Source: an uncultured Tateyamaria sp. (GTDB lineage: Bacteria > Pseudomonadota > Alphaproteobacteria > Rhodobacterales > Rhodobacteraceae). Taken from it: DNA of 64,000 nt. Below the pieces are notes generated by a model, which saw only the letters and a program-made list of their open reading frames with translations, searched no databases and was not told the DNA's origin. Of this stretch, positions 1-64,000 are shown in pieces; the first letter of the stretch is position 1, and every line of letters begins with the position of its first letter. The DNA lies in assembly GCF_947487805.1 (NCBI RefSeq), contig NZ_CANKXW010000004.1:1-64000 (forward strand). The letters are read 5' to 3'. The position numbers were made by a program, and so were the translations under genes.

Positions 1-97
1 GCAGTGGGTCGCGGGTGACGGCCTTGGGTTGCCCGTCCGCATCGCGGATCAGGTCGCGGTTGTCGTCATAGGCCAGCGAGCCGCTCTGATATATGCC
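1..97 (-). pseudogene. fragment of an unrecognised reading frame, cut at its 5' side
   Basis: Read on the minus strand this edge keeps an open frame of coding character (YQSGSLAYDDNRDLIRD, then ADGQPKAVTRD) that continues off the left end of the window. In that frame a TAA lies at 125-127, and no ATG, GTG or TTG occurs between the stop and the fragment, so it has no start of its own. Base composition changes to AT-richer sequence just to its right. It looks like the inner or C-terminal part of a gene broken by a recombination junction near position 98. The family was not recognised, and with so short a stretch chance openness cannot be excluded. Confidence 0.35.
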
Positions 98-157
98 TTG
101 TAGGTGCGAGCGCTCTCGTGCGACTTACATGTTTCCGAAGCAATGTGGAGATTATCG

Positions 158-493
158 ATGAAAAACGCCGCAATCATGACTCTGTTTGCCTCGGCCTTGC
201 CTCTCGCTAGCTTAGCGCAAACAAGTCTCGAAAGTCTCTACACAACAATGCGGTGTGATCAGGCGCTTCCAATGATACTTACTGCAATGAACGATGAGCA
301 AAGTTTCTTCAGCACGACCGAAGCAAGAGAGGTCAAGAGTTTTCTGCTGGGTTTCGGGCTCCTCGCCAAATTTGAACATCCCGACAGTGCCAAAGAGGCC
401 GTCGGAGCCGCTTATGGAGCATTGGTCTTTCATTGTGAAAACGAGCCGTCGCGAACTATTTTTGAACTTGCGGAGCGGCATTTCCGAAATTGA
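158..493 (+). CDS. small exported protein of unknown function
   Basis: A 111-residue protein beginning with a clear Sec signal peptide: a short basic start (MKNAA), a hydrophobic core to about residue 18 and a probable cleavage after SLAQ. The mature part is about 90 residues and has two cysteines (in MRCDQ and FHCENEP) that could form a periplasmic disulfide. I chose the ATG at 158 because GGAG lies seven bases upstream and the signal peptide starts there; an in-frame ATG at 104 would put a charged tail before the signal. The family was not recognised. It lies alone in the AT-richer segment between the left-edge fragment and the DUF4238-like remnant, so it is probably cargo of a mobile or decayed region. 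Confidence 0.6.
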   Translation: MKNAAIMTLFASALPLASLAQTSLESLYTTMRCDQALPMILTAMNDEQSFFSTTEAREVKSFLLGFGLLAKFEHPDSAKEAVGAAYGALVFHCENEPSRTIFELAERHFRN

Positions 494-631
494 CCGGGCT
501 CTTTGGTGCGGGCTGTGCACGCGCCGGTGGGGTTCGAAGGTGAGACTTGCCGCCCCTCGCAAGGTCCCGTGTCAGCAGCGCCAGCGTATGACAAGGGTCG
601 CCTTGCTGTTTGCGCTTCGGTGGGATCGGGG

Positions 632-1321
632 TCAGCGTTTTACTCTGATTTCTGCAGATTTATGATTTGTCTGAATCCTCGGTCCAGTATCGACTGAGAG
701 CCACTTGCGACAAAGCTTTTCAATTCCGTGGTCGCGGCAACCAGCGAAGACAAATCTCTCGGCTTTAACTGCTCGAAGCCGGTTCATCTCACGTGCCATC
801 TCCTTCGGAATGTCTACTACGCGATGACGCTCTTCGCCTCCCCAGGTCATTTCTAACATGTGCTCTGAAGATAACGGCAGGCCAATACGGACCGTCTTGT
901 TCTTGAAGCCCCCGTCACCGCGAAAGGGGCTATGAGTCGCAGGGTCAGTAATCCTTGAGACTGGGCAATCCGAAGTAACTAAGTGCTGTTCTCTGCTTTT
1001 ACCCACCACCCAACGCATGTTGAGAAGGTGTTCCGCAACCGTTTCGATAGAGCCAAATACTTCTAGGCATGCGTGACGGGGAACATCCAGATAGTAGCTG
1101 TCGGTATCAAGAATGAAGTTGCGCATGCTCTTACGTTCTTCAGGTGAAGTTGTCTTGCCCGAATGGGCGTCAAACTCGTTCATTGAAGATTCGAAAGTCT
1201 GTTTATGCATCGCTGTGAAGCGGCCAATTTGTTGAAAGAGCTGTGCGGATAGTTCCGCTCCGGCACTTACCGAAACGGGCGTTCCTACACGCTTCTGCAC
1301 AACGTCTTGCAAATAAGCCAT
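632..1321 (-). pseudogene. DUF4238-like protein lacking its N-terminus
   Basis: The 229-residue frame resembles the middle and C-terminal part of DUF4238 proteins: a region ending in MRWVV, the VTSDCPVSRI segment, then IGLPLSSEHML and a final RFVFAGCRDHGIEKL. Family members are usually longer and open with an HYVPQFYL-type N-terminus, which is missing. The first ATG (1321) has no Shine-Dalgarno sequence. In frame upstream there is no other start before a TAA that falls in the anticodon loop of the adjacent tRNA gene. The frame starts 16 bases after the tRNA 3' end, so the natural explanation is that recombination at the tRNA removed the 5' part. Function of the family is unknown. A functional short protein from ATG 1321 is less likely. 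Confidence 0.6.
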
Positions 1322-1337
1322 ATTTTTCAGGCGTTTT

Positions 1338-1414
1338 TGGCGACCCCGGCAGGATTCGAACCTGCAACCTGCCCCTTAGGAGGGGGCTGCTCTATCCAGT
1401 TGAGCCACGGGGCC
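1338..1414 (-). tRNA. tRNA-Arg(CCT)
   Basis: A complete 77-base tRNA on the minus strand. The acceptor arms GGCCCCG and CGGGGTC pair, the D arm is GCTC...GAGC, the anticodon stem GCCCC/GGGGC encloses the loop CTCCTAA (anticodon CCT), the T arm is GCAGG-TTCGAAT-CCTGC, and the 3' CCA is encoded. The anticodon reads AGG, a rare arginine codon in GC-rich genomes. The 3' half of such genes is a frequent integration site for islands; here accessory DNA starts directly at the CCA end, which fits that use, although no integrase is visible in the window. Confidence 0.96.
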
Positions 1415-1544
1415 GCGCGGGTATTGGGTTAGCGGTCCGGAGCGCGTTTGTCACCCGTTTCCATCCACGCCGCGATACCGTCGCGCTTGAATTCCCGGCT
1501 GATTTGGCGGTAACTCGATCCAGAGGTAACTTCGAGGACAGCCA

Positions 1545-2579
1545 TTGACCGATCGCGCCCAACGCCCGCTGACCCTGCGCGATGTATCTGCTGCATCCGG
1601 CGTCTCCGAAATGACCGTCAGTCGCGTGTTGCGCAATCGCGGTGATGTCTCCGAAACCACCCGGCAAAAAGTTCTCAAGGCGGCCAAGGACCTTGGTTAT
1701 GTGCCCAACCAGATTGCCGGATCGCTGGCTTCGCAGCATGTGAACCTTGTCGCGGTGATTGTGCCGTCCCTGTCGAACATGGTGTTTCCCGAGGTCCTGA
1801 CCGGCATCAACCAGGTGCTCGAGGACACGCCCCTGCAACCTGTGTTTGGCGTCACCGACTATATGCGCGACAAGGAAGAGCGGGTGCTTTACGAGATGCT
1901 GTCCTGGCGGCCCTCCGGAGTGATCATCGCGGGGCTGGAACACTCGGACGCGGCCACGGCCATGTTGACCAATGCGGGCATTCCGGTGGTCGAGATCATG
2001 GACACCGACGGCAACCCGGTCGACAACATGGTGGGCATTTCCCACCGCAAGGCCGGGATGGACATGGCGAAGGCGATCCTCAAGCAAGGCTACAGCCGGA
2101 TCGGGTTCATGGGCACATCGATGCCACGCGACCACCGCGCCCGTAAACGGTTCGAAGGGCTGACCGAAGGGTTGGCCAAGGCCGGGGTCGAGATCGAGGC
2201 GCGCGACTTTTACGAAGGCGGGTCGGCGCTGGCCAAGGGGCGCGAGATGACCAAGGCCATGTTGCAGGAAAATCCGGACCTCGATTTCCTGTATTATTCC
2301 AATGACATGATCGGCGCAGGCGGCCTTTTGTACCTGCTGGACGAGGGCATCGACGTGCCCGGCCAGATCGGCCTTGCCGGGTTCAACGGTGTCGAGTTGC
2401 TGCAAGGGCTGCCGCGGCAGCTGGCAACAACGGATGCCTGCCGTCTTGAGATCGGGCGCGCGGCAGCGGAGATCATCCGCGACAAGTCCGGGCCTGACGC
2501 GGACCCCACGCCCTCTGTGATCACGTTGACGCCCAAGATTTCCTATGGCGACACGTTGCGTCGCACGATGCGCCCCTGA
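1545..2579 (+). CDS. LacI-family transcriptional regulator (GntR/GguR-like sugar-acid repressor)
   Basis: A 344-residue LacI/GalR regulator. Residues about 9-31 form the DNA-binding helix-turn-helix (LTLRDVSAASGVSEMTVSRV) followed by the hinge helix (AGSLASQ), and residues 60-340 form the periplasmic-binding-protein-like effector domain. The start is a TTG at 1545, supported by GAGGA eight bases upstream; no ATG fits. The N-terminus resembles the gluconate-repressor branch, so the ligand may be a sugar acid, which would suit the catabolic region further right, but that is inference. The next gene follows after six bases in the same direction, so the two may be co-transcribed although their functions look unrelated. 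Confidence 0.88.
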   Translation: MTDRAQRPLTLRDVSAASGVSEMTVSRVLRNRGDVSETTRQKVLKAAKDLGYVPNQIAGSLASQHVNLVAVIVPSLSNMVFPEVLTGINQVLEDTPLQPVFGVTDYMRDKEERVLYEMLSWRPSGVIIAGLEHSDAATAMLTNAGIPVVEIMDTDGNPVDNMVGISHRKAGMDMAKAILKQGYSRIGFMGTSMPRDHRARKRFEGLTEGLAKAGVEIEARDFYEGGSALAKGREMTKAMLQENPDLDFLYYSNDMIGAGGLLYLLDEGIDVPGQIGLAGFNGVELLQGLPRQLATTDACRLEIGRAAAEIIRDKSGPDADPTPSVITLTPKISYGDTLRRTMRP

Positions 2580-2585
2580 TCCACT

Positions 2586-3818
2586 ATGTTCGTCCTGTCG
2601 AACACCGCGGCGCGGCGTGTCTTTCTGGACCGCCATGCGCTGTCTGAAACACCGCAGGGGCTCGCGCGTGGCGCAGACCTGCTTGGCCTGATCGAACGGC
2701 TGGGCTTTGTGCAGCTGGACAGCATCAACACCGTGGCGCGTGCACATGACATGATCCTGTTTTCGCGCAGGCCGCGATATCGCCCCAAGGCGCTGCGCAC
2801 GCTCTATGAAAAGGACCGGGCGCTCTTTGAACACTGGACCCATGACGCGGCCGTGATCCCGTTGCGGTTCTATCCGTACTGGCATCTGCGCCGGGAACGG
2901 GACGCGGCGCGGTTGCGGGACAAATGGTCGGAATGGCGGCGCGACGGGTTCGAGGCCAAGTTTCAGCCCGTGCTGGACCGGATCCGCGACCACGGCTCCT
3001 GTTGTTCCGGCGATGTCGGCGAGGGCGAGAAACGCGGCTCCGGCGGGTGGTGGGACTGGCATCCGTCCAAGACGGCGCTGGAATACCTGTGGCGCAGCGG
3101 TGCCTTGCAGGTTGTGCGGCGCGAGGGGTTCCAGAAATACTATGACCTGACCGAACGTGTGCTGGACCAGACAGCGCAGGGCAATGCACCCGATACCGAG
3201 GAAAGCATCGACTGGTGCTGCCGCGAGGCGCTGGACCGTTTGGGCTTTGCCACCCATGGCGAACTGGCGGCGTTCTGGGATCACATCACCCCGGCCGAGG
3301 CCAAGGCGTGGTGCACGACTGCGCTGGCGCAAGGGCGCATCATCCAGGTCGGTGTGACAGGGGTGGACGGATCGGTACGCCCCGCCTTTGCCTGGCCCGA
3401 CCTGCCAGAGGACCCCGCACTGGACCAGCCGCCAACAGGCCGTTTGCGCGTGCTCAGCCCGTTCGACCCGGCCCTGCGGGACCGCAAGCGGGCCGAACGG
3501 CTGTTCGGATTTGCCTACCGGATCGAGATCTTTGTGCCTGAGCCAAAGCGGACCTATGGCTACTATGTCTTTCCGCTGATGGAAGGCGACCGGCTGGTGG
3601 GCCGCATCGACATGAAGGCGTTCCGCGCCGACGATACGCTGCGCGTGCGCGCCCTCTGGCCCGAACGCAAGGTCCGCTGGGGCAAGGGGCGGCAGGCGGC
3701 CCTCGAGGCCGAACTCGACCGCGTGCTGCGTCTGGCCGGTGTGTCGCATCTGGCCTTTGACGATGGCTGGTTGCGTACCCCGATGGAACCCGATTGCGCA
3801 CCTGTGCAGAACCGCTAG
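2586..3818 (+). CDS. ycaQ: winged-helix DNA glycosylase of the YcaQ (AlkX) family
   Basis: A 410-residue protein of the HTH_42 superfamily, the fold of bacterial DNA-crosslink glycosylases. The catalytic QxD motif that marks the YcaQ branch (instead of QxQ in AlkZ) is seen as FVQLDSINTV, Q43 and D45, followed by the conserved RAHDMILFSR. The tandem winged-helix core spans most of the protein, and a C-terminal beta-barrel part contains YGYYVFPLMEGDRLVGR. Family members remove crosslinked or bulky N7-alkylated purines from DNA. The length equals the usual family length. It is six bases from the LacI gene and about ten bases from pxpB. Confidence 0.88.
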   Translation: MFVLSNTAARRVFLDRHALSETPQGLARGADLLGLIERLGFVQLDSINTVARAHDMILFSRRPRYRPKALRTLYEKDRALFEHWTHDAAVIPLRFYPYWHLRRERDAARLRDKWSEWRRDGFEAKFQPVLDRIRDHGSCCSGDVGEGEKRGSGGWWDWHPSKTALEYLWRSGALQVVRREGFQKYYDLTERVLDQTAQGNAPDTEESIDWCCREALDRLGFATHGELAAFWDHITPAEAKAWCTTALAQGRIIQVGVTGVDGSVRPAFAWPDLPEDPALDQPPTGRLRVLSPFDPALRDRKRAERLFGFAYRIEIFVPEPKRTYGYYVFPLMEGDRLVGRIDMKAFRADDTLRVRALWPERKVRWGKGRQAALEAELDRVLRLAGVSHLAFDDGWLRTPMEPDCAPVQNR

Positions 3819-3828
3819 TCTGCCTCCC

Positions 3829-4575
3829 ATGACCCAGACCGACTTTGCCCCCAAGATCCGCTCCGTTGGCCTCAACGGTGTTCTGGTCACGTTCGGGGAC
3901 AAGGCCACGGATACCGCCAACCGGGCGGCCATCGCTTTTCGCGGTGCGGTCGATGCGGCGGGCTGGGCGGAGGTGCAGGAAAGCAGCAGCACGCTGGTCT
4001 CGGCGTTTTTTCGGATCGATCTGGCGACCCATGGTTTCGACACCATCCGCGACAGGCTGGCCGAGGTGTTGTCGGCGCAGGACTGGACCACGGCCCAACT
4101 GCCCGAAGGCCGCGCGCTCTGGACCATTCCTGCCGCCTTTGGCGGGGCCCGCGCGCCACAGCTGGGCGAGGCCGCAGAGGCCGCAGGCATGGACGAGGCG
4201 CTGGCGCTGGCCGATCTGACATCTGCACGGTTGCGGGTTCTGACACTGGGCTTTGCGCCGGGTCAGCCGTACCTCGGCACGCTGGGTCAGGCGTGGGACA
4301 TCCCCCGTCAGGTGGGTTTGACACCCAATGTGCCCGCCGGGGCGCTGGTGGCCGCGGTGCGACAGGTGTGCCTCTTTGCCAAGGACACGCCGACGGGCTG
4401 GCGCCATGTGGGGCAATCCGCCTTTGCCTGTTTCCGCCCAAACAGCACGACACCCTTTCCGCTGGCCCCCGGAGACGAGGTGCAATTCGCACCCGTGTCC
4501 GAGGCCGAACTGGCGCGGATCGAGGCAAACAACAGCGACGGGTCCGGAGGCGCGGACCGCGTGTTGATCACATGA
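3829..4575 (+). CDS. pxpB: 5-oxoprolinase subunit PxpB
   Basis: A 248-residue protein of the KipI/PxpB family, one of three subunits that together hydrolyse 5-oxoproline (pyroglutamate) to glutamate with ATP. The signature LGFAPGQPYLGTL is present (the family usually has GFxPGFPYLG, so the second aromatic is changed to Gln), as is VGLTPNVPAGAL and the GDEV near the end. The ATG at 3829 aligns with the family start (MTQTDFAPKI); an earlier in-frame start would overlap the ycaQ end. The stop overlaps the pxpC start by four bases, so translation is coupled. The order pxpB-pxpC-pxpA and the completeness of the set make the assignment secure. Confidence 0.92.
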   Translation: MTQTDFAPKIRSVGLNGVLVTFGDKATDTANRAAIAFRGAVDAAGWAEVQESSSTLVSAFFRIDLATHGFDTIRDRLAEVLSAQDWTTAQLPEGRALWTIPAAFGGARAPQLGEAAEAAGMDEALALADLTSARLRVLTLGFAPGQPYLGTLGQAWDIPRQVGLTPNVPAGALVAAVRQVCLFAKDTPTGWRHVGQSAFACFRPNSTTPFPLAPGDEVQFAPVSEAELARIEANNSDGSGGADRVLIT

Positions 4576-5594
4576 GGGCGCTTGTCGTGCGTCAGGTGGG
4601 ACCCGGCGTCGCGGTTCAGGATCTGGGCCGTCCGGGGTTTCTGGCCAAGGGCCTGACCCAAGGCGGCGCCGCAGACACCCGCGCCGTGCACGAAGGGGCG
4701 GCGCTGTTGCGGCAATCGCCGAACTGTGCCGTGCTCGAAATGGTCGGCACGGGCGGAACCTTTGACGCCACCGAAGACATCCGCATCGCGCTGACGGGTG
4801 CGGTGATGACCGCGCAGATCGACGGTGACGCGGTTGCCTGGAACGCAAGTCATCTGGTGCCCAAGGGGGCCGCGCTGGTCATCGGGCCGACGCGGTCTGG
4901 CACCTATGGCTATCTGCATGTGGGCGGTGGCTTTGCCACGGCCCCCCTGCTGGGATCGCGCGCAACGCACCAGTCCTGCGGACTGGGCGCGCTGGTCAGC
5001 GCAGGTGAGGCCCTGCCGGTTGCAACGGACAAGGGGCGCGACACCGGCATGACCCTGTCACCCGAACCCCGGCTGACTGGCGGGACCGTACGCATCGTGC
5101 CCAGCATGCAGACCGAGGATTTCGACCCCGCCATCCGTGCGCTTTTCGAGGCGACCGAGTTTCGCCGCGACCCCCGCGCCAATCGGCAGGGCATCCGCAT
5201 GGACAGCGACAGCCAGGGGTTCACCAACCCCAAGGCGCTGAGCATCGTCAGCGAGGTCATCGTGCCGGGCGACATCCAGATCACCGGCGACGGCACGCCC
5301 TTTGTCCTCATGGCAGAAAGCCAGACCACAGGCGGTTATCCCCGGATCGGCACGGTGCTGCCCTGCGACCTGCCGCGCGTGGCGCAAGCCCCCGCGGGTG
5401 CCGCGATCCGGTTCGAATTTCTCAGCCTCGCGGACGGGGCCGCGGTACAGGCCCGCGCCGATGCAGAGCTGCGCAAGCTGCCGCAAACCGTGACCCCGCT
5501 GGTGCGGGATCCGGCGCAGATGCAGGATTTGCTGTCATATCAACTGGTGGGCGGTATGATATCCGCCACCGACGCGCCACTGGACGAAGGATGA
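4572..5594 (+). CDS. pxpC: 5-oxoprolinase subunit PxpC (biotin-dependent carboxyltransferase-like)
   Basis: A 340-residue KipA/PxpC-family protein. The N-terminal signature is clear: GPGVAVQDLGRPGF, then GLTQGGAADTRAV, and the later segments RQGIRMD, IVPGDIQITGDGTP and TTGGYPRIGTVL are conserved in the family, which shares its fold with the carboxyltransferase part of urea carboxylase. It forms the active 5-oxoprolinase with PxpB and PxpA in the cytoplasm. The ATG at 4572 overlaps the pxpB stop as ATGA. The gene is followed after four bases by pxpA. Confidence 0.92.
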   Translation: MRALVVRQVGPGVAVQDLGRPGFLAKGLTQGGAADTRAVHEGAALLRQSPNCAVLEMVGTGGTFDATEDIRIALTGAVMTAQIDGDAVAWNASHLVPKGAALVIGPTRSGTYGYLHVGGGFATAPLLGSRATHQSCGLGALVSAGEALPVATDKGRDTGMTLSPEPRLTGGTVRIVPSMQTEDFDPAIRALFEATEFRRDPRANRQGIRMDSDSQGFTNPKALSIVSEVIVPGDIQITGDGTPFVLMAESQTTGGYPRIGTVLPCDLPRVAQAPAGAAIRFEFLSLADGAAVQARADAELRKLPQTVTPLVRDPAQMQDLLSYQLVGGMISATDAPLDEG

Positions 5595-5598
5595 ACAC

Positions 5599-6366
5599 AT
5601 GCACGTCGATCTGAACGCTGATATGGGCGAAAGCTTTGGTCCATGGACCATGGGCGACGATGCGGCCCTTCTGGACATCGTCACCTCGGCCAACATTGCC
5701 TGTGGCGCCCATGCGGGCGACCCGGATGTCATGGCATCCACGATGGGCATCGCGCTGGACAAGGGCGTGGGCGTGGGGTCGCATCCCGGCTTTGCCGACA
5801 TTCAGGGCTTTGGCCGTCGCCGCATCGATATGCCGATTGCCTCCCTGCAAAACTCGATCCGCTGCCAGGTGGGGGCGACGCTGGGCATGGCCCGTGCACT
5901 GGGCGCGCAGGTGCGCCACGTGAAAATGCACGGCGCCCTGGGCAACATGACCTCAGAGAACGAAGAGATGGCGCGCGCCTGCTATGACGCCGCGCTGTCG
6001 GCGCATCCCGATGCGATCCTCATGGTGCTGGCCGCCACCGCGCAGGAACGTGCCGCGCGGTCGCTTGGGGCGCGGTTTGCCTGCGAAATCTTTGCCGACC
6101 GGGCCTATAATTCCGACGCGACGCTCGTGGACCGTCGCCAGCCCGGTGCCATCATACACGACGCAGAGCTTGCCGGGCGGCGCATGGTCGAGATGGTCAA
6201 GGCGCAGGCGATCATCACCGAGGACGGCACCCGGATCGACACACCCATCGACAGCATCTGCTGCCACGGCGACACACCCGAAGCCGTGGACATCGCCGCA
6301 AGCGTCCGCCGCACACTCGAGGCCGAAGGGATCGCGGTGCGCACTTTTGACGGGCGCACCGGCTGA
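5599..6366 (+). CDS. pxpA: 5-oxoprolinase subunit PxpA (LamB/YcsF family)
   Basis: A 255-residue LamB/YcsF protein, the hydrolase-like subunit of 5-oxoprolinase. The diagnostic N-terminus VDLNADMGESFGPW, TSANIACGAHAGDP, VGSHPGFADIQGFGRR and HVKMHGALGNM are all present, as is the C-terminal CCHGDTPEA. Length is typical. GAAGGA lies eight bases upstream of the ATG. It ends the pxpBCA operon; a strong hairpin directly follows the stop. 5-Oxoproline arises spontaneously from glutamine and glutamate and from gamma-glutamyl turnover, so the product links this locus to glutamate. The neighbour on the other strand carries a glutamate-synthase domain, but a shared pathway is only a guess. Confidence 0.93.
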   Translation: MHVDLNADMGESFGPWTMGDDAALLDIVTSANIACGAHAGDPDVMASTMGIALDKGVGVGSHPGFADIQGFGRRRIDMPIASLQNSIRCQVGATLGMARALGAQVRHVKMHGALGNMTSENEEMARACYDAALSAHPDAILMVLAATAQERAARSLGARFACEIFADRAYNSDATLVDRRQPGAIIHDAELAGRRMVEMVKAQAIITEDGTRIDTPIDSICCHGDTPEAVDIAASVRRTLEAEGIAVRTFDGRTG

Positions 6367-6374
6367 GATAACAG

Positions 6375-6397
6375 AGGTGCGCAGTGAATGCGCACCT
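6375..6397. terminator. bidirectional terminator hairpin between convergent genes
   Basis: A perfect nine-base stem, AGGTGCGCA and TGCGCACCT, with a five-base loop GTGAA sits between the pxpA stop (6366) and the stop of the opposite-strand Rieske-ThDP gene (6396), overlapping the latter by two bases. There is no long T run on either side. Position and stem quality suggest that it ends both transcripts. Confidence 0.7.
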
Positions 6398-8369
6398 ACA
6401 CCAGTTCCGCGTCGGTCATGATTTCGACAAGCGCCGGGCCATCGACGTCCAGCGCCTTTTGCAACGCGGCCTCGATCGCATCCGACGACACGACCTTTTC
6501 CCCATGCGCGCCGCAGATCTTGGCAAAGGCGGCAAAGGACGGGTTGTGCAGAGACGTTTCCCACACCGGCCATTCGCCAGATTTCTGTTCCTTGGTGATC
6601 TTGCCCAGCTCACCGTTGTGCAAGAGCACATGGGTGATATCCATCCCGTATTTGACGGCCGTGGTCAGCTCCATCGGGTATTGACCAAAGCCACCGTCAC
6701 CGGAGATCGAAATGATCTTGCGTCCCTTGAGCCAGTCGAAATCCTGCGTCGCCGCCCATGCCCCCATCGCCGCCGGAAAGCCAAAGCCGATGGACCCGAG
6801 ATAGCCCGACATCAGCACGCGCTGGCCCTTGGTTTCGAAATAGCGGCCAAAGGAGTAAGTGTTGTTGCCCACGTCCACGGCGATGATCGCATCCGCGGGG
6901 GCCACGCGGCTGAGCGCGTCAAAGATGGCAAAGGCGTGGATGCCCTTGGCCGTTTCCTCCTCCATGCGGGAACGTTTCTCGCGCCGCCAGATGTCCCAGC
7001 GGTCGGCCAGTTCGGCGATCTGATCCGGTGCATCGGCGGGGCGGGACAGCCCACCGTTGATCGCCGCGCAGAACGCGCCGATCTCGGCCCAGATGGGCAG
7101 GTCGACGGGGTGGAACTTGCCCAGCTGCATCCGTTCAAAATCGACCTGAATGATCGGCTTGGATGGCTCGATCCCGGTGTGGTTTGAGAACGACGTGCCA
7201 AGGGTCAGGATCAGGTCCGCCTCGTTCATGAACCACGAGGCGATGGGCGTGCCGGAACGGCCCAGCACACCAGCGGCATTGGGGTGATCATCCGCGATCA
7301 GCCCCTTGCCCTTGAACGTGGTTAGCACGGGCGCGCCCAGATCCACGGCCAGTTTCTCGATGGCCTCCATATGATCCCACGCCCCGTGGCCGATCACCAG
7401 AATGGGCCGCTTGGCCCCGTTCAGCATCTTGAGCGCATCGGCGACATCTTCGTCCGACGGCTTGACCACCGCACGGCCCATACGGCCATCCGGCGTGGAC
7501 GCGGGCGCGTCCGACGGGTTGGTCTGCATGTCATCGGGAAAGATCAGGTGCGACACGTCGCGCTCGACCAACGCGTTCTTCATCGCCAGCGACACCAGTT
7601 CGGAATGTTTCGACGTACTCAGCACCGTCTGGCTGAACCGGCTGACCGCATCAAAGGCCGACGCCAGATCGATGTCCTGAAACGCGCCGGGGCCAAAGAC
7701 CTGCGTCTGCACCTGCCCAGTCAGCGCCAAAACCGGCGCGCGGTCCACTTTCGCATCCCAAAGCCCGGTGAGCAGGTTGGTCGCCCCCGGCCCCGCAATC
7801 GTCAGACAACCCGCAGGATGCCCCGTCAGCTTGCCATAGGCCGACGCGGCAAAGGCGGCGGCCCCTTCGTGCCGGATGCCGACATATTTCATCTCGCCCG
7901 CCTCGACCCGCATACGGATTGCATCCGCCAGTCCGAGGTTCGAGTGGCCGACCATGCCGAACACGTGCTTGATGCCCCAGTTCACCATGCTCTCGGCCAT
8001 TTGGTCGGACACGGTGCGCTCATGCGGCGGCTCGGGCTCAAGGCCCACAAAAATCTCGTCGCCCTCTATCTTGAGCGGATAGATCTTCTGCCCGGTATCC
8101 TCGTGCCCGCCCGGAGGCGCCCCTGTCAGCGGATCGAAATCCCAGCCGTGCCACGGGCAACGGATCCAGCATTTACCACCCTCGCCCTTTTCGATCGACC
8201 CCTCGCCCAGCGGCCCGCGCTGGTGCGGGCAATGGTTGTCCATCGCGGCCCATTGCCCGTCGAAATGCGACAGACAGATGGACACGGTGCGCGCCGTCAC
8301 GGTTTTCACGCGGCCTTCGGGCAGGTCGCCGGTCTGACCCACGCGGATCCAGTCGAGTTGATCGGTCAT
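6396..8369 (-). CDS. Rieske [2Fe-2S] domain fused to a thiamine-diphosphate-dependent enzyme
   Basis: A 657-residue fusion. Residues 5-110 are a Rieske ferredoxin domain with both ligand pairs (C47-P-H49 and C71-P-W-H74). Residues 118-657 are a complete pyruvate-oxidase/acetolactate-synthase-type enzyme: catalytic glutamate E168 in GIRHEGAAAFAASAYGKLTG, a middle domain, and the diphosphate-binding GDGGFGQ at 557 with its partner asparagine about 28 residues on. Such enzymes decarboxylate 2-oxoacids and may pass electrons to an acceptor; here the Rieske centre could be that acceptor. I use the ATG at 8369 because GGAGG lies seven bases upstream and it overlaps the preceding stop as ATGA. The substrate is unknown. 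Confidence 0.88.
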   Translation of the reverse strand: MTDQLDWIRVGQTGDLPEGRVKTVTARTVSICLSHFDGQWAAMDNHCPHQRGPLGEGSIEKGEGGKCWIRCPWHGWDFDPLTGAPPGGHEDTGQKIYPLKIEGDEIFVGLEPEPPHERTVSDQMAESMVNWGIKHVFGMVGHSNLGLADAIRMRVEAGEMKYVGIRHEGAAAFAASAYGKLTGHPAGCLTIAGPGATNLLTGLWDAKVDRAPVLALTGQVQTQVFGPGAFQDIDLASAFDAVSRFSQTVLSTSKHSELVSLAMKNALVERDVSHLIFPDDMQTNPSDAPASTPDGRMGRAVVKPSDEDVADALKMLNGAKRPILVIGHGAWDHMEAIEKLAVDLGAPVLTTFKGKGLIADDHPNAAGVLGRSGTPIASWFMNEADLILTLGTSFSNHTGIEPSKPIIQVDFERMQLGKFHPVDLPIWAEIGAFCAAINGGLSRPADAPDQIAELADRWDIWRREKRSRMEEETAKGIHAFAIFDALSRVAPADAIIAVDVGNNTYSFGRYFETKGQRVLMSGYLGSIGFGFPAAMGAWAATQDFDWLKGRKIISISGDGGFGQYPMELTTAVKYGMDITHVLLHNGELGKITKEQKSGEWPVWETSLHNPSFAAFAKICGAHGEKVVSSDAIEAALQKALDVDGPALVEIMTDAELV

Positions 8370-9976
8370 GCTACACCTCCAAACGGGACACCCGAGATTT
8401 CGGACATGTCCTTTTTCCACGTGGTCAGGTCATCAATATTGAATTTCGACAGGTGATCGTGGCCACAGGCCCGCGCCATCACCTGCATCAACTCGGTCGA
8501 CGCCTCAAAGAAATTGGCCAGCTGCCGCGCGGATTTCTCGACCACCAGCCGGTTGACCAGATGCGGTTTCTGGCTGGCGATGCCCACGGGGCAATTGTTC
8601 GTGTGGCACGCCCGCATCGCGATGCAGCCAATGGCCTGCATGGCCGAGTTCGACAGTGCCACGGCATCCGCGCCCAGCGCCAGTGCCTTGATGAAATCCG
8701 CCGGTTTGCGCAGCCCGCCGGTGATCACCAGCGACACGTCATGCCGCTCCAACCGGTCCAGATGCGCGCGGGCACGGGCCAGCGCGGGGATCGTCGGCAC
8801 CGAGATATTGTCGCGGAAGATAATCGGGGCCGCGCCGGTCCCGCCGCCACGCCCGTCCAGAATGATATAGTCGACGCCGACCTCAAGGGCCGCATCGATA
8901 TCCTTTTCGATATGCTGCGCCGACAGCTTGTACCCCACCGGGATACCCCCCGTCCGGTCGCGCACCTCGTCGGCGAAATCCTTGATCTGCGCCGGGTCGG
9001 TCCAATCCGGGAACCGGGGCGGTGAAATCGCGTCTTCACCCTCGTTCAGGCCCCGAACTTCGGCGATCTTGCCATGTACCTTGTTGCCGGGCAGGTGTCC
9101 GCCTGTGCCGGTCTTGGCCCCCTGCCCGCCCTTGAAGTGGAACGCCTGACACTTCTGTACCTTGTCCCAGGAAAACCCAAACCGCGCCGACGCCAGTTCG
9201 TAGAAGTAGCGCGAGTTCGCCTCCTGCTCTTCGGGCAGCATCCCGCCCTCGCCCGAACAGATACCCGTCCCGGCCAGTTCGGCCCCACGCGCCAGCGCGA
9301 TCTTGGCTGGCTCCGACAGCGCGCCATAAGACATGTCGGACACGAACAGCGGGATATCCAGCTTCAGCGGTTTCTGCGCATTCGGGCCGATCACCACTTC
9401 CGTCCCAACCGGATCGTCGTCCAAGAGCGGCGGCTTGTGCAGCTGCGCGGTCAGCAACTGGATGTCATCCCAATCGGGCAATTGCACGCGCGGCACGCCC
9501 ATCGCATCGACCGCCCCGTGGTGGCCCGTCTTGGACAACCCGTCGCGGGCGTATTGCCTGATCAACCCGGCATAGGGTTCTTCCTCGGTGCCATGCGCGG
9601 TGTCGGCATAGAGGCCCAGATAGGCGTCGCGGTTGAACGGCTGCGGGTTGGCGTGGCCCCATGCGTTGACCTCATCGGCATCGACACAAATGTCGTCGCC
9701 CTCCAGCCAGCTCTTGAACTTGGGCAGCGCCTCTTCATTGGCGTATTCGCTGACCCCGCTATCGAGCCGATAGTCCCAGTCGTGCACCCCACAGATCAGG
9801 TTGTCGCCGCGCACAAACCCGTCCGACATCAGCGCCCCGCGATGCAGACACCGCCCGTAAAACACCGATATGTCATCGTCAAAACGGACAACGACAAGGT
9901 CCACCTCGCCGACAATGGCATAGGCGGGACTGCGGTCCGGCAGGGTACTGAGTTGGGCAACTACGTGTGGTGTCAT
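8366..9976 (-). CDS. Rieske [2Fe-2S] domain fused to a glutamate-synthase FMN domain
   Basis: A 536-residue fusion. Residues 1-100 are a Rieske domain (C43-L-H45 and C62-G-V-H65). Residues about 150-530 are the FMN-binding central domain of glutamate synthase: FVSDMSYGALS, GTGICSGEGGMLPEE, LDGRGGGTGAAP and the [3Fe-4S] cysteines C451, C457 and C462 in CIAMRACHTNNCPVG. There is no glutaminase domain, so if it makes glutamate it would use ammonia or receive nitrogen from another protein; related single-domain proteins include the C subunit of N-methylglutamate synthase. The ATG at 9976 has AGGAC upstream. It is the first gene of the two-gene unit and overlaps the next by four bases. Confidence 0.88.
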   Translation of the reverse strand: MTPHVVAQLSTLPDRSPAYAIVGEVDLVVVRFDDDISVFYGRCLHRGALMSDGFVRGDNLICGVHDWDYRLDSGVSEYANEEALPKFKSWLEGDDICVDADEVNAWGHANPQPFNRDAYLGLYADTAHGTEEEPYAGLIRQYARDGLSKTGHHGAVDAMGVPRVQLPDWDDIQLLTAQLHKPPLLDDDPVGTEVVIGPNAQKPLKLDIPLFVSDMSYGALSEPAKIALARGAELAGTGICSGEGGMLPEEQEANSRYFYELASARFGFSWDKVQKCQAFHFKGGQGAKTGTGGHLPGNKVHGKIAEVRGLNEGEDAISPPRFPDWTDPAQIKDFADEVRDRTGGIPVGYKLSAQHIEKDIDAALEVGVDYIILDGRGGGTGAAPIIFRDNISVPTIPALARARAHLDRLERHDVSLVITGGLRKPADFIKALALGADAVALSNSAMQAIGCIAMRACHTNNCPVGIASQKPHLVNRLVVEKSARQLANFFEASTELMQVMARACGHDHLSKFNIDDLTTWKKDMSEISGVPFGGVA

Positions 9977-10060
9977 AAAGGCGTCCTGAATTGAAGTTCG
10001 CCGCCAACCTGACACATGCCGACCGGGAAATCACTTCACAATATTCGCGCCTTACACGGA

Positions 10061-11353
10061 TCAGAGCCTCAGATCGCTCTGATCCTGATCGAAAACGGAT
10101 TTCATGTCGAACAGCACGCCCTGGTCTGTCAGTTGTGCCCTCAGGGCGTCCGCGCCCCCGGCCACGAACGCGTCGTGCGCCACGGCGAGGATGACCGCAT
10201 CATACGCCCCCGTCGCCTGCGGCATTCGGGGCAGTAGATTGATGCCATATTCGCCCTGCACCTCGTCTGCGTCAGCCCACGGATCATGCAGGTCGACCGA
10301 CAGGCCATAGCTCGCCAACTCGCCCAGCATATCCACGACCTTGGTGTTGCGGATATCGGCGCAGTTTTCCTTGAACGTGATGCCCAGCACCAGAACCCGC
10401 CCGCCGTGCACGCGGGCCTCGCGGCGGATCATCGCCTTGATCAGCAGGGACACCGCGTGCCGCGCCATCCCGTCGTTGATCTCGCGCGCCATGCGGATGA
10501 TGTCCGGGATGTGGCCTGCGCTGATCGACTTGTGCACAAGGTAATAGGGGTCCACGCCGATGCAGTGCCCGCCCACCAGACCCGGCGACAGGCGGTTGAA
10601 ATTCCACTTGGTCGCCGCCGCATCCAACACTGCCGCCGTATCCAGCCCCAGATGCGAAAAGATGATCGACAACTCGTTGATCAGGGCAATGGACACGTCC
10701 CGTTGCGTGTTCTCGATCACCTTCGACGCCTCGGCCACGCGGATGGACGGGGCCAGATGCGTGCCCGCCGTGATGATCGTGCGATACAGCGCGTCAATCA
10801 CCACCCCGGCCTCCGGCGTCGATCCCGACGTGACCTTGCAGATCTTGGTCAGCGGCCGCGCCTTGTCGCCCGGATTGATCCGCTCCGGGCTGTAGCCGGC
10901 GTAAAAGTCGGTGTTCAGCACCAGACCCGACCCCGCCTCGACCAGCGGCAGGCAATCGTCCTCGGTGGCGCCGGGATAGACCGTGCTTTCGTAGATGACG
11001 ATGTCACCCCGCTTGATCACCTGGCCGATCGCCCGCGATGCCGAAAGCAACGGCCCAAGGTTAGGCTGGCGCTGGTTGTCGATGGGGGTCGGCACGGCGA
11101 CGATATAGACGTTGCAGTCCGCGATATCGTCCAGCGCACTGGTAAATGTCAAATGCGCGGCGGCGCCCAGATCGTCGACCTCTCCGGTGCTGTCCGTCCC
11201 GGCACGCAGCTCCGCCACACGCCCCGCATCCAGATCGTAGCCAACCGTGGCGCGCTGTGTCCCGAAGGCCACCGCCAAGGGCAACCCGACATAGCCCAGC
11301 CCGATCACGGCCACGCGCATATCATCCAGGGCAGGAAGGGGGGCAGCAGTCAT
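10061..11353 (-). CDS. UDP-N-acetylhexosamine 6-dehydrogenase-like protein (WbpA/TviB type)
   Basis: A 430-residue nucleotide-sugar dehydrogenase. The N-terminal Rossmann fold has VIGLGYVGLPLAVAFG, the middle domain holds K211 and the catalytic cysteine C264 in GGHCIGVDPYYL, and the C-terminal domain starts near VLVLGITFKENCADIRNTK. The sequence type (YSPERINPGDK, KVIENTQRDV) is that of WbpA/TviB enzymes, which oxidise UDP-GlcNAc or UDP-GalNAc to the uronic acid for capsules and O-antigens. I prefer the ATG at 11353 (AGGTG upstream) to a GTG three codons earlier. No glycosyltransferase or other polysaccharide gene is adjacent, so the gene looks isolated here. Confidence 0.88.
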   Translation of the reverse strand: MTAAPLPALDDMRVAVIGLGYVGLPLAVAFGTQRATVGYDLDAGRVAELRAGTDSTGEVDDLGAAAHLTFTSALDDIADCNVYIVAVPTPIDNQRQPNLGPLLSASRAIGQVIKRGDIVIYESTVYPGATEDDCLPLVEAGSGLVLNTDFYAGYSPERINPGDKARPLTKICKVTSGSTPEAGVVIDALYRTIITAGTHLAPSIRVAEASKVIENTQRDVSIALINELSIIFSHLGLDTAAVLDAAATKWNFNRLSPGLVGGHCIGVDPYYLVHKSISAGHIPDIIRMAREINDGMARHAVSLLIKAMIRREARVHGGRVLVLGITFKENCADIRNTKVVDMLGELASYGLSVDLHDPWADADEVQGEYGINLLPRMPQATGAYDAVILAVAHDAFVAGGADALRAQLTDQGVLFDMKSVFDQDQSDLRL

Positions 11354-11464
11354 CGCGGGCACCTGTTCATTGCATTACGCTTGCCTAACCGCGCAGGCAG
11401 GCAGGCGCAATATGAGGGTGCCGCGCCCGGAATGAAGGGGTCGGCACGCACAAGTTTGCGAGCG

Positions 11465-12331
11465 CTACGGCCCAAAGACCGCCTTGAACCGGTCGACACA
11501 GGCCCGAAACCCCGCCTCAAAGTCGCCATTGCCGGGGTGATAAACGCTCTCGAAACTGATCACGCCCTCGTAGCCATCCGCATGCAGCGCATCGGCCATG
11601 GGCGCAAACAGCGGCCCCAATTGCCCCTGCCCCATCTCGCGTACCTCAAGTGTGGCGCGGGGTGTATCCACCTGCACGTCCTTGATGTGCACGTGGCCCA
11701 GATACCCGCCGCGCAGCTCTTCGTACCCATCGGGATAGGCCAGTTCGTGACACCAGCAATTGTTGGCCGGATCCCACAGCACCTTTAGTGCGTCGCGCGC
11801 GTCCAGCTCATCAATCAATCGCCGCGCGGTGTAGTTCGAATTGACCATCGTGCCATTGCCCGTCTCAACCACCAGCGTGACACCCTCGGCGCGGGCCAGA
11901 TCGACAGCCGGGGCGATCATCGGCGCCATCGTGTCCCACGCGCCATGGGCCACGTTCCACTTTTCCGCACCATGCGACCCCCACAGAATCTGCTCCTTTT
12001 TCTGGGTCATGATGCGCACCAGCGGACTGCCCACGACATGCGCCATGTCGATCACCCGTTTCAGAGCATCCATGTGCTGCATGTGCAGCGCGTCGCCCGC
12101 GCGATTGGCGCTGGTGGTCCCGGCAAAGATATGGCGGCTGAGGCAGGACACCGGCTTGCCGCGATCACGCAACAGCGCGTCGATCTCGCGGATTTCGCCT
12201 GCGCTGTGATCGCCCACCTCGGTATCGCCGACGAATTGCAGCTCCGCATAGTCCAGGCCAAACTCATCCATCACATCGACGGCATGGGCCAGATCGCGGC
12301 TGATCCCGTCGGTAATGACCCCCAGCTTCAT
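11465..12331 (-). CDS. sugar phosphate isomerase/epimerase family protein
   Basis: A 288-residue xylose-isomerase-like TIM-barrel protein. The metal-binding carboxylates and histidines expected of the family can be seen in LVVETGNGTM (Glu), VLWDPANNCWCHE (Asp, His), LGHVHIKDVQ (His) and ISFESVYHPGNG (Glu). Such proteins isomerise or epimerise keto-sugars, and in 3-keto-glycoside and levoglucosan pathways they work next to Gfo/Idh dehydrogenases, which are encoded just upstream. The ATG overlaps the stop of the preceding dehydrogenase gene by four bases, so the two are translated together. The exact substrate cannot be read from the sequence. Confidence 0.85.
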   Translation of the reverse strand: MKLGVITDGISRDLAHAVDVMDEFGLDYAELQFVGDTEVGDHSAGEIREIDALLRDRGKPVSCLSRHIFAGTTSANRAGDALHMQHMDALKRVIDMAHVVGSPLVRIMTQKKEQILWGSHGAEKWNVAHGAWDTMAPMIAPAVDLARAEGVTLVVETGNGTMVNSNYTARRLIDELDARDALKVLWDPANNCWCHELAYPDGYEELRGGYLGHVHIKDVQVDTPRATLEVREMGQGQLGPLFAPMADALHADGYEGVISFESVYHPGNGDFEAGFRACVDRFKAVFGP

Positions 12332-13239
12332 CGCGTCACCTTGGCCGCGTCACGGTGCAGTTCCGCGCCCACGATCTCTTCGATCACCTGCGTGCAGGTC
12401 CAGTTGTCACCGTCGGGATAGCGTGTGCGTCCGGCGTGAAACACCTGCATCGCCGACGCCGCCGTATGGAGCGGCACGCCCAACTCCTCGCCCAAGGCCA
12501 TCGAGATCGTCAGATCCTTGTGCATGGTGTTGATATGGCTGCCCGTGCCCTCAAACTGCCGGTCGATGATCTTTTCCAGCGCGTTGTTCACAACCCCGCA
12601 CCCCGCGGATGAGGTCGAAAAGACATCGAGGATCACCTGCCCCGGCACGCCCGCCTTGGCCGCCAATGCCGCGGCTTCGAACGTCGCCGAAAACTGGGCA
12701 CCGATCAGCGATTGCAGGCACGCCTTGACCGTCTGACCATCGCCCGCATCTGTGCCGACACGGTGGATATTGGCTGACACCGCCTCCATCACGGGGCGGG
12801 CGATGTCCATCGCGGTATCGGTCCCCGCCGCCATCATGGTGAGCGTACCCGCCTGCGCGCCCGGAAACCCGCCCGATACCGGGCTGTCGATCAGGTGCAG
12901 GTCTCGGCCCGCAAGACCTTGGGCAATCGCCCGCGCCTCGGCCGGTTTCACCGTCGCGGTCAGCAGGATGACACCGCCCGGCGCCATCGTCTCGGCCAGC
13001 CCATCGGGGCCAAGGATTACCTCATGCGCCTCCGCGCCCTTCATCACCATGACGAACACGGCCTGCGCGTTGCGGCCCACCTCCGCCGTAGACGCCCCCG
13101 TATGGCCGCCCATCTTTTCGAACGCGCGCTGCCGGTGGTCCAGCAGGTCACGGCCCCATGTCTCAAATCCATTTGCGATCAGGTTCTTGGCAAGCCCGCT
13201 GCCCATGTCACCCAATCCGATCACACCAACTGACGGCAT
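12328..13239 (-). CDS. NAD-dependent beta-hydroxyacid dehydrogenase (3-hydroxyisobutyrate dehydrogenase family)
   Basis: A 303-residue protein with the N-terminal NAD motif VGVIGLGDMGSGLAKNL, the substrate-binding DSPVSGGFPGAQAGTL and the catalytic lysine region GDGQTVKACLQSL. This layout is shared by 3-hydroxyisobutyrate, tartronate semialdehyde and L-threonate dehydrogenases; the context of sugar-acid genes favours a tartronate-semialdehyde- or threonate-type role, but the sequence does not decide. GAGGAG precedes the ATG. It is the first gene of a two-gene unit with the isomerase and is separated by 147 bases from the operon to its right. Two further members of the family lie at 23070 and 38015. 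Confidence 0.87.
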   Translation of the reverse strand: MPSVGVIGLGDMGSGLAKNLIANGFETWGRDLLDHRQRAFEKMGGHTGASTAEVGRNAQAVFVMVMKGAEAHEVILGPDGLAETMAPGGVILLTATVKPAEARAIAQGLAGRDLHLIDSPVSGGFPGAQAGTLTMMAAGTDTAMDIARPVMEAVSANIHRVGTDAGDGQTVKACLQSLIGAQFSATFEAAALAAKAGVPGQVILDVFSTSSAGCGVVNNALEKIIDRQFEGTGSHINTMHKDLTISMALGEELGVPLHTAASAMQVFHAGRTRYPDGDNWTCTQVIEEIVGAELHRDAAKVTR

Positions 13240-13386
13240 CAGCTGCTCCTCTTTGTGGTCCGTTTTCAGGGTGGGGTTTCACGTCATGCGCGGACGCCGA
13301 GCAGGTCCAAAAGACACCCCCTGCCCTATCGCGGCGCGCACTGCGCGCGCGTCCACGCTAGCACAAGATCGCCGCAAGACGAGCGT

Positions 13387-14391
13387 TTATTCGATGTCCA
13401 CGGGCGTGCCGGCGCGGGCGGCGATCTTGATCGCCTCGATCACCTGCACCGCGCGCAATCCGTCCGCCGCCGACACGAGCGGCGCGGCCTTGCCCAGGAT
13501 CACTTGCGCGAAATGGCCGATCTGCGCGGCCAGCGAATCCGCCAGCGGCAGGGGTACGCGCGTCTGATCGATCGGCGCCCACCAATCCGGCCCCTCAGCC
13601 TGCGACCATACGGTCAGGTTTGGCAACGCCAGAGACCCCTGCCGCCCCCCGATCAGATAGGCGGATTGATCCGTTTTGGGATAGGCCGGGTTTTCCCCCG
13701 CCGTCAGTTCCCAGCTCCACGGCCCCAGCGCCACATCCGACAGGTTCAGCGTGCCCAGCGCACCGCTGGCAAAGCGCAGGATCGCCACGCTCACCTCCTC
13801 CGCTTCGGCCCCGCGCACCGCGTTGCTTTCCAAGGCCTGGACCTGCGCAATCGGACCACACAGGTGCAACAACACATCGACATCATGGATCAGGTTGATG
13901 AACAGCGGCCCGGCCCCCGCCCCCTGCCGCCACGCCGCGTCGTAATAGTGGTCCGGCTTGGGCAGCCAGCACTGCCCATGCACCGTCGTGATCTGCCCCA
14001 ACCTCCCCGAGGCGATGATCTCATGCGCCTTGGCAATGATCGGATTGTGCCGCCGGTGATGCCCGACCAGCACGGGGACACCCGACTGCGCAGACGCCGC
14101 CACGATCTCCGCCCCTTCGGCGGCGGTCCCGGTCAGCGGCTTTTCGATCAGCATGGGCGTGCCCAGCCCGATCAACTCCATTGCCATGGGCGCATGCAGC
14201 GCATTGGGCACGGCAAGGATCACCCCGTCCGACATCCCGGCCAGTTCCGCCAGACTGCCCGCGCGCGGCCATGGGCCATCCTCGACCACCGGGTCGAACA
14301 CCGCCGACAGTTGGACACCGGGCGCACGTTCAATCGCGGCGATATGCTGCGTGCCGATCAGCCCGGCACCGGCCACCCCGACCCGGATCAT
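13387..14391 (-). CDS. Gfo/Idh/MocA family oxidoreductase (fourth of four)
   Basis: A 334-residue NAD(P)-dependent sugar oxidoreductase: Rossmann motif VGVAGAGLIGTQHIAAIE, the conserved lysine motif LIEKPLTG, and DVDVLLHLCG of the C-terminal beta-sheet domain. Members oxidise a hydroxyl of a free, linked or acidic sugar or inositol. It is the last gene of a five-gene minus-strand operon (18647 to 13387) in which each start overlaps the previous stop by four bases. It overlaps the uxuA end. The substrate is unknown, and it is clearly different in sequence from the other three members, so the set is not a recent tandem copy. Confidence 0.87.
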   Translation of the reverse strand: MIRVGVAGAGLIGTQHIAAIERAPGVQLSAVFDPVVEDGPWPRAGSLAELAGMSDGVILAVPNALHAPMAMELIGLGTPMLIEKPLTGTAAEGAEIVAASAQSGVPVLVGHHRRHNPIIAKAHEIIASGRLGQITTVHGQCWLPKPDHYYDAAWRQGAGAGPLFINLIHDVDVLLHLCGPIAQVQALESNAVRGAEAEEVSVAILRFASGALGTLNLSDVALGPWSWELTAGENPAYPKTDQSAYLIGGRQGSLALPNLTVWSQAEGPDWWAPIDQTRVPLPLADSLAAQIGHFAQVILGKAAPLVSAADGLRAVQVIEAIKIAARAGTPVDIE

Positions 14392-15569
14392 GCCAGCGCC
14401 GCCATGATGCCACGCAGTTCGGCCAACCCGCGCATACGACCGATCAGCGGATAGCCCGGCAGGCTGTCGCGGGTACGGTCGGTCAACAGCTCTTGCCCGT
14501 GGTCGGGCCGCATCGGAATGGTGTGATCCGCGCGCCCCTCGGCCCGGCGGCGCGTCTCCTCCGCCATCAGCGCGCGCAGCGTCGCGACCATGTCCGTGTC
14601 CCCCTCCAGATGCGGCGCCTCAAGGAAACTGGCCCGCGCGGGGTCCGGCGACGGCAACCGCTTGGTGTTCCGCAGATGCGCAAAATGGATGCGCGGCCCC
14701 AGCCGCCGGACAAACTCCACCGCGTCAAAGAACGGGTCCACCCCCATCGACCCGGTGCACAATGTTGCCCCGCTGGACGGCAGATTTACCGCCTCCAGCA
14801 CATGCGCATAATCATCCGTTGTCGACATCACCCGTGGCAAACCCAGCAGGGAAAACGGCGGATCATCCGGATGACAGCACAGGCGCATCCCAAGCGCCTG
14901 CGCGTGGGGAGCGACCTCCCCCAGAAAGTCGATCAGGTTCTGCCGTAGCTGCGCGGGCGTGATCCCGTCATAGGTCGCCAGACGCGCCCGTACGTCATCC
15001 AGCGTCCATCCATCATTCGCCCCCGGCAGGCCCGCGATGATCGTGCGCGTCAACTGCTGCCGCGCGGCGTCGTCCAGCCCGGCATGGACCTGGCCCGCCT
15101 GCACGCGCACCACCTCCGGATAGTCTTCTGCCGCGCCGGGCCGTGCGAGGATATGCAGATCAAAGGCCGCAAAGGTCGGCAGATCAAACAGCATCGCCGT
15201 CCCGCCATGGGGCTGCGGCGCGCGCGTCTGCGTCCGCGTCCAGTCGAGGATCGGCATGAAGTTGTAGCACACCGTTTCGATCCCCTCGGCGGCCAGCGAC
15301 GTGAGACTCGCCTTATAGGCCTTCAGATGCGCGGCCATATCCGCACCTTGCGTCTTGATCGTCTCGGACACCGGCAGGCTCTCCACCACCTCCCAGGTCA
15401 GACCTGCCGCCGCGATCATGGCCTTGCGCTCGGCAATCGCAGCGCGCGGCCATTCGACCCCCGGCGCGAACACGTGCAGGGCCGTCACAACGCCGGTGGC
15501 CCCGACCTGCGGCAGGTCGGACAGCTGCGTGGGGTCGTCCGGTCCAAACCAGCGCCAGCATTCGATCAT
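14388..15569 (-). CDS. uxuA: D-mannonate dehydratase
   Basis: A 393-residue UxuA-family enzyme (usual length about 394) that converts D-mannonate to 2-keto-3-deoxy-D-gluconate. Seen are the N-terminal ECWRWFGPDDP, the metal-binding LCCHPDDPPFSLLGLPR and TLCTGSMGVDP, and the C-terminal RPDHGQELL. I start it at the ATG at 15569, which overlaps the upstream stop as ATGA and has AAGG nine bases upstream; an ATG three codons earlier would abut the ribosome-binding site. Its pathway partners uxaC and uxuB lie about 3 kb away on the other strand, and kdgK at 21283. It stands between Gfo/Idh genes, which is an unusual operon setting. Confidence 0.94.
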   Translation of the reverse strand: MIECWRWFGPDDPTQLSDLPQVGATGVVTALHVFAPGVEWPRAAIAERKAMIAAAGLTWEVVESLPVSETIKTQGADMAAHLKAYKASLTSLAAEGIETVCYNFMPILDWTRTQTRAPQPHGGTAMLFDLPTFAAFDLHILARPGAAEDYPEVVRVQAGQVHAGLDDAARQQLTRTIIAGLPGANDGWTLDDVRARLATYDGITPAQLRQNLIDFLGEVAPHAQALGMRLCCHPDDPPFSLLGLPRVMSTTDDYAHVLEAVNLPSSGATLCTGSMGVDPFFDAVEFVRRLGPRIHFAHLRNTKRLPSPDPARASFLEAPHLEGDTDMVATLRALMAEETRRRAEGRADHTIPMRPDHGQELLTDRTRDSLPGYPLIGRMRGLAELRGIMAALA

Positions 15570-16609
15570 GGGTGCCATCCTTGTGTCATGGGGTGCGCGT
15601 CCGGCAGGGGCAGATCTACATGCGCCTTCGTACGGTGAGATGTGTAGATCGCAGTGACCAGAGCAACCGACGCCGCCCCAGCGTCGAATGTCACCGCGCT
15701 GTTGGGCTGCCCGGCAAGCGCGCGCGCGACGTGGTCCAGAAACCCCGCAAAACCCGAAGGTGTACCGGCACAGTCCGCGACGATCCCGTCCACCTGCGCC
15801 TGCATCGCCAGGTCCCGCGCCTCGAACCGCCATGTGCCCTCGGCCGGGGCATAGGGCACCGTGCCAGAGGTCGCCGTCAGATGTTCGTAGACCAGCCGCA
15901 GCCGCGTTTCATCCGTCGCACTGCCCAGCGTGACCGAACTGGTCGCCAGCGCGCCGCCCGCGAGTTCGAACAGGATGGCGGCGGTATCGTCGGTCTCGAT
16001 CGGGTTCACCAGAGTGCCCAGCCGCGCCGTCAGCCCCGTCACCGGCGCCATCACATGCGACAGCAGGTCATGCGCGTGGATCGCGTGGCCCAGAACCGCG
16101 CCGCCCTGCTCTCCTGCCCAGGTGCCGCGCCACGGCACGGCATAGTAATCGGCCCCCCGGTTCCAATGCGTCTCCAGCGACGCGGCGCGTGGCGCACCCA
16201 AAAGCCCCGCCTCTCGCAGCGCAGCGAGCGCCGCAAAAGCTGGCCCAAACCGGTACTGGAAGACCGGAAACACCTGCCGCCCCGCCGCCAGTGCCGCCGC
16301 GCGCATCTGCGCGATCTGCGCCATCGACGTGGCCAGCGGCTTTTCACAGATCACATGCTTGCCCGCCTCCAGCGCGGCCACCGTGACCGGCGCATGCATA
16401 TGCGGTGGCAGGCAGATGTCGATCAGGTCCACATCTGCGACCAGCGCGTCCTCGATCCCTGTCAGGCCGGTGATGCCGCCCGTGCACAGGGCCGCGCACC
16501 GCTCTGCATCCTGATCCACCAGATGCGTGACCTCGAACCCCGGCAGCGCGCGGTAGGCGTCCAGATGCTGCGCCCCGATGCCGCCGCCAAGGATCGCAAC
16601 ACGGATCAT
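15566..16609 (-). CDS. Gfo/Idh/MocA family oxidoreductase (third of four)
   Basis: A 347-residue family member with the Rossmann motif VAILGGGIGAQHLDAYR, the catalytic-lysine motif VICEKPLATS and the helix GHAIHAHDLLSHV of the substrate domain. It probably oxidises or reduces a sugar-derived compound with NAD(P). Start and stop both overlap neighbours by four bases (16609 with the preceding gene, 15566 with uxuA), which makes it a tightly coupled middle gene of the operon. The specific substrate is not recognisable. Confidence 0.87.
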   Translation of the reverse strand: MIRVAILGGGIGAQHLDAYRALPGFEVTHLVDQDAERCAALCTGGITGLTGIEDALVADVDLIDICLPPHMHAPVTVAALEAGKHVICEKPLATSMAQIAQMRAAALAAGRQVFPVFQYRFGPAFAALAALREAGLLGAPRAASLETHWNRGADYYAVPWRGTWAGEQGGAVLGHAIHAHDLLSHVMAPVTGLTARLGTLVNPIETDDTAAILFELAGGALATSSVTLGSATDETRLRLVYEHLTATSGTVPYAPAEGTWRFEARDLAMQAQVDGIVADCAGTPSGFAGFLDHVARALAGQPNSAVTFDAGAASVALVTAIYTSHRTKAHVDLPLPDAHPMTQGWHP

Positions 16610-17613
16610 CGCGCCGCCCCCTCGGCCATGGCCTGCGCGTCCAGCGCCAGTTCCATCACGTGGAAACAGTGATCCTGCGTCATCGCGGTTTCCGTCCGGT
16701 GGGCAATGTCATGTGCCAGCCGCTCGAAATAGGGCAAGCCCGCCTCGCGCGCGTCGAGCACCTCGCATCGGTCGCCATTCACAAGGATCACGCTGTCGGT
16801 GCCCGCACGCCCGCCCACATCCACATATTTGCGCAGCTCGATATACCCATCCGTCCCAAGCAAGGTCAGCCGCCCGTCACCCCAGTTGGGAAGCGCATCG
16901 GGCGTGTACCAATCCACGCGGATATACCCGCTGGCCTGCGCGCTGCGCAGCGACATCTCTCCGAAATCCTGCAATCCGGGGTCACCGGGATTGGCGTGAT
17001 TGGCCACATGGGCCATCGTCACCTCCGCCCGTTCGGACCCGGTAAAGTGCAGGAACTGATCGATCTGGTGCGAGGCGATATCGGTCAATACGCCCCCGTA
17101 CCGCGCGCGGTCAAAGAACCAGTCGGGCCGCGTCGGACGGTTCAGCCGGTGCGGCCCAAGGCCCGTCGTGTGCACCACCCGCCCGATGGCCCCGTCGCGC
17201 ACCAGTTGATCGGCCAGCGTGACGCTGGGCACCTCGAACCGTTCGGAAAAGTTGATGGACCAGATGCGCCCCGTCTCGGCCACACAGGCCCTGATCTCCG
17301 CCAGTTGCGCATGAGTGGTGCAGCCGGGCTTGTCGGTCATCACGTCGTGCCCGGCTTGCATGGCACGGACCGCCAGCGTGGCCCTGTCCGCCGGAATCGC
17401 CGACACCAGCGCCAGATCCGCCCCCGCCGCCAGCGCCGCGTCCAGCGTGTCGAACCGGTGCAGATCGGGGAACCGTTTGACATAGCCCGCCAGCGGCTGC
17501 GGATCGCCTTGGGTCCAGAACCCAAGGCACCGCGCGCCGATGCGCTGCATGTTCTCGGTCATGCCATAGATATGGCGGTGATCAAGGCCAAGGGCCACAA
17601 AGCTCAGGGTCAT
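16606..17613 (-). CDS. Gfo/Idh/MocA family oxidoreductase (second of four)
   Basis: A 335-residue family member. The N-terminus is atypical: instead of the GxGxxG loop it reads FVALGLDHRHIYGMTENM, a form seen in some Gfo/Idh proteins whose cofactor loop has diverged. The lysine motif MTDKPGCTTHAQL and the histidine-bearing DIASHQIDQFLHF are present. The ATG at 17613 overlaps the previous stop as ATGA; the longer in-frame extension upstream is antisense noise. The altered cofactor loop means that it could be an isomerase- or lyase-like member rather than a classic dehydrogenase; that is inference. Confidence 0.83.
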   Translation of the reverse strand: MTLSFVALGLDHRHIYGMTENMQRIGARCLGFWTQGDPQPLAGYVKRFPDLHRFDTLDAALAAGADLALVSAIPADRATLAVRAMQAGHDVMTDKPGCTTHAQLAEIRACVAETGRIWSINFSERFEVPSVTLADQLVRDGAIGRVVHTTGLGPHRLNRPTRPDWFFDRARYGGVLTDIASHQIDQFLHFTGSERAEVTMAHVANHANPGDPGLQDFGEMSLRSAQASGYIRVDWYTPDALPNWGDGRLTLLGTDGYIELRKYVDVGGRAGTDSVILVNGDRCEVLDAREAGLPYFERLAHDIAHRTETAMTQDHCFHVMELALDAQAMAEGAAR

Positions 17614-18647
17614 GTCGGCACCTCGGTACGGGCGCCGCTGCGGGCCGCCTCTTGCATGGCATGGATGACGGCGTGCACGTGCAGCGCCTCGTCCGGCGGG
17701 GCAAGCGGCGCGCGGCCTGCGCGCACGGCACCTGCAAAATCCTCGATCACCGCCTGATGCCAGGCGTGGGTAAAGGCCATCGGATCGGCCCCGCCCCCCG
17801 TGGCACCCGCACCCTCGGGCGCGATGACTTCTGCCGGGCGGTCGTGCCAGTCGATGCGCAACCTGTCCCCCTGCAACAGCACCTGCGCCCGCGTGGTTGT
17901 GATCGCAATGCTCTCCGTCCCACCGGGATAGGCGCAGGTCGTGGCGCTCAGAACCCCGGTCGCGCCGCTTTGGAACTCCAGCATCGCGGCGGCGATGTCC
18001 TCGGCCTCCAATCGGTGCAGCGTGCTGGTCCGCATCTGCGCGCTCAGCCGCGCGACCGGCCCCGCCAGCCAAAGTGCGAGGTCCAGCGTGTGGATCGCCT
18101 GGTTGATCATCACACCACCGCCATCCCGGTCATAGCTGCCGCGCCCCGGCACATCGTAATACGCCTGATCGCGCCACCACGGCACCCGGATGTCCAGATG
18201 TACAACCTCGCCCAGCGACCCATTGCGCAGCCGCGCGCGCAAGGCCGCTGACGCGTCCCGCGTCCGGTGCTGGAAACAGAAGCCAAGCGGCACATTGCGC
18301 CGGGCATACACGTCCACGACCATACGCGCCGTATCTAGGGTCCGCTCAATCGGTTTTTCCATCAATGTGGGCACGCCCGCCTCTGACAGCGCCGCAGCCT
18401 CAGCCATACGCGCATTGGGCGGTGTGATCAGGATCGCCATATCCGGGCCGTGCGCCAAAGCCGCGTCAAGGTCCGTGAACGCCACCACCTGCTGCCCCAC
18501 CGTGTCCGACGCCGCCGCCGCAAACGCCGCCGTCCGGTCCGCATCACGCCCCAGCACAGCGCCCAGCTGAGGCCCGCCCTGCGCATCACGCAACGCCAGA
18601 ACATGGGTCTGCGCCACCATCCCCATCCCGATCAGCAACACCTGCAT
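17610..18647 (-). CDS. Gfo/Idh/MocA family oxidoreductase (first of four)
   Basis: A 345-residue family member and the first gene of the operon. It has VLLIGMGMVAQTHVLALRD at the N-terminus, the lysine motif LMEKPIERT and the histidine of MINQAIHTLDLALW. GGAGG lies eight bases before the ATG at 18647. The 89 bases to uxaC on the other strand form the shared promoter region, so glucuronate isomerase and this operon are probably regulated together. Activity on a uronate or its glycoside would fit the setting but is not shown by the sequence. Confidence 0.88.
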   Translation of the reverse strand: MQVLLIGMGMVAQTHVLALRDAQGGPQLGAVLGRDADRTAAFAAAASDTVGQQVVAFTDLDAALAHGPDMAILITPPNARMAEAAALSEAGVPTLMEKPIERTLDTARMVVDVYARRNVPLGFCFQHRTRDASAALRARLRNGSLGEVVHLDIRVPWWRDQAYYDVPGRGSYDRDGGGVMINQAIHTLDLALWLAGPVARLSAQMRTSTLHRLEAEDIAAAMLEFQSGATGVLSATTCAYPGGTESIAITTTRAQVLLQGDRLRIDWHDRPAEVIAPEGAGATGGGADPMAFTHAWHQAVIEDFAGAVRAGRAPLAPPDEALHVHAVIHAMQEAARSGARTEVPT

Positions 18648-18736
18648 TTTCGTCCTCCCGGATGCCAGATTGGCGGCATTTAACACATGCGCCAAGGGGC
18701 ATTCGTGATAGTCTGCCGAAAAAGGGAGAGGCCGGA

Positions 18737-20092
18737 ATGGTGCTGCAACTGTCGGGGCATGCGGAAACGCTGTATCAGGGGATCAAGGACGCCCCCATCG
18801 TGTCGCCACACGGGCATTGCGACCCCGCGTGGTTTGCCGATGACACGCCGTTTGCCGATCCGGCAGATCTGCTGGTGATCCCCGACCACTACGTGTTCCG
18901 GATGCTCTATTCCCAAGGCGTGGCGCTGGCCGATCTGGGCGTGGGCGTGCCCCCACAGGACCGCGACCCGCGCGCGATCTTTCGGACCTTTGCTGCGCAT
19001 TGGCACCTGTTTCTTGGCACGCCCAGCCGCACATGGATCACTCATGTCCTGCACGACACGCTGGGCTGCCCCGATCCGCTTGGCCCCGACACCGCCGACG
19101 CCGTCTATGACCATATCGCGGACTGGCTGGCGCAGGACGCGCACAGGCCGCGCGCTCTCTTTGACCGCTTCGGGATCGAGGTGCTGGCGACGACCGATGC
19201 GGCGCTTGATGACCTGTCCCACCACGCCGCCATCCGCGACAGCGGCTGGCCGGGCCGCGTGGTGCCCACGTTCCGCCCCGACGCGCTGCTTGATCCAAAT
19301 GCCCCCGGCTGGGACGCGTCGGTGGATGCGCTGGGGGCGATGACCGGCACCGATACCACCACCTTTGCCGGGTTCCTGTCGGCCCTCCGCCAGCGCCGTG
19401 CGGCGTTCAAGGCCATGGGGGCCACCGCCACCGACCACGCCATCGAAGACCCCCGCACCGTCTGGCTCGACACACCGGCGGCAACCTATGACCGCCTACG
19501 TGCGGGCGACAAAACCGACGCTGCGGCGTTCCACGGGCACATGCTGATCGAAATGGCGCAAATGTCGCTCGATGACGGGCTGGTGATGCAACTGCACGCA
19601 GGCAGCCGCCGCAACACCAACCACGCCGTGCTGAACCAGTTCGGCCGCGACAAGGGCGCGGACATCCCCGTCGCCACCGACTGGGTGCGCGGGCTGGAGC
19701 CCCTGTTGAACCGCGTGGGCAATGACCCGCGCCTGACGCTGATCCTGTTCACACTGGACGAAACGACCTATGCCCGCGAACTGGCACCCATGGCCGGGCA
19801 CTGGCCGTGCCTGCGGATCGGACCGCCATGGTGGTTTCATGACAGCGCGGCGGGCATCGCCCGCTATCTGGATCAGGTGGTGGAAACCGCCGGCTACTGG
19901 AACCTCGCCGGGTTTAACGACGACACCCGCGCCTTTCTGTCGATCCCCGCGCGTCACGACCTGTGGCGACGCGCCGTGGCCGTGCACCTCGATACACAGA
20001 TCGCGCGCGGCTATTTCGACCTCGCAACCGGGCAGGACATCGCCCGCCTGCTGGCCACCGATCTGGCCCGCGACACCTACAGGCTGGGCTAG
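18737..20092 (+). CDS. uxaC: glucuronate isomerase (uronate isomerase)
   Basis: A 451-residue amidohydrolase-superfamily enzyme that isomerises D-glucuronate to D-fructuronate (and galacturonate to tagaturonate). The metal-binding HxH is in IVSPHGHCDPAWF; WLAQDAHRPRALFDRFG, MQLHAGSRRNTN and GFNDDTRAFLSIPARHDLWRR follow as in the family. The ATG at 18737 has GGGAGAGG upstream and gives the normal length. It is transcribed away from the Gfo/Idh-uxuA operon and is followed after three bases by uxuB, so the first two steps of the Ashwell pathway form one transcript. Confidence 0.94.
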   Translation: MVLQLSGHAETLYQGIKDAPIVSPHGHCDPAWFADDTPFADPADLLVIPDHYVFRMLYSQGVALADLGVGVPPQDRDPRAIFRTFAAHWHLFLGTPSRTWITHVLHDTLGCPDPLGPDTADAVYDHIADWLAQDAHRPRALFDRFGIEVLATTDAALDDLSHHAAIRDSGWPGRVVPTFRPDALLDPNAPGWDASVDALGAMTGTDTTTFAGFLSALRQRRAAFKAMGATATDHAIEDPRTVWLDTPAATYDRLRAGDKTDAAAFHGHMLIEMAQMSLDDGLVMQLHAGSRRNTNHAVLNQFGRDKGADIPVATDWVRGLEPLLNRVGNDPRLTLILFTLDETTYARELAPMAGHWPCLRIGPPWWFHDSAAGIARYLDQVVETAGYWNLAGFNDDTRAFLSIPARHDLWRRAVAVHLDTQIARGYFDLATGQDIARLLATDLARDTYRLG

Positions 20093-20095
20093 ACC

Positions 20096-21286
20096 ATGAC
20101 GCGCATTCTCCACCTTGGCGTCGGCAATTTCTTTCGCGCCCATCAGGCCGATTACACCCAGTCCAGCCCGGGCTGGCGCGTCACCGGGGTCAGCTTTCGC
20201 TCCCCCGCCATCCGCGACGGGCTGGCCGCGCAGGGCTATGGCTATGCACTGGTGATCAAGGACGCGGGCGGCACACGGTTGCGCCAGATCGACGTGATCG
20301 ACCGCATGATCGTCGCCGCCGAGGATCCACAGGCCCTGCATACCGCGATCACCGACCCTAAGGTCGCCGTGATCACGCTGACCGTGACGGAAAAGGCCTA
20401 CCACCTCGGCCCCGAGGGCCGCCTCGACCTGAACGCCGACGCGGTGCGGGACGATCTGGCGGGCGGCGCGCCGACGCCCGTGGGCGCACTGGCGCGCGGG
20501 CTGGCGGCGCGCACGGCCCCGGTCACCGTCCTGTCCTGCGACAACCTCGCGGACAATGGCCCGAAACTGCGCGCGGCGGTCATGGACTTTGCCGCGGCGG
20601 CGGGCCTGTCGATCACCGCACCCGTCACCTTTCCGGCCAGCATGGTCGACCGTATCACCCCCGCCACCACCGACGCCATCCGCGCCGAAGCGTCGGACCC
20701 CATGGCCGTCCCGACCGAAGCGTTCACCGAATGGGTGGTCGAGGATAATTTTGCCGCCGCCCGCCCCGACTGGCCGGGTGTGCAATGGGTGGACGACGTT
20801 GCCCCGCACGAAATGCGCAAGCTGCGAATGCTGAACGGCGCGCACTCCTATCTCGCCTATGCGGGCACCCTGCGGGGCCACGAATTCGTCCATCAGGCCG
20901 TCGCTGACCCGGTGCTGCGCGCAGGCGCCTACGCCCTGATGCAAGAGGCGGCAGAGACCCTGCCCGAAACGGTCCGTGCGCAGGCGGCACCCTATGCCGA
21001 CGCCTTGCTTGAGCGGTTCGACAATCCCAACCTGCACCACCGACTGCGCCAGATCGCCATGGATGGCAGCCAGAAGATGCCGATACGTGTCGTCGCAACT
21101 TTGCGCGACCGCACGGGGACACCCAGCCCGGCGCTGACACAGGCGATCAACGCCTGGTGTGACTTTGTCCGCGTGGAAACAGGCGCGGGGCGGACCCTCG
21201 ATGACCCCATGGCCGGTGCCCTAGACGATGCCTGCCGCGGGGCCAACCCGGCCAGCGCGTTGCGGCAGATCATCGGCGCGCCCTAG
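20096..21286 (+). CDS. uxuB: fructuronate reductase-like protein of the mannitol dehydrogenase family
   Basis: A 396-residue member of the mannitol dehydrogenase family, probably reducing D-fructuronate to D-mannonate with NADH given its place behind uxaC. Seen are the N-terminal HLGVGNFFRAHQADY, VTLTVTEKAYHLG-like ITLTVTEKAYH, VLSCDNLADNG, WVVEDNF and the family signature KLRMLNGAHS. Escherichia coli UxuB is about 486 residues, so this protein lacks roughly 25 residues at the start and over 50 at the C-terminus, where the FADDLP-type segment is missing. The stop overlaps the convergent kdgK stop. Reduction of another keto-sugar acid remains possible. Confidence 0.85.
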   Translation: MTRILHLGVGNFFRAHQADYTQSSPGWRVTGVSFRSPAIRDGLAAQGYGYALVIKDAGGTRLRQIDVIDRMIVAAEDPQALHTAITDPKVAVITLTVTEKAYHLGPEGRLDLNADAVRDDLAGGAPTPVGALARGLAARTAPVTVLSCDNLADNGPKLRAAVMDFAAAAGLSITAPVTFPASMVDRITPATTDAIRAEASDPMAVPTEAFTEWVVEDNFAAARPDWPGVQWVDDVAPHEMRKLRMLNGAHSYLAYAGTLRGHEFVHQAVADPVLRAGAYALMQEAAETLPETVRAQAAPYADALLERFDNPNLHHRLRQIAMDGSQKMPIRVVATLRDRTGTPSPALTQAINAWCDFVRVETGAGRTLDDPMAGALDDACRGANPASALRQIIGAP

Positions 21287-22164
21287 CGCGGCAGGATGGC
21301 ACCCTTGTGGCCGATCACCTTGGCCGCCAGATCATGCCCCGCCTTCAGCGCCGCCGCCTGCGACGCACCGGTCAACAGCGCGCCCAGATACCCGCCGTTG
21401 AAACTGTCCCCCGCAGCGGTGGTGTCCACAACCGTCTCCGCCGGGGCAAAGGTGCCCTCCGCCCCGGTCTTGAGGCACAGCGGCCCCGATGGCCCGCGCT
21501 TCAAGGCGCCTGTCCGCTCCATCATGCGGAACCGCGTGGCAATGGTGTGGGCGTCTTCGCCGGTCAGGGCCTCTTCGTCGTCGATGGACGGCACGGCAAT
21601 GTCGGTCAGCGCCCAGATCGCGGCATTGGCTGCCATCGCCGTCTCGCGGTCGATCCACAGCTGCGGGCGATAGTTGCTGTCATAACAGACCCGCCCGCCC
21701 TTTTGCCGGAACCCTTGCAGGAACCGCATCAACGCCGTGCGGATCCCCGGCGACATGATGGCCAGCGTGATCCCCGACAGGTACAGAACGTCATAGCCCT
21801 CAAGCCCGCTGAAATCCGCCCCGTGATCCGTCGCAAACATGCGCCGGGCGGCGGAACTGTCACGCCAATAGCTGAATGACCGCTCGCCTGCATCGTCGGT
21901 GGTGATGGCGTAAAGGCCCGGCATCCGCTCCGGATCGCGTTCGATATTCGCGGTGCCGATCCATTCCGACCGGATGAACTTTTCGATCTGATCGGAAAAC
22001 TTATCCGTGCCCAGTCGCGTGATATAATCCACCTCGATCTCCGGCGCGGACCGTTTCAGATAGATCGCCGTGTTCAGCGTATCCCCCGCCACGCCCACCT
22101 TGGCCGCGGTCGCACCGTCCATCGACAGCTCGACCATCGCCTCGCCGATCGCTCCAACTTTCAT
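21283..22164 (-). CDS. kdgK: 2-dehydro-3-deoxygluconokinase (PfkB family)
   Basis: A 293-residue PfkB-family kinase. The N-terminal GAIGEAMVELS, the glycine-rich core and the C-terminal signature DTTAAGDSFNGGYLGALL with the catalytic aspartate are all there, and the sequence type is that of KDG kinases. It phosphorylates 2-keto-3-deoxygluconate, the product of UxuA and UxaA-like enzymes, to KDPG. It is the last gene of the nine-gene minus-strand unit and overlaps the EamA gene stop as ATGA. No KDPG aldolase gene is in the window, so that step must be encoded elsewhere. Confidence 0.9.
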   Translation of the reverse strand: MKVGAIGEAMVELSMDGATAAKVGVAGDTLNTAIYLKRSAPEIEVDYITRLGTDKFSDQIEKFIRSEWIGTANIERDPERMPGLYAITTDDAGERSFSYWRDSSAARRMFATDHGADFSGLEGYDVLYLSGITLAIMSPGIRTALMRFLQGFRQKGGRVCYDSNYRPQLWIDRETAMAANAAIWALTDIAVPSIDDEEALTGEDAHTIATRFRMMERTGALKRGPSGPLCLKTGAEGTFAPAETVVDTTAAGDSFNGGYLGALLTGASQAAALKAGHDLAAKVIGHKGAILPR

Positions 22165-23054
22165 GGCAATTCCTTTCGCGCCGTGCGCCGCCAGATGATC
22201 AGACCGGACACAACAATGATCGACGCACCAAGCATCGTCCACCCGTCCGGTACATCGTTAAAAACCACATAGCTCGCAACCGCGAGGTACAACAGGAAAC
22301 TGTAGGTGTAGGGCATCAGCGTGTTGGCCGGCGCATAGGTATGCGCCCGCGAGAAAATCTCGTGCCCGGCCCACCCGGCAATCCCCAACCCAATCAAAAG
22401 CCCCCATTCCAGCCCACTGGCCGGGGGCACCCAGACCCACATCGCAAAGGGCGCCAGCGTCAGCGCACCAAAGGCGCCCATGTAGAACTGCATCGTTTCG
22501 GCGGCGACCACGCCCGCAATCTTGCGCGTGATGATCGAATACAGCGCCAGCGCAAAGGCGTTGTAGACATTGAGCAGTGCAATCCAGTGAAACGCCGCAT
22601 CAAAGGGCCGGATCACCACCAGCACACCCATGAACCCCAGGATGATCGCAAACCACCGCCACGGCCCCACCCGTTCCCCCAAAAGCGGCCAGCTCAGCGC
22701 GCAAACGATGATCGGGGCCGAAAACATGATCGACCCCGTCACTGTCAGCGACAGGTAGTTCAGCGTGATAAAGTTGAACAACGTGGCCGAGGCCAGCAGG
22801 AACCCCCGCGCCAACACGAGGCCCAGGTGATCGGTCTGAAAACTCGACCAGCTCACCCCCTGCCGCAGCACCAGAAGGGTCGAGATGATGAAATGCGGTG
22901 CATAGCGCATGAACGCCAACTGAAACGCAGGCAGCCCGGCCAGCACCAACCACTTCACCGACGTGTCGATGACGCTGAAAAAGGCATAGGCCGCCAGCGT
23001 CATCATGATGCCCAGCGCGGCGCGGTCCTGTTGTGGAAGTGCCGCGATGGCCAT
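22161..23054 (-). CDS. EamA/DMT-family membrane transporter
   Basis: A 297-residue integral membrane protein with about ten hydrophobic segments in two EamA repeats (first repeat roughly 12-140, second 150-290), as in drug/metabolite transporters. Typical pieces are SVIDTSVKWL near the start, SLTVTGSIMFSAPIIV, and YTYSFLLYLAVASYVVF near the end of the second repeat. The substrate cannot be read. In this operon, behind a TRAP importer, it could export a by-product or bring in a related compound. It follows the dehydrogenase gene after 15 bases and overlaps kdgK. Confidence 0.87.
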   Translation of the reverse strand: MAIAALPQQDRAALGIMMTLAAYAFFSVIDTSVKWLVLAGLPAFQLAFMRYAPHFIISTLLVLRQGVSWSSFQTDHLGLVLARGFLLASATLFNFITLNYLSLTVTGSIMFSAPIIVCALSWPLLGERVGPWRWFAIILGFMGVLVVIRPFDAAFHWIALLNVYNAFALALYSIITRKIAGVVAAETMQFYMGAFGALTLAPFAMWVWVPPASGLEWGLLIGLGIAGWAGHEIFSRAHTYAPANTLMPYTYSFLLYLAVASYVVFNDVPDGWTMLGASIIVVSGLIIWRRTARKELP

Positions 23055-23069
23055 TGTTCAGCCCCCGGG

Positions 23070-23957
23070 CTACTTTTTGAAACGGTCGGCGTAATAGTCG
23101 ACCATTTGCGACACCATGTCGTCGGCGCGCCCGCTGTCGCGCGCATCACTCAACGCGCCCAGCGCACATTTCGACATGACAGACTCAGCGCCCGCATCTG
23201 ACGCCATCTGCGCATAGTATCCGACATCCTTGGCCGCGTTCTTGATGGCAAAGGCCAGTTGGTTCGGATCACCGTCCACACCGTATCCCTTGACGAAATC
23301 CATCATCCCGGATTTCAGCGGCCCCGCCGCCATCACGTCATAGGCCTGCTGCCGGTCCACGCCCATCACATCCGCCATGGCAAAGGCTTCGGCCATGGCA
23401 TTGGCGACTGTCATCCCGAAAAAGTTGTTGATCAGCTTGATCGTATGCCCAGAGCCCAGCGCGCCCAGATGGAACACGTTCTCGCCCAGATCATCCAGCA
23501 CGGGACGCACAGTGGCAAAGGCGCCCTCGTCTCCCGAACACATGATATTAAGCAGCCCATCGACCGCATGGGACGGGGTCCGGCCAAGGGGCGCATCCAG
23601 GTAATGCCCGCCCGCTGCCGCAACCTCTGCGCCCAGCGTACGTGTGGACCCCGGCAGGGACGTGCCGAAATCAATCACAATCGCACCGGGTTTTAGGCCT
23701 GCGATCACACCATCGTCGCCCCGCATCCGCGCCTCGACATTGGCAGAGGTGTCCATGCACAGCATCACGATATCGCTCGCCTCGGCCACGGCCTTGGCCG
23801 TCGTGACCTCTGCCGCCCCGCGTTCCACAGCGCGGTCCACATAGGTGCGCGTCCGGTTCGCAATCACCGTCAGGCCATAGCCCTGATCCTGCAACCGCCC
23901 CACCATGGCGCCGCCCATCAGGCCCAGGCCGATAAATCCGATTGTTGGCTTGCTCAT
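23070..23957 (-). CDS. beta-hydroxyacid dehydrogenase (GarR/3-hydroxyisobutyrate dehydrogenase family)
   Basis: A 295-residue family member: NAD motif GFIGLGLMGGAMVGRL, substrate motif LDAPLGRTPSHAVDG (a variant of the usual DAPVSGG) and lysine region GSGHTIKLINNFFG. The changed substrate motif suggests an acid other than tartronate semialdehyde or hydroxyisobutyrate. It sits between the second PhyH dioxygenase, whose stop it overlaps by four bases, and the EamA transporter, so it probably oxidises or reduces an intermediate made by the dioxygenases or the UxaA-type dehydratase. Confidence 0.86.
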   Translation of the reverse strand: MSKPTIGFIGLGLMGGAMVGRLQDQGYGLTVIANRTRTYVDRAVERGAAEVTTAKAVAEASDIVMLCMDTSANVEARMRGDDGVIAGLKPGAIVIDFGTSLPGSTRTLGAEVAAAGGHYLDAPLGRTPSHAVDGLLNIMCSGDEGAFATVRPVLDDLGENVFHLGALGSGHTIKLINNFFGMTVANAMAEAFAMADVMGVDRQQAYDVMAAGPLKSGMMDFVKGYGVDGDPNQLAFAIKNAAKDVGYYAQMASDAGAESVMSKCALGALSDARDSGRADDMVSQMVDYYADRFKK

Positions 23958-24859
23958 GTGTCGTTTCCTTTTCCGGGAATGGTGTCAAAGGCGCGTGTTT
24001 TCAGCCCCTTCTGGATTTCATAGATCGAGATCGGCACATCCGGCTGTGGTTGCGGAATGCGGATCGGAATGTCCTTGAGGCGCGGCGTCAGCGTCGGCTC
24101 ACCGCACAGCATGCGGGTGTTGTAGTCTTCGATCCCGTCCCATTTCGTCATGCTGCCCATGATCGGAAACGCATCCGCCGCCATCATTTCGTAAAACAGA
24201 ATGCGCCGCGCCCGATCGCTGGTATTCAAGGCAGACCCATGCACAATCCGCCCGTGATGGATGCTCACCGACCCGGCAGGCCCCGTCAGGGCTACCGCAT
24301 CCGCCGGGTTCAGCCCGTTCTCCTCGGGCAACATCGCACCGGCAAACACGCCATCCACGTGATGATCGAACACCGGCCCCTTGTGTGATCCCGGATACAC
24401 CATCAACGGCCCGTTTTCCTCGGCCATGTCATCGATGCAGATCCCGATGGCCAGAATGTCGTCATTGGTGTGGGGATAGAACGCATAGTCCTGATGCCAC
24501 TCCACCGCCGCGCCGTAACCTGCTGATTTCATGTTCAGTTTCGTGGTGTGCAGTCGCAGGTCCGGCCCGATCAGGTCGCGCGCAGGGCCCAACACATGAT
24601 CCGAATACATCAACTCCCGCACCACGTCAGAAATCATATGCGGCAGCTTGATCCGCCGCAAACGCGGGTCGTCAGCCGTATGGCTGTCCTCCAGATCCAA
24701 CCGGTCGTTGCTGGTGGTCATCGTGGCCGCCTCGGCCTCGAACCTGCTGATTTCGTCCCGGATCTTTTGCAGCCAGTCGGGCGGGATCTGGTTTTCGACC
24801 AGAAGATAGCCGTGCTCCTCGAACTGCGCCTTCTGCGCGGGGGTCAGACACTCCATCAC
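23954..24859 (-). CDS. phytanoyl-CoA dioxygenase (PhyH) family protein, second of two
   Basis: A 301-residue Fe(II)/2-oxoglutarate-dependent dioxygenase of the PhyH family. The iron facial triad is visible: H122 and D124 in VEWHQDYAF, and H207 in GRIVHGSALN; an arginine that can bind 2-oxoglutarate follows within RARR. NGPLMVYPGSHKGPV is the usual loop between them. PhyH proteins hydroxylate or dealkylate small molecules. A role in a sugar-acid operon is uncommon, and oxidative removal of a methyl or other group from the imported acid is a reasonable but unproven idea. Start and stop overlap the neighbours by four bases. Confidence 0.87.
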   Translation of the reverse strand: MMECLTPAQKAQFEEHGYLLVENQIPPDWLQKIRDEISRFEAEAATMTTSNDRLDLEDSHTADDPRLRRIKLPHMISDVVRELMYSDHVLGPARDLIGPDLRLHTTKLNMKSAGYGAAVEWHQDYAFYPHTNDDILAIGICIDDMAEENGPLMVYPGSHKGPVFDHHVDGVFAGAMLPEENGLNPADAVALTGPAGSVSIHHGRIVHGSALNTSDRARRILFYEMMAADAFPIMGSMTKWDGIEDYNTRMLCGEPTLTPRLKDIPIRIPQPQPDVPISIYEIQKGLKTRAFDTIPGKGNDT

Positions 24860-26355
24860 ATCACCGCCCCGATCTGCCAGGGCACGAACTCATAGTCGCC
24901 CAGCCCCTGCGCTTCGGATTTCGACATCTCGCCCGAGGCCACGCGCAGGAACAGCTCGTAAATCTCGCGGCCCTTTTCCTCGAGGCTGACACCGTCCGAC
25001 AGCATCGCGCCCGCGTTGACGTCCATGTCCTCGATCATGCGGCCATACATCTCCGTATTGGTCGCGACCTTGATCGTGGGCGCTGGTTTGGAGCCAAAGG
25101 CTGACCCCCGCCCGGTGGTAAAGCACACAAGGTTGCACCCGCCCGCGATCTGACCGGTGACGGATGCCGGGTCATATCCCGGCGAGTCCATAAAGGTGAA
25201 ACCGCGCGCCCGCACAATCTCGGCGTATTTGTAAACACCGGTCAGCGGGGTGGTCCCCCCCTTGGCCGCGGCGCCCAGCGACTTTTCAAGGATGGTGGTC
25301 AGCCCGCCCGCCTTGTTGCCGGGGCTTGGATTGTTGTCCATGCTGCCCTTGTTGCGCGCTGTATAATCCTCCCACCACTTGATCAGACCGATCAGCCGCT
25401 CACCCGTCGCCTGATCCACCGCGCGGGCAGTCAGCAGATGCTCAGCCCCATAGATCTCGGGCGTTTCGGCCAGCACGCCCGTGCCGCCCTGCGAGACCAA
25501 AAGGTCCGTCGCATATCCCAAGGCGGGGTTCGCCGTGATCCCCGACCACGCATCCGACCCGCCGCATTGCAGCGCGACCTTCAACTCGGACGCCGGGCAC
25601 GGCGTGCGCTGCGCCTGATTGGCAATGGGCAACATCGCGGTGACCTTCTCGATCCCCTTCTCGACCGTGCGGCGCAGCCCCGCGACCGACTGGATGTTCA
25701 TCGTCTGGAATGTCGGCCCCTGTTTCAGGCCCCATGCCTCGAGCAGCCAATCGATCTGGTTCATCTCACAGCCCAAGCCCACCATCAGCACCGCCGCGTG
25801 GTTGGGATGCGCGGCATAGCCCCACATGACGCGCTGCAACGCCTCGAACCCGTCGCCGCTGTCGGCCATGCCGCAGCCGGTGCCGTGGACGAACGCCACA
25901 ACCCCGTCGACATTCGGATAGTCGGCCAGCATCTCGGGCGTGAAATGCGCAGCAATCATCCGCGCCGCCGTCGCCGAACAGTTCACCGAGGTGACAATCG
26001 CAATGTAGTTCCGCGTGCCCACGGACCCGTTTTCGCGCCGGTAGCCCATGAACGTGTCCGGTGTCCCCGCGGGGACAGGGCGTAGATTGGTGGCAAATTC
26101 ATAGGCCACGTCGGTGCCGCGGAACGCCACATTGTGCGTGTGCACATGGTCGCCCGCCGCGATGTCGGTCGCGGCATATCCGATCACCTGCGCGTATTTG
26201 CGGATCGCCTCGCCCGTGGCCATGGCGCGCGTCGCGATCTTGTGCCCCGAGGGGATCAGCGCGCGCGTCGCCACGCCGTCCACCGTCACGCCTACCTCGA
26301 GGGCGCGGGTGGCGGTCACCACGGTATCACTGGGGTCTAGTCGAATGAAATCCAT
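24856..26355 (-). CDS. uxaA: altronate/galactarate dehydratase-family protein (UxaA type)
   Basis: A 499-residue full-length UxaA-family enzyme. Residues 1-95 form the N-terminal SAF domain, ending in GDHVHTHNVAF; the large C-terminal part begins with GYRRENGSVGTRNYIAI and contains HGTGCGM, LKVALQCGGSDAWSG and GCNLVCFTTGRGSAFG with conserved cysteines. UxaA dehydrates D-altronate to 2-keto-3-deoxygluconate; GarD acts on galactarate, and the split SuyAB homologues act on sulfolactate. The presence of kdgK in the same unit favours a product of the KDG type. It lies between the two PhyH genes, three bases after one and overlapping the other by four. Confidence 0.87.
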   Translation of the reverse strand: MDFIRLDPSDTVVTATRALEVGVTVDGVATRALIPSGHKIATRAMATGEAIRKYAQVIGYAATDIAAGDHVHTHNVAFRGTDVAYEFATNLRPVPAGTPDTFMGYRRENGSVGTRNYIAIVTSVNCSATAARMIAAHFTPEMLADYPNVDGVVAFVHGTGCGMADSGDGFEALQRVMWGYAAHPNHAAVLMVGLGCEMNQIDWLLEAWGLKQGPTFQTMNIQSVAGLRRTVEKGIEKVTAMLPIANQAQRTPCPASELKVALQCGGSDAWSGITANPALGYATDLLVSQGGTGVLAETPEIYGAEHLLTARAVDQATGERLIGLIKWWEDYTARNKGSMDNNPSPGNKAGGLTTILEKSLGAAAKGGTTPLTGVYKYAEIVRARGFTFMDSPGYDPASVTGQIAGGCNLVCFTTGRGSAFGSKPAPTIKVATNTEMYGRMIEDMDVNAGAMLSDGVSLEEKGREIYELFLRVASGEMSKSEAQGLGDYEFVPWQIGAVM

Positions 26356-26358
26356 GGC

Positions 26359-27303
26359 TTACGCGCAGACAGGGCTGTCTGCGTCCCAACGGTGAATAGG
26401 AATGTGAGGGGTCATGGCCAGCCGGTCGCGCGCGGCAAACCACGCATCGCGCCAGACGCGCCAGTCGCGCAATGCGGTCTCGGGGGCGGCACGGCTGCGG
26501 GCGACAAAGCTGGGGAAATGATCACGACCCGTGGGCTGTCCCGTCACGTTGAACCGCAGGTCGAACGACCACCGGAACACGTCCGACAGGTTGGGCAGGG
26601 ACGCATGTGGCACCAGCGGATGAAACAGGACCACGCCGCCCGACCGCACTGGCAAGGGCACCGCGCGGTCCGTGTCCAGATGCCGGGGCGCAATCGCCGT
26701 CTGCACCTGCGGACAGTGCGGCAGCAGCCCATCATCGATGCCCGGTACAACTTGCAAACACCCATTTTCGACCGTCGCATCGGTGATCGCGACCCATGCG
26801 GTGACCATGTCCGTCGCATCCGCCGTCTCGTGACCCACGCCCCGGTCCTGATGCCAGTCGGTGCGCGTGATATGCGCGCGCACCTCGTCCTCGGCCAACT
26901 GAGGCGCAGGCGGTTTGATCCGCACATGCTGGATCGGGTTCGAAGTGATCTCGGGGCCGATCAGGCTCTGGACCGCGTCAAGCAGACGATCCTGCACCAC
27001 CAAATCAAAGATCGCGGGACCAAAGTGCATCGGGCAATCGGCCGCGATCTCGTCCCCCGGCAGGCTGATGTCCATTGGCTGAAACCAATCGCAGCCCGCG
27101 GCATAGGACGCGCTCAGCTTGCCCCAGAAATCCAGACCTGTCCCCGCGGGGACACGCCCCTGCGCGTGCCATTCGGCATAAAGACCGTCCAGCAGCTCCG
27201 CATACTCCCCCCTCACAGCATCGATGACCGAAGACGGAATGACGTCTTCGATCACCAGATACCCTTGGGTGTTGAACTGCGTGACTTGGGCCTCGCTCAG
27301 CAT
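26359..27303 (-). CDS. phytanoyl-CoA dioxygenase (PhyH) family protein, first of two
   Basis: A 314-residue PhyH-family dioxygenase with H151 and D153 in TDWHQDRGVG, distal H233 in HPLVPHASLPN and nearby arginines (R244, R250) for the 2-oxoglutarate. It is only distantly similar to the second PhyH protein, about 1.5 kb further along the same transcript, so the pair probably performs two different oxidations or acts on two forms of the substrate. It follows the TRAP large permease gene after nine bases. Substrate unknown. Confidence 0.87.
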   Translation of the reverse strand: MLSEAQVTQFNTQGYLVIEDVIPSSVIDAVRGEYAELLDGLYAEWHAQGRVPAGTGLDFWGKLSASYAAGCDWFQPMDISLPGDEIAADCPMHFGPAIFDLVVQDRLLDAVQSLIGPEITSNPIQHVRIKPPAPQLAEDEVRAHITRTDWHQDRGVGHETADATDMVTAWVAITDATVENGCLQVVPGIDDGLLPHCPQVQTAIAPRHLDTDRAVPLPVRSGGVVLFHPLVPHASLPNLSDVFRWSFDLRFNVTGQPTGRDHFPSFVARSRAAPETALRDWRVWRDAWFAARDRLAMTPHIPIHRWDADSPVCA

Positions 27304-27312
27304 GATCCCACC

Positions 27313-29034
27313 CTAGAGCAGGATCGATATGATCGGCGGCCAGATCAGCAACACGGACAGCGCGATCAACTGGATCCCGATAAAGGGCAGGAACCCCTTG
27401 AAGATATCCGTCAGCGTGATGTGCGGCGGCGCCACCGACTTGAGGTAGAAGGCCGCGGGGCCAAAGGGCGGCGACAGGAACGACACCTGCATGTTCATAC
27501 AGAACACCACCCCGAACCAGATCGCCACGTGGCGCGGGTTGAGTTCGCCAAAGAGGCCAATCTCGTCCAGCGGCAGTTTCAGCACGATAGGCAGGAACAC
27601 CGGAATGATCAGCAGCACGATGCCGACCCAGTCCATGAACGCGCCCATAAAGAGCAGGATCAGCATCATGAACAGGATCACAACCATAGTGGGCAATTCG
27701 GACCCGACGATGAAATCCGCGACATAGTTCGGGCCACCGGCGATGGTATAGGCCCCGGCCAGTGCGGTCGCACCGATGGTGACCCACACGATCGTGCCGG
27801 TGGATTTCAGCGTCCGCATCAGCGAATCCCACACCAGCTCGGGCGACGCCTCGCCGCGCAGCACCGCGATCACGAACACGGCCATGGCGCCCATGCCAGC
27901 CGCCTCGGTGATGCCGGTGATGCCGCCATAGATCGACCCCATGACAACGCCGATCACAACGATGGGCGGCACCAGCCCCTTGCCCATCGACCAGCCCAGC
28001 GCGGTGCGCGCGCGGCCAAAGACAAAGAACATCAGGACCATGGACAGGGCGAACATGCCCGCGAAATAGCCGATGTATTCCGCAGTGCCCCAGAACGCGG
28101 CCTCGCCGGTGTTGGCGGCGTTTGACCCGGAGAATTCAAAGAACGACGCGCGCAGGAACAGGGCAAAGGTGAACCCGGCAAAGACCACGTTCATGAAGGC
28201 CCCGAACAGCGCCCATTTCTCGGCCCCGCGCGGTTGCGATTCCAGATCGGCCTGTTCGGCCAACAGCTCGTCCCGCTCCTGGATTTCCTCGGCACTCAGG
28301 TCACTGCGTTCGGCAAAGGCGGCCAGCTTGCGGGCGATGGTCTCTTCGGGGAGCGGCGCGTCTTCGGGTTTCAGCGTCGTGCGGATGATGATGTAGATGA
28401 TGATGAACGAGGCCAGCATGAAACCGGGGATAAAGGCCGCGGTGAACAGCGCCTTGATCGAGGTTTCCGTGATCAAACCGTAAATGATGAGAACGATGGA
28501 GGGCGGGATCATCGTGCCGAGGCTGCCGGAGGCACAGATCACACCGATGGCGAGGTTCTGGTTATAGCCCAGCCGCAACATCTGCGGCAGCGCGATGAGG
28601 CCCAAGAGCACAACTTCGCCCCCGATGATGCCCGACATTGCGGCCATGATCACGGCCATGATCGACGTCACGATGGCGATGCCACCACGGGTGCGGTTCA
28701 GCCAGACGTTCAGGGACGAATACATCTCCTTGGCGATGCCGGACCGTTCCAGAAGGGCGGCCATGAAGATGAACAAGGGTATCGATATGAGGACGTAACT
28801 GGTTAAGACGTCTCCATATATTCGCTGCGGCAGGATGTTCAGCGGCCCGGAGCCCGGTCGCCCGGTCAACAGCCCCTCGCCCCACAGGGCGGGGTTCATC
28901 AGCAGCGCGGGCTCGAACTTCATGAACAGGACGACCACGGCCATGAAGGCCGAGGCAAAGCCCAGCGGCATGCCGATGGCCAGGAGCAGGATCAGGCCCA
29001 GCATCAGGACCAGTGAAATTGTACCGACGTCCAT
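27313..29034 (-). CDS. dctM: TRAP transporter large permease (DctM), extended form
   Basis: A 573-residue membrane protein of the DctM family, the ion-coupled channel of a TRAP importer. Conserved pieces include the N-terminal LLLAIGMPLGFASAFMAVV, GGIAIVTSIMAVIMAAMSG, IPPSIVLIIYGLITE and the C-terminal GMQVSFLSPPFGPAAFYLK-like NMQVSFLSPPFGPAAF. It is about 140 residues longer than the common 425-430; the extra part (about 210-370) holds an acidic, charged stretch (LSAEEIQERDELLAEQADLE) and further membrane segments. This long form goes with TakP/LakP-type binding proteins. It starts three bases after dctQ. Confidence 0.9.
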   Translation of the reverse strand: MDVGTISLVLMLGLILLLAIGMPLGFASAFMAVVVLFMKFEPALLMNPALWGEGLLTGRPGSGPLNILPQRIYGDVLTSYVLISIPLFIFMAALLERSGIAKEMYSSLNVWLNRTRGGIAIVTSIMAVIMAAMSGIIGGEVVLLGLIALPQMLRLGYNQNLAIGVICASGSLGTMIPPSIVLIIYGLITETSIKALFTAAFIPGFMLASFIIIYIIIRTTLKPEDAPLPEETIARKLAAFAERSDLSAEEIQERDELLAEQADLESQPRGAEKWALFGAFMNVVFAGFTFALFLRASFFEFSGSNAANTGEAAFWGTAEYIGYFAGMFALSMVLMFFVFGRARTALGWSMGKGLVPPIVVIGVVMGSIYGGITGITEAAGMGAMAVFVIAVLRGEASPELVWDSLMRTLKSTGTIVWVTIGATALAGAYTIAGGPNYVADFIVGSELPTMVVILFMMLILLFMGAFMDWVGIVLLIIPVFLPIVLKLPLDEIGLFGELNPRHVAIWFGVVFCMNMQVSFLSPPFGPAAFYLKSVAPPHITLTDIFKGFLPFIGIQLIALSVLLIWPPIISILL

Positions 29035-29037
29035 GAC

Positions 29038-29886
29038 TTACTTCCCCGCCACTTGCGCTTTGATGCGCTCAATTTCTTCTTCGTCGAGGTCTTCGCCGCC
29101 GTAATGGACCTCGTCCTTGTTCCAGTCCGAGATCAGGTTGACCACGGCCTGCAAGGCCACAAGCGACACGATGATCAGCACCAGAGGCTTCATCGTGGCC
29201 GGGATCGGCGGGTCAAAGGCAGTGCCAAAGGTTTCCCAGCGGTAGAATTTGTCAAACGCCTCTCCGTAGCCGCCAAAACAGAGGAAGAAGGCAAAGATCA
29301 GGATGCAGGAGGTCGAGATCACGTCGAACAGCCGCTGCACGTTGCGCGGCACGGCATCGTACAGCAGCACGATGCGGATGTGGCTGCGCTGTTGCATGGC
29401 ATAGAGGCCCGCGCAGAGGAACACGAACCCGGCCAGCCACAGCGACATTTCATTGGCCCAGAGGGTTGGCGCTTCGAACACGTAGCGCAGCAGGACCTCG
29501 AACAGCATCACGCCGGTCAGCAGGACGATCAGCATCATGGTGACGCGGCCGATGAACACGGCCAGACGGTCGGCGGGCTTCCAGCTTTCGAACTCCATGC
29601 CCGCGCGTTGCACGGTGCGGACGCCAAAGAAGGCTGTGATGGGGATGCCGATCAGCGCCAGCCAGTCGACGATATCGGCAAAGCCGCCAAAGAGGCCGCC
29701 CATCCCGGGCGTCACGTCATTGCGCTTGAACAGCGCGGACAGCTTGTCAAACTGGGACGGATCCGTCGGAGGATAGAAGTCGAGCGTGAAGGCCGGCATA
29801 TGCCAGATCACCCAGCCCGCGCATAGGATGAAAGCCAGTGGCACAAGCCATTCGACCAGAGTGCCGGAGCGCACCTGCATCGTCAT
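29038..29886 (-). CDS. dctQ: TRAP transporter small permease (DctQ), extended form
   Basis: A 282-residue small TRAP subunit, longer than the usual 160-180. It has an additional N-terminal membrane segment (LVEWLVPLAFILCAGWVIW), a soluble loop, then the DctQ core of four segments including LWANEMSLWLAGFVFLCAGLYAM and QQRSHIRIVLLYD, and an acidic C-terminal tail (EDLDEEEIERIKAQ). The ATG at 29886 has AGGGGGAT directly upstream. The gene is separated from the binding-protein gene by a strong hairpin, which may lower its expression relative to the binding protein. Confidence 0.88.
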   Translation of the reverse strand: MTMQVRSGTLVEWLVPLAFILCAGWVIWHMPAFTLDFYPPTDPSQFDKLSALFKRNDVTPGMGGLFGGFADIVDWLALIGIPITAFFGVRTVQRAGMEFESWKPADRLAVFIGRVTMMLIVLLTGVMLFEVLLRYVFEAPTLWANEMSLWLAGFVFLCAGLYAMQQRSHIRIVLLYDAVPRNVQRLFDVISTSCILIFAFFLCFGGYGEAFDKFYRWETFGTAFDPPIPATMKPLVLIIVSLVALQAVVNLISDWNKDEVHYGGEDLDEEEIERIKAQVAGK

Positions 29887-29940
29887 ATCCCCCTGTTCGT
29901 AAAAATCCCTGACCGGACTTGGCACCGATCTTGAGGAAGG

Positions 29941-29966
29941 TTGGGGCCCCGCTGGCGGGACCCCAA
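29941..29966 (-). terminator. intercistronic hairpin between TRAP dctP and dctQ
   Basis: TTGGGG(C/T)CCCGC and its complement form a 26-base near-perfect inverted repeat (one G-T pair, short loop) nine bases after the stop of the binding-protein gene and 55 bases before dctQ. No T run follows, so it is more likely an attenuator or mRNA stabiliser that leaves the upstream binding-protein mRNA more abundant than a full stop. The second TRAP operon has a hairpin at the same place. Confidence 0.65.
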
Positions 29967-29974
29967 GATATCGC

Positions 29975-31000
29975 TTACTCGGACACGAGGCCCAGTTGCT
30001 TGAGATAGCTCAGATGCGCATCGACCAGCGCCTTGGCTTCTGGCGTGTCGGCGAACTCGGGCCATGTGGCCTGTGCCGCATCACGGAACTTTTGCAGTTC
30101 TTCAGGTGCCCACTGGCTCAGTGTCACACCATCGGCGCGCAATTGAGCAGCCGCTTCGGCGTTCTTCTTCTCGAACGTCAGGGCGGTGCGCAGGGCCAGT
30201 GCTTCCATGGCGACCTTCATGATGGTCTGGTGGGCTTCGGGCATCGCGTCGAACACGGCCTTGTTGCACGCCAGGTGATCCGAAGGCATCGAGTGGAAGC
30301 CGGGGAAGTTGGCATATTTCACGATGTCATACAGACCCAGGCCGACGTTGTTTGCCAGACCGGATGCGTCCGCACCGTCGATGATGCCTGTTTCCAGAGC
30401 GGTAAAGATCTCGGTGAAGTCCATCACGATGGGCGAGGCGCCCAGCTTTTCAAAGATCTTGGTTTCCATGCCGGGGGGCGAACGGAATTTCCAATCCTTG
30501 AAGTCCGCAACCTTTTCGATCGGCTTGGACGAGGCGAAGGATTCCTGGCCGTAAACCCACCAGCCGATCAGCTCCATGCCGTACTTGTTGTACAGAGGTG
30601 CAGCCGCTTCGCGACCACCACCGAAATACAGCCAGCTCAGCTGTTGGTAGGGCGTCTCGTAGCCGCCCATGATGTCGCCCACGAACTGGAACGCCGAGTT
30701 CTTGCCGGTCTGATAACCGCCACCGGTCATGTCGCAGTCCAGAATGCCCGTGGCTGCCGCGTCGAATGTTTCGACCGATTTCACAACGGACGAGCTGTAG
30801 AACATCTCGACCTGGATACCGCCGCCGGACATTGTCTGAATGTCTTCGACATATTGTGCAGCCAGTTTGCCGGACACGGTTTCAGGGGCATAGTGTGTTT
30901 GAATGCGCAGCTTGGTTTCCTGCGCGCTCGCGGTCATTGCAGTGGTTGCTGCAAGCGTTGCCGCGACGGCGACGGTTGCCGCCTTCTTCATGAATGTCAT
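29975..31000 (-). CDS. dctP: TRAP transporter substrate-binding protein (DctP family, TakP-like)
   Basis: A 341-residue periplasmic protein with a signal peptide (AATVAVAATLAATTAMTASA, cut before QETKLR). The mature part belongs to the branch of TRAP receptors related to TakP/LakP: WKFRSPPGMETKIFEKLGAS with the substrate-binding arginine, MDFTEIFTALETGIIDGAD, and SMPSDHLACNKAVFDAM. Characterised members bind 2-oxoacids or lactate, so a hydroxy- or oxo-acid ligand is likely. It is the first gene of the nine-gene unit; GGGAGG precedes the ATG at 31000, and the region to the divergent GntR gene carries repeated palindromes. Confidence 0.9.
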   Translation of the reverse strand: MTFMKKAATVAVAATLAATTAMTASAQETKLRIQTHYAPETVSGKLAAQYVEDIQTMSGGGIQVEMFYSSSVVKSVETFDAAATGILDCDMTGGGYQTGKNSAFQFVGDIMGGYETPYQQLSWLYFGGGREAAAPLYNKYGMELIGWWVYGQESFASSKPIEKVADFKDWKFRSPPGMETKIFEKLGASPIVMDFTEIFTALETGIIDGADASGLANNVGLGLYDIVKYANFPGFHSMPSDHLACNKAVFDAMPEAHQTIMKVAMEALALRTALTFEKKNAEAAAQLRADGVTLSQWAPEELQKFRDAAQATWPEFADTPEAKALVDAHLSYLKQLGLVSE

Positions 31001-31121
31001 GTTTTCCTCCCAGACATATATCTTGCGCACCGTCCGAGGTCTTGAGGCCCCATTTGACGCACCGTAACGAAAGGCTAAGCGGAGATAGCCCACACGACAA
31101 CATAAAAATGAAATTCGGGGC

Positions 31122-31152
31122 AATTTCGAGATTTTGATAGAATTTCGAAATT
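31122..31152. promoter_or_regulatory. pair of GntR-type operator candidates
   Basis: A perfect 12-base palindrome AATTTCGAAATT (31141-31152) and a copy with one mismatch, AATTTCGAGATT (31122-31133), stand 19 bases apart (about two helical turns) in the intergenic region between the TRAP operon and the divergent GntR gene. A weaker half-site, GAAATTCGG, lies at 31110. The arrangement and symmetry are what a dimeric regulator would bind; the obvious candidate is the GntR protein encoded at 31198. Confidence 0.6.
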
Positions 31153-31197
31153 TTTTCTTTTACCGTTTCCGGCAGTACTTGAGCAAGCAGACCTGCA

Positions 31198-31854
31198 ATG
31201 TCCTATGACACCGACATCTACGAGACTCTGCGGCATCGGCTGATGACCAACGGCTTCGAGCATGGGCAGAAGGTGCGCGCGGAACACCTGCGGCTCGAAT
31301 TCGGCTGTTCTGCCAGTACGATTCGCGAGGTTCTGTTTCGGCTGTCGACGCTGGGTCTGGTCGAGTTTCGCGAACAGCGCGGGTTCCGGGTGCCCGAGAA
31401 ATCCCGCAAGGTCGTGCACGAACTGACCCACCTGCGCGTCCTGCTCGAAGCCGAGGGCACCGTGATGTCGATCCGCCTGGGCGGTGTCGCGTGGGAGGCC
31501 CGCCTGACGGCCGCGCATCATCAGCTCAGCCATCTGGAAATGCGCCTGCAAGCGGCCTCGGACACCGAGCCGTTTGTCGATCTGTGGTTCGATGCGGAGC
31601 GGCAATTTCACGAGACGTTGATCTCGGCCTGTGGATCGGATGCGCTGCGGTCGGCGCATCATCAGGTCTATTGCCGCTTTCGGCAGCAGCTGATGGTCGA
31701 GGACCGGCGGTTCGACTACATCTCGAACAACATCAAGCATCACCAGCAGATTTTGGACGCGGCCATGGCCGGGGACGAGATGCTGACGCGGCAAAAGATC
31801 CACGACCATCTGGCCCGGCACCTGATGCAGCCCAGCGAACCGGAACCCGCCTAG
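31198..31854 (+). CDS. GntR-family regulator (FCD effector domain)
   Basis: A 218-residue GntR/FadR-type regulator. The winged helix is at residues about 8-68 (EHLRLEFGCSASTIREVLFR, then GLVEFREQRGFRVPE), and the rest is the all-helical FCD domain with its metal/ligand histidines in RQFHETLISA, HHQQIL and HDHLARHL. It is divergent from the TRAP-PhyH-UxaA operon, and the palindromes between them suggest that it represses that operon and itself until the imported acid or a breakdown product binds. It runs into the convergent peroxiredoxin-like gene with a four-base stop overlap. Confidence 0.9.
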   Translation: MSYDTDIYETLRHRLMTNGFEHGQKVRAEHLRLEFGCSASTIREVLFRLSTLGLVEFREQRGFRVPEKSRKVVHELTHLRVLLEAEGTVMSIRLGGVAWEARLTAAHHQLSHLEMRLQAASDTEPFVDLWFDAERQFHETLISACGSDALRSAHHQVYCRFRQQLMVEDRRFDYISNNIKHHQQILDAAMAGDEMLTRQKIHDHLARHLMQPSEPEPA

Positions 31855-32372
31855 GCGGTGCCGCGCACGGGCCGGTCATTGGCGATGTTGAAGGCCATGC
31901 CGTCCAGCAACTCTTCGAGGTCAGGGCGCGCGGCGGGACCGTTGGAGATATCGACCAGCATCAGCGTGCCGTCCGGGCGCATCGCAAAGGCGCCGGGCTC
32001 GGCAAAGGTGTCGGTGGTCTCGGCCTCGGACAGAGGTTCGGAAACATAGAGCCCCAGCTGCCGCATCTGCGCGACGCTCAGCCCATAGCCGAGGTCAAAG
32101 GACCAGCCGAATTCCTCTTTGTCCGCCAGTGCCTTGTCCCGCGTGTCGGCGGACACGACGGCGACGTCCATCAGGTCCGTCCACTGCGGCAGCGCCGCGT
32201 TCAGCTTGTTCAGGAACCGCTTGCAACGCGGGCAGTGACGGCCCCGGTACACAAACAGGATCGACCACCGGTCGCCCGGTTTGCCCACCGTTATCTGCGA
32301 AGTGCCATCCACATGGGGCAGCGAGAATTCCGCGACCTTATGGCCGACGCGGGGTTTGTCATGGGTGGTCAT
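31851..32372 (-). CDS. peroxiredoxin-like (AhpC/TSA fold) protein
   Basis: A 173-residue thioredoxin-fold protein of the redoxin/AhpC-TSA type. The N-terminal strand segment VAEFSLPHVDG is followed by WSILFVYRGRHCPRCKRFL, where the peroxidatic cysteine lies in a CPRC pair, and VVSADTRDKALADKE. It probably reduces peroxides or disulfides in the cytoplasm. The ATG at 32372 has AAAGGAG upstream; the longer in-frame stretch further upstream is antisense to the TRAP permease. It follows the second TRAP operon after 26 bases and may be carried on that transcript. Confidence 0.85.
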   Translation of the reverse strand: MTTHDKPRVGHKVAEFSLPHVDGTSQITVGKPGDRWSILFVYRGRHCPRCKRFLNKLNAALPQWTDLMDVAVVSADTRDKALADKEEFGWSFDLGYGLSVAQMRQLGLYVSEPLSEAETTDTFAEPGAFAMRPDGTLMLVDISNGPAARPDLEELLDGMAFNIANDRPVRGTA

Positions 32373-32398
32373 GCACGAGGCTCCTTTGGGTCCGGGGC

Positions 32399-33682
32399 TT
32401 AGTCCGTCAGCAGGTTGGGCAGGGTCAGCGAGATGGCGGGCACAAAGGTGATCAGCATCAGCGCCACAAAGATCGCAAGGTAGAAGGGCCAGATCGTGCG
32501 CACCGCCTTTTCGATCGGCAGCTTGCCCACCGCACAGCCCACGAACAGACAGGTCCCGACCGGTGGGGTGCACAGGCCCAGGCCGAGGTTGACCAGCATC
32601 ATGATCCCGAATTGCACAGGGTCCATGCCAAGGCTGTGCGCCACAGGCAGGAAGATCGGCGTGCAGATCAGGATCAGAGCGGCCATGTCCATGATCATCC
32701 CCAACAGCAGCAGCACCGCGTTGATCATCAGCAGGATCAGGATCGGGTTTTCGGTGATCCCGGTCAGCAGGTCCACGGTCTTGCTGGGCACCCGGTAGAA
32801 GGTCAGCATGTAGGCAAAGGCCCCTGCACAGGCGATCAGGATCATCACCATCGAAGTGGTGCGCACCGAACTGATCACCGCGGTTTTGAAGCTGTGCCAG
32901 CTGAGGCTGCGATAGACCAGCAGCGTCACGACCAGCGCATACATCGCGCCAAACGCACCCGATTCCGTCACCGTGAACACGCCCGACAGGACGCCGCCCA
33001 CGATGATCACCGCCGTCAACAGGCCGGGGATGGCGCTGGCGAACGTGTAGGCAAGCGCGGACCAGCCGGGGAACTTTTCGGCGCCATAGCCGCGCTTGAC
33101 CGCGATCAGATAGGCGGTGACAGCCAGACAGATGCACATCAGCACCCCCGGCACGACCCCGGCCAGGAACAGCTTGGAAATCGACACGGCCCCGCCGGTG
33201 GCCAGCGCAAAGATGATCATGTTGTGGCTGGGCGGGATGATGATCCCCGCGATGGAGGAGGTCACGGTGACATTCACCGCGTAATCGGCGTCATAGCCTT
33301 TGTCCTTCATCACCGGCACGAGGATGGAGCCCAGCGCCGAGATATCGGCAATCGCCGAGCCCGAGATGCCGCCGAACAGCATGGACGAGAACACGTTCAC
33401 CACGCCCAGGCCCCCGCGCACCGCGCCCACGGCAGCCTGGGCGAACCGCACCAGCCGCATGGCGATCCCGCCATGGAACATCAGGTCTCCGGCAAAGATA
33501 AAGAAGGGGATCGCCATCAGCGAGAACACGTTGATCCCCGCCACGATCCGCTGGAACACGACAAAGAGCGGCAGGCCCTCGTGCCAGAAGGCGGCCAGCG
33601 CCGCGATACCCAGCGCAAAGGCCACGGGCGTCCCGATGATCACACAGAGGGCAAACACCCCAAGAAGCAGAGCAAGTCCCAT
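32399..33682 (-). CDS. dctM: TRAP transporter large permease (DctM)
   Basis: A 427-residue DctM-type permease of normal length with about twelve membrane segments. Family pieces are VCIIGTPVAFALGIAALAAF, PFFIFAGDLMFHGGIAMRL, MLFGGISGSAIADISALGSI and IIPPSHNMIIFA. With the small subunit (33685) and binding protein (34298) it forms a complete sodium-coupled TRAP importer, the second in this window. The start lies two bases after the dctQ stop. Confidence 0.93.
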   Translation of the reverse strand: MGLALLLGVFALCVIIGTPVAFALGIAALAAFWHEGLPLFVVFQRIVAGINVFSLMAIPFFIFAGDLMFHGGIAMRLVRFAQAAVGAVRGGLGVVNVFSSMLFGGISGSAIADISALGSILVPVMKDKGYDADYAVNVTVTSSIAGIIIPPSHNMIIFALATGGAVSISKLFLAGVVPGVLMCICLAVTAYLIAVKRGYGAEKFPGWSALAYTFASAIPGLLTAVIIVGGVLSGVFTVTESGAFGAMYALVVTLLVYRSLSWHSFKTAVISSVRTTSMVMILIACAGAFAYMLTFYRVPSKTVDLLTGITENPILILLMINAVLLLLGMIMDMAALILICTPIFLPVAHSLGMDPVQFGIMMLVNLGLGLCTPPVGTCLFVGCAVGKLPIEKAVRTIWPFYLAIFVALMLITFVPAISLTLPNLLTD

Positions 33683-33684
33683 GG

Positions 33685-34218
33685 TTATCCTTGATCAATA
33701 TTGTCCTGGCGGTCGTCCCGCCCGAGAAACACGCGCAGCAGATGCCCCACGGAGAACAGGAACAGCAGCGCGCCGCAGATCGTCAGCGGCAGCGACCGCA
33801 GCCCCTCGGGCCACTGGATCAGCGGGATCAGCGTGTTCCATTTGAAGAGTGTCAGTTCCCAGCCGTACCAGAACATCATGCCACCAAAGAGCGCCATGAG
33901 CCCGTCCGACACCACAACGAACACGGTCCGGACCCAGCCGGGCACCATGTTGCGGAACAGCACGACCGACAGGTGCGTGTGCTGTTGCACGCCCACCGCC
34001 GCGCCGAGAAAGGCAATGACCATCACCATGAGCAGCGACACCTGCTCCACCCATGTGGGGGTGTCGTTCAGCACGTAGCGGCCAAAGACCAGCCAGGCGA
34101 AGATCACCGTCATCACCACAAGGCACGTGCCCGCGACGATCACGCAGATCTGCGACAGCAGACCAAACAGGCGGTCCATCTGGCGGAGCACCGCCGGGCT
34201 TTCAGTAGATTTGGACAT
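33685..34218 (-). CDS. dctQ: TRAP transporter small permease (DctQ)
   Basis: A 177-residue DctQ protein with four membrane segments, including IVAGTCLVVMTVIFAWLVFG, TPTWVEQVSLLMVMVIAFLG and the conserved AVGVQQHTHLSVVLFRNMVP. The ATG at 34218 is preceded by GGGGGGAG. A perfect hairpin separates it from the binding-protein gene. Length and order (dctP, dctQ, dctM) are standard. Confidence 0.92.
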   Translation of the reverse strand: MSKSTESPAVLRQMDRLFGLLSQICVIVAGTCLVVMTVIFAWLVFGRYVLNDTPTWVEQVSLLMVMVIAFLGAAVGVQQHTHLSVVLFRNMVPGWVRTVFVVVSDGLMALFGGMMFWYGWELTLFKWNTLIPLIQWPEGLRSLPLTICGALLFLFSVGHLLRVFLGRDDRQDNIDQG

Positions 34219-34240
34219 GCGCTCCCCCCTTCGTTGCAAC

Positions 34241-34270
34241 GTCCGGCCCCGCACTGTGTCGGGGCCGGAC
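34241..34270 (-). terminator. intercistronic hairpin between TRAP dctP and dctQ
   Basis: GTCCGGCCCC and GGGGCCGGAC form a perfect ten-base stem around a ten-base loop, between the binding-protein stop (34298) and the dctQ start (34218). Without a T run it is better read as a partial terminator or stabiliser that raises binding-protein expression over the permease. Confidence 0.7.
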
Positions 34271-34297
34271 GCGTTTCAGGTCATGTGGTGACTGCGG

Positions 34298-35278
34298 TCA
34301 CTCGGTGGCTTGCGCCAGTTCGACCAGTTTCTTCATATCCGGGTTGGCGGCAAGATATTCGTCATAGACGACGCCCATCGCGTCCTGGAACGGGCTCTTG
34401 TCGGCAATCTCGTTCACCTTGATCCCCGCGGCCTCGACGTCCTTGCGGGCCTGCTCGGACTGGACCGACCACAGCTCGCGCTGGAACAGCGCCGCTTCTT
34501 CAGCCGCGCCGCGCACAGCGGTCTGCATTTCAGGCGACAGGGCGTCGAACTTGGCCGTGTTCACACAGATACATTCGGGGATGATCAGGTGTTCGCTCAG
34601 CGAATAGTGCGTCGTCACTTCGTAGTGGCCCACGCTCTTGAACGAGGGGAAGTTGTTTTCCGCACCGTCCACAACGCCGGTTTTCAGCGCCTGCTGCACT
34701 TCGGAGAACGCCATCGGAGACGGGTTGCCGCCCATGGCCGAAATCATCGCCGTGTAGAGGTTGTTGTTCATGACGCGGATCTTGAGACCCTCGACATCCG
34801 CAGGCGTGTTGATCGGTTTCTGGCTATAGAACGACCGCGCACCCGCATCGACCCACGCCAGCGGCTTGACGCCCGCATCGGCCATGGCGCTTGCCATGAT
34901 CTCGCCCGCTTCGCCGTCAAGCACGCGGAACATGTGCGGCACGCTCTTGAAGATGAAGGGCAGCGACACGAGGTTCGCTTCCTTGACCATCGGACCGATG
35001 GGGCCAAGGTTGAAGTTGCCGACCTCGATCGCGCCGATGCGGACCTGCTCCAGCGCGTCGGGCTGCGATCCCAGCACACCGCCGTGGAACACTTCGACCG
35101 TCAGCTCGCCACCTGTGGCGGTGTTCACCAGCTCGGCGAACTTGTCCATGGCCGCCGTGTTCGGGTGCCCGTCATTGTGAATGTTCCACGCGCGCCACGT
35201 GTCCGCGGCAGCCACGGAACCAAACAGCGCAACGGCTGCGGCGGCTCCGACCAAAGTCGATGAAAAACGTTCGAACAT
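34298..35278 (-). CDS. dctP: TRAP transporter substrate-binding protein (DctP family)
   Basis: A 326-residue periplasmic receptor with a signal peptide (LVGAAAAVALFGSVAAA, cut before DTWRAW). Receptor hallmarks are DVEGLKIRVMNNNLY with the carboxylate-binding arginine, AFSEVQQALKTGVVDGAENN, and HYSLSEHLIIPECICVN. The GAENN PS segment resembles receptors for sugar acids such as uronates, which would fit the surrounding catabolic genes; the ligand is not proven. CCTCCCTG-type leader sequence (GGGAGG on the coding strand) precedes the ATG at 35278. It is divergent from the GntR gene at 35544. Confidence 0.92.
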   Translation of the reverse strand: MFERFSSTLVGAAAAVALFGSVAAADTWRAWNIHNDGHPNTAAMDKFAELVNTATGGELTVEVFHGGVLGSQPDALEQVRIGAIEVGNFNLGPIGPMVKEANLVSLPFIFKSVPHMFRVLDGEAGEIMASAMADAGVKPLAWVDAGARSFYSQKPINTPADVEGLKIRVMNNNLYTAMISAMGGNPSPMAFSEVQQALKTGVVDGAENNFPSFKSVGHYEVTTHYSLSEHLIIPECICVNTAKFDALSPEMQTAVRGAAEEAALFQRELWSVQSEQARKDVEAAGIKVNEIADKSPFQDAMGVVYDEYLAANPDMKKLVELAQATE

Positions 35279-35384
35279 CGTTTCCTCCCTGAATGTCCGG
35301 CCCTTGTCGTGATGGGCGTTTTGCGTGTTGCGGGCCGCCGTGTTCCTTTGAGAACGATCAACAGCACGCTTGACGTCCCCATCA

Positions 35385-35398
35385 GGATACTAGTATCC
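35385..35398. promoter_or_regulatory. 14-base perfect palindrome, GntR-type operator candidate
   Basis: GGATACTAGTATCC is a perfect palindrome about 110 bases upstream of the TRAP binding-protein start and 146 bases upstream of the divergent GntR start. Its spacing and AT-rich centre are typical of FadR-subfamily operators. The adjacent regulator gene is the likely source of the binding protein. Confidence 0.6.
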
Positions 35399-35543
35399 CA
35401 GTTTTGTCAACTGCGATTTCGCGCGACCGTCACAGCCCGCAAAAAGGGGGCACGGCGCGGGCAAACACAGGCGACAGGACTGGGCTGACGGGTTTCTCGG
35501 CGCGCGCAAACGCGGTATCTGGCACTGTTCGGAAAGGGATTTG

Positions 35544-36224
35544 ATGCTGGAAATGAAAGAAAATTCGGTACCGCGCACGACCACGGATGTCGTGTTTGAA
35601 AACCTGCACAACGATATCGTGTCGCTGGCCCTGTTGCCCGGTGCCAAGATGTCAGAGGCCGAGGTCGCCGCCCGTATGGGCGTGTCCCGGCAACCCGTGC
35701 GGGACGCATTCAATCGCTTGGCCCATATGGATCTGCTGTCGATCCGGCCGCAGCGCGCGACCCGCGTGCGCGGATTCTCGGCAGAGAAGATCGCCAATGC
35801 GCGCTTTGTCCGCCTGTCGATCGAGCTGGAAGTGATTCGCCGCGCCCACAGCGTCTGGGACGACGCCAAGGCCGCTGTGCTCGACCGCCAGCTCGACATC
35901 CAGAGGGCCGCGATAGACGCGGGCGACATCGGCGAATTCCACGCGCTGGACTACGATTTTCACAAGGCGATCTTTGATCTGGGCGGGCACCCGCTGGCCT
36001 TTGACATGGTGGTGCAGTGCAAACAGCCCGTGGACCGTCTGTGCGTCCTCAGCCTCGGGGACAAGGACGAGCTGTCCCACGTCTTTGCCGATCACGAACG
36101 GATTGCCAACGCCCTCTCACGCGGATCTGTCGAACAGCTTGAGGACGTCACGCGACAGCACCTCAGCCGCCTTGACGCCACGATCCGCGCCATCCGCGAG
36201 AAGCACGCAGAGTATTTCGAATAA
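35544..36224 (+). CDS. GntR-family regulator (FadR/FCD subfamily)
   Basis: A 226-residue regulator: winged helix at about 20-75 (AARMGVSRQPVRDAFNRLAH, then LLSIRPQRATRVRGFS) and an FCD domain with ligand/metal-binding residues in LDYDFHKAIFDLGGH, FADHERIANAL and QHLSRLDATI. I start it at the ATG at 35544 (AAAGGGAT upstream) rather than the adjacent TTG. It is divergent from the second TRAP operon, with a perfect palindrome between, and is followed after 48 bases by an SDR gene, so it probably controls both. Confidence 0.9.
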   Translation: MLEMKENSVPRTTTDVVFENLHNDIVSLALLPGAKMSEAEVAARMGVSRQPVRDAFNRLAHMDLLSIRPQRATRVRGFSAEKIANARFVRLSIELEVIRRAHSVWDDAKAAVLDRQLDIQRAAIDAGDIGEFHALDYDFHKAIFDLGGHPLAFDMVVQCKQPVDRLCVLSLGDKDELSHVFADHERIANALSRGSVEQLEDVTRQHLSRLDATIRAIREKHAEYFE

Positions 36225-36272
36225 CCCCGCGGCCCAGCCGCACAGACCAAAGACCCCGAAAGGACATCCCAA

Positions 36273-37016
36273 ATGAAACTAGCAGGTCAAACAGCGATCG
36301 TGACGGGCGGTGGCCGGGATATCGGGCTGGCGGCGGCGCTCAAACTGGCCGCCGAAGGGGCCAATGTCGCGATCAACTACTTCTCCAGCGGCACAGGTGC
36401 GGATGACGCCGTCGCACAGATCACGGCAAAGGGCGGCAAAGCCTTTGCCATGCAGGGCGACCTGACCAAACAGGCGGATGTCGACGCGCTGGTCGACCGG
36501 ACGGTGTCGGAACTGGGCGGCATAAACGTGCTGGTGAACAATGCAGGCGGGTTGGTCGCGCGCAAGACGATCAAGGACATGCCCGACGATCACTGGACCA
36601 CCGTGATGGATCTGAACCTGAACAGCACGTTCCGCGTGACCAAGGCCTGCCTGCAACACATGGAAAAGGGCACAATCGTCAACCTCGCCAGCCAGGCCGC
36701 GCGGGACGGCGGCGGCCCCGGTGCCGTGGCCTATGCCACGTCCAAGGGGGCGGTGATGACCATGACCCGCGCACTGGCCAAGGAGGTCGGCCCCGACATC
36801 CGCGTCAACGCGCTGTGCCCCGGCATGATCGACACCGATTTCCACAACGTCCACACCCCCGACGCCGGGCGTCGCGGATACGAGGCCGCGGCCCCCGTCA
36901 AACGGCAGGGCACGACGGAGGACACCGCGAACCTGATCCTGTTCCTTGCCTGCGATGACAGCGCGTTCATCACCGGCGCCAATATCGACATCAACGGCGG
37001 GATGCTGTTCTCCTGA
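36273..37016 (+). CDS. short-chain dehydrogenase/reductase
   Basis: A 247-residue classical SDR: cofactor loop VTGGGRDIGLAAAL, VNNAGGLVAR, catalytic serine in VNLASQAAR and YxxxK in VAYATSKGAVM; the C-terminal GANIDINGGML is usual. It oxidises or reduces a small alcohol or ketone, in this setting probably a sugar acid taken up by the adjacent TRAP system. A good AAAGGA site precedes the ATG. It is the last plus-strand gene before the convergent denD. Confidence 0.88.
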   Translation: MKLAGQTAIVTGGGRDIGLAAALKLAAEGANVAINYFSSGTGADDAVAQITAKGGKAFAMQGDLTKQADVDALVDRTVSELGGINVLVNNAGGLVARKTIKDMPDDHWTTVMDLNLNSTFRVTKACLQHMEKGTIVNLASQAARDGGGPGAVAYATSKGAVMTMTRALAKEVGPDIRVNALCPGMIDTDFHNVHTPDAGRRGYEAAAPVKRQGTTEDTANLILFLACDDSAFITGANIDINGGMLFS

Positions 37017-37046
37017 CGCTTTTGCGATCGGTCTTGCCTGACCGCC

Positions 37047-38018
37047 TCAGCGGTCGGGCAGATCTTCGGCCACATAGACGTCGATGATCTCGCGGAACGT
37101 CGCCTCGGCCTTGAACCCCAGGGCCGTGGCGCGGTCGGGCGCGAAGTTGCGCGGCCAGCCATCCACGATTTTGGCGATGGCGGGATCCGGCTGCGGCTTG
37201 ATCAGGGCGACGACATTGTTGCCCGCCACCTCGCGCAGCGCCTCGATCTGCTCGGCCACGGTACAGGACAGTCCCGGCAGGTTCAGCGCCCGCCGCCCCT
37301 CCAGCCGCGCGGTGTCCAGCGTGCCCGCATGGGTCAGGAACCCCGCCGCCGACCGGGGCGAGGCATGCCAGTGCCGCACCGTGTCGGCCACCGGCAGGAT
37401 CGCCTCCTGCCCGTTCAGCGGCTCGCGGATGATGCCCGAGAAAAAGGACGACGCGGCGAGGTTCGCCTTGCCCGGTCGCACGCAGATCGTGGGCAGGCGC
37501 AGCGACAGCCCGTCGATGAACCCCTTGCGGCTGAAGTCCTGCACCATCAGCTCGCACGCCGCCTTTTGCGCGCCATAGCTGGTTTGGGGCGAGGTCAGGA
37601 ATTCGTCGCCGATCTTGTCCGGGTAGGGCCCGCCAAACACGGCGATGGACGAGGTGAACACCACGCGCGGCACATAGGCCCCGCCGGTGGCACGGTGCTG
37701 GGCGCGCAACGCCTCGAGGAAATGCCACATGGGCAGCATGTTCACCTGCCAGCCCAGATCGAAATTGGTCTCGGCCTCGCCCGACACGATTGAGGCGAGG
37801 AAATAGATCACGTCGAACCGTTCGGCGGCCAGCGCAGCCCCCTCGGCCTGCACCGACAGGTTGCCCACACGCCGGTCCGTACCGACGCCGCCCTCCGGGA
37901 ATGCGATGTCGTGCAGGGTCAGCGTGACGGGCGCGGCGTCCAGCCCTTCGGCCTCGAGCTTTTGCGCCAGTTTCTGGCCGACCATGCCGCCGCCCCCCAG
38001 GATCAGAACACGGGTCAT
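37047..38018 (-). CDS. denD: D-erythronate dehydrogenase-like epimerase-family protein
   Basis: A 323-residue extended SDR. The Rossmann loop is VLILGGGGMVGQKLAQKL, the active site has the serine of FTSSIAVFGG and the YGAQK of TSYGAQKAACELM, and the segment DGLSLRLPTICVRPGKAN, then SSFFSGIIREPLNG is the hallmark of DenD, which starts D-erythronate breakdown. The next gene (38015) overlaps it by four bases at the upstream side, so dehydrogenase and DenD are co-expressed. The other genes of the known route (otnK, otnC) are not adjacent; an OtnI/Hyi-like isomerase is at 60039. Confidence 0.87.
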   Translation of the reverse strand: MTRVLILGGGGMVGQKLAQKLEAEGLDAAPVTLTLHDIAFPEGGVGTDRRVGNLSVQAEGAALAAERFDVIYFLASIVSGEAETNFDLGWQVNMLPMWHFLEALRAQHRATGGAYVPRVVFTSSIAVFGGPYPDKIGDEFLTSPQTSYGAQKAACELMVQDFSRKGFIDGLSLRLPTICVRPGKANLAASSFFSGIIREPLNGQEAILPVADTVRHWHASPRSAAGFLTHAGTLDTARLEGRRALNLPGLSCTVAEQIEALREVAGNNVVALIKPQPDPAIAKIVDGWPRNFAPDRATALGFKAEATFREIIDVYVAEDLPDR

Positions 38019-38893
38019 GCGCCGCCCTCCTGCCGGGCCTTGAGCTCAAGATAGAGGCCCGAGTGATCCCGATCCGCCCCGTCCATGTGATCCACGAAAT
38101 GCGCAAAGCGGTCCCGGACGCCTTCGGTCATCGGCAGGCTCAGACCCACTGATTCGGCCTCGCCCAGAACATTGTCCAAATCCTTGAGCTGAAATTTCGA
38201 GAGTCCGCCAGGTTCGAAATTTCCGGTCGTCATCCGTTCGCCGTGCTGTTGCAGGATCACCGAATCGGCGAATCCCCCCTTGAGGGCCGCGCGCAGGGCG
38301 GCGGGATCTGCACCGCCTTTTTCGGCCAGCAGCATCGCCTCGGCCACGGCGCCAATGGTCACGGCAACGATGGTCTGGTTGCACAGTTTCGACAGCTGCC
38401 CACTGCCGGTCGGACCCACATGTACCGGGCGGCCCATCGCCCCCAGCACCGGGGCCGCGCGTTCCACATCCGCAGCCTCCCCGCCTGCCATGATGGCAAG
38501 CGTCGCGGCCTCTGCCCCCTTGGTGCCACCGGACACGGGCGCATCGACAAAGGCGACGCCCTCGGCCTCCAGCAGCGCGCGCGCCTCGCGCGCCTCGCCC
38601 GGTTTCGTGGACGACATGTCGATCCACAACGCCCCCGCGCCCAGCGCCCAGGACACATCACGGATCATCGCCAGAACGGTCGGCCCGTCGCTCATCATGG
38701 TGATGATGACATCAGCATCGGTCACGGCATCCGATGGCTTGCCCACCACCTTCGCCCCATGCGCGGCCAGCGGGTCGGCCTTGGCCTGCGTACGGTTCCA
38801 CACCGTCACGGGTACCCCGGCCTGCGCCAGATTGCGCGCCATCGGAAATCCCATCAAACCCGTGCCCAGCAGGGCCACCTTCTCAAACGCCAT
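38015..38893 (-). CDS. beta-hydroxyacid dehydrogenase (3-hydroxyisobutyrate dehydrogenase family)
   Basis: A 292-residue member: NAD motif LLGTGLMGFPMARNL, substrate motif FVDAPVSGGTKGAEAATL and lysine region GSGQLSKLCNQTIVA. The motifs are the most canonical of the three family members in the window, close to tartronate semialdehyde (2-hydroxy-3-oxopropionate) reductase and L-threonate dehydrogenase. Coupling to denD favours a four-carbon acid or its breakdown product. GGGAGGAT precedes the ATG at 38893. The 115 bases to the divergent SDR hold a shared promoter. Confidence 0.87.
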   Translation of the reverse strand: MAFEKVALLGTGLMGFPMARNLAQAGVPVTVWNRTQAKADPLAAHGAKVVGKPSDAVTDADVIITMMSDGPTVLAMIRDVSWALGAGALWIDMSSTKPGEAREARALLEAEGVAFVDAPVSGGTKGAEAATLAIMAGGEAADVERAAPVLGAMGRPVHVGPTGSGQLSKLCNQTIVAVTIGAVAEAMLLAEKGGADPAALRAALKGGFADSVILQQHGERMTTGNFEPGGLSKFQLKDLDNVLGEAESVGLSLPMTEGVRDRFAHFVDHMDGADRDHSGLYLELKARQEGGA

Positions 38894-39008
38894 CGCGCAT
38901 CCTCCCAAATTGCCATGACGTCTGGTCAACAGTTGCGCCATGTCCTACGCTAACACCAAAACGCAGCCCACGCGGCAGCGCAACACCTGATCAGGATGGG
39001 GGGACCAC

Positions 39009-39752
39009 ATGGGCCGTTTAGACGGAAAGCGCGCGCTTGTGACCGCGGCAGGCCAGGGGATCGGTCGCGCCAGCGCCGAAGCCATGGCCGCAGAAGGCGC
39101 ACAGGTCTTTGCCACCGACCTCAACGCAGACCTGCTGACCGGCATGTCCGCAGGCATCGAAACCTTTGAACTCGATGCGATGGACGCAGACAGCATCGCC
39201 GCAGGCGTCGAACGTGCGGCACCGGATGTGCTGTTCAACTGCGCAGGATTTGTACACCACGGCGACGTGATGGCCGCGACAGAGGACGAATGGGATTTCG
39301 CCTTTGACCTCAACGTGCGGTCCATGTTCCGCACCATGCGCGCGGCCCTGCCCGGCATGGTGGAACGCGGCACCGGGTCGATCATCAACATGTCGTCGGC
39401 CGCCTCATCCGTGATCGGCGCGCCCAACCGGTTCATCTATGGCACGACCAAGGCCGCCGTGATCGGCATGACCAAATCGGTCGCGGTCGACTACATCACC
39501 AAGGGCATCCGCTGCAATTGCATCTGCCCCGGCACAGTGGAAAGCCCAAGCTGGCATGACCGCGTGAAGGCGCTGGGTGAACAGGTCGGCAGCTACGAAG
39601 AAGCCCTCAAACAATTTGTGTCACGCCAGCCCATGGGGCGCGTGGCCACGGCGCAGGAAATCGCCAACCTCGTTGTGTATCTCGCCAGCGACGACAGCGG
39701 TTTCACCACAGGACATCCCCACATCATCGACGGAGGCTGGTCAGGACAATGA
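39009..39752 (+). CDS. SDR, probable 2-keto-3-deoxy-L-sugar-acid dehydrogenase
   Basis: A 247-residue SDR with the variant cofactor loop [20 protein letters not shown] and FATDLN, catalytic serine in INMSSAASS and YxxxK in [10 protein letters not shown]. This sequence type is known from 2-keto-3-deoxy-L-fuconate (and rhamnonate) 4-dehydrogenases. The gene order SDR, IlvD-type dehydratase, FAH hydrolase, 2-hydroxyacid dehydrogenase and enolase-type dehydratase supports that role: oxidation at C4 gives a 2,4-diketo acid that the FAH enzyme cleaves. It overlaps the next gene by four bases. Confidence 0.86.
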
Positions 39753-41548
39753 CCAAGAAAATCGGAATAGAAGATCTGCGCTCGCGCAAGTGGTTCATGA
39801 ACCCGGACAACCCGGAAATGACCGCGCTCTACCTCGAACGCTATCTGAACTACGGTCTCACACGCGAGGAACTGCAATCGGGCAAGCCGATCATCGGCAT
39901 TGCGCAGACGGGCAGCGACCTGTCGCCCTGCAACCGGCACCACCTTGAGCTGACCAAGCGGGTGCGCGACGGCATCATCGCGGCAGGCGGCACCTGTATC
40001 GAAGTGCCCGTGCACCCGATTCAGGAAACCGGGAAGCGGCCCACTGCCATGTTGGACCGGAACCTTGCCTACCTCAGCCTCGTGGAAACGCTCTTTGGCT
40101 ATCCGCTTGACGGCGTTGTGCTGAACATCGGCTGTGACAAGACCACACCCGCCCTGCTGATGGCCGCTGCCACTGTGAACATCCCCGCCATTGCCCTGTC
40201 TGTCGGGCCGATGCTGAACGGCTGGTTCCGGGGTGAACGCACCGGGTCCGGCACAATCGTCTGGAAAGCCCGCGAAATGCTGGCCGCGGGCGAGATTGAC
40301 GACGATGGGTTCATGGAACTCGTCGCATCCTCCGCCCCCTCCGTCGGCTATTGCAACACGATGGGCACGGCCACGACGATGAACAGCCTCGCCGAAGCGC
40401 TTGGCATGCAGTTGCCCGGTGCCGCCGCCATCCCCGCCCCCTACCGCGAGCGCGGTCAGATCAGTTACGAGACCGGCCGCCGCATCGTCGACATGGTGTG
40501 GGAAGACCTGCGCCCATCCGACATCATGACGCGCGAGGCGTTCGAGAACACGATCGTCATCAACTCCGCCATCGGCGGGTCGACCAACGCACCGATCCAC
40601 CTGAATGGCATTGCCAAACATCTGGACGTGCCGCTGAACAATGACGACTGGCAATGCGTCGGCCACGAGGTCCCGCTGATCGTCAACATGCAGCCTGCGG
40701 GCGAATATCTAGGCGAGGATTACCAGCATGCGGGCGGTGTGCCTGCGGTCATTGGCGAATTGATCGCCGCCGACCTGCTGCCGCACCCGGACATCATCAC
40801 CGCCAACGGTAAGACGATGCGCGAAAACTGCGGCCATGTGCGGTCCGAGGACACCCGCGTGATCCGCTCCGCCGCCGATCCGCTCAAGGAACATGCCGGG
40901 TTCATCAACCTCAAGGGCAACCTCTTTGACAGCGCGATCATGAAGACATCCGTGATCTCGCCCGATTTCCGCGCACGGTACCTGTCAAACCCCGACGATC
41001 CCGAGGCGTTCGAGGGCCGCGCCGTGGTGTTCGACGGGCCAGAGGATTTCCACCACCGCATCGACGATCCGGCGGAGAACATCGACGAAAACTGCATCCT
41101 GTTCATGCGCGGTGCTGGTCCCAAGGGCTATCCCGGCGGGGCAGAGGTCGTGAACATGCGCGCGCCCTCCTACCTGCTGAAAAAGGGGATCGACGCGCTG
41201 CCTTGTGTCGGTGACGGGCGGCAATCGGGCACCTCCGGCTCGCCCTCGATCCTCAACGCCTCGCCCGAGGCGGCGGATGGTGGCGGTCTGGCCTTGCTGC
41301 AAAACGGCGACCGCGTGCGGATCGACCTGAAAAAGTGCACCGCCGACATGCTGATCGACGCATCGGAACTGGCTGCACGCTCTGTCGCGCTGGCCGAGGC
41401 CGGGGGCTTTGGCACGCCAGACAGCCAAAGCCCGTGGCAAGAGATCTTCCGCGACCGCGTTGGCCGCTTTGACGAGGGCATGACCCTGCGCGGGGCGGAC
41501 GCCTACCAGGATATTTCGCGTCGCCACATGCCACGCGACAACCACTGA
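39749..41548 (+). CDS. IlvD/Edd-family sugar-acid dehydratase (L-arabinonate/xylonate type)
   Basis: A 599-residue dehydratase of the branch that includes L-arabinonate and D-xylonate dehydratases. Iron-sulfur ligands are seen in [24 protein letters not shown] and a third cysteine in [15 protein letters not shown]; the catalytic serine lies in [18 protein letters not shown]. It removes water from an aldonate to make a 2-keto-3-deoxy acid. Because an enolase-superfamily dehydratase ends the same operon, the two may serve different aldonates that converge on one route. Confidence 0.9.
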
Positions 41549-41576
41549 TTTTCGAGACGAACAAAGGACTTTTGCA

Positions 41577-42419
41577 ATGAAACTTGTACGCTTCGGCGAT
41601 ATGGGCGCCGAAAAACCCGGCCTGATGGATGGCGATACGCTGCGTGATCTGTCGGGTGTGATCGACGACATCGACGGCACGACGCTGGGCGATGACAGCC
41701 TCGCCAAACTGCGCGACATCGACCCCGCCAGCCTGCCTGCCGTGGCCGGCAGCCCCCGCATCGGCGCCTGCGTCGGCAACATCGGCAAGTTCCTGTGCAT
41801 CGGCCTGAACTATTCCGACCACGCCGCCGAAACCGGCGCGGACATCCCCGAACACCCCATCCTGTTCTTCAAGGCGAACTCGGCCATCGTTGGCCCCAAT
41901 GACGATGTGGTCATGCCGCGCGGGTCCGAGAAAACCGATTGGGAGGTCGAGCTGGGTGTCGTCATCGGCACAACCGCCAAATACGTCAGCAAGGAAAACG
42001 CGCTGGATCACGTGGCGGGCTATTGCGTGGTCAACGACGTGTCCGAACGGCATTTTCAGACCCAGCTGACCGGTCAGTGGACCAAGGGCAAATCCTGCGA
42101 CACGTTCGGCCCCACAGGCCCCTATCTCGTCACGCGCGACGATGTGCCGGACCCGCAGAACCTTGCCATGTCGCTCGATGTGAACGGCAAGCGGATGCAG
42201 ACGGGCAACACGTCCACCATGATCTTTACCGTGGCCGAGATCATCGAACATCTGAGCCAGTTGATGACGCTGCACCCCGGTGACGTGATCACTACGGGCA
42301 CACCCCCCGGCGTCGGCATGGGCATGAAACCGCAGACCTTCCTCAAGGTGGGCGACGTCATGGAGCTGACCATCGAAGGGCTGGGCACCCAGCGCCAAGA
42401 GGTGAAACAGGATGCCTGA
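41577..42419 (+). CDS. fumarylacetoacetate hydrolase-family protein, probable 2,4-diketo-3-deoxy-acid hydrolase
   Basis: A 280-residue FAH-family protein. Characteristic pieces are KFLCIGLNYSDHAAETG, ILFFKANSAIVGPNDDV, the metal-binding glutamates of DWEVELGVVIG, and GDVITTGTPPGVGMGM near the end. In the L-fuconate and L-rhamnonate diketo routes this enzyme cleaves the 2,4-diketo acid to pyruvate plus a hydroxy acid. It starts 28 bases after the dehydratase, with AAAGGA upstream, and overlaps the next gene by eight bases. Confidence 0.9.
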   Translation: MKLVRFGDMGAEKPGLMDGDTLRDLSGVIDDIDGTTLGDDSLAKLRDIDPASLPAVAGSPRIGACVGNIGKFLCIGLNYSDHAAETGADIPEHPILFFKANSAIVGPNDDVVMPRGSEKTDWEVELGVVIGTTAKYVSKENALDHVAGYCVVNDVSERHFQTQLTGQWTKGKSCDTFGPTGPYLVTRDDVPDPQNLAMSLDVNGKRMQTGNTSTMIFTVAEIIEHLSQLMTLHPGDVITTGTPPGVGMGMKPQTFLKVGDVMELTIEGLGTQRQEVKQDA

Positions 42420-43344
42420 TCTGCTGCAAATCGGTGGCATCACCGACGCCATGCGCGACCGACTGTCCGAACGGTTCACCATCCATCAGGCCACGGGCGA
42501 TTACCCCGCCGAGGCGATCACCCACATCGTGACGAACGGCCATGACGGGGTGCCGGCGGACGTGCTGGCCAAGTGCACCAACGCCAAAATGGCCGCGAGC
42601 TATGGCGTGGGATATGACGCCATCGACACCGACGCCTGCGTGGAACGCGGCATCATCGTCACCCACACGCCCGACGTCCTGAACGCCGAGGTCGCGAGCA
42701 CCACGATCATGCTGATGCTTGCCAGCTTCCGCAATCTGCTGGCGGACGAGGCGCACGCCCGCTCCGGCGCCTGGGAAACGGATGGCAACGCGCCGCTGTC
42801 GCGCAGTGCCGACAACCGCCGCGTGGGTATCCTCGGGCTGGGCCGCATCGGTCAGGCCATCGCGGACAAGCTCAAGGCGTTCGACGCCGACATCCACTAT
42901 CACACGCGCAGCCAAAAGGACGTGCCTTACACCTATCACGACACGCTCGTCGGCATGGCCAAGGCGGTTGAGGTCATCATCTGCATCACCCCCGGTGGCC
43001 CCTCGACGAACAAGATCGTCAACGCCGAGGTGATGGAGGCTTTGGGCCCCGATGGCACGCTGATCAACGTCTCGCGCGGGTCCGTCATCGACGAGGCGGC
43101 GATGGTCGCGGCGCTGCAATCGGGCAAACTGGGCTATGCCGCCCTCGACGTGTTCGAGGAAGAGCCCAAGATCCCCGACGCGCTGAAAACCATGTCCAAC
43201 GTGGTCCTTCTGCCGCATGTGGGCAGCGCCACGGTCGAAACCCGCGCCGCCATGGGCGCGCTGGTGGTGGACAACGTGCTCAGCCACCTCGACACCGGCA
43301 AGACGCTGACGCCGGTGCCGGAAACGGCGCATCTGAATGGCTAG
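42412..43344 (+). CDS. D-isomer-specific 2-hydroxyacid dehydrogenase (GhrB-like)
   Basis: A 310-residue NAD(P)-dependent dehydrogenase. The Rossmann loop is [16 protein letters not shown], and the catalytic set is the arginine of [11 protein letters not shown], the glutamate of [10 protein letters not shown] and the histidine of LLPHVGSAT. It resembles glyoxylate/hydroxypyruvate reductases, so it could interconvert glycolate, glycerate or lactate with the oxo acids formed by the preceding hydrolase. Eight-base overlaps with both neighbours show translational coupling. Confidence 0.89.
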
Positions 43345-44425
43345 GATCGCGCAGGTCACCGCGCGCCTCTTCGCCGTGCCGCTCGACGAAATCCTCGTCG
43401 ATGCCAAGCACGGCGATCACAGCCACTTTCACCTGATCACCGCCACGGTGACATTGGACGATGGGCGCACGGGCACAGGCTACAGCTATAACGGTGGCCG
43501 CGGCGGGCACGCGACGGCCGCGATGATCACCCACGATCTGGCGCCGTTCCTGACAGGCCAGGATGCGGACAACGTCGAAGAGCTGACCCACGCCATGGAC
43601 GCGCACCTGCACTATGTCGGGCGCGGCGGGGTGCTGTCCTTTGCCATTTCCGCAGTGGACATCGCACTCTGGGATGCGCGGCTCAAAGGGGCGGGGCAAT
43701 CGCTGGTGCAGGCGGCGGGCGGCGCGTCGGACCGATGCCGCGCCTATGCGGGCGGCATTGATCTGGGCTTTGACCTGCCCAAGCTGCTGGACAGCGTGCG
43801 CGGCTACCTCGCGCGCGGGCACAACGCGGTCAAGATCAAGATCGGCCAACCGACCGAAGCCGAGGATGTCGAACGCATCCGCGCGGTGCGCGACCTGATT
43901 GGTCCGGACGTGACGTTCATGATCGACGCCAATTATTCGATGACCACAGATCAGGCGATCAGCTTGGCAAACGCGGTCAAGGATCAGGACATCACGTGGT
44001 TCGAGGAACCGATCGAACCGGATCTCTTTGAAGATTTCGCCACCATCCGCGCGGCCACCGGCATGGCCACAGCACAGGGAGAAAACCTGCACACGATGCA
44101 CGAATTCCGCCGTGCGCTGCCCCATGTGGATTTCATCCAGCCCGACGCATCGAACTGCCTCGGCATCACCGGCTGGCTCGAGGTGGCCGGGATGGCGCGG
44201 GACGCGGGCGTGCCGGTGTGCAGTCACGGCATGCAGGAATTGCACGTGTCGCTCGTGTCCTCGCAACCTCACGGCGGCTGGCTCGAAGTGCACAGCTTTC
44301 CCATCGACCGTTACACCACGCGGCCCCTCGTGATCGAGGATCACCTCGCCGTAGCGCCGGATGCGCCGGGGATTGGCGTGACCTTCGACTGGGCCAAACT
44401 GACCCCACACGAGATTTCGCCGTAG
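43337..44425 (+). CDS. enolase-superfamily dehydratase/racemase (mandelate racemase subgroup)
   Basis: A 362-residue enolase-superfamily protein with the mandelate-racemase-type active site: K166 and K168 in VKIKIG, metal ligands D197, E223 and E249 (IDANY, WFEEP, GEN), D270 and H297 of SHGMQ. Members dehydrate sugar acids such as rhamnonate, fuconate, gluconate or galactarate, or racemise acids. Its place at the end of an operon for a diketo route makes an L-aldonate dehydratase likely. A hairpin follows the stop. Confidence 0.9.
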
Positions 44426-44452
44426 GCATCTGCCCACCCGAATACGCCTTGG

Positions 44453-44473
44453 GGTGCGCCTTTACGGCGCACC
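44453..44473. terminator. bidirectional terminator hairpin between convergent genes
   Basis: GGTGCGCC and GGCGCACC form a perfect eight-base stem around TTTAC, 27 bases after the enolase-family stop and 15 bases beyond the ctpA stop on the other strand. It shares its GGTGCGC/GCGCACC core with the hairpin at 6375, also between convergent genes. Confidence 0.7.
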
Positions 44474-44487
44474 GTCGCTCCAGTCGC

Positions 44488-45825
44488 TTAGTCGGTCGGA
44501 CCCAGCGCGTTCAGACCCTTGAGGATGTCGATGGCATAGGCCAGTTGGTAATCCTCTTCGCGCAGCTCGGCTGCGGCTTCGGCCTTGGCACGGTCTTCCT
44601 CGATCTGGCGGATCTCGTCCTCGCTCAGGGAATCGTTGTTCAGGCTGCCACGCAGATCCGCCTCTGAACGTTGGCCCACGGCGCTTGCGGGCGCGTCCTC
44701 TTCGGCATCCGGGCGGCGGCGCGGTTGTTCCACCACGATGTCCGGGCTCACGCCCAACGCCTGGATCGACCGACCCGACGGCGTGTAATACCGCGCCGTG
44801 GTCAGGCGCATCGCACCCTCACCGCGCAGCGGCATGACCGTCTGGACCGACCCTTTGCCGAAACTCTTGGTGCCCACGACGATGGCGCGGCGATGATCCT
44901 GCAACGCACCTGCCACAATTTCGGACGCCGAAGCCGACCCGCCATTGATCAGAACGACAATGGGCTTGCCCTCGGCCAGATCGCCGGGGGTCGCGTTGAA
45001 CCGGTCGCCATCGGCCGGGTTGCGGCCACGGGTCGACACGATCTCGCCCTCGTTCAGGAACGCATCCGATACCCGGATCGCTTGCGTCAGAAGACCGCCG
45101 GGATTGTTGCGCAGGTCCAGCACAAAGCCATCGACATTCTCCATGCCGCCCAGTGCTTCGACCTCTTCCTCCAGCTTGGACACCAGGTTCGGCGTCGTCT
45201 TGTCGTTGAACGTCGTCACCCGCAGAACAACCGTCTCCCCCTGCGTGCGGCTGCGCACCGCCTGCAATTCGATGGTGTCGCGAATGATCGACACGTCGAA
45301 CGGCTCGGTCTCGCCCTCGCGCACCACGGTGATGATGATCTCGGACCCGACCGGCCCGCGCATCCGCTCCACCGCCTCATCGAGGGTAAAGCCAAGCATC
45401 GACTCGCCGTCCACATGGGTGATGAAATCGCCCGCCTCGATCCCGGCCTCGGCGGCGGGGGTCGAATCGATGGGCGACACCACCTTGATAAAGCCCTCTT
45501 CCTGCGTCACCTCGATGCCCAGGCCACCAAACTCTCCGCGCGTCTGCACCTGCATCGCTGCCGCATCGTCCGGCGACAAATAGCTCGAATGCGGGTCCAG
45601 CGACGTCAGCATCCCGTCAATCGCCGCCTCGATCAGCTCTCCGGGCGCGACCTCCTCGACATACTGGCTGCGGATCCGCTCAAAGATGTCGCCAAACAGG
45701 TCCAGCTGCTCGTAGACGCTGGCGTTGTTGGCGCTTTCCTGGGCCAGCAAAGGCCCCGCAATCTGCGTGGTGGCGATCGCGCCGGCCAGTGTTCCGCCCA
45801 CGGCCGCCATGACGAATTTCTTCAT
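44488..45825 (-). CDS. ctpA: C-terminal processing peptidase (S41 family) with PDZ domain
   Basis: A 445-residue periplasmic protease. A signal anchor (AAVGGTLAGAIATTQIAGPL) is followed by an N-terminal helical part with SLDPHSSYLSP, a PDZ domain (about 100-185) and the S41 protease core with the serine/lysine dyad S299 (GGSASASEIVAG) and K324 (KSFGKGSVQ), 25 residues apart as in the family. The C-terminal tail is charged. It trims periplasmic or peptidoglycan-linked proteins. It follows envC after six bases, and the order gpmI-envC-ctpA is common in Rhodobacterales. Confidence 0.94.
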   Translation of the reverse strand: MKKFVMAAVGGTLAGAIATTQIAGPLLAQESANNASVYEQLDLFGDIFERIRSQYVEEVAPGELIEAAIDGMLTSLDPHSSYLSPDDAAAMQVQTRGEFGGLGIEVTQEEGFIKVVSPIDSTPAAEAGIEAGDFITHVDGESMLGFTLDEAVERMRGPVGSEIIITVVREGETEPFDVSIIRDTIELQAVRSRTQGETVVLRVTTFNDKTTPNLVSKLEEEVEALGGMENVDGFVLDLRNNPGGLLTQAIRVSDAFLNEGEIVSTRGRNPADGDRFNATPGDLAEGKPIVVLINGGSASASEIVAGALQDHRRAIVVGTKSFGKGSVQTVMPLRGEGAMRLTTARYYTPSGRSIQALGVSPDIVVEQPRRRPDAEEDAPASAVGQRSEADLRGSLNNDSLSEDEIRQIEEDRAKAEAAAELREEDYQLAYAIDILKGLNALGPTD

Positions 45826-45831
45826 TCTTAA

Positions 45832-46968
45832 CTACCCATCCTGTTCGGTGCTGAACCACGTAAGCGGGTCCAATGGTACATTGTCCTGTCTTACCTCTAT
45901 ATAGAGCGTTTCCGAAGCTCCAGCGCCACCCCCTTCACCACCTGTTGAAAGGGCAGTCGCGTCATCGTGTCCAGCCAGCCCCCCCATCAGGCCCAGCGGC
46001 GTACCCGCGGCGATGATTTCGCCCGCCTGACCATAGCTGACCGCCATGCCCGCCAGCACGAACAACGTGCCGGGGCGCGGTTCGAGAATCGTCACGGTTC
46101 CGAAATCCAGGAGCGGCCCGACATAGCGCAGCGTGGCCGCCGTGGGCGCCGTGACCAGCGCGCCGGGGCGCGTCGCCAGCAGGATACCGGGCCGGGTGAT
46201 CCCGGCGGCGTCCGGTTCACCGGCACGGCGCAGGATCAGCCCGCGCGTTGGCATCGGCAGCGCCCCGATCAACCCCTCGAGCGGCGGCGGGGCCCAGCCC
46301 ACATCGTTTGACGTGATGTTAGACAGCCCGCTTGAAAACGCATCCAGCGTTTCCGACGACGCGATCAGGATCGCCGTGCGCACCGGGTCCTGCGTGAACC
46401 GCACCGGCAGATCCGTCCGTTCCGCCATCGCCTGATTCAGCGCCGACCGCGCGGTCTGTACTTCGGCAAGTCCGGTCTGCAACTGCGCCGCCGCCTGTTC
46501 CTGCAAGAGGCGCAGCGTCTCCACATCCGCCAGATCCCGCCTCAGCCGGTCCGCCCGCTGGTTCAGCGCTGGCGTCAGTTCGGCCAGCAACATGCCCGCG
46601 CGCGCGGTGCCGTTGGGGCCGTCAGGATGCAGGAACGCGGTGGGCGCCTGCCCTGGTGTCAGCGTCTGCAACACCGCCAGCAACTGCGCGATCTCGGCGT
46701 CCCGCGCGGTCAGTTGCGCGCGCAACTGCGCCTCGCGGATGGCCGCCCGACGCAAGCCCGCGCGCATTGCCGACAGCCCGGCCTCATAGGCCTGCACCGT
46801 CTGCGTCAGCGCCCGCACCCGGTCCCGCGCGCTCTCTGCCGCGCTCAACTGCGCCGATGCGGCACTCAGCTGTGCGCCCGCATCACGCGCCAGCGCGCCC
46901 GCGTCCTCCTGGGCCGCGGCCTGTGTGCTCAACAGGCAGACAAGGGCAAGGGCCGCGAGATACCTCAT
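45832..46968 (-). CDS. envC: murein hydrolase activator EnvC-like protein
   Basis: A 378-residue exported protein: signal peptide (LAALALVCLLSTQAAAQ), an alanine/glutamine-rich coiled coil (about 25-110 and 130-180), and a C-terminal LytM-type domain (about 250-370). The zinc-binding histidines of active M23 peptidases are absent: the segment that normally carries HxH reads TVTILEPRPGTLFVL. That is the state of EnvC proteins, which activate amidases at the division site rather than cut peptidoglycan themselves. Its start overlaps the gpmI stop as ATGA. Confidence 0.9.
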   Translation of the reverse strand: MRYLAALALVCLLSTQAAAQEDAGALARDAGAQLSAASAQLSAAESARDRVRALTQTVQAYEAGLSAMRAGLRRAAIREAQLRAQLTARDAEIAQLLAVLQTLTPGQAPTAFLHPDGPNGTARAGMLLAELTPALNQRADRLRRDLADVETLRLLQEQAAAQLQTGLAEVQTARSALNQAMAERTDLPVRFTQDPVRTAILIASSETLDAFSSGLSNITSNDVGWAPPPLEGLIGALPMPTRGLILRRAGEPDAAGITRPGILLATRPGALVTAPTAATLRYVGPLLDFGTVTILEPRPGTLFVLAGMAVSYGQAGEIIAAGTPLGLMGGLAGHDDATALSTGGEGGGAGASETLYIEVRQDNVPLDPLTWFSTEQDG

Positions 46969-48479
46969 GCAATCAGGCTTTGCCCCGTCATCTCCACGGG
47001 CTGTTCCAGCCCCATCAACTGCAACACGGTGGGTGCCAGATCGGCCAGCCGTCCGCTGTTGATCTCACCCTCCGCACCGATCAGCGCGACGGGGACAAGG
47101 TTGGTGGTATGCGCGGTGTGCGGCGCGCCGGTGTCGGGGTCGATCATCACCTCGCAATTGCCGTGATCCGCCGTCAGGATCATGGCACCCCCCGCCGCTT
47201 CCAGCGCGGGCAGCACCCGGCCAAGGCCCGTATCCACCGCCTCGCAGGCGGCAATCGCGGCGTCCAGATCGCCTGTATGGCCCACCATGTCCGGATTCGC
47301 GTAATTCACCACGATCAGGTCATAGCCGTCCTCGATCGCCGCAATGAACCGGTCCGTGACCTCGACCGACGACATCTCGGGTTGCAGGTCATAAGTGGCC
47401 ACGCTCGGCGATTTGGGCATGGCACGGTCCTCGCCCGCCTCGGGCGTTTCCTCGCCACCGTTCAGAAAGAATGTCACATGCGGGTATTTCTCGGTCTCGG
47501 CCAGCCGGAATTGCCGCAGCCCGGCCTGCGCCACCCACGCGCCCAATGTGTTCACGATCTCGGGCTTGGGATACATCGTGGTCATGTAGGCCTTGTGCGC
47601 CTCGGAATAGTCGGCCATGCCCATGACCCCCGCCCAATCGAGCCGCGTGCCAGCCTCAAACCCGTCAAAGCCCGGATCGCCCAGCGCCGCCATGATCTCG
47701 CGCGCGCGGTCGGCCCGGAAGTTCAGACAGAACACCCCGTCGCCGTCCTTGGCCCCCTTGTAGCCGTCCATGACCGTGGCCGGGATGAACTCGTCCGTCT
47801 TGTCCGCAGCATAGGCGGCGTCGACGGCGGCCTTGGCGGTTTCCCCCACCGGCCCGTCCGCCTGCACCATGGCGCGAAACGCGGTTTCCACCCGGTCCCA
47901 GCGATTGTCGCGGTCCAGCGCGAAATACCGCCCCGTCAGCGTCACGATCCGCGCGCCCGCAGGCAGCGCATCGCTGAGCGTCTCAAGATATCCCAACGCC
48001 GATTTCGGCGCCACGTCCCGCCCGTCGGTGATCGCATGGATCAGCACCTCCAGGCCCGCATCCCGACAAGCCTTGGCCGCCGCGACCATGTGGTTGAGAT
48101 GGCCGTGCACCCCGCCATCCGACACCACACCCATCAAATGCGCGCGGCCCCCGGCCTCTTTGATCGCATCAATCCACGCGACCAACTGTGCGTTGTGAAA
48201 GAAACTGCCGTCCTCGATGGCCAGATCAATCTGACCCAGATCCATCGCCACCACCCGGCCCGCGCCGATATTGGTATGCCCCACCTCGGAATTGCCCATC
48301 TGCCCGCGTGGCAACCCGACATCCGGGCCATGGGTGATCAGGGTGGCGTTCGGACACGTCTCCATGATCCGGTCGACATTGGGCGTCCGCGCCAACGCAG
48401 GCGCGTTGCCTTCGCTCTCTTCGCGCAGGCCCCAGCCGTCAAGGATACACAGAACAACGGGTTTGGGCGGAGGTGTCAT
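46965..48479 (-). CDS. gpmI: 2,3-bisphosphoglycerate-independent phosphoglycerate mutase
   Basis: A 504-residue alkaline-phosphatase-fold enzyme of glycolysis and gluconeogenesis. The metal-binding D14 is in VVLCILDGWGLR and the phosphorylated serine S64 in RGQMGNSEVGH; later pieces are VSDGGVHGH, NFRADRAREI, VVNYANPDMVGHTG and the final metal cluster LTADHGNCEVM. The ATG at 48479 has AAAGG ten bases upstream and gives the standard length. It leads the gpmI-envC-ctpA operon. Confidence 0.96.
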   Translation of the reverse strand: MTPPPKPVVLCILDGWGLREESEGNAPALARTPNVDRIMETCPNATLITHGPDVGLPRGQMGNSEVGHTNIGAGRVVAMDLGQIDLAIEDGSFFHNAQLVAWIDAIKEAGGRAHLMGVVSDGGVHGHLNHMVAAAKACRDAGLEVLIHAITDGRDVAPKSALGYLETLSDALPAGARIVTLTGRYFALDRDNRWDRVETAFRAMVQADGPVGETAKAAVDAAYAADKTDEFIPATVMDGYKGAKDGDGVFCLNFRADRAREIMAALGDPGFDGFEAGTRLDWAGVMGMADYSEAHKAYMTTMYPKPEIVNTLGAWVAQAGLRQFRLAETEKYPHVTFFLNGGEETPEAGEDRAMPKSPSVATYDLQPEMSSVEVTDRFIAAIEDGYDLIVVNYANPDMVGHTGDLDAAIAACEAVDTGLGRVLPALEAAGGAMILTADHGNCEVMIDPDTGAPHTAHTTNLVPVALIGAEGEINSGRLADLAPTVLQLMGLEQPVEMTGQSLIA

Positions 48480-48602
48480 GGAACGCATACCTTTGGACGA
48501 CGCAGTGGTCCCGCGTTCTAACCCGCCACCCCCGCCATGGGAAGAAGCCTTGCCCAATCCGCACAAGTCCCTAGGCTGACACAGGGCAAAAAGGGGCACG
48601 GA

Positions 48603-49094
48603 ATGAGCGAACACATGCTGGTGCACCTGAACGTCGTCCGCCCCGTCGGCGCGTTCAGCATCGACCACCCGAATGCACAGTACTTCTTTGCCCAACTGCC
48701 GCTGGTCTTTGCGCAGGCCCGCGCCGATGACGACCTGCTGTGGCACAACCACGGCGCGCGGATGCCCGATGGCAGCTATACCGACACCAACGGGATCATC
48801 GGCCACAGGTCCGACCGGACCGAGGACAATATCCATATCCTGACCATGGCGGGCTGGCGCGATCTGGCGGCGATGCACCGCTTTACCTACCGCGAACCGC
48901 TGCACCGCGACGGGATGAAGACGCTGCGCGACTGGGTTGACCGGTCCGAGGGGCCAACCATGGTGATGTGGTGGGCCCCGCGCGGCACCCGCGTGTCGCT
49001 CGAGGCGGCGTGGGACAAAATGCAGATGCTGCGCAGGGACGGGCCGGGGCCTGACGCCTTTACCCTGCAACAACGGTTCGACCCGCCTGCCTGA
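48603..49094 (+). CDS. DUF3291 family protein
   Basis: A 163-residue protein with the pattern of DUF3291 (relatives of quinol monooxygenase-like ferredoxin folds): LVHLNVVRPVG at the start, ILTMAGWRDLAAMHRFTYR in the middle and MVMWWAPRGTRVSLEAAWDK. Function is unknown. AAGGGG precedes the ATG. It is divergent from gpmI and its stop abuts the stop of the next, convergent gene. Confidence 0.82.
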   Translation: MSEHMLVHLNVVRPVGAFSIDHPNAQYFFAQLPLVFAQARADDDLLWHNHGARMPDGSYTDTNGIIGHRSDRTEDNIHILTMAGWRDLAAMHRFTYREPLHRDGMKTLRDWVDRSEGPTMVMWWAPRGTRVSLEAAWDKMQMLRRDGPGPDAFTLQQRFDPPA

Positions 49095-49553
49095 TCACGC
49101 GATCCGGTCCGGCAGGCCGCGCCCATTGTTCCACCACCGATGCGGGTTGTCACGGTTGGGATCATAGGCCGCGCGGCTCGCCCAATCCTCGCGCAGGAAA
49201 ATCACCGGCTCCTCATAGTGATGCACCGCCAGAATGGCGTCCATCACCCGGCCCAGCACATCCACGTCCCGCTCAACCGAGATCTTCAGCTCCACCATGG
49301 GATAGGTCTCGGTGCTGCCCGGCGCGAACCCCGGCACATGGGTGGTGGTGGTCGATCCGGCCTCTGGCTGGGCCGTCTCGCGGCCCACGGCGGAAATGCT
49401 GGCGTTGCGCTGATAGCGGCCATAGCCCAGCGGATGCACCGCCATCACCGCATCCAGAATGCGGTCGGTGTCCTCGGGCAGGGTTTGGATCTCCAGCGTC
49501 CATACGGGGACAAACCGCCCCGATCTGGCCTTGTAGTTGGCAAGTGCGGTCAT
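49095..49553 (-). CDS. CutA/NIF3-like ferredoxin-fold protein of unknown function
   Basis: A 152-residue protein with two similar halves: LEIQTLPEDTDRILDAVMAV followed by HPLGYGRY, and LKISVERDVDVLGRVMDAI followed by HHYEEPVIFLRE. The pattern of a beta-alpha unit ending in H-x-Y/x-E-E-P-V is that of CutA1 and of the insert domain of NIF3 proteins, so a ferredoxin-like duplicated fold is likely. The function is unknown. It starts 12 bases after the dnaE2 stop in the same direction and may be co-transcribed with it, which would place it under SOS control. Confidence 0.7.
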   Translation of the reverse strand: MTALANYKARSGRFVPVWTLEIQTLPEDTDRILDAVMAVHPLGYGRYQRNASISAVGRETAQPEAGSTTTTHVPGFAPGSTETYPMVELKISVERDVDVLGRVMDAILAVHHYEEPVIFLREDWASRAAYDPNRDNPHRWWNNGRGLPDRIA

Positions 49554-49565
49554 GGTTTGCGCCTC

Positions 49566-52538
49566 TCAATCGGGGTTGCTGCGGGTGAAACTGATCTTGG
49601 ACAGGTCAGGGGCCTGCTCCGATGTGGGCATGACCTCGACCGGGGCGGCGCCGGGGGTCAGGATGTGGCGCAACAGGCCCACGGGATGCGCCCGCAGCGT
49701 CAGTCGGGTCGACACGTAATCCTCCACCACCTCCTCGCCCAGTGTCATCTGCGGCAACAACGCGGCGGGCTCGTCCACCACCTCGCCGTCGATGTCCTGC
49801 GAAAACAGCGGCAGCGCGGCACCGGGGGCAATCGCCTTGGCCTCCCAAAGCGCGTCGCGCCGCGTCGTGCCCATCCCGGCAAAGGCATCCGCCTCGGCCA
49901 GCCGGGTCAGCACCGCAGGCCCTAGCCCCGCCTTGCGCCAGATGTCGCGCACCGACTGATAGCCATTGCCCCGCGCCGCCGTCAGCCAGCTGGCGTCCTC
50001 CTCGCTCAGCCCCTTGATCTGCCGGAACCCCAGCCGCAGGGCCAGCCCGCCCTGTCCGTCCGGCTCCATCACGTTGTCCCAATAGCTGGCGTTGACACAG
50101 ATCGGACGCACCTTGACCCCGTGCTCGCGCGCATCCCGCACGATCTGGGCGGGCGCGTAAAACCCCATGGGCTGCGAATTCAGCAGCGCACAGGCAAAGA
50201 TGCCCGGATGGTGGCACTTGAGCCAGCTTGACGCATAGACCAAAAGCGCAAAGCTCGCCGCGTGGCTTTCAGGAAACCCGTAAGAGCCGAACCCCTCGAT
50301 CTGGGAAAAACACCGCTCGGCAAAATCGTCGTCATAGCCGTTCCTGCGCATCCCCCGCAGGAACAGGGCGCGGAATTCGCTGACGCTGCCATGTTTCTTG
50401 AACGTGGCCAGCGACCGGCGCAGCCGGTCCGCCTGATCGGGGCTGAACCCCGCCCCCACGATGGCGATCTGCATCGCCTGTTCCTGAAACAGCGGCACGC
50501 CCAGCGTCTTGCCCAGCACCTGGCCGAGCTCATCCGAGGGAAAGCTGACCTCCTCCTCTCCATTCCGGCGGCGGATGTAAGGATGTACCATGTCGCCCTG
50601 AATGGGGCCGGGGCGGATGATCGCGACCTCGATCACGAGGTCATAGAAATTGCGCGGCCGCATCCGCGGCAGGAAGTTCATCTGCGCCCGGCTTTCCACC
50701 TGAAACACGCCCACACTGTCCGCGGCACAGAGCATATCGTACACGCGCGGATCCTCGGGCGGCAGGGTGGCGAGGGTATAGTCGCGCTGGTGGTGCATCC
50801 GCAGCAGGTCGAACGCCTTGCGGATACAGGTCAGCATCCCAAGCGACAGCACATCGACCTTGAGGATGCCCAGACTGTCGATGTCATCCTTGTCCCAGCA
50901 GATGACGGTGCGGTCCTCCATCGTGGCGTTTTCGATGGGGACAAGTTCATCCAGACGCCCTTCGGTGATGATGAACCCGCCCACATGCTGGCTGAGGTGG
51001 CGGGGAAAGCCATTGATCTCATAGACCAGTTCAATCGTCTGTTGCAGCCGCCGGTCGCGGAAATCGAGGCCGATCTCGGCCATGCGCTCGGCCTCCAGCC
51101 CCTTGGTCGAGAAAAAGCCCCAGAGCTGCGAGGACAGTGCGCTGATCGTGTCTTCGGTCAGGCCCATGGCGCGGCCCACCTCGCGGATGGCCCGCTTGCC
51201 CCGGTAATGCACGACCGTGGCGCACAGGCCCGCGCGGTGGCGGCCATAGGTCTGATAGATGTGCTGGATCACTTCCTCGCGGCGCTCGTGTTCGAAATCC
51301 ACGTCGATGTCGGGCGGTTCGTCCCGCGCCTCGGACACGAACCGCTCGAACACCATGGTGCCCATCTCGGGCGAAACGGACGTGACGCCAAGGCAGTAGC
51401 ACACCACCGAATTGGCCGCCGACCCGCGCCCCTGACACAGGATGCCCCGGCTGCGCGCGAAATGGACGATGTCGCGGACGGTCAGGAAATAGGGCTCGTA
51501 TTTCAGCTTGGCGATCAGGGTCAGTTCGTGGCGCAGCAGCGTCTGCGCCTTTTCGGGCGCGCCGGAGGGATAGCGCCATTTGAGACCCGCATAGGCCAAC
51601 CGCTCCAGCCGCTGGCCGGGGGTTTCATTGTCCGTGATCTCGGACGGATATTCATAGCGTAGTTGATCGAGCGAGAACGTCAGACGTTGGGCCAGCGCAC
51701 CCGCCCGCTGCACCGCCGCCTCGTGCCCGGCAAACAGGCGCAGCATCTCGGCCTCTCCGCGCAGCCGCCCTTCGCCATTGCTGAGCGCAGCACGGCCCAG
51801 CGCGTCGACCCGGCATTTCAGGCGGATGGCGGTGACCACGTCGGCCAGCTTGCGGCGCGCGCCGTGGTGCATGCGCGGCCCGGCCGAGGCCAGCGTGGGC
51901 AGGCCAAGGCGCTGCGCCTGATCCGTGATCCGGTCAAAGCGCGCGGTGTCCCGGCCATCATAGTGCGGCACCATCAGCACATGGATGTTTCCCGCAAAGC
52001 GGCGCGTCAGCCGTCCCGCCGTTTGCACCCAATCGCCCGCGCCGCCCTGCACCGTTTGCGCCTGTGGCCAGAGGAGCAGGTGCAGACCGTCGGAAAACGC
52101 CTCAAGGTCGCGCAGCTGGATATCGCAGTGGCCCTTGTCCGCCCGCAGCCGCCCCGCCGAGATGATGCGGCACAGGCTGCGCCAGCCCGCGCGGTTTTCC
52201 GGCAGCACCGTGATCGGCGGCGCATCCGTAAACACCAGACGCGCCGCGGGGATCAGCCGAGGGGTCACGGTCACCGCTGCCCGCGGCGGGGCGGGGATAT
52301 GATCGGGGCGGGGCGGCCCGATCAGCCCGTGGATCGCGTCGAACTCCGCCCGTTCGCGCACGTTGCGGGCCAGCACCCGCGCCTCTGTATGGGCCCGCAC
52401 GATCCCCGCCACCGAATTGTCATCGGCAATCGCGATCCCCTCCATCCCCAGAAGTGCCGCGCGATTCATGTACTCCTCGGGGTGGGACGCCCCCGTGAGA
52501 AAGGTGAAATTCGACGTGATCGACAGTTCGCAGAACAT
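49566..52538 (-). CDS. dnaE2: error-prone DNA polymerase DnaE2 (ImuC)
   Basis: A 990-residue family C polymerase of the DnaE2 type, used in mutagenic lesion bypass during the SOS response. The N-terminal PHP domain starts with ELSITSNFTFLTGASHPEEY; the catalytic core has SRGILCQGRGSAANSVVCY and the acidic pair of PPDIDVDFEHERREEVI, and the finger/tau part includes GFINTEGRL-like GGFIITEGRLDEL and SYGFPESHAASFALLVY. In many alphaproteobacteria the gene follows imuA-imuB; here the upstream neighbour is on the other strand, so imuAB must be elsewhere or absent. A GTTC-N7-GTTC-like box lies upstream. Confidence 0.95.
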   Translation of the reverse strand: MFCELSITSNFTFLTGASHPEEYMNRAALLGMEGIAIADDNSVAGIVRAHTEARVLARNVRERAEFDAIHGLIGPPRPDHIPAPPRAAVTVTPRLIPAARLVFTDAPPITVLPENRAGWRSLCRIISAGRLRADKGHCDIQLRDLEAFSDGLHLLLWPQAQTVQGGAGDWVQTAGRLTRRFAGNIHVLMVPHYDGRDTARFDRITDQAQRLGLPTLASAGPRMHHGARRKLADVVTAIRLKCRVDALGRAALSNGEGRLRGEAEMLRLFAGHEAAVQRAGALAQRLTFSLDQLRYEYPSEITDNETPGQRLERLAYAGLKWRYPSGAPEKAQTLLRHELTLIAKLKYEPYFLTVRDIVHFARSRGILCQGRGSAANSVVCYCLGVTSVSPEMGTMVFERFVSEARDEPPDIDVDFEHERREEVIQHIYQTYGRHRAGLCATVVHYRGKRAIREVGRAMGLTEDTISALSSQLWGFFSTKGLEAERMAEIGLDFRDRRLQQTIELVYEINGFPRHLSQHVGGFIITEGRLDELVPIENATMEDRTVICWDKDDIDSLGILKVDVLSLGMLTCIRKAFDLLRMHHQRDYTLATLPPEDPRVYDMLCAADSVGVFQVESRAQMNFLPRMRPRNFYDLVIEVAIIRPGPIQGDMVHPYIRRRNGEEEVSFPSDELGQVLGKTLGVPLFQEQAMQIAIVGAGFSPDQADRLRRSLATFKKHGSVSEFRALFLRGMRRNGYDDDFAERCFSQIEGFGSYGFPESHAASFALLVYASSWLKCHHPGIFACALLNSQPMGFYAPAQIVRDAREHGVKVRPICVNASYWDNVMEPDGQGGLALRLGFRQIKGLSEEDASWLTAARGNGYQSVRDIWRKAGLGPAVLTRLAEADAFAGMGTTRRDALWEAKAIAPGAALPLFSQDIDGEVVDEPAALLPQMTLGEEVVEDYVSTRLTLRAHPVGLLRHILTPGAAPVEVMPTSEQAPDLSKISFTRSNPD

Positions 52539-52575
52539 GGGTTGGGCAGATTCGCTGGCAGCAGGCGCGCAGTAT

Positions 52576-52590
52576 ATTCACTTTTTGTTC
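52576..52590 (-). promoter_or_regulatory. SOS (LexA) box candidate upstream of dnaE2
   Basis: ATTC-N7-GTTC (ATTCACTTTTTGTTC on the plus strand) differs by one base from the alphaproteobacterial LexA box GTTC-N7-GTTC and lies 38-52 bases before the dnaE2 ATG. A further GAAC at 52597 makes an overlapping GTTC-N6-GAAC. Its position fits repression of dnaE2. Confidence 0.6.
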
Positions 52591-52677
52591 TCATTTGAAC
52601 CGCCATGACGGATGCGCAGCATTCGGGTCGCCGTGGCTTGGCATGGCGGGCTAGGACACTGTCAGAAGGAGACCACC

Positions 52678-53145
52678 ATGCCCCGTTACACGGCCCTGCC
52701 CACCGACACCGTCACCGCCTGGCGCGCCGATGCGCCCGATGCCTTTGGCCACCCGCCCGAACGGCATGTTTCGGACGGAGAGGGCAACCCCTGCCGCCAC
52801 TGCCTGCGCGACATCCCCGCAGGCCACGAGATGCTGATCCTTGCGCACAAACCCTTTGACGGGACCCACCCCTATGCCGAGGTCGGGCCAATCTTTGTCT
52901 GTGCCGATCCGTGTACGCGGGGTGGTGGGGCAGACCTGCCGCCCATCCTGACCACCTCGCCCGACTACCTGATCAAGGGGTACTGCGCCCGCGACCGCAT
53001 CGTCTATGGCACCGGCGCCATCGTGCCCGTGGCCGGGATCGACGCGCATCTGGAGCGCATCTTTGCCCGCCCGGATGTCGCCTATGCCCACGTGCGGTCC
53101 GCGCGCAACAACTGCTATCAATTGCGGGTGGATCGCGACGACTAG
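52678..53145 (+). CDS. DUF1203 family protein
   Basis: A 155-residue protein matching the DUF1203 pattern: [37 protein letters not shown] and [12 protein letters not shown]. The CRHC cysteines could bind a metal. Function unknown. AGAAGGAG precedes the ATG at 52678. It is divergent from dnaE2 and followed by a small zinc-finger gene. Confidence 0.85.
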
Positions 53146-53215
53146 CCCCTTGTCTGGTCTGGCCCCTTGGCCCATAACGGCGGCTGCACCCATGCCCCAG
53201 CCAAGGACAGCCGCC

Positions 53216-53389
53216 ATGCCGATCGACGCGCCTGAAACCAAGACAGTCACCACACGCCGCGTGGCCTGTGACGGGAGCGAAGGCGCGCTGGGTCATCCGC
53301 GGGTCTGGCTGCAGATCCCCGTCGATACCGGCTGGGTCGAATGCCCCTATTGCGACTGCAAATACGTGATCGACGACAGCGCCGAATGA
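53216..53389 (+). CDS. small CHCC zinc-finger protein (NDUFS6-like)
   Basis: A 57-residue protein with the zinc-binding set C18, H27, C43 and C46: [17 protein letters not shown] followed by [13 protein letters not shown]. This CHCC finger is the one found in the NDUFS6 accessory subunit of respiratory complex I and in small proteobacterial proteins. AAGGA stands eight bases before the ATG at 53216; an in-frame ATG eight codons earlier lacks such a site. Confidence 0.85.
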
Positions 53390-53402
53390 TCGCCAGCGCG
53401 GC

Positions 53403-54152
53403 CTAGTCGTGGATCATCTGGTCGATCAGCGTATCGACCTGTTTCTGCACCTGCGCATTGGCCTGTTCAATCTTTTCCGACAGCTCGCGGATTTCTGCCG
53501 CGATGATGGCAAAGCCCCGGCCCTGTTCACCCACATGCGCCGCCTCAATCGACGCATTGATCGCGATCAACCCGACATTCTGGGAAATTTCGCTGATCTC
53601 GCGCAGGGCCTGACGGGTATCATCGCCGGTCTTCTGGGCCGCGCTGCGCCGCGTGACGCGGTCGGTATGCAGATCCGCGCTCAACCGGTTGACGAGGCGG
53701 GCAAAGTGCAGGTTGAAATCCCCCGCCGCGTGCTGCGTCATCGCGCGCAGATCCTCTGCGGTACAGGTCCCTTCGGCATGTTTGCGCGCCAGCCGGTCGA
53801 TCACGGTCACGAAACGCTCCATCTCGGTGACGCTGTCGGGCATGTCGGCCACCGCGCCCTGCAACCACTCCAGCGCCTGGGGATCGATGCCAACCTCGTT
53901 CCCTGCGCCCTGCAACAGCCGTACACCGGACCACGCCCCCGGCAACGCGCGGTCGACACCGGCGACGCAGGCGTCATGATCCGCGTCGCCGTCAAGCAGC
54001 ATGCCAGCCGCGCAATACAGCGCAACACGCGCGCAATGCGACCGGATCATGTCCACCGCGCGCAACAATTCAATACGCGCCGCGATGCCCGTGGCACCGG
54101 CCTGTTGGCCCAAAACGTCGGTGACGTCACTCAATCGCGATTGCATGTTCAT
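53403..54152 (-). CDS. soluble methyl-accepting chemotaxis-type signalling protein
   Basis: A 249-residue protein with no membrane segment. The C-terminal 80 residues carry the tip of a chemoreceptor signalling hairpin: SEISQNVGLIAINASIEAA followed by GEQGRGFAIIAAEIRELSE, close to the usual receptor tip. The N-terminal 160 residues are mostly helical and not recognised; they could be a cytoplasmic sensor module. The shortened hairpin means that it may bind CheW poorly or act in another pathway. AAGGGTG precedes the ATG at 54152. It is divergent from polA. Confidence 0.8.
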   Translation of the reverse strand: MNMQSRLSDVTDVLGQQAGATGIAARIELLRAVDMIRSHCARVALYCAAGMLLDGDADHDACVAGVDRALPGAWSGVRLLQGAGNEVGIDPQALEWLQGAVADMPDSVTEMERFVTVIDRLARKHAEGTCTAEDLRAMTQHAAGDFNLHFARLVNRLSADLHTDRVTRRSAAQKTGDDTRQALREISEISQNVGLIAINASIEAAHVGEQGRGFAIIAAEIRELSEKIEQANAQVQKQVDTLIDQMIHD

Positions 54153-54255
54153 GGCACCCTTGTGCCAAATCCAACTTAACAAATGCTTGTGCTTTCCCCT
54201 TTTCGGGATTCGTGGCACATCACCCGGACACGCATCGCAAGGAAAGGTTCCGCAC

Positions 54256-57042
54256 ATGCCGTTTGACAAGGGATGTCACCTGCACCTGATCGACGGATCG
54301 GCATTCATCTTTCGCGCCTACCACGCCTTGCCGCCGCTCACGCGCAAGTCCGACGGCCTGCCCATCGGGGCGGTATCGGGCTTTTGCAACATGCTCCAGC
54401 GCTATGTCGAAGGGAACCACGGCCCCGACGCGCCGACCCATGTGGCCGTGATCTTTGACAAGGGCAGCCACACGTTCCGCAACGACATGTACGACCAGTA
54501 CAAGGCCAACCGCGATGCCATGCCCGAGGACCTGCGCCCGCAGATCCCCCTGACGCGGGCTGCGACCGAGGCGTTCAACATCGCCTGCAAGGAAAAAGAG
54601 GGATACGAGGCCGACGACATCATCGCCACCCTCGCCGTACAGGCCCGCGCCGCCGGTGGGCGTTGTACCATCATCAGCTCCGACAAGGACCTGATGCAGC
54701 TGGTGGGCGACGGCGTCGAAATGCTCGACGCGATGAAGAACAAGACCATCGACCGCGACGGCGTGTTCGAGAAATTCGGCGTCTACCCCGACCGCGTGGT
54801 GGACGTGCAGGCGCTGGCAGGCGACAGCGTCGACAACGTGCCCGGCGCGCCCGGTATCGGGATCAAGACGGCGGCCCTGCTGATCAACGAATACGGCGAC
54901 CTCGACGCACTTCTCGAACGCGCGGGCGAGATCAAGCAACCCAAGCGCCGCCAGACCCTGATCGACCACGCCGACCAGATCCGCCTCAGCCGCGATCTCG
55001 TCCGCCTCGACGAAAACACGCCGCTCGACTTCACCCTCGATGACCTCGAGGTGCGCGACCCGATCCCAGAACAGCTCATGCCGTTCCTCGCCGAGATGGA
55101 GTTCCGCACCCTCACCAAACGCATCGCCGACAAGCTCGGCGTCGACACGCCCGAGATCAAGGACGCGGCCCCCGCCCCCGCCGACGCCCCCGAAGCGCCA
55201 AGTTTCGAGCAAAGCACCTATGAACACGTCCAGACCGCCGATGCGCTGCAAACCTGGATCGACCTGATCTATGAACGCGGCTACGTCGCCGTTGACACCG
55301 AAACCACCGGCCTGAACGAGATGACCGCCGGTCTGGTGGGCATCTCGCTGGCGGTGAATGCGGGCCACGCCTGCTACATCCCGCTGACGCACAAACAGGG
55401 CGGCGATGACCTTTTTGGCTCCGACGATCTGGCACCGGGGCAGATGCCGCTCGAACAGGCGCTCGAGATGCTCAAACCCGTGCTCGAGGATGACAGCATC
55501 CTCAAGATCGGCCAGAACATGAAATACGACGCCAAGATCTTTGCCCAGATCGGCATCACCGTGGCCCCCATCGACGACACCATGCTGATGAGCTACGCGA
55601 TGCATGGCGGGCTGCACAATCACGGCATGGACACCCTGTCCGACCGCTATCTCGGCCACACGCCGATCCCGATCAAACCGCTGCTGGGGTCGGGCAAATC
55701 GGCGAAAACCTTCGATCAGGTGCCCATAGAAGACGCCGTGACCTACGCCGCCGAAGACGCCGACATCACCCTGCGCCTGTGGCAGCTGTTCAAACCGCAA
55801 CTGCACCGCGTTCAGGTGACAAAGGTCTATGAAACCCTCGAACGGCCCATGGTCCACGTGCTGGCGGGCATGGAACGGTCCGGCATCAAGGTCGACCGCG
55901 ATACCCTGTCGCGCATGTCCAACGCATTCGCCCAGAAAATGGCGGGGCTGGAGGATGAGATCTACCAACTGGCAGGCCGCAAATTCAACGTGGGCAGCCC
56001 CAAACAACTCGGTGAAATCCTGTTCGACGAAATGGGCATCGAAGGCGGCAAAAAGGGCAAGACAGGGGCCTATGCCACCGGCGCCGACGTGCTCGAAGAC
56101 CTCGCCACAGAACACGAGCTGCCCGGTCGCGTCCTCGACTGGCGGCAACTGTCGAAACTCAAATCCACCTACACCGACGCGCTACAGGACCACATCAACC
56201 CCGACACGGGCCGCGTGCACACGTCCTACTCCATCGCGGGCGCATCCACCGGGCGGCTCGCCTCCACCGATCCGAACCTGCAAAACATACCCATTCGCAC
56301 CGAAGAAGGCCGCCGCATCCGCGAGGCCTTTGTCGCCGAGCCGGGCAAAACCCTCGTGGCCCTCGACTATTCCCAGATCGAATTGCGCATCCTCGCCCAC
56401 ATCGCGCAGATCCCCGAGCTGAAGCAGGCCTTTGACGACGGCATCGACATCCACGCGCTCACAGCGTCGGAAATGTTCGACGTGCCGCTGGACGAGATGA
56501 CCCCAGAAGTCCGCCGCCAGGCCAAGGCGATCAACTTCGGCGTCATCTACGGCATCTCGGGCTTCGGCCTCGCGCGCAACCTGCGCATCCCGCGGGCCGA
56601 GGCGCAGGGCTTCATCGACCGCTACTTCGAACGCTTCCCCGGCATCCGCACCTACATGGACGACACCAAGGCGTTCGCCAAGGAACACGGCTACGTCCAG
56701 ACCCTGTTCGGTCGCAAGATCCACACGCCCGAGATTGCCTCCAAAGGCCCCCGCGCAGGCTTTGCCGCCCGCGCCGCGATCAACGCGCCCATCCAGGGCA
56801 CCGCCGCTGACGTCATCCGCCGCGCCATGATCCGTATGCCCGCCGCGATCAAGGACATCCCCGCCGCCATGCTGCTCCAGGTCCACGACGAGCTTCTGTT
56901 CGAGGTCGAGAACAGCGCGGTGGACGACCTGATCGGCGTCGCCCGCGAGGTCATGGAAAACGCCAACAACCCGGTGGTCCACCTCGACGTGAAACTGACC
57001 GTGGACGCAGGCCAGGGCCAGAACTGGGCCGAGGCGCACTGA
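54256..57042 (+). CDS. polA: DNA polymerase I
   Basis: A 928-residue three-domain enzyme for repair and Okazaki fragment processing. The 5' nuclease (1-290) starts with LHLIDGSAFIFRAYHALPP and has EGYEADDIIATLA and SSDKDLMQLV. The 3'-5' exonuclease is active by its residues: VAVDTETTGLNE, IGQNMKYDAKIF and YAAEDADITLRL. The polymerase domain has motif A VALDYSQIELRILAHI, the O helix RRQAKAINFGVIYGISGFG and motif C LLQVHDELLFEV. The start follows AAGGAAAGG; longer in-frame extensions overlap the divergent gene. Confidence 0.97.
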   Translation: MPFDKGCHLHLIDGSAFIFRAYHALPPLTRKSDGLPIGAVSGFCNMLQRYVEGNHGPDAPTHVAVIFDKGSHTFRNDMYDQYKANRDAMPEDLRPQIPLTRAATEAFNIACKEKEGYEADDIIATLAVQARAAGGRCTIISSDKDLMQLVGDGVEMLDAMKNKTIDRDGVFEKFGVYPDRVVDVQALAGDSVDNVPGAPGIGIKTAALLINEYGDLDALLERAGEIKQPKRRQTLIDHADQIRLSRDLVRLDENTPLDFTLDDLEVRDPIPEQLMPFLAEMEFRTLTKRIADKLGVDTPEIKDAAPAPADAPEAPSFEQSTYEHVQTADALQTWIDLIYERGYVAVDTETTGLNEMTAGLVGISLAVNAGHACYIPLTHKQGGDDLFGSDDLAPGQMPLEQALEMLKPVLEDDSILKIGQNMKYDAKIFAQIGITVAPIDDTMLMSYAMHGGLHNHGMDTLSDRYLGHTPIPIKPLLGSGKSAKTFDQVPIEDAVTYAAEDADITLRLWQLFKPQLHRVQVTKVYETLERPMVHVLAGMERSGIKVDRDTLSRMSNAFAQKMAGLEDEIYQLAGRKFNVGSPKQLGEILFDEMGIEGGKKGKTGAYATGADVLEDLATEHELPGRVLDWRQLSKLKSTYTDALQDHINPDTGRVHTSYSIAGASTGRLASTDPNLQNIPIRTEEGRRIREAFVAEPGKTLVALDYSQIELRILAHIAQIPELKQAFDDGIDIHALTASEMFDVPLDEMTPEVRRQAKAINFGVIYGISGFGLARNLRIPRAEAQGFIDRYFERFPGIRTYMDDTKAFAKEHGYVQTLFGRKIHTPEIASKGPRAGFAARAAINAPIQGTAADVIRRAMIRMPAAIKDIPAAMLLQVHDELLFEVENSAVDDLIGVAREVMENANNPVVHLDVKLTVDAGQGQNWAEAH

Positions 57043-57106
57043 AGGTTAGGCCCTCGTAATCCTTGAGGGCGGGCAAGACCCCGGCCCGATGCCCGGACCG
57101 CGCCGG

Positions 57107-58057
57107 TCAGATCGTCCAGCGGAACCCCGTCGCGTCCTCGGACACGTCCCACAATTTCGCCATGACAGCCTTGTCATGCGCGTGCGGATGCAACGTGCCC
57201 CGACCAACCGGACCGACAAATTCCATACGACCGGTGGGACCATAGAGCGCTCGTTGCTCCAGACCGGCCTCAGTCGCGCACATGACCTCCGGCCAAGAGC
57301 CCTTTTCGGCGGATTGAACCATCGGTGACAGCGACATCAACCCGAACATGATCCGCGTCAAAAGGTTTCCGCTCGTCGTGATCAGCGACGTCCGCGAAGA
57401 CCCGGGATGGCACACGTAAACCCCGACACCGGTCCTGCCCGCCGCCTTCAGCCGATCCTGAAGCTCATATGCAAACATCATCTGCGCAAGCTTGCTCTGG
57501 GAATAGGTCCGGTTCTGATGGTAATTCCCGTTCCAGTTCATGTCCTCGAACTGAATGGTCTTGATACCCATGTTGTAGCCAAGGCTCGAAACGACAACGA
57601 TCCGACCGCCCGAGGCTTCGATCCGGTCAAAAAGCAATCCGCAGAGCAGGAAGTGGCCGTAATGGTTCGTGCCCAACATGCTCTCAAACCCATCAACGGT
57701 GAACGTCTGCGTCGGCACCTGCGCAATCGCCGCGTTGCAGATCAGGGCATCGATGCGGGGCACCGTGTTCTGCACCTCCACCGCCGCTTGGCGCACACTG
57801 GCCAAAGAGGCCAGGTCCATACGGATAAAACGCACATCCGCGTCACCGCCCAACTCTTTTTTCAGCTCCGCAACAGCGGCCTGGGATTTCTCGGCAGAGC
57901 GGTTCAACATCACGACCTTGGCGTTTTTCTTCAAAAGGGTCCGCGCCGCCTGAAACCCTGCACCGGCATTGGCACCTGTGATCAGATAGGTTTTGCCGGA
58001 CAGGGTCCCAAGGCGTTCCGGCGTCCAACCCTTGGGACCAAAAGTGGTGTCAGGCAT
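57107..58057 (-). CDS. short-chain dehydrogenase (protochlorophyllide reductase-like/retinol dehydrogenase type)
   Basis: A 316-residue SDR of the long type: cofactor loop LITGANAGAGFQAARTL, RMDLASLASVRQAA, LICNAAIAQ, serine in VVVSSLGYNM and YxxxK in TYSQSKLAQMMF. Similar proteins are annotated as protochlorophyllide reductases or WW-domain-type oxidoreductases, but there is no chlorophyll gene nearby. The ATG at 58057 has AGGAG seven bases upstream, better than the ATG two codons earlier. The divergent AraC regulator probably controls it. Confidence 0.87.
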   Translation of the reverse strand: MPDTTFGPKGWTPERLGTLSGKTYLITGANAGAGFQAARTLLKKNAKVVMLNRSAEKSQAAVAELKKELGGDADVRFIRMDLASLASVRQAAVEVQNTVPRIDALICNAAIAQVPTQTFTVDGFESMLGTNHYGHFLLCGLLFDRIEASGGRIVVVSSLGYNMGIKTIQFEDMNWNGNYHQNRTYSQSKLAQMMFAYELQDRLKAAGRTGVGVYVCHPGSSRTSLITTSGNLLTRIMFGLMSLSPMVQSAEKGSWPEVMCATEAGLEQRALYGPTGRMEFVGPVGRGTLHPHAHDKAVMAKLWDVSEDATGFRWTI

Positions 58058-58225
58058 CGTCATTCTCCTGTGTACGTCGGCGCTCCAGCCAACCCATGTC
58101 CATTTCAACTGAAAACCTCAGATAAATGTCAGCCGGGCCTGAAAACAGCCGATATCGTCGCGATTACTTGCCTGATTGTATCAACACCGTTGTCTGAACC
58201 CGACCAATGCCGTTACATCCCCACC

Positions 58226-59119
58226 ATGGACAAGGATCGGATCAAACACTTCATCGCAGACCGGACATCGCAGGACGGCCTGACAGACTCCGGCATCCAG
58301 GGCGTGCAGTTTTTCAGGGCAACGCAATCTGTCCCCTGCGTTCCCGCCGTCTACGAACCCTGCATCATCGCCATCGTCAGCGGAGAGAAAGAGGCGGTGC
58401 TGAATGGGCAGAGATACGTGTACGACCAAGGCCGGTATCTCTGCTGCCCGATGGCGATGCCCGTCAAGGCAGGCACACCCAAAGCGTCCCGCGACAACCC
58501 GCTTTACGGGGTGATGATAGCACTCGATCAGCGGCTGATGGCGCAGATCGCCATAGAGATGGAGAACGCCGGAGCGGTCCTGCCTGCCGCCAGAGGAGAG
58601 TTGCGCGAGCCCGGAATCAAACTCGCAAGATGGGACGCGACCTTCACCGACGCCCTGCTCAGGCTCCTGCAACTCGGGGACAACAGGACAGACATAGCCG
58701 TTCTTGGTCAGGCGCGATTGCGCGAGGTGCTCTATGCCCTCTTGAAGGGAGAGGCGGGTGCCTTTGCCCGTCAGGCATTTGGTGCTGGAAACGCCATCGG
58801 ACGCTCCATCGCACACGTGTCGTCGAACCTCGATGCGCCGGTTTCAATTGACGATATGGCCAACCGCGCCGGGATGACCCGGGCCGTCTTTCATCGCAAG
58901 TTCAAACAAGTGACAACACTGGCACCGATGCAGTTCGTGAAATCGATGCGCCTGAACAACGCCGCAATGAAGATTGCCGGCGGAATGGCCGTGAACGAAG
59001 CGGCCTTGGAAGTCGGTTACCTCAGCCCATCTCAGTTCAGCCGCGAATTCAAACGCATGTACGGGCAATCACCAAGACAGTGGGCTGAAGCGCAGCAACT
59101 TCCGATCGGTGTCGCATGA
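58226..59119 (+). CDS. AraC-family regulator with AraC_N-type effector domain
   Basis: A 297-residue regulator. Residues 1-190 form the N-terminal AraC_N-type domain (VPAVYEPCIIAIVSGEKEAVLNG-like, seen as EPCIIAIVSGEKEAVL); residues 200-297 hold the two helix-turn-helix units (ISIDDMANRAGMTRAVFHRK-like SIDDMANRAGMTRAVFHRK and VNEAALEVGYLSPSQFSRE followed by FKRMYGQSPRQW). Such regulators commonly sit divergent from the SDR or oxidoreductase they activate, as here (168 bases between starts). The ligand is unknown. Confidence 0.9.
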   Translation: MDKDRIKHFIADRTSQDGLTDSGIQGVQFFRATQSVPCVPAVYEPCIIAIVSGEKEAVLNGQRYVYDQGRYLCCPMAMPVKAGTPKASRDNPLYGVMIALDQRLMAQIAIEMENAGAVLPAARGELREPGIKLARWDATFTDALLRLLQLGDNRTDIAVLGQARLREVLYALLKGEAGAFARQAFGAGNAIGRSIAHVSSNLDAPVSIDDMANRAGMTRAVFHRKFKQVTTLAPMQFVKSMRLNNAAMKIAGGMAVNEAALEVGYLSPSQFSREFKRMYGQSPRQWAEAQQLPIGVA

Positions 59120-59192
59120 GCCATCTCACGTTGAACAACACCCAAATCCGGTTGCGCCGCCGTCTGCGCGCCTACGTCAAAAGGACCCCTCC

Positions 59193-59549
59193 ATGATCCA
59201 CACCTGGCAAGACCTGAAAACACTTGGCCTTTCGCTGGGCCTGCCGCATGTCATCGTGGCCACCAGTTGGGGCAACGAAAACCTCAAGGCGCACGGCAAG
59301 CTGTGGACATGGTGGTCGCCCTATGTCGATGCCGCGATCTTCAAGGGCACCATCGAGGAACGCGAGATGCTGGTCGAGGCCGACCCCGACACCTTCTTGC
59401 TTCATCCGCACTATGCCAAGTTCGGATGCCTTCTGGTAGCGGCCGGCCGCATCGACCCCGACTGGGCGGCGGCGCGCCTGCACAGCACGTGGCGCGACAT
59501 GGCCCCCAAACGGTTTCTCAAGGCGTGGGACGCCGAGCAGCAGCAATAG
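59193..59549 (+). CDS. MmcQ/YjbR family DNA-binding-like protein
   Basis: A 118-residue protein of the MmcQ/YjbR fold (CyaY-like). Family pieces are LPHVIVATSWGNENLKAHGK, AIFKGTIEEREMLV, FLLHPHYAKFGCLLV and RLHSTWRDMAPKRFL. The biochemical function is not established. AAAGGA lies eight bases before the ATG. It follows the AraC gene by 73 bases in the same direction. Confidence 0.87.
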   Translation: MIHTWQDLKTLGLSLGLPHVIVATSWGNENLKAHGKLWTWWSPYVDAAIFKGTIEEREMLVEADPDTFLLHPHYAKFGCLLVAAGRIDPDWAAARLHSTWRDMAPKRFLKAWDAEQQQ

Positions 59550-59712
59550 GGTGTTTCGCTTGGAGACGTGGTTGGCACGCGACCGCGCCCCATCGGGCAC
59601 GATTGTGCGCGCGGGGTGGTTAACACGCGCTACCGAACCGCGCGGCGGGTCAAGTTCTTGATTTTGGATCGGGATCACAGAGCGGTCAAGAAATGGCAAA
59701 GACCCCGCACGC

Positions 59713-59732
59713 TCTGTCCCCGCGGGGACAGA
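59713..59732. terminator. perfect palindrome at the end of the DUF2798 gene
   Basis: TCTGTCCCCGCGGGGACAGA is a 20-base perfect palindrome lying directly after the stop of the minus-strand DUF2798 gene (59733) and about 165 bases after the plus-strand MmcQ-like gene. It can form a strong stem and is best read as a terminator for one or both. Confidence 0.55.
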
Positions 59733-59960
59733 TCACTCCGGAATGGTCAGTTTGCCCACCAGTCGCCGCGCCAGCGGGGCGACGAACAGCACGATGGGAA
59801 AGGCCACCGCCCAGCTGGGCAGCCACGCCCCGATCCACTGGCCAAAGAACCCCGCGACAAGGCCCACGGCCAGAAAGGTCGAGATGCCGGACACGAGAAA
59901 GGACATCATGCCGCTGAGGACAAAACCGAATGCGATATGGGCGTAACGGGCAGGGATCAT
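59733..59960 (-). CDS. DUF2798 family small membrane protein
   Basis: A 75-residue protein with two membrane segments, HIAFGFVLSGMMSFLVSGIS and the one around WAVAFPIVLFVAPLARRLV, the pattern of DUF2798. The N-terminal IPARYAHIAFGF is typical. Function unknown. I prefer the ATG at 59960, which has AAAGG nine bases upstream; the ATG at 59969 directly abuts that site. Confidence 0.8.
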   Translation of the reverse strand: MIPARYAHIAFGFVLSGMMSFLVSGISTFLAVGLVAGFFGQWIGAWLPSWAVAFPIVLFVAPLARRLVGKLTIPE

Positions 59961-60038
59961 GACAGGCATCCTTTGTGACGGGTCGCGTCCTGTGTACCGC
60001 GCGGCGTACGGCGCCAGAAGTGCACCTGCGCACAGGGA

Positions 60039-60794
60039 CTATGCCATCATCCACGCCAGATCCGTTTCCGTGCGGCCCTTCGGCGTGTACTCCGCACTGA
60101 CCCATCCGTCGTAACCGCTGGCGTCGATGGCGGCAAAGAGCGCGGCAAAGTCCACGCGCCCCCGGCCCGGCGTCACCCGCCCCGGCGCGTCTCCGATCTG
60201 GATGTGGCGGATCAGCGGGCGCATCGCGTGGAACGTGCCCAGCGCATCTCCGGTGATCTCCTGCGCGTGGTAGCTGTCATATTGCAGGCCGAGATTGGGC
60301 GCGTCGACGGCCTCGATGATCTCTGCGGCAAGGTCATAGCTGTCGAGGAAATAGCCCGGCATAGCACCCGCGTTCAACGGCTCCAGCGTCAGGCACAGAC
60401 CCTCGGGCAGGGACGCGGTCGCGCGCCGCAAGTTCTCCACCATCGCGGCCTTTGCCTCCGCACCGCTGCCATCCCCGCTCATCACGTGGATCACCCCCGC
60501 GCCCAACGCCTGCGCATAGCGCACCGCGCGCCGCATGTCATAGTCGAACCGCGCCGCACCGCCCGGCACGGCGGCAAAGCCGCGCGCACCGCCCGTATAG
60601 TTCGGCCCCGGCGCGTTCAGCAGCACCATCTGCAACCCATTGCGCCGCAGCGCCCGCAAGGTCTCGGGCGCGGGCACGTCATAGGGGAACAGCACCTCGA
60701 CCGCCTCGAACCCGGCTTCGGCGGCGGCGTCAAAGCGGTCAAGATAGGGCAGCTCGGCCCACAGATGCGTCAGGTTGGCGGCAAATCGCGGCAT
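60039..60794 (-). CDS. hydroxypyruvate isomerase-family protein (Hyi/OtnI)
   Basis: A 251-residue TIM-barrel isomerase. The N-terminal FAANLTHLWAELPYLDRF and the metal-binding residues in LTLEPLNAGAMPGYFL (Glu), GLQYDSYHAQ (Asp, His), HIQIGDAPGR (Gln/Asp) and VSAEYTPKG (Glu) match the hydroxypyruvate isomerase and 2-oxo-tetronate isomerase (OtnI) family. A DenD homologue is encoded at 37047, so OtnI in erythronate breakdown is possible, but Hyi activity in glyoxylate metabolism is equally compatible. Confidence 0.87.
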   Translation of the reverse strand: MPRFAANLTHLWAELPYLDRFDAAAEAGFEAVEVLFPYDVPAPETLRALRRNGLQMVLLNAPGPNYTGGARGFAAVPGGAARFDYDMRRAVRYAQALGAGVIHVMSGDGSGAEAKAAMVENLRRATASLPEGLCLTLEPLNAGAMPGYFLDSYDLAAEIIEAVDAPNLGLQYDSYHAQEITGDALGTFHAMRPLIRHIQIGDAPGRVTPGRGRVDFAALFAAIDASGYDGWVSAEYTPKGRTETDLAWMMA

Positions 60795-60829
60795 GTCCGG
60801 ACCCTAGCCCGCAGCGCACCCGCGCGCCA

Positions 60830-61531
60830 TCAAAACGTCTCGACCCAGGGCCGCAGGGTCAGCTCGTCCGACCAGGCCGAGCGGTGCTGATCCATCAGCT
60901 GCACATAGGCCGCGGCAATCGCGTCCGGGTCCAGCATCCTGTCCGTCCCGTCATCGGTCCGCTCGGCGCGGGCAGGGTTGGAGATGCCGCCATCGATGTT
61001 CACCCACGCCACGTGCACGCCCTTGGGATGCAACTCGCGCGCCATCGACTGGGCCAGACCACGCTGGGCAAACTTGCCCATGGCAAAGGGCGCGGACTGC
61101 GCAAAACCCTTGACCCCCGCAGACGCCCCGGTGAACAGGATCGTCCCGCGTCGCCCGTCCACAACATCCTGATCTTGCATCATTTTTGCCGCCGCCCGCC
61201 CCATCAGGAACGACCCGAAGGCGGTGATCTCGATGGCGCGGCGAACCTCTTCGGGATCAAGATCGGCGATGGCCCCGCGCTGGCGGGCGGAGGGGTTGTA
61301 GATGGCAACGCTCAACCGACCGTCAAGGCTGGCAAAAAGCGCATCCACAGAGGCCGGATCGCTGCCATCAAGCGCGACCGTACGCGCGCCGGTCTCCGCC
61401 GCGAGGTCCGCGAGCTTGTCGGTGTTGCGCGCCCCCAACACCAGGTCATGCCCCCGCGCGTGCAATTGCCGAGCAAGCGAGGCCGACAGGCCACTGCCTG
61501 CCCCGATGATAAGAGCGATGCCTTGGGTCAT
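60830..61531 (-). CDS. SDR-like protein with Phe at the catalytic Tyr position
   Basis: A 233-residue short-chain dehydrogenase-fold protein. The cofactor loop is ALIIGAGSGLSASLARQL and the serine is in LFTGASAGVKGF, but the YxxxK motif reads PFAMGKFAQRGLAQSM, with Phe for the catalytic Tyr. A subgroup of SDRs has this exchange, and its activity is uncertain: weak reductase, binding role or a different proton donor. GGAGGA precedes the ATG at 61531; the long in-frame extension upstream is not coding. It follows 35 bases from the Hyi-like gene in the same direction and may be its upstream operon partner. Confidence 0.84.
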   Translation of the reverse strand: MTQGIALIIGAGSGLSASLARQLHARGHDLVLGARNTDKLADLAAETGARTVALDGSDPASVDALFASLDGRLSVAIYNPSARQRGAIADLDPEEVRRAIEITAFGSFLMGRAAAKMMQDQDVVDGRRGTILFTGASAGVKGFAQSAPFAMGKFAQRGLAQSMARELHPKGVHVAWVNIDGGISNPARAERTDDGTDRMLDPDAIAAAYVQLMDQHRSAWSDELTLRPWVETF

Positions 61532-61950
61532 GCGGATGTCCTCCGGTTGCGGCGTGGTTTGTTTGCTTTGGGAGAGGATGCAAGAGAACGGTGAGGCACG
61601 CCAGCGGAGAGGGCGCACATCGGTTGTGCAAGGCACGTTTGATGGCTGGGTACGTTGCGCCAGACGAAAACTTGGCAATGAAGAAAGCCTCAACCAACAA
61701 GACTTGACTAAAATTTGCTCCTTCGACCACGTGCGGTCTGTGTGGCAGCTTTCATTTGCTCAAACTGCTGCCAGATGCGTTCTTAACCGTTGGTTAACTC
61801 ATTTAAATCAGTATGTTGGCAGGTCCATCCGTTCGGCCACCTTGAATGCGACACATTGATCCATCATATTTTCTGGTGATCAAGCCACCGCCGTGTATGG
61901 TGTTTGCCAAGCGCCGAGGGGAAAAATCCGCTGGCCATGGGAGAAAATTG
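61532..61950. other. 419-base AT-richer intergenic region
   Basis: No gene was found on either strand. The region holds the promoter of the SDR gene to its left and of the two-gene cassette to its right, and base composition drops toward the right. A six-base inverted repeat with a three-base loop (TTAACC-GTT-GGTTAA, 61783-61797) stands about 155 bases before the cassette start and could be an operator. It marks the border from core-like to accessory DNA. Confidence 0.5.
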
Positions 61951-62241
61951 ATGTCTTTGCCTATGCAGTTGGACGCGGCAATTACTGAAAGACTTATTGC
62001 TGTGATCCGGGAAAAGTTTGATTTGGATGCCGCTTCTACCATTGAGGTGCAATCGATCGAAGTGGACGCTGAAGAACACAAGATAATAATCGCACTGTCC
62101 ATTACGACTAACGCTCGCCCGGAGGCTCTCGCCAGAAGTTACCTTGGGCTAACGGGGAGAGTACGTGAAGTGCTCGGCAGTGATTGGTCTGGTTTCTTCC
62201 CAGTAATTACTCCCCAAATTCACTCTGGCGCGCATGCTTGA
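61951..62241 (+). CDS. hypothetical protein, first gene of a HEPN cassette
   Basis: A 96-residue protein not recognised. It is mixed alpha/beta with a helical N-terminus (ITERLIAVIREKFDL), strands around STIEVQSIEV and HKIIIALSITT, and a C-terminal helix. It has none of the GSxxRG motif of the nucleotidyltransferases that usually accompany HEPN proteins. GGGAG lies nine bases before the ATG at 61951. Its stop overlaps the next start by eight bases, so the two products are made together. In such an arrangement it may be the partner or antitoxin, which is inference only. Codon use is AT-richer than the core genes. Confidence 0.65.
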   Translation: MSLPMQLDAAITERLIAVIREKFDLDAASTIEVQSIEVDAEEHKIIIALSITTNARPEALARSYLGLTGRVREVLGSDWSGFFPVITPQIHSGAHA

Positions 62242-62740
62242 TGCAAAACTGGCGGATGGTCATCTTGCTGTAGCTAAACGTCTGGCTACCACAAAACGAC
62301 CAGCTCAAGCCGACATCAGACGCTCCATCAGCTCGTCCTACTATGCGGTCTTTCATGCGCTTGCGCGGACTTGTGCAAATGCCTTGGTAGGTCGCACCCC
62401 AAGCCAACGACCTAACAAGGCGTGGGTTGAAGTCTATAGAGGCTTAAATCACGGCATCTGCAAAAAGGCCTGTGAACAGGCCAATTCGGTGGATTTCCCT
62501 CTTTGCATTAAAGAATTTGCTGACGCGTTCCAGCAGCTACAAGAGCATCGTCACAAGGCCGACTACGATCCAAACATTCGGTTTTACAAAGCTGATGCTC
62601 AATTCTGGTACGATACAGCAAGGTTGAGTATTGAGAGCCTGCGGTCGGCCAGCAATGTAGACAAAAAGGCTTTCTCAACTTGGGTTTTGATATCTTCCCA
62701 AGGTGCTAAGAGCGCGCGCAAAGCAAAGACCGGCAACTAG
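62234..62740 (+). CDS. HEPN-domain protein
   Basis: A 168-residue helical protein with the HEPN signature RRSISSSYYAVFHALA (residues 29-44) and the second-helix motif EHRHKADYDPN (104-114), which takes the place of the usual R-N-x-x-x-Y/H. HEPN proteins are often RNases or toxins in toxin-antitoxin, abortive-infection or CRISPR systems. The N-terminal HLAVAKRLA helix is also typical. It is coupled by an eight-base overlap to the small gene before it. No restriction, CRISPR or phage gene is adjacent. Catalytic activity cannot be judged because the RxxxxH pattern is altered. Confidence 0.75.
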   Translation: MLDAKLADGHLAVAKRLATTKRPAQADIRRSISSSYYAVFHALARTCANALVGRTPSQRPNKAWVEVYRGLNHGICKKACEQANSVDFPLCIKEFADAFQQLQEHRHKADYDPNIRFYKADAQFWYDTARLSIESLRSASNVDKKAFSTWVLISSQGAKSARKAKTGN

Positions 62741-62895
62741 GCATACGGTGGCTTGCTCAAGAAAGCACTAGCTGGTATTTTTCTGCCGTGCCCATCGCAC
62801 ATCCTTTTTGACCCTTACGCCTCCTATTGGTGGAACGCATGAGGTGATCCGCGAGTGTTGAACTGCTATTCGACGTTAGCTGAAAAGGTGAAAAA

Positions 62896-63006
62896 ATGGC
62901 ACTTTGTTCTTGGCCTAAGCCCGTGAGCGTTCGCGCTTATGTACGCTTTCGCTTTGGCAAGTGGGAGACTGTGGTCTCCCACTGCCGTGCAAATCCGACG
63001 TATTAA
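62896..63006 (+). CDS. 36-residue basic small protein of a recurrent SVRAYxRFRxGKWE type
   Basis: A 36-residue reading frame with a good ribosome-binding site (AAAGGTG six bases upstream). Its pattern is WPKPVSVRAYVRFRFGKWE followed by TVVSHCRANPTY; basic and aromatic residues dominate. From memory, very short frames of this W-P-x-P-V-S-V-R-x-Y-x-R-x-R-x-G-x-W-E type recur near phage and mobile DNA in proteobacteria, but I cannot check this here. It is too short for usual gene finders. Function unknown. The start of the region of decayed genes lies directly to its right. Confidence 0.5.
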   Translation: MALCSWPKPVSVRAYVRFRFGKWETVVSHCRANPTY

Positions 63007-63499
63007 GGGGTTGCAGCCCCTACGCCGGTAGCGTGTAAAATAGCGATGGGCGCATCATTAGCCAGAAAAAATCGGTCGGCAAAGGAAATGCGATTGATCT
63101 TTGCATGAGGTTTGCCATCGAGTCTTGCGCGCAACACATCCTGTAGATGCACGTTGTAAGCCGCATAGCGCGAAATATCGCATAAGCCGATTGCGCACTC
63201 AAACTCAAGGTTAACACAAAGCCCCCTGCCAACCGGCCAACACCGAGCGTACACCCCAACCCTAAGGCAACTCATCCGACGGGATGTTCCCAAAGAACGC
63301 GCCCTCGGGACCCACACGCCGAACCCGCTGCTGGACGGCAAGGGCGAACCGCGCATCCCTATCCAGTCGTCGAACGTCTGGTTGTTCTTCTCCGGAAGCG
63401 CGCGCAGACCTTGCCGGGACAGGCGGGCTTCGCCTTCGCCTGCGGCCAGAGCCGCCGTCCAGTTCGGGAAGCCCGCTTCGACGTAGTTCACTTTGGACA
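63007..63499. other. region without a confident gene
   Basis: On the minus strand two overlapping frames are open here, one from about 63533 to 63003 (including GFPNWTAALAAGEGEARL) and another from 63651 to 63262. Neither shows a recognisable family, and both begin inside the decayed gene to the right. The composition is mixed. It probably holds pieces of one or more broken genes. Confidence 0.4.
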
Positions 63500-63940
63500 T
63501 GTCCAACCGCACGCTGCCATTTGTGCATTTCACACAGCAGTGCGTTTGGATCCATCCGCTCGAAACAGGCTTTCATGAAGTCATCCGGCGACGACAATGC
63601 CGAGAACCGTGCGCCAACATTCTTCCTGGTAAAACCCGCGCGACCACCCAAGCGTCGATACGATCATGGCCATACGGTCCGTGCCATCCCGCACATCCAG
63701 ACCGGACGCATACCCGCCGTTATTCCAAGCCGGGTCCGACGTGGCCGCCAATGACCAGGGTCAGTTTTTCAATGCCGAAGTGTTCTGCGCGCGGCTTGTG
63801 TTGAGCGGCGATATCATCAGGTTTGGAATTTGCCCATGGCCTGCGGCGCTGGCCTGGTGTGCGGAGAGGACGCGGTCCCGGCCCCCAACTGGTCGGCAAT
63901 GACGATTAAGCAATTTGGTGGACCAAGCGCGTGATCAGCG
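63500..63940 (-). pseudogene. decayed homoserine O-acetyltransferase-like alpha/beta hydrolase
   Basis: Four blocks of one protein family are found in order on the minus strand but in different frames and with stops between: DHALGPPNCLIVIADQLGAG with TASSPHTRP (to about 63830), HFGIEKLTLVIGG (about 63745-63800), SDPAWNNGGYASGLD followed by LGWSRGFYQEECWR (about 63600-63740), and SSPDDFMKACFERMDPNALL followed by MHKWQR (63500-63610). These match the order of blocks in MetX-like homoserine acetyltransferase-family hydrolases. The N-terminus, the nucleophile elbow and the C-terminal part are missing. At least two frameshifts and deletions make it a pseudogene. A separate GGGAGGAG-ATG remains at 63964. 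Confidence 0.7.
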
Positions 63941-64000
63941 CATACTGTCGTGCGGATCATTCATCTCCTCCCTGAGTGTTCGGCCCCTTCCTCAAGGTGC

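Follow-up and report, generated by a model that had tools for sequence, protein, structure and literature searches.

The window, a 64,000-nucleotide stretch of DNA from an uncultured Tateyamaria sp., encodes two overlapping genes that each fuse a Rieske [2Fe-2S] domain to a different enzyme, one with the FMN/[3Fe-4S] domain of glutamate synthase (GltS) and the other a complete thiamine-diphosphate (ThDP) enzyme. We consider the chances about evenly poised that this GltS-ThDP pair forms the soluble part of an electron-transfer module tied to the membrane, and we infer the substrates, the electron direction and the protein contact within it. Together with a membrane protein that bears a Rieske domain of its own (FRD-R), the pair suggests an undescribed route by which electrons of amino or keto acids could reach the membrane. 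Among open-licence papers we found no description of either fusion or of the pair, and in PMC5676040 the word "Rieske" occurs only as an author name.

Two Rieske fusion genes

The Rieske-GltS gene (8366 to 9976, reverse strand; 536 amino acids) and the Rieske-ThDP gene (6396 to 8369, reverse strand; 657 amino acids) both have orthologues and share a four-base ATGA overlap (8366 to 8369, reverse strand), in which the stop TGA at 8366-8368 lies over the start ATG at 8367-8369. An earlier note on this DNA had described two overlapping genes, each joining Rieske to a different enzyme, and this layout was confirmed to the base; its further description of intact Rieske centers, a GltS FMN/[3Fe-4S] domain and a full ThDP enzyme agrees with the Pfam domains, ligands and motifs that we recovered. 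Every Rieske, Glu_synthase and TPP domain exceeds its curated Pfam cut-off, which rules out chance or misread domains. The gene pair is not a chance arrangement either, since full-length orthologues of the GltS-like protein (76-98% identity) are spread over many genera and the Rieske ligands are kept across relatives.

The GltS-like protein opens with a Rieske domain (9722 to 9967, reverse strand; residues 4-85; PF00355, 2.8e-11) whose ligands C43/H45/C62/H65 form the C-x-H and C-x-x-H pairs. This is followed by the glutamate-synthase FMN/[3Fe-4S] domain (8462 to 9388, reverse strand; residues 197-505; PF01645, 4.4e-91), which aligns to GltS structures and contains the [3Fe-4S] cysteine motif C451-x5-C457-x4-C462 (8591 to 8626, reverse strand), retained in 96 of 97 distinct relatives, the remaining one having no coverage there. 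The FMN and [3Fe-4S] domain is common to this protein and the glutamate synthase large subunit (GltB/Fd-GltS), but the glutaminase (amidotransferase) domain is absent, with Rieske and the synthase domain, plus an overlapping FMN_dh, the only domains reaching Pfam cut-offs, and the structure alignment shows different residues following the conserved SPP.

The ThDP protein likewise begins with a Rieske domain (8118 to 8351, reverse strand; residues 7-84; PF00355, 2.1e-15), with ligands C47/H49/C71/H74 in the same C-x-H and C-x-x-H pairs. The earlier note had held that frequent loss of the Rieske ligands in relatives would weigh against a joint electron-transfer system; they are intact in 97/97 distinct relatives of the GltS-like protein and 67/67 of the ThDP protein, counted with identical proteins removed. 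Residues 119-650 (6420 to 8015, reverse strand) hold the N, M and C domains of the ThDP enzyme (PF02776, PF00205 and PF02775, each <1e-30), including E168 and a GDG motif at 557. G557 is replaced by Ser and N585 by Asp, with the GDG Asp retained, in 4 of 68 rows, all haloarchaeal, a row count that includes repeats of the same genes.

Escherichia coli PoxB is the best solved-structure match of the ThDP protein both by sequence and by fold: the two share the ThDP fold, and the catalytic Glu, the Phe-Gln pair and the GDG motif align. The folds nearest to the predicted model are those of PoxB, AHAS, POX and Corynebacterium glutamicum PQO, with 3ey9/3eya as the top Foldseek matches, and the model is weak (pLDDT <50) at 220-236 and 588-607, which include active-site positions discussed here. 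Compared with PoxB, the protein has the extra N-terminal Rieske domain and leaves the PoxB C-terminal tail, which serves in membrane binding, unmatched (the alignment pairs residue 653 of 657 with PoxB residue 528 of 572). It also has a lysine, Lys590 (6600 to 6602, reverse strand; residue number counted from the PoxB alignment), where PoxB has Phe465 (POX 479), a phenylalanine with a functional role in these enzymes; the residue is Lys in all 60 distinct relatives covered there, the other 7 of 67 being without coverage. The protein misses the NCBIfam equivalog cut-offs of both NF006377 (369.7 versus 742 bits) and NF006591 (299.6 versus 792 bits). In pyruvate oxidases, FAD passes its electrons on to oxygen or quinone. 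The PoxB-like fold of the model fits, while giving no proof of, the chemistry proposed in the earlier note, in which amine oxidation would yield a 2-oxoacid for the ThDP enzyme to decarboxylate.

A candidate membrane partner and the distribution of the cluster

The membrane protein FRD-R combines a ferric-reductase domain with a Rieske domain at its C-terminus, and its four invariant histidines have the spacing of the ferric-reductase family. This genome encodes it away from the pair, on a different contig and together with three small partners. We aligned 22 copies chosen by length (19 of the 30 in its cluster and 3 rhizobial), and the heme-type histidines and Rieske ligands are kept in all 22. 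Going by sequence, its Rieske domain is probably cytosolic: with six helices assigned, Lys and Arg are commoner on the C-terminal Rieske side in 22/22 copies, though the side is a prediction, since a plain hydropathy scan finds six helices in just 10 of these, five in 11 and seven in 1. Pfam has no match for the FRD-R-associated protein M4. Its predicted structure (mean pLDDT 81.5) looks like a helix and two OB-like halves, but a fold comparison gave nothing reliable (best E 0.015). The combination of FRD and Rieske has been noted before: in the legend of a figure and in a single sentence of the discussion, Zhang et al. 2013 (PMC3591440) list Rieske among the domains to which bacterial FRD proteins are fused. 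Neither "thiamine" nor "glutamate" appears in the main text of that paper, so the ThDP and GltS partner enzymes are not named in it. The rhizobial FRD-R lies near a ThDP protein without Rieske, and we ruled this out as a member of the same family, as it is ∼26% identical and leaves the Rieske part unmatched.

Among 198 genomes of the family, Rieske-ThDP is present in 13, of which 12 also hold Rieske-GltS and 12, including this genome, hold FRD-R; all three occur together in 11, the exceptions being one genome without Rieske-GltS (G194) and one without FRD-R (G126). Rieske-GltS is found in 23 of the 198 (matches starting at query residue ≤6, three of them partial: G157, G180 and G184), 11 of which are without the ThDP gene, and FRD-R occurs without ThDP in 8 of 20 family genomes. 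In a phylum sample of 398 genomes, all 5 with ThDP also have Rieske-GltS, and membrane genes sit between the pair in all 4 besides this one. FRD-R is linked separately to each enzyme, as seen from one genome where it lies beside ThDP with GltS elsewhere (G151) and another where it lies beside GltS with ThDP elsewhere (G029). Fisher values for such associations take no account of common descent among the genomes. Three haloarchaeal plasmids hold the GltS-ThDP pair; a search for FRD-R returned 5 records, all Rhizobium, and none on these plasmids. A Mycobacteroides plasmid and one Haloferax plasmid have only the ThDP gene among the matches, and a near-identity search gave no match in phages.

These counts divide the joint system proposed in the earlier note. 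A shared role in electron transfer gains from the near-constant company of GltS around ThDP, from the conserved ligands and from the link of both enzymes to a Rieske membrane protein; a strict two-enzyme pair is ruled out, with GltS often found without ThDP (11/23 family genomes) and only ThDP among the matches on the Mycobacteroides plasmid and on one Haloferax plasmid. Occurrence as a single gene, which that note had regarded as evidence against a joint system, thus describes about half of the GltS cases and does not describe ThDP in the proteobacterial samples.

Gene neighborhoods were counted by tblastn around the best 80 of 482 confirmed matches to the GltS-like protein, which are no random sample and include loci with short flanks. 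Of these 80, 53 have ThDP nearby and 34 have FRD-R, with the genes arranged in several ways; GltS stands alone in 17, some with short flanks, and a Na+/H+ exchanger (PF00999, one copy scanned) lies near it in 35. In a few loci an ECF sigma factor and a zf-HC2 gene are close by, and the haloarchaeal copies sit on plasmids amid redox, sulfur and metal genes. The loci with GltS alone, these other neighbors and the 11 family genomes that have GltS without ThDP would suit independent enzymes, Rieske-GltS (like its CDGSH-bearing sister) and Rieske-ThDP having separate roles and being neighbors through the same stress or salt response. We regard independence as rather unlikely, though a serious contender, because ThDP almost never occurs without Rieske-GltS in the proteobacterial samples (12/13 and 5/5) and because both enzymes carry Rieske and are linked to a third Rieske protein. 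The stress-like surroundings on the haloarchaeal plasmids would also suit Rieske domains that act as redox or oxygen sensors gating the enzymes rather than as carriers of substrate electrons; with Rieske on a heme-type membrane protein of the same cluster, a chain fits better than three sensors, and a sensing role appears very improbable. The haloarchaeal exchanger adjoining ThDP belongs to the same Pfam family as the GltS-linked one, but it matches only shortly (26-32% identity), which rules out an antiporter common across domains of life; the Mycobacteroides exchanger had no significant match in this comparison. A link to the local sugar-acid or 5-oxoprolinase genes was dropped, as these recur only in Tateyamaria among the best 80 of 482 loci.

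A possible electron route

In the membrane-linked module that we favor, the GltS-like enzyme would oxidize an amino acid at FMN and pass the electrons through [3Fe-4S] to its Rieske center, while the ThDP enzyme would be a PoxB-like oxidase of a 2-oxoacid that retains FAD and whose electrons would leave via the fused Rieske center, not via direct membrane docking. Both enzymes would then feed FRD-R at its putatively cytosolic Rieske domain, and the hemes b of FRD-R could carry the electrons to quinone or to M4 as a periplasmic partner; for the haloarchaeal plasmids, on which FRD-R was not found, another acceptor would have to serve. A more specific form of this scheme, which we put forward tentatively and think unlikely to hold in every part, is a previously undescribed respiratory entry point made of three Rieske proteins: Rieske-GltS would oxidize an amino acid to the 2-oxoacid, Rieske-ThDP would oxidatively decarboxylate it with the invariant Lys590 holding an acidic side chain (as of 2-oxoglutarate), and both would deliver electrons one at a time to a membrane cytochrome b that bears a further Rieske domain. 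From this cytochrome they would go to quinone or, on the other side of the membrane, to the cysteine-rich M4. If true, a pyruvate oxidase whose electrons leave through a fused Rieske center for a dedicated cytochrome b in the membrane would connect central carbon metabolism to the membrane in a new way.

Electrons might instead run in the reductive direction, from quinol or NAD(P)H via FRD-R or another reductase and Rieske into GltS-type reductive amination, with Rieske replacing ferredoxin or NADPH. The domain is homologous to that of ferredoxin- and NADPH-dependent GltS, as this direction would lead one to expect, but the missing glutaminase domain speaks against it. So do the redox potentials of Rieske and CDGSH centers, which as a rule are too positive for efficient reductive amination, and the fact that partners of the PoxB type work as oxidases. 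We consider it improbable.

A CDGSH sister clade of the GltS half

The GltS half has a sister clade of 19 sequences (support 0.98) that carries CDGSH motifs in place of Rieske. The presence of CDGSH on the GltS catalytic domain in this clade marks a His-ligated [2Fe-2S] module there as a recurring need, and the two versions of this catalytic domain, one with Rieske and one with CDGSH, amount to a natural experiment on the role of the CDGSH center. As described by Lin et al. 2011 (PMC3174974; also PMC5859297), the Type 5 CDGSH protein joins tandem CDGSH to a glutamate synthase domain. It has the same catalytic domain as the GltS-like protein (66-72% identical) with a [2Fe-2S] module ahead in both, whereas the GltS-like protein differs in having Rieske where the tandem CDGSH sits, no tandem CDGSH motifs, and ThDP and FRD-R as partners. 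Typing of the N-terminal modules on both strands, using a loose CDGSH pattern, gave 103 Rieske, 19 CDGSH and 2 other, one of the last (locus L158) having an in-frame stop. Individually, loci L027, L028 and L030 were typed as CDGSH and L034 as Rieske.

The gene pair and its distribution

The two minus-strand genes are joined by an ATGA overlap, the upstream member (8366-9976) encoding a 536-aa protein with an N-terminal Rieske domain followed by a glutamate-synthase FMN/[3Fe-4S] domain (Rieske-GltS), and the downstream member (6396-8369) a 657-aa protein with an N-terminal Rieske domain followed by a complete ThDP enzyme (Rieske-ThDP). The pair's sequences contain the Rieske ligand motifs, all three [3Fe-4S] cysteines, the glutamate for ThDP and a GDG motif. 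With the domain matches and the overlap, these bear out in exact detail the earlier note's description of two overlapping Rieske-fused genes. That note held that frequent loss of the Rieske ligands in relatives would speak against a joint electron-transfer system; no such loss was seen, the ligands being intact in 97/97 distinct GltS and 67/67 distinct ThDP relatives. Four haloarchaeal ThDP proteins are altered at two positions of the metal-binding region (G557S and N585D). No description of either fusion, or of their pair, was found in the open-licence full-text literature.

Whether the two architectures always occur together, as the earlier note had asked, has an asymmetric answer. Rieske-ThDP was found in 13 of 198 genomes of the same family, 12 of which also encode Rieske-GltS, and in 5 of 398 sampled phylum genomes, all 5 with Rieske-GltS. 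Rieske-GltS occurs in 23 of the 198 family genomes and lacks a ThDP partner in 11 of them, so the ThDP gene accompanies the GltS gene but the converse does not hold. FRD-R, a membrane-type protein described below, is encoded in 20 family genomes, including 12 of the 13 with ThDP. Fisher values across the 198 genomes (GltS/ThDP, 3e-12; ThDP/FRD-R, 3e-13; GltS/FRD-R, 8e-10) ignore shared ancestry and serve as a guide only. One genome (G194) has ThDP and FRD-R without Rieske-GltS, and another (G126) ThDP and GltS without FRD-R. Three haloarchaeal plasmids carry both genes, nonadjacent and at 56-62% identity; for a Haloferax larsenii and a Mycobacteroides plasmid, where the search covered the plasmid alone, only the ThDP gene appears among the matches.

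Gene order was surveyed in the best 80 of 482 loci found with the GltS protein as the query: 53 have ThDP near GltS, 35 a Na+/H+ exchanger, 34 FRD-R and 33 its companion M4. The orders were GltS alone (17 loci), GltS-ThDP (16), exchanger-GltS-ThDP-m6-FRD-R-M4 (10), GltS-m6-FRD-R-M4-m7-ThDP (9), exchanger-GltS-m6-FRD-R-M4-m7-ThDP (8), exchanger-GltS-ThDP (7), exchanger-GltS (5), and eight others at one locus each. This recurrence of shared parts in differing orders points to selection for GltS, ThDP, FRD-R and companions as a set. The set can also be split, FRD-R adjoining ThDP with GltS on a different contig in G151, and adjoining GltS with ThDP on a different contig in G029. In the window, genes resembling the 5-oxoprolinase set pxpBCA, judged by reading translations (3739-6366, plus strand), converge on the pair; among the same 80 loci, such neighbors were noted only in those of Tateyamaria.

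Relatives of the two catalytic halves

Sister to the GltS half is a clade that shares 66-72% identity with it over the catalytic part and carries CDGSH motifs in front (L027, L028, L030, L159-L166 and others). The tree of GltS catalytic domains places 19 sequences in this clade with support of 0.98, and Rieske domains occur in 103 others. Both Rieske and CDGSH domains belong to the His-ligated [2Fe-2S] modules, so the GltS catalytic domain has been joined to such a centre in two forms; the difference amounts to an exchange between two module kinds. The CDGSH clade corresponds to the type 5 protein as it appears in Lin et al. 2011 (PMC3174974), and a CDGSH and Glu_synthase combination is on record in PMC5859297.

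For the ThDP half, Escherichia coli PoxB is nearest by sequence among solved structures. A predicted model (mean pLDDT 76.9, pTM 0.74; weak at 220-236 and 588-607) matched, best first, the folds of PoxB, acetohydroxyacid synthase, Lactobacillus plantarum pyruvate oxidase and Corynebacterium glutamicum pyruvate:quinone oxidoreductase, enzymes known to carry FAD. By the curated cut-offs, the window protein belongs to none of these families. The C-terminal tail of PoxB has no counterpart in the window protein, and in Rieske-ThDP proteins an invariant lysine, which would suit an acidic substrate, stands where PoxB has phenylalanine.

A putative membrane partner

Many loci encode membrane-type proteins in a ~2.4-kb stretch between the pair or directly after it. 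FRD-R (~355 aa) combines a ferric-reductase transmembrane domain (PF01794) with a C-terminal Rieske domain (PF00355) by Pfam, and 22/22 aligned copies retain His 89, 101, 171 and 184 (L071 numbering) together with the Rieske ligands. We take the conserved histidines to be ligands of two hemes b, as in the ferric-reductase family generally. A plain hydropathy scan gave six helices for 10 copies, five for 11 and seven for the remaining one. Once the family's six helices were assigned, in 22/22 copies Lys/Arg were commoner on the membrane face that bears the C-terminal Rieske domain, which suggests that this domain is cytosolic. Zhang et al. 2013 (PMC3591440) mention a combination of FRD and Rieske in a figure legend and in one sentence of their discussion.

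M4 (L073:11049-11807 and relatives) combines a single predicted helix with two OB-like halves, the part after the helix being taken to be periplasmic. Its C-x3-C and H-x2-C-x3-C motif, invariant in 21/21 aligned copies, may bind a metal centre. Pfam searches of M4 and of the small proteins m6 and m7 returned no match. In the source genome m6, FRD-R, M4 and m7 lie together on another contig (L127:8180-10630), away from the pair. Three Rhizobium plasmids (L124-L126) carry FRD-R, an M4 homologue and small genes, with genes near them for an SDR, a TPR protein, an OpgC protein, a CoA transferase and a ThDP protein from a different family.

Proposed function and setting

Most likely, both enzymes would oxidise their substrates and release single electrons through the Rieske centres. 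Where FRD-R exists, its Rieske domain would be the likeliest acceptor, with a candidate membrane step to quinone or to periplasmic M4. The two reactions may be steps of a single pathway, a candidate being one from an amino acid through a 2-oxoacid to its decarboxylated product, as the earlier note had proposed.

The frequent exchanger, occasional ECF sigma and zf-HC2 neighbors and haloarchaeal settings suggest a role during ionic or redox stress. The ECF sigma and zf-HC2 (anti-sigma-like) genes lie near exchanger-GltS genes in a few loci (L085, L087, L093 and L103), the family assignment having been tested on L093 and L087. A pterin link is possible, given an SDR related to pteridine reductases that adjoins the FRD-R genes in G151 (L130:11506-12291) and an HdrA-type dihydrofolate reductase-like gene (L116:25670-26149; 275 bits against a cut-off of 300). 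The latter shares a four-base overlap with the GltS gene of Halorarius.
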